This document shows positions 1-64,000 of a DNA stretch of 64,000 nucleotides, in pieces (the first letter of the stretch is position 1; the number at the start of each line of letters is the position of its first letter). The position numbers were made by a program, and so were the translations under genes. The stretch comes from Larus michahellis (taxonomy: Eukaryota; Chordata; Aves; Charadriiformes; Laridae). The stretch covers positions 91,930,215-91,994,214 of the forward strand of contig NC_133896.1 in assembly GCF_964199755.1 (NCBI RefSeq), given 5' to 3'. The notes beneath the pieces are model-generated. The model searched no databases. It was given only the letters and a program-made list of their open reading frames with translations, and was not told the origin of the DNA.

Positions 1-10035
<10,035 letters not shown>

Positions 10036-10680
10036 TGAGGGGAGGCCCCGCTCCCTTGGACCCCCTTCCTGGCACGGGGGTGCCTGAGCCGCTCCTGGCA
10101 GAGACTGTCAGGGACGTGGAGCCGCTGGTAAACATCTGTCGCCCAGGCTCACTCCCGTTTTGGGGTGCTTGGCAGATCGCGCACCGCCACCACCACCGGA
10201 TATCTTGCAAATGGGAATAGCTAGATAGACCCGAGGGCCCTCACCCGGGCCACTCAGCCTCCAGCCCCTTCTCTATTCCCTTCCCCTGCTTTGGTTAAAC
10301 CGTGGTTGGGGCAGAGGGGCTCCAAACCTGCCATGGTGGCGTTCTCCAGGACCTGTCCCTGGGGCACCCAGACCCACCTCTTCCACCCTCCGTCCTGGTA
10401 CGCTTGACCTGCCCCTTGCCCTCCCTGCGCCGCATGGAGCCAAATGAGAGACGTACCTCCCTGCAAACTGGACCTGACACTGGTGCCAACTGGACCGAGC
10501 CCGGGGCTCTCTCTCTGTCCTTGCTGCTGGCCAGGTGCCCAGCTGGTCCTTATGCCGTGCTGGGCACCCTGAGCCCCCCCTGGCCTCCTCTGGGGTGGGG
10601 GCCGAGTCCCGCTCACCGTGCACTTTGCTTTGCCGCGCGTTGGCGGCGCGCTCACCTCTGTGTTACGGGGGCAAGGCGAC

Positions 10681-10686
10681 ATTAAA
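10681..10686 (+). terminator. IFFO1: IFFO1 polyadenylation signal (ATTAAA)
   Basis: ATTAAA lies about 645 bases after the IFFO1 stop. A GT-rich element (CGGGTGTGGGCTC) follows about 30 bases downstream, as expected for a cleavage site near 10,705. No better AATAAA occurs between the stop and this point. Confidence 0.7.
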
Positions 10687-11464
10687 TGGGACAGTTTCCT
10701 TTTCTACAGCTTTGCCGGGTGTGGGCTCTCCCTCTGCTGCCGCAGGCGCCGCATGGCTTGAGGCGGGGGGGTGTCCTCTGCCAGACCCCCAAGCCCACAT
10801 CAGTGGGGACCTCCTGTAGGACACTCCTATCCCTTGGATGTGCCAGATGGGATGGTGATGAGATCCCTGTTCTGGGAGCCACTGGCCCTCGACAGGCCGT
10901 GTGTAGCACCGGTGCTGTGTGGGCTGCCTTGTTCTTAACCTTGGAGCATCACCAATGCTGAGGCCAAGGCGTTGGAAAGGTCTCGTCTCCTGTGGGGAAA
11001 ACAAAGACGAACGTGGCTCGCGTCTTGTGGATTTTCCTCTTCCAGAGCCTGGCCTCCTCTGCTGTGTCAGCTTTTTACCAGGGCATCCCAGAGTGTCTTC
11101 TTGCCAGCCCCCAGTCCCACGTCCAACCTTGGCGTAAGCGCAGCAGGGGTTCTCCTGTCCCACCATCTATCTTCTCGTGGCATTTGCCTGGGTGGCCGCT
11201 GGACGTGCTCCTCTGGTGACGGGGTCCGAGCAGGGTGGCAGGAGGGGGCGAGCAGCCAGCTGAGAGACAGTGTTTTGCAGGGCAGTGGACCCAGGCTGCA
11301 CAGCCAAGGCAGGTGAAGCTCCAGAGAAGAACCCTTCCTGAAGGGAGGAGAAAGTAGATGGCAGTAGAGTTTTTTGCATCATCTCTTAAGATTAGGTAAG
11401 GTAGATACAACGGGGGGCCAGGGGGTGCCACAGCTTCTCTCCGTAGGCTTGGCATGGGTGGCTC

Positions 11465-11950
11465 ACAATGCCGCGCACTCAGGCTGCAGGCATGGGCGCA
11501 TCCGAGGGTCGGCGTCTGGGGCAGGGTGAGGTCCTCTGCCGCCGCCTGCGAGACGGGTTAAGACATGTCTTGGGGTTTCAGCGCCGGCTAAGCCGGGGGC
11601 GGGGGAGGCGAGGCCTTGCGAACGGCAGGAGAAGTTCGCAGCCGGGGAAACCTCCCGGCCGGGGCACCGCCGGGGCATTTGCTGCCGGCACGGGGAAATG
11701 GCGGTTCGTCAGACAGCGGTCTGCTGTGGCCAGGCTATGACTGGGCGAGTGCCATCTTCGCCTCTCAGGGGGAAGCCGGGAGAGCGTTTCGCCGGAGGAG
11801 CGGGGTGACGGGGAGCAGTGGAGGTGCCGTCTCCCCCCCTCCCCAGCCCTGGCAGCGAGGGGCCGCGCAGCCGGGCAGCAGGTGTGGGCCTCAGCGCCTG
11901 CCCCGAGACCAGGCCTTCGCCATGGGGCTCGCCTCCGCACCGCCTTGCAC
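11465..11950. promoter_or_regulatory. Orphan CpG island with two opposed YY1-like motifs
   Basis: Dense CpG content (GCCGGCTAAGCCGGGGGCGG, CCGGCCGGGGCACCGCCGGG) sits apart from any promoter of the four known genes. AAATGGCGG at 11,696 and GCCATCTTCG at 11,751 (reverse AAGATGGC) resemble YY1 sites in opposite orientation about 50 bases apart, a layout seen in TATA-less housekeeping and non-coding RNA promoters. No TATA box and no convincing first coding exon are visible. It could start a non-coding RNA, act as an enhancer, or be a relic. Confidence 0.5.
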
Positions 11951-14900
11951 GACTCTTTCTATTTCTTTCCCTCTGCCCTATTTATTTTTATTCCCTATTT
12001 ATTTTTCTTCCTAGAGGAGCCAAAGCCAGAGGAGAGGCTTTAATCCAGGCTTTTTCTTTCTAGTGATGTTGCCTCACACGCTGTAGCTCAGGGATCGCTT
12101 TCTATCCTGCCCGGAGGCTCTTTTGGTTGATGTAAATCCCCTTTCCTGTACATTTTTTTTCGCGGCATTTTCCGTCCTTTCTCTGTTGGAGAGAGCTCTG
12201 TGAGTGGCTGGCTAAGTCTGGTTTCCCCCACACGTAATTCATGACTTTCGTATCTTGGCCTTTTGGTACTGTTTAAGAAACCCAGAGGACCGTAGAGCAC
12301 GTACGCTGAGAAATTTCAAGCATGAAGCACAGAAGGACCGACATCTCTGCCTCAAGCAGTCGTTGCCCAGAGGAGCAGCTGGTGCTGCCGGACACCCGTG
12401 TGCCAGGGGACACGTGGGGACCCTGGTCCCACACTGCTTGTCAGAACTTCATCTGCAGTGAAACTGAGATCCCCCCTTGCCACGTGTGCAAGATGCTGTC
12501 CTCTGGTGAATTGTATCACCAGCAGTAGGCTCTGTTCCCTGACCAGTGTAAGAGCCCATGAGATCTCACTGGCAGGACACACACCACTAATCCTTTGCCT
12601 CAGCAATTTCTCAGTGTGGGAACCACAGCCCAAGCCTTCCAGTGTTAGCTGGGCCATCTCTGCTGCATCTCCTTGTCCATCAGTGGTGACCCCACATCTT
12701 TGATGCTGGATATGTGGAGATGTGGACCTTACATTTATTTGACCCTCCTCTGTGGGCTCCTCTCCGTTCTTTGGGGAGTATCTATCTAGCCTGCTTTTCT
12801 CCACCATGAACCCTGCTGGGAACTGTGATGTCTAGGAACTGTTCAGTGCTGTGTTGCTTCTCGCTTCCCTAACCTCATTCCTTTTCCAGGACAATAGGCA
12901 GCGCCTGCTCAGGAAGCGCTATCAGAAGAAATTGTCTAGCAAAGACCCGGGTCTTGGCTGCTTGATCTTTTGATCACACGCTGGTCTGTATTCATCTCAC
13001 AGGGAATACTCGTGTATCTCATTTACCTTCAGATTCCAGCCTATTGAAAAATCTTTGGCCTAAACTTTCTCGAAGTCTTGGTCGCAGGGGCAGCTTGGTC
13101 ATGGATGGAGGGGGCCTTTTCCTATTCTCGACCCAGCTGATGAGTTGATGAAATGAACTTTGGAGGAACAGGTCAGTTACTCTTTCCATCTGACCGTGCT
13201 TACCTGTGAGCATGTTGCAGCTGAGCTTGGTGTGGTCCTTAGTGCACTAGAGCATACCTTGGCACGTCCTGTCTCACTCGGCGTCCGTGCATTAATGGGA
13301 ATGTTTATTGCCCAAGTACAGTCCAAGCGCAGATGTGTCTTACTGACTGGGGTCCCATGGCAGGATGCATCTGGGCAGTCCCTCTGTCAGTATCTATCTC
13401 GTGACTCTTCAGATGTGGCTGCTCTCTGGTCACCTCTGTGAACATCTGTCCAAGACCATCCTTTTAGGATCATGCCTCTCTGGATTGGCAGTGAGGTCTT
13501 CCCATTGGATATTTAGGCAGGCTGGTTCAGCTTCCCCACCCTACAGGAGCCCCTGTTGGTGGAGACTTACTTGGGCAGTCTGAGAGCATGCTAGTGATTC
13601 CTCTGGCTTCTCACTCCCCAACATTTGGGCTGTTGTGTCTAGGTAAAGACAGGCACAACTTTTGTATCAGCAGAGGCACAAAAATCCTCCCTTGAGGCAA
13701 GAGATGTTCCCTGGCTGGGGAAGATCCACTTGTCAGCATCCTGCCTCCATGAGGCGCTGAGGGACACGATCAGCCTTTGAGCTGGTGTGAGTGACACAGT
13801 TCTCTGTGCTCCCCTGTGGTTGTGATCAGCCTCTTGGCAAGTGACTTCGACAGACGGTGACAGGTATTTTGCAAAAGTGAACCCTGGCTCCCTCCTGCAT
13901 GTTTTTCTGATACTGTGACATGCAGAGCGGCCTCCCCTGCCCCTTCCATGGTGATGTTCCCTAGGACTCATCTGAAAAGTGAGCTCTGATCCTCAGAGAC
14001 CCTGTCTAGCAAGATAGCTGAGACCAGGCCTACTGATTTTCTTGATGAAGACTACCAGCTTTTCCCACAGAGAGGGCAGAGAGCATTGGCCTCCTTGCAC
14101 CTCACCACGTGGATGTGGGATGTTCTTACTGGCTCTAGAGAGGGTTGAGTCAGCCTAACCACTAAGTAGCCCAGATCATCTTCCCTGCATTAAGCAAACC
14201 CGCTCCCTCCCTTCACTCATATCTGGATCCCAGCTATTTTAGATCATATCAGAACTGAAAGAGTCTGACTTGTCTGTCTGTTCAGTTAAAGTCACATATT
14301 TTCCACCCAGCACCCTTACGCTGAAGATGCTTTGTCACCTGCCATGTGTGACTCTGTTTTGTGTGAGCTAGATTTTCCCCATTTCAGGATTCCTTAGATG
14401 GACCTAAATGTGATGCTGACAGCCTTCGCTGGAGCAACTTTTGATTCCCTGGTATCCTCTTTATTATTCTGTTTATGTTGTTTCTTAGCCAAGAGATAGG
14501 AGAGATCAAAGCTGCATAGAAAGTTGTTCTCGTTACTAGATTTAAGCTAGGAGACTGGCTTTCCTAAGCTTCATATGTTCTCGAGAAGGCCATACTCTTT
14601 ATATGTTTATGCTGTCTCAGATACCTATGGCACAGAGTGTCCCAGAACTTACAAGCATGTCAAATACTTACGGGCAAGAAACCCCCTTTTGAGGGGAGAG
14701 GTAAGAATTGACACAGTGGAGTGTGCTGTCTCCTTGGAGATGAACCTGGACGATGCTTAGACAGATTCCTGAAAACATCTTGCAAGCCCCTACGCGTGGT
14801 AATTAATGCTGGGAGCGATAGTAAGACAGCATGGAGAACAGGATGGGCTACAAACAGCTTTAGGAAAGACCAGTCACCATTGAAAATCTTCCAGTGGATG

Positions 14901-17151
14901 TATGAGATTGTGAGAGGTGTTTTAGATGTGAATTTTCTAAATGCTTGGGCCGCTTTCTCTTGGGACGGGAACAAGGAGAGGATGCTGTAGGTCCTCTTCC
15001 CTAGGGGAGTATAGATTTCATAGCTTGGAGAGCAGCTGTGAGGGCTGGGAAGGTACTAAGGTAACGCTATGGAAAGGGAGCTCAAGTGGCCACCAAAAGG
15101 CGTCATGATGAAGCTGAACTAGTATCACAGCAGATGGGAATACACAGCATTTTCAGCTTCGACAGCAGACTGTATCTAAGTAAGGTGCAAGAGGAAATAG
15201 AAATTCTCAGGGTAGGAAGCAATGTGGGTAATTGATATTTTTAATGTTCACGGACACATCGTAGAACTGCTAGCTCAGCAGTCTAGCCTGTTGGGTAAAG
15301 GTGGAATAGGCACGAGCGATTGTGAATTGGAGTTGCAAGCTGTGCTAAAAATCACATTGACTCTAGAGCCAAACAACCTGCTCTGACACACAGTTTCATC
15401 GATGCTTTGAAGGGCCTTTTACATGCTCCTGAATCCCCAAAAAAACGGGGATTTATTTCGCAGCGGTGATTTATTTCGTAAGTACCTCTCTGCTTTGTGT
15501 GAAAAGGAAAATGATGTCGTCATCGGAGACTTTGTCTGGGGATACCGAAGAATATGCCGTGCCGTGGAGAGTTTCTCATCAACTTACAAGTGATGGCATG
15601 CCCAAGTAAGGCAATGATTTTTAGATGTCCTTAGGACAGATGAAGACTGTGTTAGGATTGATGGTTGCCAAGGGATCAACTAAGAAACAAATCAAGACAT
15701 CACCCAGGACAAAAATGCCGTAACAGAGAACTGCATGGTTTACGTAGCTTTTTCTTACGGTGAAATTGTTTAGGGGAAGTATTAAGAAAGTATGATTGAG
15801 TGGGAGATCTTTGGAAAGAAGAGAGTTTTCCAGTTATCCAAAAAGCTGTGATTTAGTACACATGAGAAGATAGCTTTCAGTAAACTACTTCCTTGAATGA
15901 GTGGCCGTGTGACAATAGTACTTAAAAATAAGAATAACTAATAGAAATGAAAATAAAGCCTGACCTTAATTAATAAAAATAAACCTTGTAACAACTATAG
16001 CAGCTGTGGGCGGAGGAAAAGGAATAGAGGGGCAACAAAATAATCCAGCTGTATAAAAAAGGTCTTCAGCTACTCATATCACTGCAAGGAAAAAAAATAA
16101 CAATAGCTGGATGTCTAAGGACACTAACAAGTTGTTCTAGTTATATTTAAAGAAAAATCAATCCTAGCAGTAATAGAAACCTTTTTTTCTTGGCTGAAGT
16201 TGAAAAAATAAATCAAAACGAGGCAAAAAAAAGAGAAGTACTCACCAGCTATGTCTGTTCTGTATTTGGAAAGAGCAGAACGTGGTCAGAGTGGAATGAT
16301 GAAGCACTTTTCGGGCCATTAACAATTAAGGAGGATCCTTGACAGGATCTTCTCAGAATAAACACTTCTACATTTCCAGGCACAGATGACCTAGAGCGCG
16401 CTAATGTGGAGGGGTGCACGGGGGGCCGTAGCCGTGAACAAGCCACCGGGCAAAGCCTGAGGCTGCTTGGGGAGACGGAGTAAGTGATGCTGGGGAAAAA
16501 CAAACAAACAAACAAAAAAAAAACCAAAAAAAACCCACCCAACAAACAAAAAAGCCCAGCGCCATCGCTGCGTTCCTGCAAACGGCGTTTTGCAAAGCAC
16601 CCTAACCTCAGGGGTGATGAAAAAGCTGCTGAAATCCATGGTTTGGCGATGTCAATTTTTAAATGCATTGGGGAAGACATTTAAGAAGGACTGGGTGGAT
16701 GGTTGAGCAAATGACGTCAGTGATTAGTCTGACAGGCCACGTATGAAAACCAATGGGAAACCAGAGCGGGGGGGGAGGGTAGAAATCATGAAGGAATGGA
16801 AAAAATCTGCACAGATTTACGGAGGGACAAGCAATTGACAGACAAAACTGATACCATTTTTGATACATAGAAATGTTAGAGGCTCTCAAAAGGACTAAAT
16901 ATCTCAGTCAAAAATGCCAGGAGGCATTAAAATATAGTTTTAAATAGAGTCAAAGCATAGGTTCTGTTGCCATACATACATAACCAATATTTAAGCTATG
17001 CATAGATACATCTAAGCAAGGAATACTAGTGACTAATCATCCCCAGGAGGGCTGGAAAGACTTAGGGAGCAGGGCTCACAAGCGACCTCGTGCGAGTTCT
17101 CAGCCAGATGCTGAAGCTGACGGCATCTTTAAACGTTTAGTTATTTCCCTC

Positions 17152-17154
<3 letters not shown>

Positions 17155-17183
<29 letters not shown>
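17155..17183. repeat. A homopolymer, about 29 bases
   Basis: Uninterrupted A run, then TCAAACCCCAAC. No recognisable retrocopy precedes it, so I read it as a simple repeat. Confidence 0.9.
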
Positions 17184-17186
<3 letters not shown>

Positions 17187-18057
17187 AACCCCAACAAAAA
17201 CGAGTGAGCATTTTTGTCCAGTGCCTAAAGTCACTTCATGATGATGGCAGTTCAGTCAGGCTGAGAAAGGCACACTAGGAGTCTGAGGAGATGAGGAAGC
17301 TGGAGGCCATGTGCCTTCAGTGAGATTTCAGGATCTGCTTGGGGTCCAGCACCTAAAGCAGTACCCAACTGGGTAACTAAAAAGCTGGAAATTACAGTGA
17401 TTACAAACCACTTATTTTCTTCTGTCCTAGGACTCAGAGCAAGGCCAACAAAGGTTGCTTGCTTGTTTGGTGCAGAGTTGGGCAACGTTAGAGGAGGGCT
17501 TTAAGACCTGCAGTGTTAAGAGTTGTCCACCCAAACTACATGTATTCTCATTTGGCAACCTTGAATTTCACCCACCATTTTAACAACCCAGTCACTTGGT
17601 CACAAGATCCTTCTGCAGCTTTCCACAGGCTGATTCAGTGTTGAGTGTTCAGCATCATTTTGCGTAATCAACAAACCTTGGCACTCCATGCTCCAAACTG
17701 TGCTGAAGGTGTTGAATAGAAACAACCCTGGAGCCGATGTCCTCAGACACTGGCTGCTTGCACCTTCTCTCTCAGTCCCCACCAGCCTTGCCACTAGTTT
17801 TCAGCCTGGAAAGGGTGGTCTTCCCTGTCCTGGGGCAGTTTGGGTTCTTTAAAAGGTTTTACCAATTTTTTTTTTTTCCTAAATACAGTTGCTGTTCATC
17901 AAGTGGGAGCTGATGTGAGTGGTGAATTACAGCACGGTTGGTTCCCTGGTCATGCCTTTCATGCTGGAGACCACCTGAGTCTGGCACCTGCTACTGAGGG
18001 TTTGCTGCCCTTCATGTCATGGACATATTCTCAAGTCCTGACGCTTCGGTTTGCAAC

Positions 18058-18363
18058 GGTGGCTTCAAGAGGATGGGGTCAGGCTCTTTTTGGTGGTGCC
18101 TGGTGACAGGACAAGGAGAAACAGACACAAGCTGGAACACAGGAAATTCCATCTGAGCATAAGGAAAAACTTTGTTACTTTGAGGATGGCAGAGCCCTGG
18201 AACAGGCTGCCCAGGGAGGGTGTGGAGTCTCCTTCTCTGGAGATACTCAAAACCCTCCCGGACACGTTCCCGTCCAGCCTGCTCCAGGTGAACCTGCTCT
18301 GGCAGGGGGGTTGGACTAGATGATCCCCGAAGGTCTCTTCCAACCCCTACCATTCTGTGATTC
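18058..18363 (+). mobile_element. CR1 LINE 3' fragment
   Basis: Sense CR1 3' end: GGAACAGGCTGCCCAGGGAG, then TTGGACTAGATGATCCC, ending with CATTCTGTGATTCAT, the octamer-type tail of CR1. It is 5'-truncated and has no intact frame. It lies in the IFFO1-GAPDH gap and is the same subfamily type as the copy at 4,994, but in the opposite orientation. Confidence 0.92.
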
Positions 18364-21300
18364 ATCTCATTGCTGCTGAGGAAAAAAAAAAAAAAAATCT
18401 TGTCTGGGAACACCCCGAAGCTCCTCTGACAGCAAAACATCAGTTTCACTTACCTGCTGTGGCCTTAGCTTCCCTAATCACTTCCCCCACCATCTTCCGT
18501 TTTTTTGGCAGCTTTCTTGTCTCCAAGCTGCATTTGAAAAAGGTTTCCGTACTACCTTTTCTATTTGTCACATAGTTTCCTAAAATTCTGCCCTTTCTTA
18601 GGCTCTTAAGTTTAATTTGCTAGTATTTATGAGCTTTTTCTTCCATTTTCGTTTGACTACAGCTCCAGCTTTTTGAAGGCTGTCTTTTCAAATCCTATGC
18701 AGTGAAGTATAACCCGTTACTGTTGTTCCTTCTAGGAACGTTTAATTGCGACTAACTCCCTCAAGCAGATGACACTTCTATAGTAATATATGGAGGTAAG
18801 TTAGCTGTCCTGTAGCACAAAATTGTACTCAGCTCAGAAGAGTAACAAATTACTTGGTTTTTGCAGTGTTGCATACACCAGGATTGCCCAAGTGTAGGCA
18901 GCTTGTTTTTGACGAAATGCCTGCTTTCTGGGAGTACTGCCTGTGCCCGCAGTGGCATTTGCATACCCTGACTGTAAGTCGTCAACCTGCGCTCGGTGAA
19001 TGGCAGCTGTTAAAAAGGAAGCATTTGGAACATTATCATTTAAGATCTTTGGCTTATACGACTGTCCAATATATGCCTTTGTAGTCTTTCCTAGCGGAGC
19101 CCTGTATCTCCTCTTCCTTGCACAGACCTTGTTGATTGCTTTGTTCAAAGCTTCATTTACTTTAGAAGTGGACAGACTACATTTTAAATGTCCAAGACTT
19201 ATTTTTTTTTACTATGCTTATGCGGTCACCATTTTGTTACATTTTGGTGTTGTGTTTTTTTTTTTTTTTCAAGCAAGCTTAATTAGTTTCTATATCTGAT
19301 CAAGACGATTTTCACTACATGGCCTCTTACTTAATGCTGAAGTTTCATGCTGACATCTTGAGAAGAAGGTGGTCTGAGGGCAACTAGCCGTTTCTTGGGG
19401 GAGTAATGCCTGCGTGGTAGGGTGTGCTAATACCAATGAAGCATAAAATAATCTCTCTAAACATTCAAAGCTGCCATGAAAGGGAATTTTCCTGTAACAC
19501 CACTGCTAATTAGCCATACCGCAGCGTCACTTGAATTTCCTCTGTCTTGACAAAGAAAATAAAAGGTGCAACTTACCACCTCTAGCAATGGTTGGCTGCC
19601 CATCAGAGAAGCTGTCCCATGGGTCGGCCGGAGAGCTTTGTGTCAGTGCAGCCCTGCAAAGGCGTGAACCCAGATCTCACGTACATCCCTCTCCCACGAT
19701 GGCCCAGCAGAGCGAGCCCTGGTACCCGGCCAGTCGAGGAAGGCGAGAGTCAAGCGTTTGGCCAGGGCTGGTGTCTTGCTATACCTTCCCCTTGCAAGGT
19801 GTTCATAAACCAGGATGGATTCTGGCTTATCGCAGCTGCTCTTAGAGCTGGTTTGTCCCAGCAGAGTAGGACGATCGTTTTTAGGTCCTTTGCTGAAGAA
19901 GAGCCTCTTTATGTCCGTGTGAGTGCCTGCCTTCCACTGAGCAAGCATTTCTATCAGTATTCCTTAGAAATGCTTTAAGAGCAAACCTGGAGCTCTGCTA
20001 CCTGGGAGAAAAACTCTTCTCCAGAGAGAGAAGCAGCTGCCACAGCAGATCTCCCGTCTTTATCCCAATGCCATCCACAGTCATATATATCAATTGAAGT
20101 GGGGGGGGGGATTTAGGATGAGATTGCAGTTCTTGGACAGGTTGACCACTGAGCTAGCTTTTCCATCTGTCCGGAGGGGCCTTGCTGTGGTGCCATCTGC
20201 AGGCACAGTGTCTGGATACAGAAATGAGGATTTAGAAGAGCTGCGCTTTTTTGGGAGCTTATATGAGACAGGAAACCCAGCCCTCCAGGCGGTCCAAAGG
20301 CTGCACCACTTGTTTGCCATACTTGCTCTCCCTGTTTCCATACAAGAGCAACTGTGTTTTTTAAATTCCGCGATTCCCGGCGTGCCTTGCCTAGGTACCG
20401 TATCATTTTTCCAAGAATTTCAAGCAAGATAGTGTAAACCGGTTGAAATAGTATTTTAAAACACAGGGAACCTTTATCTGAGATACTCACAGCAGCTGTC
20501 AGTATGAGAGCACGCACTCTTCCTCCACCCCACCCCACCCCCCCCAGGTTGTATGAATTCGCTCATTCCCACAGCAATTTGATCTCAGGTTGAATAGGGC
20601 TCCCTCTTGTTAAATAACACAAGTTCTTCCCTCTGGGTGGATTTTCAGGCAACCGTACCTTGCTCAGGAAACTTAACACTTCTCAAATGAAAAAGGCAAC
20701 TTGTTGACATGTTCCTACTTTAAACCCAGTTCAAAATATCTTTGCTTTGCATGGGAAAACAGGTTCCCCCTGCCCCCCCCCGAACAAAGTTGTTTCAGTA
20801 ACCTCTCTGCACATCCAGATTACCAAGCAAGGCGCTCGCGCTGGCATGCACCCAAATCCGTGGGCAGCAGGGCACAGGATAGCCATTCAAAGCACCCAAG
20901 CGCAGCAACCAAGGACAGGATGGGACGAACCCAGGACTCATTTGTAAGCCTGACAGGCCCACGGGCTACACCTCTCCCCTGCAGAAGCCCAGCTCCATGG
21001 GAGGGCTGCCTCCAGACAGCCCCAGCAGCAGGCGGCTCCCATTTAACTCCAGAGTTACCTAAAGCTCCCACAGGGCCATTTGTTGGGCAAGCCAGGTATT
21101 GCTGCTGGCCCAGGGCTAGCGAGCTGCTCAGAGTCCCAGCTCCTGTCCAGGGGCAGGTTATTCAACCTTTTTTCTCTTTGCAAAGCAACTGTGAGTCATT
21201 GCCCTCGAGTCCGGTAAACATTCAATTTTTATGCAGACCGAGGGCTGGAGATAAGCAGCTCCAGGAAACTTATGTCTGACATACCTTGATCCTGGGAGCT

Positions 21301-22301
21301 TAAATCCTGCAGCTTAAGTCCTTGCTCCACCTCATGGAGTAAAGCAGTCGGTGTCCGGACAACAGCTCCAACCCTGCCTGCCAGGGAGAGAACGACTCAC
21401 CACTCCCCAGCCAGTAAAACAGAGCTGATAAAAACAGAGCGCTGCATGATTTTGTGCGGCACATTGCTTATCTACCCCGGCACGCATAGGTCACGTAAGG
21501 CTCAGCCTCTGCCCGGCAGTGATCACGCTCCCAGGCACAGGCAAGGCAGTCCCTCAGCAGAGGGCTGACACTCACCTTGCAGAGATTTGCCGCTCAGGAG
21601 CTTAACTGCAGCCGCCCCTCCTTCCGCATTGAATTAAGCCAGAATTAAGACTAGCCACCACCATGGTGACACTGGCCTCTGACACGTCCCTAGGCAGCCA
21701 TTTCCTCCAGGGCAATTCATTTTAAGAGGTAAAAAAGCAAATGAAAAATCCTCCTCGTAACATTTCTATTAAGACAAGGGGAAGGAGGAGAAATAATTGT
21801 TTCTTATGCCCCCAGGGGGAAGAAGAAATAATTCCTGTTTCTCTTGCCTCTTTCCCAAACCAAGTGCAAGAAAAAGACTACTCAGCACTTTACTCTGCAT
21901 ACACCCATCAGACAAGCAAATCCAGAGGGCTAGAAGGTGGCTGGCACAGCAGAGCTGCCTTCCATTCTGCCACGCAGCAGTCCTGCGAGCACAGCCCTGC
22001 ACCACACCTTATTTTGGCTCACAGGCAGGAGCCTTGCCTCTCACATCTGGCAGTCAGGTATCCCAGGACCACACCGTGCCTACACATTGACCCAAGCTGT
22101 GCAAACAGCTCTTCTGGCACATCTCTGCCACCCACGTTCACAGCCTTAACATGGTGTCCATGCAGCACTGCCCAGCAGACCTGTCCCAGACACTGCAGCC
22201 AGGGCCCATCTTAAAGCAGTAACGTCCACTTGCTCATTACCCCCTCACTTTCTCCCATTTCCCACCAACAGACAGGCAAGGCACTTCAGATGGTGATCAC
22301 T

Positions 22302-22307
22302 TTTATT
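22302..22307 (-). terminator. GAPDH: GAPDH polyadenylation signal (AATAAA)
   Basis: TTTATT on the plus strand reads AATAAA on the coding strand, about 209 bases after the GAPDH stop. This fits the short 3' UTR expected of this gene, which then ends near 22,285. Confidence 0.85.
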
Positions 22308-22515
22308 GATGTAAGGTGGTACACAAACAGATCAGTTTCTATCAGCCTCTCCACCTCCCCCAGGCTCGGGGAGAAGTTGGAGGAGTGGGGGAGACAAGGG
22401 AACAGAACTGGCCTCTCACTGCAGGATGCAGAGCTAAGCGGTGGTGAAGAAGGGCAGGGGCTCCAACGAAGGAGAGTCCTGCTTCCCTAGGCAGCAGGGG
22501 GGCTGTGTGCTCGGC

Positions 22516-26699
<4,184 letters not shown>

Positions 26700-26700
<1 letters not shown>

Positions 26701-28160
26701 GGAGGCGGGAAAGGACACCGCCGCCACCCCCCCGCGATGATGGCCGGTGAGGGGCTGCCTCCCCCGGGGCTCGCTGCCACCGGCGCCCTGGGGAACGGCG
26801 TGCACTGCTGTCGCCTGGTAACAAAGGAGAGACCCCGCCATACACACACCCACCCTTTCAGCCCACCTGCTCCCCCAGCATGGCGGCAAGGGCAAAGGGT
26901 CCGCAGGGATGCTGGGGACACCCCGAGGGAGCAGCGGGTCCACAAGCATCTCCCACTCCCCCCAGTGCTGGGAGGCAGCAGGTGCTGGCTGGGAGCTCTC
27001 TTGCCCCCGAGGTTGGGGACCCCCCCCACGCCTGTCTTTGGCTCCCCTGGGTGGGTTTAGCCAGGCGTGCTGTGGATGGGGCCAGCGGCCCGGCCGCTTC
27101 CCCGGCAGGCCACGCGCCACAGCGTGAGCACCATCTTAATGAGGCACTGCGGCACTGCTGCTACTCCGGGACGTGACAGCGGAAATCCTGCCCGTCTGCT
27201 GCCTTGGCCCGCCTTCGCCGGCTGCCGACGAGAAGGGAGGGCTCCCTCCATGGCTGCCGCCGCTGCCCAGCTCGCCACCCCCTCCATTGCTGGGCTCCCC
27301 CACTGAGCTGTGCCGGGCTGCATCCCCCCCAGCTTGGAGCAGGGCTTGTGGGACAAAGCCACGTTAGGCACAAGGCCCAGAGCACGCCCCGAAAGCCTCC
27401 GTCCCTAGGGGAGGGGGTCCTGGAGGAAGGTGTGGGAGCGGTGGGGATGCAGACCCGGGCTGGCAGGGGGTGGTGGGAGCAGGCCTGTCCCTCCGGCTGC
27501 TCTGCTGAGCAGGGCTCCAGCAGGGCTTTGAGGATAAGGAGGGAGGAACGGGCTGGGGGAGCCACGCAGGTACCGGGGCGGGGGGCAGAGAGGGGTCACG
27601 CAGCTTGAACGTAACCCAACTCCCCTTATACCACTGCTATTCCCGGTGCCACCGGGGGCCCGGCAGCTAAGTTTAGACCCGGCTGAGGTTACGACCTTTT
27701 CTTAAAGGCCAGGGGATGATGGCTGGCATGGTACAGCAGTGGGGCTGGAGGGGTGCAAGCCCGTGATGGGGTTCACGGTGCCCCATCCTGCCGAGGGGCC
27801 AGGGGGAGACTCTCAGGGGCAGCTACCGCGCAAACAGGAGGCCCCTGTGTTTGCTCGGCAAACACCACAGTGCCGGGGGGCAGAGTGCGGCTGGGATGAG
27901 CCAACGCGGCCCTTCTGCCCCGGCGCCCGGTCGATACCTTGCCCGCTGCCCCCCCCCCCCGCTGCCGCCGACCCGTCAGCGCCGCGCTGCAACCGTGCGT
28001 GCTGCCCAGCCCACCCGGAATGGCGGTGTGTACCCAACATGGCCCCGTGCCCGGGGGCCGGGGGCGGTGGGCTCTGCCGCCATCTCCCGGCCTGCCCCCC
28101 CACCGCCAGCCCCACGGCCTGGGGGCAGCCACGGCCGCTTGCGGATGCGGAAATTAATAC
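26700..28160. other. GC-rich intergenic stretch upstream of GAPDH; no gene seen
   Basis: Open frames of 70-240 codons occur on both strands, as expected from GC-rich, stop-poor sequence. None shows a signal peptide, domain or splice pattern I recognise. I see no CR1 copy here. Confidence 0.6.
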
Positions 28161-28167
28161 AGCTCTG

Positions 28168-28173
28168 TTTAAT
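28168..28173 (-). terminator. Candidate polyadenylation signal for the natriuretic peptide gene
   Basis: ATTAAA on the coding strand about 500 bases after the stop of the CNP-type gene; it is the first plausible hexamer downstream. No independent support. Confidence 0.35.
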
Positions 28174-28674
28174 TAGCACGCGAGTCCTCAAGCACGGAGA
28201 GGAGGGAGGGGGCTGCCGGCGGAGCAGGGGTCCTGCAGCTGAGGGGCAGCCGTGGAGCCGGGCAGCTCCTCCTTGTTACCACCGCGCTGCTTCCCCGCTG
28301 CCTCTCCCCTTCAGAGCAGGAGCTTCAGGACTTTGGCCGCTGTCGTGCTGTGCTGCTTCCCAAGCCGGTGCTGCGGCGCCTGGGTCTCCTCTGGCTGCGG
28401 AGAAGCGGGGTGGTGAGCCGCCCAGCGGTGTGTGTCCCGCCTGTTCCTGCGCCCCAGCCAGGCCCCCAGCACATCCCTGGTAGCACGGGTGGTCCCGCGT
28501 CCCAGACTTCGCCCCTGCTGCAGGCAAGGGTGACCCCACATCCTGCCCCACTGCCCCCATCCCCTCGCTCCTGGTCCTCCCTGCCATCCGTGCTCTCAGG
28601 TCTCCCCTTACTTCTTCCCTGCCCCTTGTTCGAGCCCTCACTGCTGGCCCTCTCACCTTGGAGCCCCTCCTAGG

Positions 28675-30511
28675 CTAACACCCCAAACCACTGAAGGTCC
28701 CGATCCTGTCCAGTTTCAGCCCAAAGCAGCCCCTGGGCACAGCCTTCCAGGCCCAATCTCCAGGCAGTGCCCACTTGCGACTGGCGAGGGTCTTGCGCCA
28801 GAGAGAGGGACGGGCAGCTCTAGCCCCAGACGGGAGGAAGGGGAGGGTGGAGGAGAGAAACTGAGGGCCAAAGCTGGACCCCTCCTTTGTGTCCTCTTCG
28901 GCTGGCGTGGACTCAGGCTCCAGGGGCAGCAACTGGGAAAGGAGCATCTGGGATAAACAGAGAGGAGAGGGGGGAGTGAGAGCGGAGCTGCCTGTGTTCC
29001 TGGCGATAAGCCTTGTACCCCACCGCCCGCACCTTCCTGAGGGCTCAGGCAGGACATAAAATGGTGCCTGCACACAGGCGCTGTGCCTGTGACATTGCAT
29101 CCAGACGCTGGGAAGGGCTACACCAGCAGCTCCTGCAGGCTGAAATGATTTTGCTGCCCAGAAGAGCAGGCGGGCAGCTGCTGTGAGCCTCTGCCTGTGT
29201 GCAGATTGCCCTGCTCTTGTCAAACCGCGCCCCCCACCTCCATGCTTGGAAGGTAAGAGGCTTCAGTCCTTGCTCCTTTTGCTGATGCGGAGCACCTCCG
29301 TGTGCTCAAGCTGCTGTGCGGCATTTCTTTTTTTTCCAGAGGGCTGGTGGGGAGGATGGACCTGCCCCAAATACCTGCTGCTATGAAGGGGATGCAGGAG
29401 CAGAGCAGGTGTGAGGAATGGGGACTCCTCATCTGCTGGGAATGCTCTAGGTTATCTGTGGAGGCAGCGACACGCTGATTGTACCCCCCGGCACTGCCGG
29501 CAGCCTCCAGCTGTAGGGAGACAAGGGTTGGGAAGTACATTGGGCGCAGTGGAGGCATGGGCATGGCTGCCCAGGGAAGCAGCCTGCGGTAGCTGTTCCA
29601 CATCTGTCCCTCACGTGGATGCTGAGCTAAGGCTGAGGATGCCTTTGTGCAGCTCTTTTTGGTAGCGAGTTAATTGAAGCGGACACAGGCATCTTCAGTG
29701 AGGAGTGAAAGCGGTGAGTCATAGCAGGATGAGTCTTGTGATTGTAGTTCACGTCCTAACTACTTCCCTGTAACTTTCCCAGGGTGACGTGAAGGCAAGG
29801 TGTTGGGCCTCAGGTTAGGGTTTGGGTAAGAGGAAGCTGGGTAGATTTGAAAGCCAAAAGTGTTACTGCTGTAATTGCAGAGGATAAAAGATTCGCTTAA
29901 GTGAAGAAGCTGGCATCCTGACAGGGGCTCTTGGCCTTAAAGAGGGGCTACTGGGGGGTAGTATTGAGCTTAGGAGTGAAAATCCTGGCCTAACAGGATG
30001 CTTCTTCCCCCTGAAATGTCAGAACCAGGCATGATGAGGAACATGACCGTTAATTTCTGGTGGCTGCTGACACAGGGCAGAGTTAGACAGGACCAGTCTC
30101 TTTATCGTTAAAAGCCTCTGCGGGCAACATGGGGAGTCCCACAGGCAGCCTGCCCCAGGCCAGACAGCACTAAAAAGCATTTGTTCTGTCTGCCATCCGG
30201 TAATGCTGGTGCTCCTTAGGAGCTGGGTTATAAAGATGCAGCCGCTCTAGAGCCGAGGCTGTTGGACCGAATGGGAGGGAGCAGTGAGAATAGACAGCAG
30301 CCTCCTGTAGCTGGAATTTTGGACCCCGCCTCATTCCAGGTTCACACACGACCTCCCCAAATTGCCCCTCCACTCCTGAAACCACCCTCAGCTCTCTCCC
30401 AGTCCCTCCTACCTGTAGCCTCTGTCCTGGCAAGGACACAGTCTGAACGCTGGCAGAGAGCAGAACTAAGAGGAGGAGAAGCGAGCAAGGCCACGACTGG
30501 AGTCCCAGCAT
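28675..30511 (-). CDS. C-type natriuretic peptide precursor (NPPC-family paralogue)
   Basis: Secreted hormone precursor; C-type natriuretic peptides act on guanylyl-cyclase-coupled receptors (NPR-B). Two coding exons: 30413-30511 (33 codons) and 28675-28947 (90 codons plus TAG), joined in phase 0 by GTAGGA and TTATCCCAG. The precursor is 123 aa; human NPPC is 126. Residues 1-24 form a signal peptide (hydrophobic core CSLLLLLVLLSA). An acidic pro-segment follows (PLEPESTPAEED). A possible furin-type site RAAR is at 76-79 and basic pairs at 84-85 and 90-91. The C-terminal 17-residue disulphide ring CFGLKLDRIGTFSGLGC is at 107-123 with no residue after the last Cys, the mark of the C type. The ring has Thr-Phe where human CNP has Ser-Met. 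Whether it is the CNP-1 or another non-mammalian paralogue is not settled here; the symbol is left blank for that reason. Confidence 0.92.
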
Positions 30512-30594
30512 CTTCTTCTTAACCCAGGGCTTGTGGGAGGCGAGGCAGGACCTGCAGCATCCGTGTCAGATGTAGTCCCTAGTCCTTCTTTGCC

Positions 30595-30600
30595 TTTATA
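30595..30600 (-). promoter_or_regulatory. TATA box of the natriuretic peptide gene
   Basis: TATAAA on the coding strand (context AAAGCTATAAAGGCAAAG) lies about 84 bases before the ATG at 30,511, which predicts a start near 30,568 and a short 5' UTR. A TATA box suits a regulated, tissue-restricted hormone gene, in contrast to the CpG-island promoter of NCAPD2 and MRPL51. Confidence 0.75.
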
Positions 30601-30609
30601 GCTTTGGTT

Positions 30610-33600
30610 CTGGCAGGCGCCTGGCCCCCAGCTCTCTGCTCAACTACCCCCCGGAGCTCCTCAACCTTTCAGCCCTTTTGTCCAGGGTGATATATTTCAG
30701 GGTGAGCTCAGCAAGACCCCTTCCTCTAAAGAAAAAAGGCACAAAGGTGTTTACTGAGTGTCTGGGAAGACAAATGTGAGTTGAGCTGCTGCTGGCCAGG
30801 ACCTGGAGGTATCTGTCAGGGTCAGGAACAGGGTGACACTTTGAAACACGTCCCAGAGGAGGATATTGAAGGTTGCATTGTATAGTGATATTGAACATAC
30901 TCCTCATAGGCAGAGTGCTGTTAATCCTATTTCTCTAATGAGCGTAAGCATGAACAATAGCTCAACTAGTGGTGGGCGCACCGCTGGCTGCACAGAGCTG
31001 ATATAAATTCATTTTTATGAATTTCATTTTTAATATTTATATCTTAGTGAGCTGGTCAGCCTGGGAATGAAGTGCTCTTGCTGCAGAAGGTGTATGAATT
31101 CCAGCACTAACTCTACGGGATTTGCAGCGGTGACAGGGAGCATGGGTCTAGTACTAGCAGGTGTATAACTTGCAGGCTGGTTGTCCTGAGTCACCATCTG
31201 GAGGGCTGGGCTGAGTTTCCAGAGGAACCAGCGCAGAAGAGAGCTCGTCGAGGCTCAGCTTGCACTTTCTCAAGCTCAGGCGCACAATGGAAGAGGGACG
31301 GCGAAGAGCAGATTCCTGCCTCCTAAATCTTCTGGCCATTAGTTCCCCCTCCTTTGTTTACCTCTCCCATTTTACTGTAGTTTCTCACCAGTTGAACAAG
31401 GCAATGAGGTCACTGTTTGGAGATCAGGGTGCAGAAGTCAGTCTGGGTGTGAAGACAGAAACTAATCAGGAAAGTTTGTCAGGGGAGAAGAATGGGGGGG
31501 GACTGTACCCCAGTACAGGGTTAGTAGTGGGTGTGCTGCATGAGTTTAGCAACACCTTAAACTCCCCTTTCTTCAGTACTGTTGCACAAAGCAATTGGGT
31601 CAAAACTTGACAGGCAGTGTTCTGCTGCCTGCTTTTGTTTATTTTATTTTAAGGAAAGAAAAAAATTAGAAAAAAAAAGTCTTTTGCAGAGATAACAAAT
31701 GTCACGGTTCAGATATTTGCCCTGTCTTTCTTTCCCTTCTTCCCTCTCTTCCTTCCCAGCATTTTGCACTTGCAGACGCAGATTTGTGCGTCCCTTTCTT
31801 CCCTGCCCAAGGAGCCAGAAAGTTTTACATCCAGTCCACGAAAAGTGAGCGTGGGGCTTCAGTCTGGAGCGCTGATGCTGGAAGCAGGAGAGACTTTGTA
31901 CAGCTGGGGGCATCCAAGTATGTTAGTGTCACCTGATATCTGTGACCTGTGGGTAGTGCTAGTTCCAGAGCAAGGCTCTGGTGACCCTGTCTGGCAGTCC
32001 ACTGTCACCCCTCGCCTGGGCCAGGTGTCTGGGGCATGCCGGCAAACAGAGGGACTCCCTAGATCCTGGCTAACAGCCTCCACCAAGACATTTCGTGGGG
32101 AACAGGATTACTTTCATACCAGCCTTTTAAACTACAAAGCACGGGTGACTGCTGGAGAGCCACGGGACGCGCTGTTCACGTGGGCATCCATGCAGGGTGC
32201 ACACATGGGTGCACACAGCCTCCCCTCTGTGTGCTGGATGGGGTAGGGTATGGATGGAGCTTTGCGGTGAGAAAGTCTCAGAGGGGTGGGAAAGAGAGGA
32301 AGGAGGATGGGAAGAGAGCACGTGTTCATCCCACATGCAGTATGTCTCAGAGGATGTTGTTCCGTACTTCCTAGTCACATTTGACCATCCAGAAGCAGCT
32401 GAGTCAGTCTGCTAGAGCATTCACGCTCCCGGCAAGACAGCCGCAGGCAGATGCATCTCAGGTTGAACGCACAGGTTCCAGGAGTCAGCTCTTTCCTGAG
32501 CAAAAGGTAAGTACAAAAGCAACAACGCTTTGGTTTTGATACAAAATATAGCGGTGGTTTGATCTGGCATCCCTTGAATGTGGTGTCCCCCAGACTGCAT
32601 AGAAGAATGCCAGAAATGTGTTTGCAATTGCTCCAAATTCCAGCCCACTCGCACGCAGACTGAGCCCTGCAGGGATGGACAGGCTCTGAGCTCTCAAGTG
32701 ACGAGTCCTCTCCTTGGGTCCAGCAAAAGCTGGGGCTAGCAAGAGGGAAGGAGTCATCACTGTCCCATACCAAGCAACAAACTTTGGAGACTGTAGAAAA
32801 TTAGCAAATTTTCTTGCAAATCCAGCAAATCCTGGATAAATTGCAGGTGCTTGATGACTCAGGTGCCGTGAAGCTGCAGCTGCTCTGTGTCCCAGATCCT
32901 TGCTGGGACTGCAGTAGAACTGAATAGTTGCTCTGACATGTTCTGGCAATGACTGTGAAGTGAAAAGGCTTTGGCAGACAACGGGTCCCCAATTGCCCCA
33001 GTTTTCTCAGACTCAAATAGGTTATTGTCCTTCTTTCCTCTCTGGCACTAACAAGTTTCCTCCATAAAACCCCTTCCCCCTCTGATGATGGGCCACTGAT
33101 TCTAGAGCTTGCGAGACCACCAGAAAAGTGGTCTCCTGCTGAATCACAATCAGTCTTTTGCAAACACTTGCTTAAAAAGGAAAGGAGCAGAGCAACTGGA
33201 GAGTGAGAGGACTAGGAACTGGGTGAAGTACCCTGGGGGAACGCCCCTTGGCCCACGGTGATGGAAAGGGCTGATGGATTACTGCAGGCTCTAGAAGGAA
33301 GGAAAACAGTCATGTCATTCCACTAGTACCATGTGTAGGAGTTTGGAGCTCACCATGGTCAGGAGTCCCTCAGAGAATGGAAACACCACTGATCTTGGCA
33401 CAAAGTAATCCCACTGCCTCAGAAGCAAGGGAGTGGGATTACTCCTTCAGTAGCAATTCCTGGTCATTGTGGCGGCCAGCAAAATAGCTGCTTGGGAGGA
33501 ACAGAAGGGCAGCAACCGTCTGCTTAAGGCAGCAGCCACTGTGTAGCGGATCAAACCCCTCTTGGTTTTTGCTTCATCTTTCTGCAGGACTTCCTCTGTC

Positions 33601-35700
33601 CATGACACAGGATTGCCAATTCCTCCAATGCCAGGAGAGACCAGTGAGGAGAGGGGGATGCTCTGCCTGAAGAGCCTGCAGAAAGGGACCAGCAGGAGCT
33701 CCCGCTCACTGACCTTCCACTCTCGCTTGACCAGGCAGTGCTGTGCCCAGGAAAGAGCAAAAGATGAACTGCAAAGCAGTGAGGGTGCCACCATGTCAGC
33801 CCAGTCATTGACTGCCAAACCCTCCTTCCATCTCAGAAAGCCAGCTGTGCGACTCTCCGGAAGGAAAAAGCGTTTAACCACTTGTAGTGGAAAAGCATGC
33901 CCTGATGGTAAGCCAATGCGTAGGCAGTTTTATGGCCACCTTGCTTCCTCTATCCACCCATTCATATCTCCCTCACTGCAGTACTGTCAACATATTATCT
34001 CATATATACACAAGATTTATTGCATGGACTCATAAAGCCTTGAGCCTGGGTAGAAATCCATATATGCTGTCCTTTCTCTTTCATTCCCATTTATGAGTGA
34101 CGTACCCTGTGTGTGGTTGTGGGGAAATTACATACAGTATGCACAACTATGCGTCATATTTACTATTAATGCTGTAGCTGCTGCCTCTGCCAGTGAAGTA
34201 GCCTTCACTGAGAATTTTATCAGGGAGGACAGGAGAAAGGGACAATATTGCTGTAGCTTTCTGATCTTTCTATTTCACGTGATTGTTCGGTTCTTACTGG
34301 CGTGCTCTGGAGTTGGGGAGGGTATCTATATTGGTACCTGGCTATTACATTAGTGGGGGCAAGGCAGCAGATCTTTCCACTGAGGCATCATGTGATGTTT
34401 GGTCCACACGTCCCAGCCCAGTAAATATACCTGTCACCCCATCATTCCTTCCTCTACTTGTTTCTACAAGCATCTAACATGTTTATGTCCATTCAGCTAT
34501 TGGCATTAAAAAAACGTATTCCCAGGTCAATGCAAAGTTATGCGATTTTCAATGCTTTCCTAAATTGGGATCAAAATAAGCTACAACGGTCTTTTATCGT
34601 TACTTATGCAGGCCAGAGAACTGAGCAGCAGGCTCTACTTACTGGCGAACCAAGGGTGACCACAACAACTGTAGGAATGTGGTAGAACCCGAGAGACGGA
34701 GAATGCAGAAGATCTGCAGGAACCTACCTGATAGGAGGACCCTTCCGATTCCTGCCCAGCTAGCGACTAGTCTGCTTTCTAGGCAACTGACAGGTAGGAG
34801 GAAATAATTCTGTAGTAATAGCTCTGGGACAAATGCCAACTTGCCTGTGAGACAGGAGGTTAAAGGTTGTTTATGCGATTAACACAAATTCAAATTTAGG
34901 GCACTTCATGTTCACAGGGCAGTCTAAGGAGTTGAACACTGATGTGGCATTCCTGGAAGGAAAGAGCTTAAGTGCCAGTCTTATTTGAAACATAATTGGA
35001 TTGGCAGCAAATACATTCCAAAAAGCGCAGTGAGACAACCATTGTTACAGTATACTTGGTAACTTGAGCAAATCTAAAGTTCTTATGTTTGTGGTTTTTG
35101 TTTTTGCTTTTTTAAAAAAAAAAAAAAAACAAACTTTTAAAAGTTGTATTTTTTCCTATTCACTTCACATATTCTCTGTTGAAGCACTCAGGCTATAGCC
35201 TAAGTCAGCCGTTTTCCCTCTCTCCTCACCCCCCAATCCCTCAACAACTCCTATTTGATGAGATCTGTACGAGAAAAAGATGCAGGTAACTTCTCAACGC
35301 CCTGCTGGGCTTTGCAGGGCAAGAGCTTCGAGAAGGATGAAACAGAAAAGGGCCTAAACCCAGCAAAATCGTATTAGTCCTGTGTTAAGAGAAGCTGAAC
35401 AGTGTACTTACAACCACATGAAAAAGGGAAAGAGAATGAGCATTTTGTACTCGGTGGTTAGTTTGGCTCTTCTTAGAAAGACTTTCTTCCAAACATACAT
35501 ACACATATATATATTTATTTTTTAATCAGAGCAGCTTACTTTCATCTGCAAAGCCAGTCAAAGCAGCAGCTATGTTCATCACTGCCTTTCTTTGTGGAGA
35601 TATCAAAAGACAGGATGGGAATTGCTTTAGCCTGGTGTGCAACTTCCATTTTGTCCTCAGTTAAAGCACTGCCATATTATGGTGTAATTCAGACAAGAGA
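30610..35700. other. Intergenic region between NCAPD2 3' end and the natriuretic peptide gene
   Basis: About 5 kb with no secure gene and no clear CR1 copy. It contains AT-rich stretches (31,010-31,045; 35,100-35,160, with a 16-base A run; 35,505-35,525 TATA repeats). The only open frame that looks more than random is at 33,447-33,881 on the minus strand, listed separately. Confidence 0.6.
33447..33881 (-). other. Unassigned open reading frame, possible exon of an unknown gene
   Basis: Open for 144 codons in a region of ordinary GC content; the frame begins upstream of any ATG with a GTG codon, so it is not a plain start-to-stop gene. Translation includes FLRWKEGLAVNDWADM, SWAQHCLVKREWKVSEREL and GIGGIGNPVSWTEEVLQ, ending in MTRNCY. 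I recognise no family. A possible acceptor (GGCTTACCATCAG) lies at about 33,905. The opposite strand is open over much of the same stretch, which weakens the coding case. It may be chance, an eroded gene, or a lineage-specific exon. Confidence 0.2.
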
Positions 35701-35724
35701 AGACGACTGCTGTATAAAACAAGT

Positions 35725-35730
35725 TTTATT
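35725..35730 (-). terminator. NCAPD2: NCAPD2 polyadenylation signal (AATAAA)
   Basis: AATAAA on the coding strand only about 31 bases after the NCAPD2 stop codon (35,763-35,761), giving a very short 3' UTR. No other hexamer is as close. Confidence 0.8.
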
Positions 35731-35760
35731 TTTAGTTAAAGACAGTGGCAGATGGTTCCC

Positions 35761-38700
35761 TCAGCGCAACCGGCGGGCTGAAGATCTGGTGATGGGGGTT
35801 GTTTTGGTGGGGGTTTCTTCCTCTCTTAATTCTGCCGATAGCTCTAGAGAGAGTAAAATGTGTCAGTAACCAGCACACTACTGCCTTCAACAGAGACGTA
35901 CACAGGCAACATAGGCCGTGCTCTGAAGCCCTACCCTCCTTCTGCCCTTTCCCAAAGGAACATCCCTGTGGGGCCAAATCTACAGCCTTTCTCCAGTTTC
36001 ACCTTTTGAGCGTACAGGTACAATGCCTTACCGTCCTCAGAGCTGTTCTCCTCATCACTGGAGAAGGTGATAATGGCTTTTTTGCATGGAGGACGCTTTT
36101 GGGCACGCTTAGGGTTTCGGAGATTGCGAGGCTTGGGGGTGACAAAATCTTCATCCCTGTTGACTGTGTTCAGGGGATGGCGGCATGAACCTGCCAAGAA
36201 AAAAAAACACACACACAAAAAAAGGGAAAGGTAGCAGCCATTCTGTCTGTCAGGGTGAGGAAGAGTCCCTAGGTGTCTCTGCTGGACTGCAGGATCAGGG
36301 GGAAGGCTGCAGTCTCACAAAAGGAACATACCTCCTGTTGTTTTCTGCTTGGCTGGCTCTGGCATTGGAGTTCCACTACCTTCCTGGCATGTCTCTGCTG
36401 AATCCAGCCCTCGGTTATGGGAGGCAGCCAGCTTCTGCTCCAGTTCTTCAGCCAAAGCCTGATGGAGATGTAAGGGGGGGGGAGTGAAGGGGTGGGGAAG
36501 ACAGGGGGAAAGAAGTATTACATCCATAGCAGAATTGCCATCAGGTCCTCTGATAAATTGTCGGGGCCAAGGAGTAGCCTGCTTAATACAGAGAACTGCA
36601 GGGCTTTCCAATCACTGTGTGTTAAAAGCAGTTGTTTTCCTGGCCCGGCCACTTGCCCCCCATCCTTACTTTAGTCTCAGGTTTGCCGCCTGCTCTGCGG
36701 AATCGAGCCATCACAGTTTGGAAACAACTGTAGACAGCTGGGTCTTGGAGCTTGTCTGCAAAGCAGTCAAAGTTGTCCTGCAGCTTGTGAAGGCCCCGTT
36801 CTGAGAGGGGAAGCAGAGTAAGGCAGTGGGCCAGATCCCGATATTGACGCTCAGTTCTGGGAGAGACAGAGATTGCCATTAGCTCCTATGAAGAGGGATG
36901 TGTAAGGATGAGCCAAAAACTATGGCACATGAGGATAAAGCGTATCCTGCAGGTGCTTCTGCCCGGCGGAACATGAGATTCAGGTTGTTCTGTTACACAG
37001 TGCCATGCCATACCAACCACTTCACAACCGTCACCGTATTCCCCCAGACACTGACTTAGTGTCTGTCAGAAAAACACGAGGCTTCGCTGTTAAAGAATGC
37101 AGTCATTTGTTCAAAAAGCATCCAAAGTTATTGCCAACTATGATGAATATATGCGCTCAGTGAGGTGACGTCTCTTCTTGAAGGGCCTTATTTCAACTCA
37201 ATAGTAAAAAAACCCCTGGCTGCTCATTTTTGCATGTTTGAGATAGTCTCAAGCAAAGCTTTATTTGATGTTCTCTCTCTCTCTTTCCTGGGCAGTTACA
37301 GGCCAGTTACATAAAAGAAGGCCATTTTCATTAAGACATAAAGTGAACAAATAACAACAACTGTTTCAAAGGAGGACTACATTCAAATTCCAGCAAAAGT
37401 TATCGGGAAAAAAAGGCAAAAAAAATAATAAAAATCAGCAAACTAACATCCTTAATGTAGCTCACTGTGATGGAATAGAAGGAGAAAAAGCTCGGCCAAA
37501 GCCCCTATTATTCATATATACAAAGCAGAGGGCCAGAAGTCTGTCTTGCATATACCCTCTCAGAACGCACCGTCCAAATACAGACAGATGGAGAACAAAG
37601 CTGCAGCATCCAGGTGCTTCCACATTTTAGGTCTGAATGATACTTGCATTACTGCTAGCGTGCATTAAACTGATCATCTTTCTGGTACAGAAATATTAGG
37701 ACATTTTAGTAAAGGCTTACACACATCGTTTTTAACAAATGTGGTGTGAAGAGCTCACCAGTGTTCTTGGGAGGCAATTTTGGAGAGAGGGGCCACTCTC
37801 CACTCCGGTTTAGGAAAAAATATCCAAATATTTCTGGGGAACATGCAAATCCCTGAGGCAGCTGAGCAGGTCACATGCCCAGGCACTGTGTACAAATGGC
37901 CAAGATAAACAGACACAGCTTAAACCTCAAGGGCAAAGCCACAACGATGGAAAAGGAAAACCACAGGAATGGAGGAGGTGCACCAAAATGAAGATATCAC
38001 TGAAAGTACATGAAAGAGGCAGATAAATTTCTACTATCTCATTGGGAGGGGGTGGGGGGAAGTATACTTCTGTGTCAGTGAAGTTACAGCCTGGGGAAAG
38101 GAGCAACAAACACACCCACCCCAAAACCCAGGAAGCAAAATGATATCCAAGATTCATGGGATGGGTCCTGCGCTATATACTCTGTGATCAGCACCATGAG
38201 CCAGGTATGCCCATCTTGCAGAAGAGCAGAGCAGAGGCATAAATGTATAGTGGCACAGGCTCTCAAATAAGAAAACGGAGTCCCAGGCAGAGAGTTAGCA
38301 CTGAGCAGCCCACGCACGCGGAACAAGGACGGGCCTATATCAACTAGACAGTTGAGATCACCCCAGACAGGGAGCTCCCAACTTCTCAGTTGAACGCGCC
38401 TATTTCTTAGCTGAGATGCAAGGGAACAGCCTGTGGAGAAGGACCACGAAGGTGCATAAAACCCACACACGGGATGTCTCCTTGCTCAGCTGTAATGCAG
38501 ATCTAAATTGTCACAAAACCTTTTCCCTAAGAAAGGAGGGAAGGGAGAGGGGCCGATCACAGTGTAATGAGACCTGAAGCCTTAATTTATACATATTTAT
38601 TAATGAATTTTTAGGAGGAAGATGGGGGGGGGGGGGGGAAGGAACCTAATCTAGGTTATCTCAACATTTGTCACTTTGCCACATGAAAAATATGATGGGA

Positions 38701-41700
38701 ACCTGTTACAACCACTGTATACAAGCTAGTTTCTTGTAACAATTCCCAAGAAGATGATTTGTTTGTCAGGAAAATTACGATTACAACCCACCTGGCAGTC
38801 CGGAATCGCTGACAAAGTTTCTCCACCAAGCTCTCTGTCTGTTTGTCTTTTGTAATATAGGAGAAAAGATGTCTGCAAAGAGAAAAAAAAAATGGGAAAG
38901 TTGAGAGCTCAGAGAGGAAACCTCATTTCTGCCTCCACCATGGGATGCCTGCAGCTATCCTATCCGTCTGGGAGGTCCTGCAAAAGAAAACAAGATTGCT
39001 CTGCATGACTCAGTCTTGGTTCAGAAGCTAAAAGTGTGTATAAATATATTTCAAATACTAATCACAGACCCTGTTGGGGGACAACTGCTATGACGTAACG
39101 TATAATTAGAACTGCATGTTTGTGTAATAGCACCCACCTAGGATGAAACTAAGAAATCCAGCTAAAGTAAAGACCCTTGTAGGTCTGGAGTAAGAAGTGC
39201 TAATGTCTGTGCAGGGCCTGAGGCAGGAGGGACGCTGAGGAGGCTGCAGTGTCAACTTCTGATCAGCTCCTTCCATCCAGTTTTAAGAGCATACAACACC
39301 TCCAGACAATTTCCTCACTTCACAAGTTGTGCTGGCACTAGAATGTTTGACAAGCAGACTTTGAGGGAAGTGGGGTGGCCTGCAGTATTTTTTTGTCCCC
39401 CCACTCAAAACCATTCCTGTGACTTTTTTTTCCATTATGAGTTTCCTGAAGGCGTGTTACTGTATTTTGGTTCAATGTGAAAGTGGGTGTTACTTTGCAC
39501 TACAGTGGGAACAAAGCCTAACAGAACTTAAATGCTAACCTGATCCCACATTTTTCCTAGCTTCTTGAGGAAAAGAGAGACATGGGCTTTCACACAGTTA
39601 AGTACTTCTGCATTTTGCATGATGTCCTCATCATCAAAATCACTGAGTAACTTCTATTTATTGAGTAAGAAGGTCCTGCTGGCCTCCCTTTTTCTCGTAC
39701 CAGCATTTCTGTTAACTTAAACTCAGTTAGGTTGCCACTGGCCTTGATATAACTGCTCTAAGCACATCCTTGTTCAGTTTTTGTTATGTCTACAACCACC
39801 ATGCTAAGCTTCTTTTCTCAGATACAGAAAAGAGACAGTATCATCAACAGTCCTCTCTCTGCATTTGTTCCAGCATCAATTCTTCTTTCTTTAACTTAAG
39901 TGACGAGAACCGTGGCAGCATTCCAGGCAAGGTCTCACCAGCAATACCAATGCTTCCCTATATGTAAACCAGAAAAAACTTGACTGCTAAAACAGCAAGT
40001 GGAATACATCTCTAGCTTTAGCCATAGCTTTAGAGCAGGGGTTAAACAATTTCTGAACATGCAACCTTACACTTTGTTCTGCTAATTTTCATCTCAGTTA
40101 TTACTGTAGCCCTCTCAATCTCCATGAGCTAGTCCTTTAACAGCAATACTCCCCCCTACTATCCCTATCTTTTTTACACCTCCCTATTTTTCAATTTGGC
40201 AAATATCCCTGGAGCATAATCTCCTCCTGGCCTGTGATTTTGTCCACCAGGGTTTCTGAGTTAAACCAGATCCTCTCCACAATGGAAACATTACATATAA
40301 TGCTACATGGGGAAACACTTCAGTTTCAACTACTATTCCCTTTTTTCCCTGTTTAAAGAATATGATGTGGTGTGCTAACTGATGATCAGATCTTCTTTAA
40401 AATTAATTTAGACTAATTTGATACTTGTCTACTTTATTAAATTAATACTGACTTTTCGCTTATTTGCTAGGCGGCTCCAGTTCTCTCTCTGTCTGTTTCT
40501 GGAAGTCAGAGAAGTCCATCTATAGCTGTCTTAAACAAACTTTAATGCAAGCGCTATGCATATTATTCTCTAGGTCTGTGGTAACACCTCCAGTTTGACA
40601 TTTATTAAAAACTGTACTGAAAATTCCAAAATTGTGTCCTTTTTTTGTATACATGCTGCCTTCTTGTTTCTCTGCGATGGTTTGCGTCCACCTCAGACAC
40701 TAACTTACACTTCTACATGTGCGGTCAGTAGCCACATGCTGAATTTCCCATTACTTCACATTACCCTCCTTACTGAAAGCTGAAGCAAAACATCCATATA
40801 CTTTTGCAGACATAAATTATCATCAGTCTCATCAGCTTCACTAATGGACCTTTTTTGTGCCTTCCAATTCCTACCTGTCCAAAATTCCATCCCTCTTCCT
40901 AAATCCACTGGAGTCTCATGGACAGAAAGACTAGTTGAAATAACTCACCGGACATTTTACTATTCTTCTCTTCAGCAACAGCAATACTTTTGTTTTGTCC
41001 CAACACTCCCCTCTGTAATCCACAGGGATTCACGCAACTCATAAAAAACCCTCTCATGTGGTTAGGCTTCAGATATGAGAAGAAAATTTCTGTAATTTAC
41101 CACTAAAGACATTCTTTGAGCTGCCTATGAGCAACCAATACCCTCAGATTGAAATATTTCAATGTGTCTTTATACTACGGAATCATGCTTTCTTGATAAA
41201 AAAACCACCAACAAACCACAACCAAAAAAACCCCACAAAACAACAAACAGATTAAAACCCCCTAAACCTAAATCTGTTACCTTAGCTACAGTTTTACTAA
41301 AATTGCTTACAGAAATCCAGTAGGCTACTAAAATTACACAGGTAGCCTTTAAAATCTGTTGTGTTCTCCTAATGTTGCATATTCACGTTCCCATGCATAA
41401 ACCCAACTGTATTCCTTTTCTAGAGGCAAAGTAATTTTGAATGAGCCAGTGAAAACTCTTTGTGAAGTCTCTCCTCACCCCCAACTATGTGGCTTTAGAA
41501 TCAATTCCCCTCAGCATGGCTCCATTTCAGATGCAGACTGAAAGAGTCGGATCAAGGAGAACAACTGAAAAAGCATGTTGTATATGTCACCATAGTTTCT
41601 CCTCCCTGGATCTGGCACCCCCTTTGCATGAACATAGTCCTGGTCGAAAAAGATTTCTTTAACCCCAGCATACCTCATAATAATGTGGAAGGATTCCTCC

Positions 41701-44700
41701 TCTACGCCACAGTTAGGATCTGAGAGACGACTGATTATGTCTGGAAGCAGGTTATAGATGGCATTATCCTGTGCAGAATATAAGGTTCTACATGAGATAC
41801 AGAATTATGAAGGACAGCTCGAGTCAAGCCAAATAAGCTGCCCACTTAAAGTTACCTCCTTTCTCCCCACCCCGAATCTACTGATTGAAGACATCAGCTT
41901 TTCAAGATGAGCTGTACACAGCCAGCCAAACCTAAACTACTTGGCTGAAGCTAAGGGGGAAAAAAACCCCAACCAACTACACAAGCTAACAGCAACTGCA
42001 ACCCTTAGTTTGCAACAGCTCTGTTCTTTGGCAGGCTTGGATGCAGTTTCTTTGATTTCCAACCTTGTCACAACCCAACAAAAAAGCTTCCTGGTAAAGG
42101 AAACTTACACAGCAGTTCAGCTCAAGCAACTGTCTCCCATCTTGCCTGATAAAGCCCAATTCAGACTCCCCTTCCCACTACTTTTTCACGGTTTTGTCAT
42201 AGACACTGCAGAGGTAGGAAGTCAGCAGTCAGGTGGCCGGCTCTGCTTTTAACAGAGCAAGCCCAGTTGGTAAAGCCCCGGTATCACTGCAGCTTCTCAG
42301 GCAGCAAACCTCAAACTCTGAAGGGCCTGCAGCAGCCATCACGCTCAATGAACAGCACACAGGGGCTAATGCTACCACTGTTCTTGCTTGCTTGGGCTGC
42401 AACTGTTTCAATTTAAGGATCCTAATGTCACACAGCCAAGAGCAACTTTGAAAGGTTTCCCAGATGAGGCACTGCCTGAGCCATAAGGTCAGGGGACTCT
42501 GTTGTAAGGCCTGAAGGTAAACTGCAGAAAACCGTTCCCAACCCTGCGCTAGGCGTACACAAGAAAGCAAAGGGACAAGGCACTGGTTTGGAGCCTGCCT
42601 CTTGACGTGAATGGGTGAGGCCAAATTCAGCAACATCAGGGTTGAAACAAAACTCATGTTGCAAAATTTCCTTTATCTACCCTAATTTAGGCAACAAAGA
42701 GGAACAGACAGCTGCTCTACACCACTGACACACCTTCTCCAGGACTCAACTCTTGTGTCATTTACCCAGCCTCCACCAGCCCTCCCCCGCTCCTGTGAAC
42801 TAAGGTCCCTGAGCGTGCACTTGCCTTGCTGGAGAGTTCACTGAAGAAGTTCTGAGCCACTCCCATGATTGCCTCCTCTGGGTCTATAAGCAGAGTTGCC
42901 ATTTCGCTCACTTGGCCCTTCACCTTTACCATGTCTTTGAGGATGAGGTGAGTCATCACCAGTCCAGCCGTCTGCCTCACGCTTGGGCATGGGTCCCGCA
43001 ACCTGACAGAAGCATATAGTTATAGTTACCACAGAAAACAGCTGAGTATCTCCAAGTTAGTGATACGCATGACAGCCTATTCCACAGACCAGGTCTGTTG
43101 TCTCCCTGCAGTGACACCTTAAAATTGGTTCATTTGGTTTCCTGGATCATTCCCACCTTCCGGAGGCCCAGTGTCACCCTTCCACAGAGCTCTCATCACC
43201 CGTCCTCTGCCAGCAATGAGTGTAGCATTACCTGGCATAGAGATGTGATGTCCAAGGCTCCACCAGGTTGGGGAAACGGATGGCCAGATCTCCTGCTGCA
43301 ATAACGAGGTTGGATCTCACACCAGGCAGAGTGGACTTCTCCATCATGGTGAACAGCAGGCGCAAGTGGGAGTCACAGAACTCAGAGCTGACAGGACAGG
43401 GTACAGAAAAGAAGGCATAGATACCAAAATCCCATCTCTCAGAGAGCAGCGAGACAAAAAAAAAAAAAAAAAAAAATCAAATCTATGAACGCTCTTTTGT
43501 GTTTTGTTCTCTCCACAGGAAAGGAGTTGCAATGTTTGCTTGTGCCTTAGGACTAGGAAGGCTGGGAAGAGAACGCCAGCAGGGCTAGACATTACCTGAT
43601 CATGCAGACTTTGCCAAGAGCGAGGGCTGCAGCAGCTGAGAGGGCTGGATCACTGTAGAGCCCAGGGTTGTTGCAGATCTTGAGCACCAGTGGAACAAAG
43701 GCAGAGAACAGGTGCTTCTCTAGAGAACAGGGACGAAGACAGCAATGATGCAAGCACTGTTTGTGCATCTCACTTTAAGAACAATTACTCAATTTATCCC
43801 AGAACTTCTGCAGACCATAGAAACTGGTTGACTCACTTTCACCATTGAAAAACCACCTCCAGGGAGGCACAGCAAAGAAACAGACAGCCTACATAGAAAC
43901 TGGCACCGGGCAAAAAATGACAGTATTTCCTTCTGAAGCAAACAGCCTTCCTCCTGGGCCTGTTACCCACCACACCTCTTCTTTCACACAGGCAGACAGA
44001 GCCAGTGCTCCTCAGTGGCAGCCACACTTACCATCTAGAAGTTCTGTCTCACAAATACTGCGGATGAGTTCAGCTTCTGTGTCATCAGCTGAGGCTCCCA
44101 CAAGGCCCAGCTCTTCCTCCATAGTGGTCTCATTTCCTGTGCTCTGTGCAGAAAGGAAGGCTATAAAAAGGACGACAGGCAACAATAACCCCTTCCTTCA
44201 CAAAGTACTCTTCTCTTGGGCGAGAGGTGCATACATGTTACCAGCAGCACAACTAGAGTTGAGAACAACAGGCTGATGGAGAGTTTTAAAACCCACTTTT
44301 CCCCAAGAACTGAATGGAAATGTGAAGGATAGTCCGGGATTTGCCAGTCCACGTGCCACAGATCATCAATGAAACGAAAGCCTAGGCTACTAAGCTGAGA
44401 CAGACATAGGACACATCTGGCATCGATGCCCAAGTACAGCACAACTTAAAGAACACTCAAATCCTAAAAGCATGAAGTTCAAAGTGGACTTTGAGTTCCT
44501 GGTCTTCTGAGCAAGACCACAGAAAACCTTATAGCAAGGCAAAAGCAACACAAGGGAAGAAGAGAGACATGAGTGTTGCACGGGGACCAAATCTGCATCC
44601 AGCTTCTGCTTCTTGGAAAATCTCATAGGAACCTCCTCCTGTGCGGGAAATGGTAGTGACACCGATAAGCAGGGCAGATGAGGAAACGAACTACAGATTT

Positions 44701-47700
44701 ATCTGGATATAGCACTGTAGGCATCTAACAGAGACTGGATACCTAGGGACACATAACATTTTTCTCTATTCTTACCCACGAAAGTCAGCCTCACTACACT
44801 CTGGAAAATGTTCTGAGGTAGATGTAACCAAGCAGGGACTTTCTATCACACAGATCCTACCTGAGAGAGGATAGGACCCTCAAGCCCTATGGACCAAGGT
44901 TCCAGAAGACCTTTTCCAAAACTCAGGGCACAAATGGGTGTTTGTCACCGCTAGCAGCAATTGCAAAAGATTACACTGGTAAGAAAGCAGGTGATGAGTG
45001 GAAACGAAATGTTTGCCTGAAGCAGGAAGATAAGCACGGCCAGGGCATCACCTTCCATTCCCTTTCCTCTGTCTGTTCAAAACCCAAGACTAGTGTGAGA
45101 GTTTTATTGAACAGGGTCATGCAAGGACCTCAGCTCTCCCTGTCAATCCTGACCAAGACACGTCCATTTCCATTCCCAAAGCATGCATTACCCCAGACCT
45201 CCTGCATCCCCAGAAGCATGTTCTCCAGAAGTTTGCTGTGGCAGCAGCTGGGACACTAGAGCTGCCCATAGGAAAAAAAGCCCTCAGTTCTCACCTGGGG
45301 TCTCTGCTTCTTTGTGCTGCTGTCAGAATGCTTCTTGGTCTTCTCCTCCTCTCTAAGGATGCGGCGTCTGCGTAGCTCTGCACTCACAGATACTTCCAAA
45401 TATGCTACCTGCTGCAGTGCCACCTGTCCCACAAGGGACACCAGGTGCATCAGCAGGAATGTGGGGAGACTGCTATCACCATCAGAAACTCTGCTGGGAG
45501 AAACCGCTGGATCTAGTGGAGAAAAATTACTACAGTTCAGTGTTGATCTAGACCTCTTCCCCCATCAGTTACTGCCAATTTTCACTGTATAACCCATCTT
45601 CATACTCCACAAACTCCTTCACAGCACTCGCGCCCTTCCACAGCAACACCTCCACTAGCCCCTCAGCTCTGTTTGCCTCTTGCAGTTATTCAAGGCCACC
45701 CAATTGCAGCACTAGAAATCAAGGGTACAGATTTCCTTCACCAGCTTTTTTCCTCACCAGCTTTCTGCCCATCAGCCTCCTGCAGCTTCTCCAGAGCTTG
45801 CCGACTGCAGTCTTGCAGGATTTGAGCACATATCTCCTCTGCCCCTTCTGCCAGCTGGTAGATGAGCATTACTGCTGCCTCCATGAAAGGGATCCAGTGA
45901 CCACTTGGTTGGGCAAAGCCTAACGAGAAGAGGGAGCAATGTACCACACACACCAGCCACAACACGGGCTGTCTCACAGCCCAACTCCATCTCCTCCAAA
46001 CCTTCCGCTGACTTGAGCTCACCTTTACTCACAGTCTCACTCAGGCAACCAAAGAGCATGTGGTTCTGTGGCAGTCGAAAAGGAGCCTTGTTCTTTCCCT
46101 GTGCTGGCTGCAGAGAGAATAGATGAGTTACTCTTACCACGTAAGAGATCCACCCCGTACCCTTCCTGGAACTAAACCTTGCTGTGTGCACAATGCTAAT
46201 CAAACCCACGCTAGGCCCACTGCAGGGACATCCAGTGCTGCTGTGCAACTAAACATGCAGCAAGGACATTACTGTCACTTTTGAAGACACGGTGGCAGCA
46301 CTGGGTGGATTTAAAGTTTGGCCAAGTGATGATCCGAGGCTAAGCCAGACAGTTCCACTATTTCACCTTAAATCAAAATAACTCTTCTGAAATCTGTTGT
46401 TCACTCATTATCCACAATGACTGAAGAGGGAAACTTTTAGAGCATCTTCAGCTACCAACAGTAAGTCAGCTAGATGCCCTTGCCTGAGGGTACTCCAGAA
46501 CCATGAGGTTTTGTTTAAAAGCAAAATATCATCAGTAGAAATAAGAGAGGATAGCTCTGGATTCAACACCCACCTCACACTTAAGCTGTTGCAGTCCCAC
46601 CACATTTTAGGTTGGGATGAAGACAACGCATAGAACTACTAAATCAAGTATCACAATGTCCGAGAAATCCCAGCACACCTGTGGCTGCCTGATCAAAATA
46701 TACATGACCAAAACAAGCTACTGCTTGAGGATTTACCAGCTTTCGGTGGCTGGAAACAAAATTTCTCAATTCGCTACAACCTTACTCTCTGTACTGAATT
46801 TCTGGTTATGGGGGAGGAGGGGAAGGAAGAGCTACCACAGTCGTTCAAGTACCTACAGTTCAGTCCCTCGTCATGTACAAATTTAACTGCACAGTCAACC
46901 TAAAACTGAATTACAACCGCCTTCAGAAAATTTAATAATGTTATGATACACATTAATTCATTAAGGTCCTGCAGTAACATCCCCAGTGGAAGGGGCGAAC
47001 ACAGAATGATGGTGCTGTTTGAAGGAGGGCTGCTTTTATGCTGGAAGTCATGAACCAAAATGCCCTAAATGCTTGAGTCAAAAAACAAAGAGGGTTTTTT
47101 TCCTCCCAACTGCGTTAAAAAAAAAAAAAGCATAAACTGTTCCACAGACAAAGAAGCTGTCTGATAAGTGACCATCATGTTACTGTAAGTACAACATGGA
47201 CAGGTTTGAAAACCTTTTATGTTTTATATTCAGCTGTACAGCTGACAACTCCCAAATATCAATTACTAGGGAGGGCAAAAGAACCACACCACCAGAAAAC
47301 ATCAGTAGGGGAAAGGGCTTCATGGTTGAGGAAACACAAATCTGCTTAGAACGGGGAGTCTGAGGAAGAGAATTGAAAGGAAAACAGATTTTTTTTTTGT
47401 GCACTGAACTCTTTACTAATTGAATTCAGCCTGTTGCCTAATGAAAATACTTTTATTACATGTTCACTGATGTGTGCTAAGCTTTCCAGACAGTGTTGCT
47501 GAATGGTCTCAACCTACTTAATTTCAAAATCCATAAAAATTTAATCACTTTTCTCTCTTCTCAATACAAACCATTTCCCGCCCCCTTTGTTTCTGGATAA
47601 CTGTGTTTCTGAATGACCTCAAGAACAAGCTAAGAGTCTTACCTTAGGGTTACTGGCAAGTTTGGAAACTGCATTGCATACTTCTTGAGCCAGGCGATAG

Positions 47701-50700
47701 TCTTCACATGCCTTCTCGGACAACCCTACTGTCACCAAGACATCCAGGTTGCTACCTACGATCTCCGGCTTCCCTCTGTGGAAAAGAATGGGGGTATTAC
47801 ATGGAGTTCCTCCTGAAAGTTCACAGAAATATGGAAAACCAAGAGAAATACTCCTTGTGCCTTGTGGAAGGCAGTGGTCTGAGTAAGAGAAAAAAAAATA
47901 TAAATCCATCCAATGACTATATAGTTACAGGAGCAGCAAGCAATATTCCACAGAAGCCAGTATAATCCATACTACATTAAGAGGTGAGGTTCTCCAAAGC
48001 AAACAACACTGAGCATACTGTCTCTTTGTAAAGAAAGACTTGACTCTTCTTATCAGAAAGGAGCAAAAAAAAACAAACAAAAAAAAGAAAAAAAAGGGTA
48101 ACATATAGAAAAATGTTGAGAAACAGAAGCTCAGGACTGGTGAGATGTGACACTTCCTCTCCTACTGTAGGAAACAAAACAACACAACAACAAAAAAATC
48201 CCAAAACCCACTCCCACATCCCCCCCTCCTTTCCACCTCTGAAAGGCAGAATTGTACATTCCTCAGACCAGGCCTGATCAGAGGATACAATTAACTGGGT
48301 GAAGGCGGCAAGAACAGAACCTAATGTATTTAAAAAGAGAATCTACAAAGTTTACAACATGCATCTATAGGACAAAAGCAATAACAGGCAATGTTGTTGT
48401 TATTTCACACACACACACACAGACTCAATGCAGGATCTCATGGGATATCCTGGAAACCTACAGTTTTCTTGAAATCCCACAATTTTCAGGGAAGGATATT
48501 AATTTTGAGACGATGCCTACAATTCTGCCACAAGCATGTGGGATGGGGTGGCAGCAATACCTTGGAAAGAATATCTAATACTCAAATTGCAGAATTGGCT
48601 GCAAGCTCCAGAAATGGCTCTAACTCTAGAGCCAAGAACTTCAAGACCATCATTATGCAAGCCTATTTTTGACAGATGAAGGACTGAAGTAGGAAGAGCA
48701 AGAAGAAATCAGCAGATAAGCTAAATGCCAAAGGGTTCCTGGGCCGGGAAACTGAGGAATGAAAGCCTTATAGTACAATTAGACTCTTTTTGCCCCCAGA
48801 AAGGGAAGCAGATTCATCTGCCTCCATGCTAAAGACTACAGACATCTCTACTCAGCAGCTTCTCACTGTTCTTATCCAAACACAGACAAGGTTGCAGAGC
48901 TGTGACATGGCAAACCCCTGACAAGGGATGGACATTCAGAACACAAAGAAAGTAATGTTGTCATACTTGTTCAGAGGCTGTGCTGGTGGGACCCAGCACA
49001 ACCATATTTAATTCCAAGTTTTGTTACCCCATGACCCAGTTGCTAATTTTGAAGCTGCAGAACAAAGGGTCAGCTGATGCAGCACCCACAGTTCTTCGAA
49101 AAAAATCAACTCCCTGTACATCCTTCCACCCACAGTATTAGACTAGGCCCTGGGCTCACCGTGCCATCATCCCCAGCAGCATCACAGCAGCACGTCGTTC
49201 TAGTGACGAGCACTGAGATTTTTCTGTGAACCGCTCCCATAGCAGCTGGATCACAGCAGGCTTTACTTCATCCTTCTGCACAAACTCTGAGATCTGGAGA
49301 AGTAATGCAATAAAACAAGTAGGGAGAGGCAGAGGAGGATCGACTTCAAACCAACAAAGCCATTAACTGAAATGACCACATTTTTAATATAAGACATCTA
49401 AAATTACAAATACACTCCAAACCCAGGCAAGGTAAGTACTCACTATTTCTTCTAAGCACTGTATTGTTCCTAGCGATGCATCCACCATGATGAGAGAGAG
49501 AGAATGCACCAGGCTCTGGGCCCTGGCCCTTTGAAGGAGAGGAAAAGAAAATAAAATAATTAAAAAACAATTAAAAGGTAAAGAAAAAGGAACTGTGACA
49601 ATTACTCTCCTATTCAGAGAGTTAAGGACATCTATTAGATAACAGAGCTGATCCCTGGGGACAGGAAAACTTTCCCCTTCACTTGCTGAAGTTCTCCAGG
49701 TCACCCAGCTCAAGTGCCAATAACCATGACACGGGCTCAAAAGTCCACTGTCCTTGTGCACTGCTGCTCCTCCCGGTGCTCAAAGACCCAACCAGAGGCA
49801 CTCACCAGCCACCTCCCAGTTTGCTCTCAACCACAAGTCAAACTACTAGAGCATAAGAAACCTGAAAATCTCTGTATGAACAAATAAGGCCAGAACTCAA
49901 ACTGCAGGAGAGTCATCTCCAGGCAATATTATTAAGAAGAAATAAGCAGCAGTGGGTGCTGATGGTGCAAGTGAGGGTGAGGCATGGTGCATCTCGCCAG
50001 GGATCACACTTATCATAGTGAATGTGTATCCAGCAGGATTTACATGTGAGCAAGTGCCACAGTAGAGAACAGACATAGCTCATCCCTAGTGTGGAAGAAA
50101 CCAGCATGCAAGCGGTACCCACCCGCAAATCCTCAATAAAGATCAGCAACAAAGACTCCAATAACATTCTCTCATCTGCCATGCGCAGAGATTTGTTACA
50201 GAAAGATTTAAGATTGGTCTGAATGAAATACAAATAGAAATGTGTGTGAAAGCACCCAAACAATAATAGTAACTAACCTTGTATAGTGTGAGTGATAAAG
50301 AAACGGTGTATATTGAAAAATCAAGGACACAAACTGACAGTTAGAAAACGAGTAAACACTGAGGAATGTGTTGTGTACATCAGAAGCAGAATGCCTACAC
50401 TCAGATAAGGCCATAGCATGCATGACATATCAGCAAAAAACCTGAGCTCTGGTAACAGAAAGACAGCTCTAACTTCAGACCACACTGTATACCATTCCTC
50501 TTATTATCCCAGCAGGATGAGCTACGACAGCCATAAGAAATCCAAAATGAGGGAACAGACGTTGGGCAATGCCTTTGCCCAGCGAGGGTGAAGTATGCAA
50601 GACACTTAGTCATGGGATGACCCCATAACAACAGTCAACTCCCAAAGGGGTTGAAATAGCCATCCAAAAAATTGGTTTGTTGTTGCCAATTAAGAACCCT

Positions 50701-53700
50701 GTCTACGTGACAAACCTTCATAACTGACACCCCTTGTTCCCTATCACATAGAGGCCCTACCCAGACCCTTTGGGCACGTGTATCCTGGTGCAGTGCTTTG
50801 TATGAGAGTGAAAGTTATGAGCAAGTTAAGCATGAGTGCCCGGTAACAGTTTTATTTAAAGTAATTCTCAGCTTCTCCTTCCATAAGGTCTGATATGGAG
50901 TTTTGCTGTCTTAATTTCCTACACATGAACATCATGACAAACCAAAAGCAGAAGCTCAGCTGGAGGTCCCACAGGAAGATTGGGATAGTCAGATATATAA
51001 AAACATTTTAGAACTGCATGAATGTTAGTAACAGCTCAAAGAGAAAGCATCTTTACCACTGGACGCAAACCTTACATTTCAGCTCAGCATGAAACATGGC
51101 AAATTTGATTTCTCTTCCTGTCCATACCCAATTCCCAACAGATCCCCGAAATGGATTTAAAAAAAAAAAAAAAAAAAAGAAAAAAACTTCAGATTAGGAA
51201 GACCCTTACCTCTCTGAATCCCCAGTGGGGTTCAGATAGAGCCGCCTGTAGGCATTCAGTACAGCCTCCTTAACACCAGGCTCTTTTGACCATACGAGGG
51301 GGAGCATCCTGCGGACTCCAAGCAGTGCCTGAGGCACACCAAACTTTGAGACTGTCACAAAGAACTCAATGGCTTCCTGCACCACTGCAGAGAGAAGAAC
51401 AGTTTTGTTAGTGCAGTTCTTTCCTAACCCCATTAGAGCGGCCATTAAACAAATTCACAGGCCTGCTGCTCTTACAGCAAGCCCTACAATCATCTAAGAT
51501 CACTCCTACCGCCTGCAGCGGGCTCAAGTCAGAATGGGGTCATTAGTACAAAGTCATAGATGTCTTGCAGGAAAAAAGGCACAGATTAAAAATGTTACAG
51601 CTAAATGTAAATGAGATACATTTTTGAGACGAGCACAGAGGCCATGTCTGAGAAAGAACAAAATTCTCTTCAGGGAAGCAGTAGCTTTGGAAAAAAAAAG
51701 ATCTCATGGTCACAGCAGATAAAAGCAGCTGAACATTAAGTCCCAGTGCGATGCTGTAGCCTGAATAACTAAGCTATTTGATGTATAAATGGGGTAAGGA
51801 ATAATGTATTTGATTCCAGCTTAACTACTCCTGAAATACACTGTCCAGCCTTCTGTTCATGAGACAAGAAAAAACATTAAGTTGGAGAGCATTCACAAGG
51901 GAGCCGCAGCAACGATTAGAGGGACTGTACAATGAACAGTTCATAGAGTCTGACCTCTGGTTAAGTGGGAGTTTACCCAGTATAAGCTCTAACTTATAAA
52001 TCTGAATAAAGATCTGATAAAGATCCCCTATCAGACATGTGTTTGCACCAAGACAAGCTGGTATGCTTCCCCTGCCTCCAGTCACACCAGAAGATACATA
52101 TTTGCAACACAAAAAATAAAATTAAATCTTGAAATCTTAAATCTTTAAATAAAAAAACCTAAATCTGAGCACAGACATCCCTTACCACCCTCCCCCTCAC
52201 CCAGCAGCATGCTATCTCCAAATGGAGACAATGTCTCAAACTGCCCAGTCCAAACACCCAACTTGCTTTCCTTACGCTACAGCATAGGACAACAGGGAGG
52301 TGGAAAGTTAGTAAAATCTGTGCAGCCATAAAAAAACAATAAACCAAACCCCATGTGTTTAAGTATCAGGTGAGGGGCATCCTCTCAGCCTGGAGCTTCA
52401 CATGACCTGTAAAGAGACCGAACTCAGGAGTTTGTTTTTGTGTGTGCGAACAGCCAATGACATCCAAACCCTGCTGGGGAAGCCCACACGCTTATCACAG
52501 GTAACGTACGAGTTCTCAATACAGATGAAGCCTCAGAAGAGTCTGCGTGAAGCTTGGGAGCTGTAGTCCCCAGACCCATCTGTACCGCAGAACCATGCGA
52601 GCAGTTGGCAAATGGATCCGCCAGGCAGGATGAAAGAGGAGGGGGCTGCGCCTCAGCTCCCTTAGGGGTGCCAATTCGGGCAAGCACTTAAAAAGGGTCT
52701 AACTGGTTACAGCAGTCCTCATGTTAAATATGAATAGCTGAATTAACTCAAAGGCCTACTCTCCAACCACCTTTCACTACAGCACTGAAGACGACCAGGC
52801 CATGGAACCTGTTGATCAGGATCACTTTTAGCTACAGAACAAAGTTTAAGGAAAGGTGAGGTGGATGAGACATGCTGCTGAGTTCCCCTCTTACGGCCAG
52901 CATAACACCTGAAGCTGCATCAGGGCACTGAGCAAGTAACAGAACCCAGCTTCACTGGCTGTGCTTACTTTAGGAGAACCTCGGCTGAGATGATGAACAT
53001 AAATCCCCTCCCCCGCAGGAGGGGGGAGTCACTATAAATAAAGTCATTTTGGTCACCTGGCTTCTAAAAACACTTTCCATGTTCATATTTAAAAAGTGGA
53101 TTCCTAAACAGCCCGTTCATGCCCTAACACATCCTCTTCATGACACCCATTTAGACGGCACTTGCTGTTCCAATATCCTGGAAATGCCTGTGATATCCAC
53201 TCAGTTAAGCGCAGCTCCAAACTTTTCTCCTTCCCCTGGAGCTCCACCACTCCCACATCTCTGCTTCAGCAATGGGAAAAATCTGGAAACACTGAATGGG
53301 GGCGAAAGAGCCCCATGGCTATTTCACACACCTGAGACAGAGTTTTCGTACATCATCCTGCTGATCAGGCTCAGGGCTTCTGTGATTTTCACTGAGAAGT
53401 CGTAAGCATCTTGCAGGTATTGCACCAACATCTCCTGTTTGACCAGCTCTGTCTGAGGCTGCTCTTCTGGTACAACTTCTTCAGTATTAAGACTACTGTT
53501 GCCACGCGGAGGATCCTCACTGTTCTCACCTGGGCATGAACCTGCACAGCATGAACACTTGTTTGTGAGCAGTATTGAACGTACGAGAGAAACAGGCACG
53601 GTTTAGGGCATTTTAACCCTTCTCTCCACTCCATACCAACAGCTTCAGAAAGCCAGACTTACTCAAAAATCCGTCAGACTTAGCTATAAAGACAAAAATC

Positions 53701-56700
53701 TCAACATCCTGGAGAACAAGTTCCAGCACTATAACGTGATGCACCGCAGAAATGCCAACGTAATACAGGGGTGGAGAAAGGCATGGTCCAGTTGGGGTAA
53801 AACACCATTAAAATGCTGAAGGGGCTAATCTGAACTTGACAACTACCCAAAGATGAATGAGGCCCTAAAAGTGAATCCAGGCAGAGCAAGAAGGCAGCAA
53901 ACACTACGACTCTCTAGCAAAGTTTGTGCAAGTGTGGAGAGTTGACAAAGTTAAGAAGATTAAATTATTTAGACGGTAGCCTTTTGATAGAAATGAGCTT
54001 AAGGGGATTGGCTAGGAAACCTTATTTTGAAACAAAAGACAAAGCATGTAAAGTCTTATGCCCTGAGGCTTGAGCCCCAGATAAGCAAGACTTTGCTTGA
54101 ATCAGATACTTGGACAAGGCTGCTAAGGGTAAGCATTATGTGCCACTACCTGTTCAGGAAGCAGAACTCCCAACAAATTCAGACAGGACGGGAAGACTGA
54201 GTGGATAACACTGGCTTCACTCCCCTCAGCAGATATTATGCGAGTTAAAGCATCAGAAATGCACTTCTAGTGGGAACATGGAGCTATTCTGACCAGAAAT
54301 TAAATAACAGGGCTACTGTGATCCAGCTAAGATGCCAGGCCACTAGATGAGCAAACGATCCAGAGATGGTGCAGCTCTGTGAGCTGTCAAGTATACACAG
54401 AGAGAGCTCCACGGGTCAGAAGGAGGGATGGGGCATTCCAGAGGGTTTTGGTCTAGCTCTGGCATCAGCTTGGACTTAGGGGAGACAGAGCGATCTAAAG
54501 CGGTTACCTGTGTAAAGTCTCTTCAGAACACCCAAGATTGTTGCCTCCTCGTTATCCTCTGTAGGGCCACTGAAGGGCTCCTTCCCCTGGAAGCGACACA
54601 GGGCCTTCTGCGTAAGGCGGGCTGCACTCCTGGACAATGACATTGCCCAAGAGAAGAACATCAGCAACCCGTTAGGGCAGGACACAAGGGAAACCATCCA
54701 ACTTTGCCCTGAACACCTGGGAAAGCAGCTCCTGCCCGCATCTTGCGCTGGGTGCCCATGTCAATCTCTTCCTACAGAGTAACGTTACTGGAAATCATCC
54801 CTCTACCCTGGAGCTCAAACCTTTCTTGAACAGAGAACTAGAGACCGACACATCCCACGAGATAAACACTCTCTCAAACTACAGAGCATTCTTACTTGTA
54901 ATTCAGCTTCCTCAGCAGCCCAGTGATTTGCTCCGATGTACTCTCCGCCGTTTCCTCAACTTCCAGCACCTCCTCTTCCCCTTCCTGCGGTGGTTGAAAG
55001 AGCTGCTGTGTGGCAGCCCTAACTTCTGGCAGCATTGCTTCCCACTCTTCCTCTGGGGTGATTGCTGGAGCTATTAAAAAAAAAAAAAAAAGAAGGAATA
55101 AAGAATACAGAGACTCAAGTGACACCCTAAATGGGGAGAGAAACTCATCTGGAACTTAGGAATTCTACTTACCCCACCCCCACACCCCCTGCCGACTCCA
55201 CCCCAGGCAGGCACTATTCCCATTGCTGATCCCTCCCAGACTGCACTAAGAATAGGCAAGAACTCTTTGGCATAAAAAAAGAAACCATTGAGGGTAAAAA
55301 AAAATTACAGGTAAGAGAAAACCATCATTTGCTATTTATTGTTTTGTAGACAGCACTGGTTCCAAGGCTAATCAAGTTTAAATTAATATCTGACCAAAAT
55401 TATGGTTCAAGCAGCCCTTGAATGGTTGAAAATGGAAACCTAGGAGGGTGTTCATAAGTATTTTCAGTTCTTATCCTGAAAATAGGATATTTAGCTAAAT
55501 GAACTGTTGGTCTAGGTATGGACATTCATACAGTCCTTCTACAACACCAGTGTATGAAAAATCATTTTGAGTTTAATCCCGGTTATCTGGCATCTGGCCT
55601 CACCGTCTCACTGTAAGATCTGAGACAAAAGCCACCACAACCTGGGAGCAAATTTAAGATGCGGAAAAATAAGCCCTGGTACGCCCTGGGAAGGGGAAAG
55701 AGGAAGAAAGGAAATTACCTGCTGTGGATCTGCCATGGTCTCTCATTTCTTGCAGTTTCTGCGTCTCTTTTTTCAGTGGCTCGGCCAAGTCAGCACAGCT
55801 TAACTGAAGATGCCAGGAAGAGAAAAAAAAATATGTTACTTATCCTCCTTTTTCCAAAATGCTCGAATTCTCCTTTCTCTTCCACTCCCTACTTTGTCAA
55901 TCCCCTCAGATAACCCTGGTTTTGGAAACTGGAATAGTAGACTCCGGTCATCATCCTAGAACAGGAACAGCTGTCAATTGCCAGTCTAAGGCTCAGAAGC
56001 TCAGGAGAAGGTGCAGCTCAACACAAAGAGCTGCAGCTCTGTGCAGAATGTTCTAAAAGACTAATTCTGATCCTAAGGAACAAAACCCCACAGTGGATTC
56101 AAATCAAACTGCTGCAGGTTTTTCCACAATCAAGCACATCACAATTCTGGCCTTCAGAATACCTACCAGTTACACCAAGCTGGGGAAGAGCCAGACGAAA
56201 CAAGATCTAAGCTTGGGAAAACGACCTGCAGGGTCAAAGGCTACGTCGTCCCTCCCACAAGACACATAAAGGCTGCTGCCCTGGCTATAGCACACTGCAG
56301 ATATTCAGCCTGCAAACAGTCATCTAGCATATCCATTATACTAGTCAAAATTACCTTGCAGGAGAAGGGATTGTTGGACAAAAACGCAGCCAGGAGCTGG
56401 ATCGCATTTTTAACTACTACCACAGATTTGTCTTTGAGACGCCCAACAGCCAGCGATACCACAGACTGAAACTGAGTCAAAGGCAGGGCCTAGCACACAA
56501 TGAGAGCATAAACAAAGTTATCAGGAAGGCCTAGAGACTCATGAAGAGTTATTTTACTGCAGACATATGAATGTACTAAAAGGCACAGATTATAGATTCA
56601 TAGAAAAGTCTAGGTCTGAAGGGACCTCTGGATATCTTCTGGTCCAATCTCTGTTGAAAGCAAGGACTTAGATTAGGTTATTCAGGATTCTGCTGAGTTG

Positions 56701-59700
56701 AGCCTTAGTATATCTAGTGAGGGTGATGTTTTCCCATGCCAACGTCCAAAAAGAGCTTGCATACTGCACTCTTCCTTCTAGTCTGTCCTGATAATAAAGA
56801 GCAGTGTTTAATTTGTGTTCCCCAGTTCCCTCACCCCCAGGACCTTTGGTCTCTTGGGAAAAAGGAATTGCAGATGCCACGGTACCCAGGGACAATACCT
56901 TTCTCTGTTAAATTTCAGTCTCTGCAAACGAAGAGCAGGGTGACAGAAACTCCCTTACAAAAGACAACGGGGGAAGTGACGACTGAGACAACACCATTTC
57001 CCCAGCACAGACTTGCCTTGCGCTGAACGATTCGAGTGAAAAGCTGCAGCACACGGCTGCGCACAAAGCCATTGATGTCACAGATGTGGGCCTGCAGCAT
57101 ATTCAGGAACTGGTCCCGAGTACCACGGGCAACTTCCTCCAGCTTGTCACCATTCAGCACCTGTGTCAGCACTTCTGCCATAGCCGCCAGAATGGCATTT
57201 CGCATCATATAACTCTGCAAAAGGAAGAGTTGTTGAGCCAGGAACAGACAAAAAGAGATGACTTGATGTGCCAAGGGGAAGGCTGGCCCAGAGTTCGGGC
57301 CTTCTAAGCCCAGGCTCCAGCCTTAAGTGAATTTCTCCATTATGGAGTTTGTATTAACCTTGGGTGAGTGTGGCTGTGCCTGCAAGACAGAGCAATCCAA
57401 CCCTTCTATCCAGCTGGGTCCACAGAAGCCAAGAACTGATATCAGAAACACTCATGGCTTTTAAGGGCAGTTTAAAAAAAGGTAACACAATGACAAACTC
57501 ATTAAGTACTGAAGAACGAGGGATAACAGCTGGGATGTCAGTAAGCAGACCAGTAAGCAGTCTCCCGTTCTCTGATATCTGGGAGTGACAGCCAAACAGT
57601 AGATGTCATGGTTTCTGTTTGCTTTTCATCTTTTAGGTAAGGGCAGAACCTATTCCGAAGGACAGGTTTTGACAATCGATCTCTATGAAAGAGGTTCTGT
57701 TTTCAAACAGAAAAACTGGATAACTGGATAGCAGCACCTCCATCGCTCGACTTCTCCAGACAGGTAATTATGTGGAAATGTACCTCCCCATCCAAGTGAC
57801 GCAGGAGAACGCTCATGTTGGATAACACCAGAGCTGGAATCCGTTCAGACAGTTCAGTTATAAAGGTAGCATAACCTTTGACTCCAGAAGTATCACGAGC
57901 CAGATCCTGCGGAGATTTCTGTCCAATTTCCCTGCACAGAAAGATGAAACAAGGAATAGGGTGCCTCAAATTGCTAAGGATAGAAAGACAACCCTTGGGG
58001 TGTTTTTCTCACCTTAGCAATTCGCCCACCAGGCTCTTCAGACCATACTCTGTAGCCCAGAGGCTCACAGCCTGCGCAAACACTGGGGCTACATGTTCAA
58101 AGTGCTGCAGCATCTGCGTGATCTTCAGAGTGGCACCTTTTGCATGTGAGGAAGAAGAAAAAGGTCAGGGAAAGTAACTGGGAATGGCTTCAGGAAGAAG
58201 GTAGAACAGGAACTCACTGAACATGTGATCATAATGAACCAGAGCTGCAGCAAGTAGATGTGTCACAGCCTCCCGTGTGGCCCGGTGCTTCTGAAGACCG
58301 ATACTTGGATTCTCCAGGATACGGTAGCAGCTTCCTGTCATTAAGCTAAAGCCACAGAACAGAGATGGTCAACCTCAGCATCACAACTTGCACCAACATC
58401 ATTCGATGCACTGCACTAGACAAACATTTCTCTCAAACCAGAGAGATCATAGAATCATAGATTCATTTAGGTTGGAAAAGAGCCTTGGGATCATCGAGTC
58501 CAACCATCAGCTCCACTCTACAAAGTTCTCCCTTACACCATATCCCTTAACACCACATCTAAACGAGTCTTAAACACATTCAGGGATGGTGACTCCACCA
58601 CCTCCCTGGGCAGCCTATTCCAGTGTCTGACCACTCTTTCTGTGAAGAATTTTTTCCTAATGTCCAGTCTAAACCTGTTGCAAATGTCCAGTCTAAACCT
58701 ATCCTGTTTCAGCTTGAACCCAATACCTCTTGTTCTATCGCTAATTACCTGTGAGAAGAGACCAGCACCAACCTCTCTACAATGTCCTTTCAAGTAGTTG
58801 TAGAGAGTGAAGAGGTCTCCCCTCAGCCTCCTCTTCCTCAAACTAAACAGTCCCAGCTCCTTCAGTCACTCCTCGTAAGATTTATTCTGCAGGCCCTTCA
58901 CCAGCTTCGTTGCCCTGCTCTGCACTCGCTCCAGCACCTCGATATCTCTCTCATACTGAGGTGCCCAGAACTGGACACAATACTCAAGGTGTGGCCTCAC
59001 CAGTGCTGAGTACAGGGCGACAATCACCTCCCTCCTTCTGCTGGTCACACTATTTCTAATACAAGCCAGGATGCCATTGGCCCTCTTGGCCACCTGGGCA
59101 CACTGCTGGCTCATGTTCAGCCGCTTGTCAATTAGAACCCCCGGGTCCTTTTCTGCCAGGCAGCTCTCCAGCCACACTTCCCCAAGGCTGTAGTGATGCA
59201 TGGGGTTGTTGTGGCCCAAGTGCAGGACCTGGCACTTGGCCTTGTTGAAGCTCATACTGTTAGCATTGGCCCATCAGTCCAATCTATCCAAGTCTCTCTG
59301 TAGAGCCTCCCTATCCCCATGCATATCAACACTCCCACTTAACTTGGTGTCATCTGCAAACTTACTGATGATACACTCTATGTCCTTATCAAGATCATCA
59401 ATAAAGACATTAAACTGACCCCTGAGGAACACCACTTGTGACCAGCTGCCAGCTGGATTTAACTCCATTGACCACCACTCTTTGTGACCGTCCATCCAGC
59501 CAGTGCTTGATCCAGCAGATCATATGCTCATCCAGGCCATGAGCAGCCAGTTTTTCCATGAGGATTCTATGGGGAACAGTGTCAAATGCTTTTTGAAAGC
59601 CTAGGTAGACAATATCCACAGCCTTTCCCTCGTCCAGTAATCGGGTCATCTTGTCATAGAAGGAGATCAGATTCTTCGGTATCCTTAAAAAAACTGATCA

Positions 59701-62666
59701 AGCAACATCTGAATTTGAGAGGCCTACATGAGGAAAGGAAGTGGTTCCTAAACACATTGCTTTTGCCTCAAGATGGCTTCCTCAGCTTCCCAGCGATCTG
59801 CACCCTACAGAGGGCTGTAATACCACATCACTGGCAGATATAACATTTAACTCTCCCTTCCAGAAGATCACTATCACCCATCCCACCTCTAGATTGGCTG
59901 GATGGTGACATCCACAGGCTAGTGGTCAACAGCCCAATATCTAGATGGAGATCAGTGACAAGTGGTATCCCTCGGGTCTGTATTGGGACCAGTACTGTTT
60001 AATATCTTCATCAAAGACATAGACAGTGGGATCAAGTGCACCCTCAGAAAATTTGTGGACATCAAGCTGAGTGGTGCAGTTGACATGCCTGAGGGACCGG
60101 ATGCTATCCAGAGGGACGTGGACAAGCTCAAGAAGGGGGCCCATGTGAACCTCATGAAGTTCAACAAAGCCAAGTGCAGCGTGCTGCACCTGGGTCATGG
60201 CAACTCCTGGTATCAATACAGGTTGGGAGATGAAGCGATTGAGAGCAGCCCTGTGGAGAAGGACTTGGAGGTACTGGTGGATGAAAAGCTGGACGTGACC
60301 CAGCAATGTGCACTTGCAGTCCAGAAAGTAAATTGTATCCTGGGTTGCATCAAAAGCAGCATGGCCAGCACATCAAGGGAGGTGATTCTGCCACTCTACT
60401 CTGCCCTGGTGAGACCCCACCTGGAGTGCTGCATCCAGCTCTGGAGCCCTCAGCACAGGAAGGACATGGACCTGTCGGAGCAGGTCAAGAGGGCCACAAA
60501 AATGACCGGAGGCCTGGAGCACCTCTCCTATGAGGACAGATTGAGACAGTTGGGGTTGTTCAGCCTGGAGAACAGAAGACTCCACGGAGACTTTATTGCG
60601 GCCTTTCACTACTTAAAGGGGACTTGTAAGAAACACGGGGACAGACTTTTTAGCAGGGCTTGTTGTGACAGTCCAACGGTAGTGGTTTTAAACTAAAAGA
60701 GGGTAGATTTAGACTAGATATAAGAAAGAAATTTTTTTACAATGAGGGTGGCGAGACACTGGAACACGTTGCCCAGAGAGGTGGTAGATGCCCCATCCCT
60801 GCAAACGTTCAAGGTCAGGTTGGACGGGGCTCTGAGGAACCTGATCTAGTTGAAGACGTCCCTGCTCATTGCAGTGGGGTCGGACTAGATGACCTTTAAA
60901 GGTCCCTTCCAACCCAAACTATTCTATGATTCTACATCCACTACATCCTATACCTGACAAACTCTTCTTCCACCACCAAACCACCCCAAAGCTGACGGAG
61001 ATCCAGCTGCAGCAGCTGCGTGAGCAGTTGTAAAAGTGGCTCCCTCTCCTCTTCCCATGAAGATTGAGCGGTCTTGGTACGGTTTTTCTTGTTCTAGAAA
61101 AAAGATTACATGATACGATACACCAGCAGCTTAACAACAGAAAAAACACCGCCACCCTGACTCCCTCAAAAAAAGAAAATGACTGTTAAATTCTGCAGCA
61201 TTAAGAGACATACAGAGAGATGTATGAGAAGCTTATATGCCCACATCAAACGACCACTGCTGTCATCTTTGACCACAGAAGAGAACTTGAGAAATTACTG
61301 GCACACTAAATGTTTAGACACGTATTGTCCCTTTGGCTCTTTTCCATGTAGTCTCACAGAAATCTCAGTACTCCACATTATGCACTGCTCTTGATGGCAT
61401 CATGTTTAAATAAACCCAGCTATAACATCTGATAGATACTACAGAGTTCAGCAAGCTTACATGTTTTCTACTTTTATCATCTTATTTTCCCCCCAGTCCC
61501 CTCACCTACCTTCCCACCAGGATCCACCTCCAACAAACTATTATTGCAGGTTTCCATTTCAAAGGCATCCATCAGGCCAGTCAGCAAATAGCAGTTCATC
61601 TTGAGAGCATTGAGGTGTGCACTGCGGTCTGCATGGCTCAACTCAGAATCACCCAAGATGGCAGGAAGTTCATTGGAATGTTTGGACACCACTGAAGAGA
61701 GGTAGAAAGCCATGAGCACTCCTTGCCAGACCCCTCAGCCATCCTCTCTTTTGGAGACTTCTTTTGGAGCAGTCATCAGATTACCAAAGACGTGTGCTCA
61801 CATCTCACCAGCTGTAACACGGGCTACTCCCTGCAACCCAAACCTTGGAAACGCTGTCTTATCCTATTCCCACAGCCCCCTGTCAGCTCAAAGAAACACT
61901 CACTCAGAGCTGATGCATCCCAAAGATGTACTTTCCAGGGACGCAGGGAAGGGGATTTTCTGTCGGCCTGCCCTTACAGCAAACACGCACAGCTCTGCAT
62001 TGTCCACCAAGATTACAGACCCGTATTACTGGAATGGGCTGAGGGTGCAACCCAGCTGGTCAAGTCACATTAGCCTTTATATCATCATCGAACTGCCAGA
62101 GGAGAGCAACCTCTCTATTACTCCTGCTTCAGCTGGAAACAACGGATACCCACCCTGCATCATCAGCTCCAGGGCATCCTCCTTGACAGCAGTCTGCACA
62201 GCTCGGAAGTGGCTGCAGGGCAAACACAGTGTGTGAGGGCAGCGAGTAAAGGCCATAGGGAGAGGCATGAGTGCCCGGGCGCCCCAGTCTCTCCTCAACC
62301 CTCCTCTCCACCCGCTTCATTCCCAGTGTCCCTGGCTCCGCGTTCGCCGCTCTGTACTCACTGGAGCAAGCTGTAGAGGGGGTCGAAGTGCTGCAGCACT
62401 GCCAGCGCGCCCCGCGCCCGGAAGGCGGTTCGGAAAGCTGCGGGGAAATACGGAGAGGGGGCGAGAGGGGGACGCAGTCACAGCCGTGAGCGGGCGGTGG
62501 GAGCGGGTCAGGCCGGGAGAGGTGGTGGTGGGAAGGCCTTACCTGTGAGGGCGGGCGGCAGCTCGCGGACGGTCAGCACCTCCCGCACCACGTAGCGCCC
62601 AGGGCCGCCATCCCGCAGCAGGTCGGCCGGAGCGAAGGGCAAGTGGAACTCCCAGGCCACCGCCAT
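35761..62666 (-). CDS. NCAPD2: Condensin I complex subunit D2 (non-SMC)
   Basis: HEAT-repeat subunit of condensin I, which compacts mitotic chromosomes; binds the kleisin NCAPH. Coding exons: 62543-62666, 62362-62437, 62154-62212, 61510-61691, 60954-61093, 58218-58345, 58013-58136, 57784-57931, 57017-57214, 56355-56489, 55719-55803, 54896-55070, 54508-54629, 53332-53541, 51210-51384, 49444-49528, 49160-49293, 47643-47775, 46023-46107, 45758-45919, 45295-45512, 44032-44143, 43596-43719, 43232-43387, 42825-43002, 41674-41768, 38792-38872, 36670-36856, 36332-36458, 36032-36190, 35761-35843. All phases agree: 4200 bases, 1399 aa (human 1401). Start [11 protein letters not shown]. Condensin blocks include [48 protein letters not shown] and [20 protein letters not shown] (about residue 1110). 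The acidic/basic tail holds [10 protein letters not shown] and [11 protein letters not shown], a likely nuclear signal. Introns 9 and 25 use GC donors. The large introns (38.9-41.7, 49.5-51.2 and 51.4-53.3 kb) show only low-complexity sequence. Confidence 0.98.
38624..38638. repeat. G homopolymer, 15 bases
   Basis: Uninterrupted G run in NCAPD2 intron 27 (C run on the transcript strand). Such runs are prone to length error in sequencing and assembly. Confidence 0.9.
42819..42824 (-). promoter_or_regulatory. NCAPD2: Non-canonical GC splice donor, NCAPD2 intron 25
   Basis: Exon 25 ends CTCTCCAGCAAG and is followed by GCAAGT in place of GTAAGT. The next exon begins GATAATGCCATC after TGCACAG at 41,768, and the join restores the frame (SSK then [12 protein letters not shown]). 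The rest of the donor fits consensus perfectly, as is normal for GC-AG introns. Confidence 0.88.
43456..43476. repeat. A homopolymer, about 21 bases, NCAPD2 intron 23
   Basis: On the transcript this is a U run in the 208-base intron between exons 23 and 24, about 68 bases upstream of the exon 24 acceptor's far side. A similar A run of about 20 bases occurs at 51,159 in intron 15. Simple repeats only. Confidence 0.8.
48406..48421. repeat. CA microsatellite
   Basis: Eight CA units in NCAPD2 intron 17. Possible polymorphic marker. Confidence 0.9.
56590..56700 (-). mobile_element. Old, diverged CR1-like 3' fragment
   Basis: TAGATTCATAGAAAAGTCTA followed by GGTCTGAAGGGACCTCTGGA and TCTTCTGGTCCAATCTCTG resembles an antisense CR1 tail of an older subfamily. 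The right boundary is unclear and similarity fades after about 56,700. It lies in NCAPD2 intron 9. Confidence 0.6.
57011..57016 (-). promoter_or_regulatory. NCAPD2: Non-canonical GC splice donor, NCAPD2 intron 9
   Basis: Exon 9 ends GTTCAGCGCAAG and is followed by GCAAGT. The next exon starts GCCCTGCCTTTG after GTGTGCTAG at 56,489, giving RIVQRK then [11 protein letters not shown] in frame. Using the nearest GT (four bases further) would break the frame. Confidence 0.9.
58446..59690 (-). mobile_element. CR1 LINE, 5'-truncated, with reverse transcriptase remnants
   Basis: The element reads on the minus strand; its 3' tail is at 58,446 (ATCATAGAATCATAGATTCA on the plus strand). Broken frames encode reverse-transcriptase pieces of CR1 ORF2: [19 protein letters not shown] and [10 protein letters not shown] (59,410-59,649), then [17 protein letters not shown] with the catalytic Asp pair kept (59,274-59,495), then the thumb and C-terminal part (58,866-59,255). 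Stops and frameshifts separate them, so it is inactive. It lies in NCAPD2 intron 5, in the same orientation as the host gene. Confidence 0.93.
59938..60937 (+). mobile_element. CR1 LINE, 5'-truncated, opposite orientation
   Basis: Sense CR1 from reverse-transcriptase palm to 3' tail (TTCTATGATTCTACATCC). One frame stays open for 244 codons at 59,962-60,696 ([19 protein letters not shown], then [17 protein letters not shown], then [19 protein letters not shown]). The usual FADD catalytic box reads KFVDIKLSG, with the Asp pair lost, so the protein would be dead. It lies antisense to NCAPD2 and tail-outward relative to the neighbouring copy. It is less eroded than the copy at 58.4 kb. Confidence 0.93.
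61768..62097 (-). ncRNA. SCARNA10: Small Cajal body RNA 10 (U85), composite C/D-H/ACA
   Basis: Guide RNA for U5 snRNA modification in Cajal bodies, hosted in NCAPD2 intron 3 (61,692-62,153). In transcript order: terminal stem GCAGT (62,096-62,092), C box ATGATGA (62,088-62,082), H-box-like AGAAAA (61,961-61,956), two CAB-type TGAG motifs (61,906-61,899), ACA (61,815-61,813), guide, D box CTGA (61,779-61,776), and closing stem ACTGC (61,773-61,769), exactly complementary to the first. The guide TCTTTGGTAAT next to the D box pairs with the U5 loop 1 region, and its fifth base from the D box is a G opposite U5 C45, the known U85 target. Span 330 nt equals my recollection of human U85. It ends about 76 bases before the acceptor, the usual spacing. 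Human SCARNA10 is also inside NCAPD2. Confidence 0.9.
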
Positions 62667-62983
62667 GGCCCCGGCACAACCCCACAGGCGGCCGCCGTCG
62701 CCGCCTCAGGCCCGGACACTCCAAACAGCGCGCGCGGGCCGCTCTGGCCCCACCCCCCTGCCCCGGCCTATCAGCGCCCAGCAGCGCAGCCCCGCGGCGG
62801 CGCCTCGCCCAATCGCCAGCTCCCTTTCCCACTCCGACCGTTAGCGTGACGTCACATTCTCGTCCTTCCGCTTCCCGACGGCCACAGCGACCGGAAGGGG
62901 AGCGTCCGAAGCCACGGGGCGGGCGGCCCGGCTCGGCTCCTCCTTCCCCGGCGGCACCGGTACCGCCCGCGGGGGTCACCCCA
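62667..62983. promoter_or_regulatory. Bidirectional promoter of NCAPD2 and MRPL51
   Basis: Only 317 bases separate the two start codons, in a CpG island that reaches into both first exons. Visible sites: perfect CRE palindrome TGACGTCA at 62,847-62,854; CCAAT at 62,809-62,813; ETS-type CCGGAAG at 62,891-62,897 and reversed CTTCCG at about 62,865. No TATA box. CCAAT (NF-Y) plus CRE fits cell-cycle and housekeeping promoters. The sites lie nearer MRPL51 but may serve both genes. Confidence 0.85.
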
Positions 62984-63607
62984 ATGGCGTTGGAACTGGT
63001 GCGGGCGGCGGGGCGAGCCCTGCTGGGCCGGGCCTCGCCCCTGCTCCAGGCCGAGCGGAGCATTAGCGGCGGAAGGGAGCGCTGGGGGCCCGTGCGGCCC
63101 GGTCTCCCCGTGCCCCTCTCCTCCCCGCTGGCCGGGCTCACCCGGGCCATCCGCATCAAGGAGCCCCCGAAGCCCAAGCAGGTGGATCGTTGGACGGAAA
63201 AACGGGCCTTGTTCGGGGTCTACGACAACGTGGGGATCCTGGGTAAGAATTCATCCACCCCACTCCCCGCGGCGGCCCCAGGGCAGGAGGGGAGGGAGGC
63301 TGGACCCACCTGCGAGGCGGGGGGGAGGGGGGAATTGCAGCTGCCTGCCCTGGGAACAGCCTTCTCCAAGGCCTGGCTTCATTCTCTCTGCTCTGTCTTC
63401 CTGGTCTCAGGTGACTTCCAGATCCATCCGAAGAACCTCATCAAAGGGCCCAAGTGGTTGCGAGGCTGGAAGGGGAACGAGCTGCAGAGGTGCATCCGCA
63501 AGAAGCAGGTGGTGGGAGATCGGATGTTTGTAGAGGACTATCACAAACTCAACAAGAGGATCCGGTACTTGTACAGGCGCTTCAATCGTACCGGGAAGCA
63601 CCGCTAG
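62984..63607 (+). CDS. MRPL51: Mitochondrial large ribosomal subunit protein mL51
   Basis: Component of the 39S subunit of the mitochondrial ribosome; imported into the matrix. Coding exons 62984-63242 and 63411-63607 (donor GTAAGA, acceptor GGTCTCAG) join in frame to 151 aa; human is 128. The difference is a longer, Arg/Ala/Gly-rich N-terminus ([20 protein letters not shown]) of mitochondrial presequence type. The conserved core begins at about residue 66: [36 protein letters not shown] and [19 protein letters not shown], as in human MRPL51. The stop is TAG at 63,605. Reading through the intron also stays open, so an intron-retained form cannot be excluded by frame alone. Confidence 0.97.
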
Positions 63608-63660
63608 GAGCAACTGTGGGTTTGACACATGGAGATGTGGTTTTGTGGCATCATGGTCCG

Positions 63661-63666
63661 AATAAA
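63661..63666 (+). terminator. MRPL51: MRPL51 polyadenylation signal (AATAAA)
   Basis: AATAAA 54 bases after the stop, followed by a GT-rich stretch (CACTGTGTGTTTCTGG) about 35 bases downstream. The mature 3' UTR is therefore short. Confidence 0.9.
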
Positions 63667-63699
63667 ACACAGTTGAGTTCTCAGTGCTTTCTGCAACTT

Positions 63700-64000
63700 T
63701 CACTGTGTGTTTCTGGCCCAGTCCCAAGGTCCTGCTGGTGGTCCAGGCCCGAGCTCCTCTGTGCAGGTTCTGCCCCCTCAGTCATTTCTGAAATACTTCT
63801 TGCAGGCGTCTGTTCCAGCCTGCATCCCTGAACTTGACCAGTGAGTTCTCTGTTTCTTGGCCAGGCTTCAAGCATCCTTTCAGTCTCTGTGAGCCCCAGG
63901 TTCTCACTTACTACTTGACAATTGCATTACCCTCCAGCTTAGGTTTTTCCTTGTAGCCAAGTTCTCACGTCAGTGTGAAGAGTACCTGCCAAAACATCTT
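63700..64000. other. Sequence downstream of MRPL51; nothing recognised
   Basis: No open frame with a recognisable product, and no repeat that I can name. By synteny with human 12p13 the next gene would be VAMP1, but no VAMP1 exon is visible in these bases. Confidence 0.6.

Follow-up and report, generated by a model that had tools for sequence, protein, structure and literature searches.

The window analysed here, a stretch of 64,000 nucleotides of the Larus michahellis genome, carries on its minus strand a gene for a natriuretic peptide precursor of 123 amino acids, encoded in an open frame by positions 30511-30413 joined to 28947-28675. The coding part of the first exon (30413..30511) starts with the ATG at 30511 and provides 33 codons for the putative signal peptide, judged by eye from the hydrophobic run LLLLLVLL at residues 11-18, and for the beginning of the propeptide; it ends in phase 0 after -RLQ and is followed by a GT donor at 30412. 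The intron (28948..30412, 1465 nt) is of the GT...AG type, with a 3' end rich in pyrimidines. The coding part of the second exon (28675..28947), preceded by the AG acceptor, comprises propeptide, possible cleavage sites, the 17-residue ring CFGLKLDRIGTFSGLGC (28678..28728, residues 107-123) and the stop codon. The latter, a TAG ending at 28675, directly follows Cys123, so that the C-terminal tail is absent, as is characteristic of the CNP type. Thus, the two-exon structure, the exon junction and the C-terminal ring ending in Cys proposed in the initial annotation were all located where it had placed them. The TATA box that it had also reported was found as TATAAA at 30595..30600 (minus strand, first letter at 30600), 89 nt 5' of the ATG and just beyond the range 28675..30511. 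Between the two lies an upstream ATG at 30560 opening a 13-codon reading frame (30519..30560, minus strand; frame assigned by eye), which ends before the main ATG, and a candidate polyadenylation signal, ATTAAA, is found 502 nt past the stop codon (28168..28173, minus strand).

The position of the gene between GAPDH and NCAPD2, as originally described, is borne out by Pfam and PDB matches for both neighbours, the name NCAPD2 being given by position. Downstream, on the same strand, the GAPDH coding region with its introns extends over 22516..25772 (end points by eye), identified by PF02800 (E 1.1e-20) and by GAPDH chains in the PDB (best E 3.1e-28); its start codon, also placed by eye, lies about 2.9 kb past the CNP stop. 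Upstream, again on the minus strand, an open frame (42765..43019) containing one exon of a condensin subunit 1 gene matches PF12717 (65.9 bits, E 5.7e-18; one exon only) as well as four condensin sequences of the PDB, while a frame at 35934-36314, which resembles the NCAPD2 C-terminus by eye, had no match in Pfam or PDB. The Pfam scan of the neighbours covered ten stop-free open frames picked by eye, half of which (numbers 4, 5, 7, 8 and 9) matched nothing; among the five that matched, two fell short of the curated cut-off, namely Gp_dh_N, which scored 27.3 where 31.7 is required, and a second Cnd1 piece, which scored 21 where 26.4 is required. A snoU85 RNA gene (138.8 bits) was also detected at 61771-62093 of the window on the minus strand, and the human relative of this U85 small nucleolar RNA presumably sits in NCAPD2. 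On the NCAPD2 side there is, in addition, a reverse transcriptase fragment (59413-59697, minus strand; PF00078, E 4.4e-8), a LINE remnant which we take to be CR1-like.

The membership of the gene in the natriuretic family is well supported. Precursor residues 103-123 score 46 bits with the Pfam ANP family (PF00212), for which the cut-off is 27, and the best PDB match of the precursor is human CNP (1jdp, E 8.4e-6). The ring, with 17 residues from Cys to Cys, has the family form CFGxxxDRI..SGLGC. When the whole genome (1.405 Gb in 616 contigs, the window belonging to the 224-Mb contig C1 and the gene to C1:91.96 Mb) was searched with the PF00212 profile, the locus beside GAPDH was recovered with E = 4.2e-9, which rules out a chance match. 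Of the 32 candidates scored in the same search, five reached E <= 0.001: the present gene, an NPPC-type gene on contig C10 (L003/L010) and, on contig C20, a CNP-3 (L001), a BNP (L002) and an ANP-like gene (L005), these labels having been assigned from sequence. The phase-0 intron after Leu-Gln is common to the gene beside GAPDH, CNP-3 and the ANP-like gene, that is, to the two of its four paralogues in this genome for which the boundary was determined, and the presence of an intron at the family position rules out a retrocopy. Outside the ring, the precursor can barely be aligned to its own paralogues.

The ring was compared with eight others, nine rings in all, five from this genome and four from the PDB. 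It is identical to human CNP and to the NPPC type of the same genome at 15 of 17 residues, and to its CNP-3 at 14. The Thr-Phe pair occupies ring positions 11-12 and is absent from the eight other rings, where position 11 is Ser or Ala and position 12 is L, Q, M, H, V or S. The residues named as important for ANP in PMC10095932 (Phe2, Arg8, Ile9 and Leu15) are kept, and position 6 is Leu, as in the three other CNPs compared, versus Met in ANP. In a full-text literature search, the string with the Thr-Phe pair, KLDRIGTFSGLGC, was not found, the seven matches all carrying the human string.

It had been suggested that this pair may alter receptor preference, a proposal which the evidence does not directly support. 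According to PMC10095932, ring residues 4-6 and 10-12 are the most variable, and ANP activity is not significantly changed when single residues at ring positions 11-12 are replaced by Ala or Gly. There is thus no indication of a strong receptor shift, since these positions vary within the family and are reported as tolerant in ANP. The same paper has Gln18 of ANP (ring position 12) entering a shallow NPR-A cavity. A modest effect of Thr-Phe is therefore still conceivable, and the pair, which lies in a tolerant part of the ring, probably alters affinity only modestly.

The region preceding the ring differs from that of other CNPs, as had been noted, and in a way on which the initial annotation was silent. 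In both CNP-3 and NPPC of this genome, a Lys-Lys pair is followed by five residues and the first ring Cys (KKGLSRG-C and KKGLGKG-C, respectively), whereas the gene beside GAPDH has WKAVPRG. The Lys-Lys site which frees the 22-residue CNP, a usual though not strictly required feature of CNPs, is thus replaced by Trp100-Lys101. The remaining dibasic pairs are Arg84-Lys85 and Arg90-Lys91, the second being the nearest upstream of the ring. There is also an Arg-Ala-Ala-Arg at residues 76-79, followed by Pro; poor cleavage is expected of such a site. With Lys-Lys lost, the shortest product of dibasic cleavage would be an N-extended CNP of 32 residues (residues 92-123; 28678..28773, minus strand): the dibasic scan predicts a cut after residue 91 to give WALPGDWAWKAVPRG plus the ring, a Trp-rich peptide. 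Cleavage after the single Lys101 is possible. The loss of Lys-Lys is more likely than Thr-Phe to be the functional difference of this gene.

The same changes could be read in another way, namely as relaxed constraint on a recently silenced copy, in which the frame is open and the gene is no longer expressed or processed. The loss of the usual Lys-Lys, a ring pair absent from eight other rings and a divergent propeptide would all fit such a history. Against it stand the open frame and the intact splice sites, TATA box and polyadenylation candidate, together with the conservation of the ANP-important ring residues and of Leu at position 6, and silencing is accordingly considered improbable. The hormone gene is real and probably working.

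With regard to the origin of the gene, the initial annotation regarded it as probably one of the extra CNP paralogues, and the genomic arrangement agrees with this: an NPPC-type gene and a CNP-3 cluster exist separately, and CNP1 is listed in birds. The CNP-3, BNP and ANP-like genes lie within 14 kb (C20:6.50-6.51 Mb), and the locus beside GAPDH, apart from both NPPC and this cluster, shares a paralogon with the latter. The CHD N-terminal family has four matches in the genome, one on C1 (91.90 Mb, about 61 kb from the CNP-1-type ring), one on C20 (9.54 Mb) and two on C122. Enolase has 16, of which five are on C1 (91.57 Mb, about 0.38 Mb from the CNP-1-type gene), five on C20 (5.03 Mb), five on C37 and a weak one on C10. 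The pairing of C1 with C20 by two unrelated families supports an old block duplication. Neither C37 nor C122, contigs which may both be incomplete, had a natriuretic match in the PF00212 genome search, and in this sense CNP-2 was not seen.

Some features of the C20 cluster are worth recording. The BNP gene is presumably of the type found in chicken. In an excerpt of PMC8626375, that type is assigned in common to chicken, parrot, tortoise and crocodile, while snakes differ. The ANP-like gene lies between BNP and CNP-3 (C20:6501717-6504800, with its ring at C20:6503217-6503300 on the minus strand), and its best PDB match is ANP (3n57, E 8.6e-7) versus 0.004 for CNP. Nppa is described as lost in birds in the relevant passages of PMC5940360 and PMC5852170, and a renal natriuretic peptide is mentioned for chicken and given as not found in zebra finch in those of PMC2873334; the ANP-like gene may be a retained ANP or this renal natriuretic peptide. 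Finally, a long, low-complexity pyrimidine-rich tract (L009) was seen by eye on the plus strand 5' of CNP-3 exon 1, at about C20:6511900-6512530.

The ring codons bear on the age of the gene. Compared with NPPC, 13 of the 17 codons differ, and 11 of these differences are synonymous (neutral mean 2.5, with 0 of 20,000 runs reaching 11), and compared with CNP-3, 11 differ, eight of them synonymously (neutral mean 2.7, with 25 of 20,000 runs reaching 8), figures which come from a simple neutral model, reflect constraint since the old duplication with both branches pooled, and involve an NPPC copy that is GC-rich. Differences that are mostly silent speak for old age, with the caveat of differences in codon usage. 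A lineage-specific duplicate, that is, a transposed copy of NPPC or CNP-3 in place of an old CNP-1 locus, appears very improbable: the ring is indeed closest to NPPC, and the zebra finch paper (PMC2873334), in the passage concerned, calls CNP1 an avian-specific duplication, but the C1-C20 pairing is what an old block duplication should leave, the silent codon differences, within the caveat given, indicate age, and the retained intron excludes a retrocopy.

The preferred reading is that this intact gene encodes a C-type natriuretic peptide, very likely of the CNP-1 type, and that it goes back to an ancient duplication of the CNP-3/BNP/ANP locus and was retained beside GAPDH. Fish and bird CNP-1 (nppcl, NPPC1) is alike in its tail-less ring and in a locus apart from NPPC and CNP-3. 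NPPC itself (mammalian CNP, of CNP-4 type) shares the tail-less ring with the present gene and differs in locus and in the residues before the ring, whereas CNP-3 shares the intron position and differs in being clustered with BNP and the ANP-like gene. The corresponding section of PMC10454581 describes CNP-1 to CNP-4 in zebrafish, where CNP-1 has exactly the human ring and a predicted 22-residue peptide, in contrast to the Thr-Phe ring and the lost 22-residue cut site found here.

As regards birds, CNP1 is entered in PMC2873334 both for zebra finch (gene 100226912) and for chicken (A9CDT5), with the statement that avian genomes are the only ones in which it was found. The locus beside GAPDH is likely to be this published avian CNP1, to which it was matched by listing; the sequence is new and the gene type is already listed for birds. 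In the excerpted text of PMC4992253, four CNPs are derived from chromosomal duplications, with NPPC1, NPPC2 and NPPC3 lost in tetrapods, a loss which conflicts with that listing and with the CNP-1 of the present genome. The literature search yielded no bird CNP1 sequence, no fish CNP-1 map position and no synteny link to snake venom natriuretic genes, and NCAPD2 was absent from the 40 papers listed among 628 matches; the parts of PMC10253422, PMC8215749 and PMC4967230 concerned contained nothing decisive.

If the gene works as its organization suggests, the precursor would be secreted, a disulfide would join residues 107 and 123 and so close the ring, and a convertase would cut after Arg90-Lys91, freeing a peptide of about 32 residues. 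By analogy with other tail-less CNPs, this peptide may raise cGMP locally through GC-B (NPR-B), a guanylyl cyclase receptor. More tentatively, and with the odds rather against it, the CNP linked to GAPDH in this lineage might have become a longer hormone, Trp-rich and N-extended to 32 residues, with changed clearance or receptor behaviour in addition to its Thr-Phe ring.

For the family, the locus provides a chromosome-placed example of a CNP-1-type gene and of the paralogon which it forms with the CNP-3/BNP/ANP cluster. Otherwise, it contributes one more sequence of a kind of gene for which bird listings already exist, and the possible change in hormone processing, which is testable, is the one feature worth pursuing.
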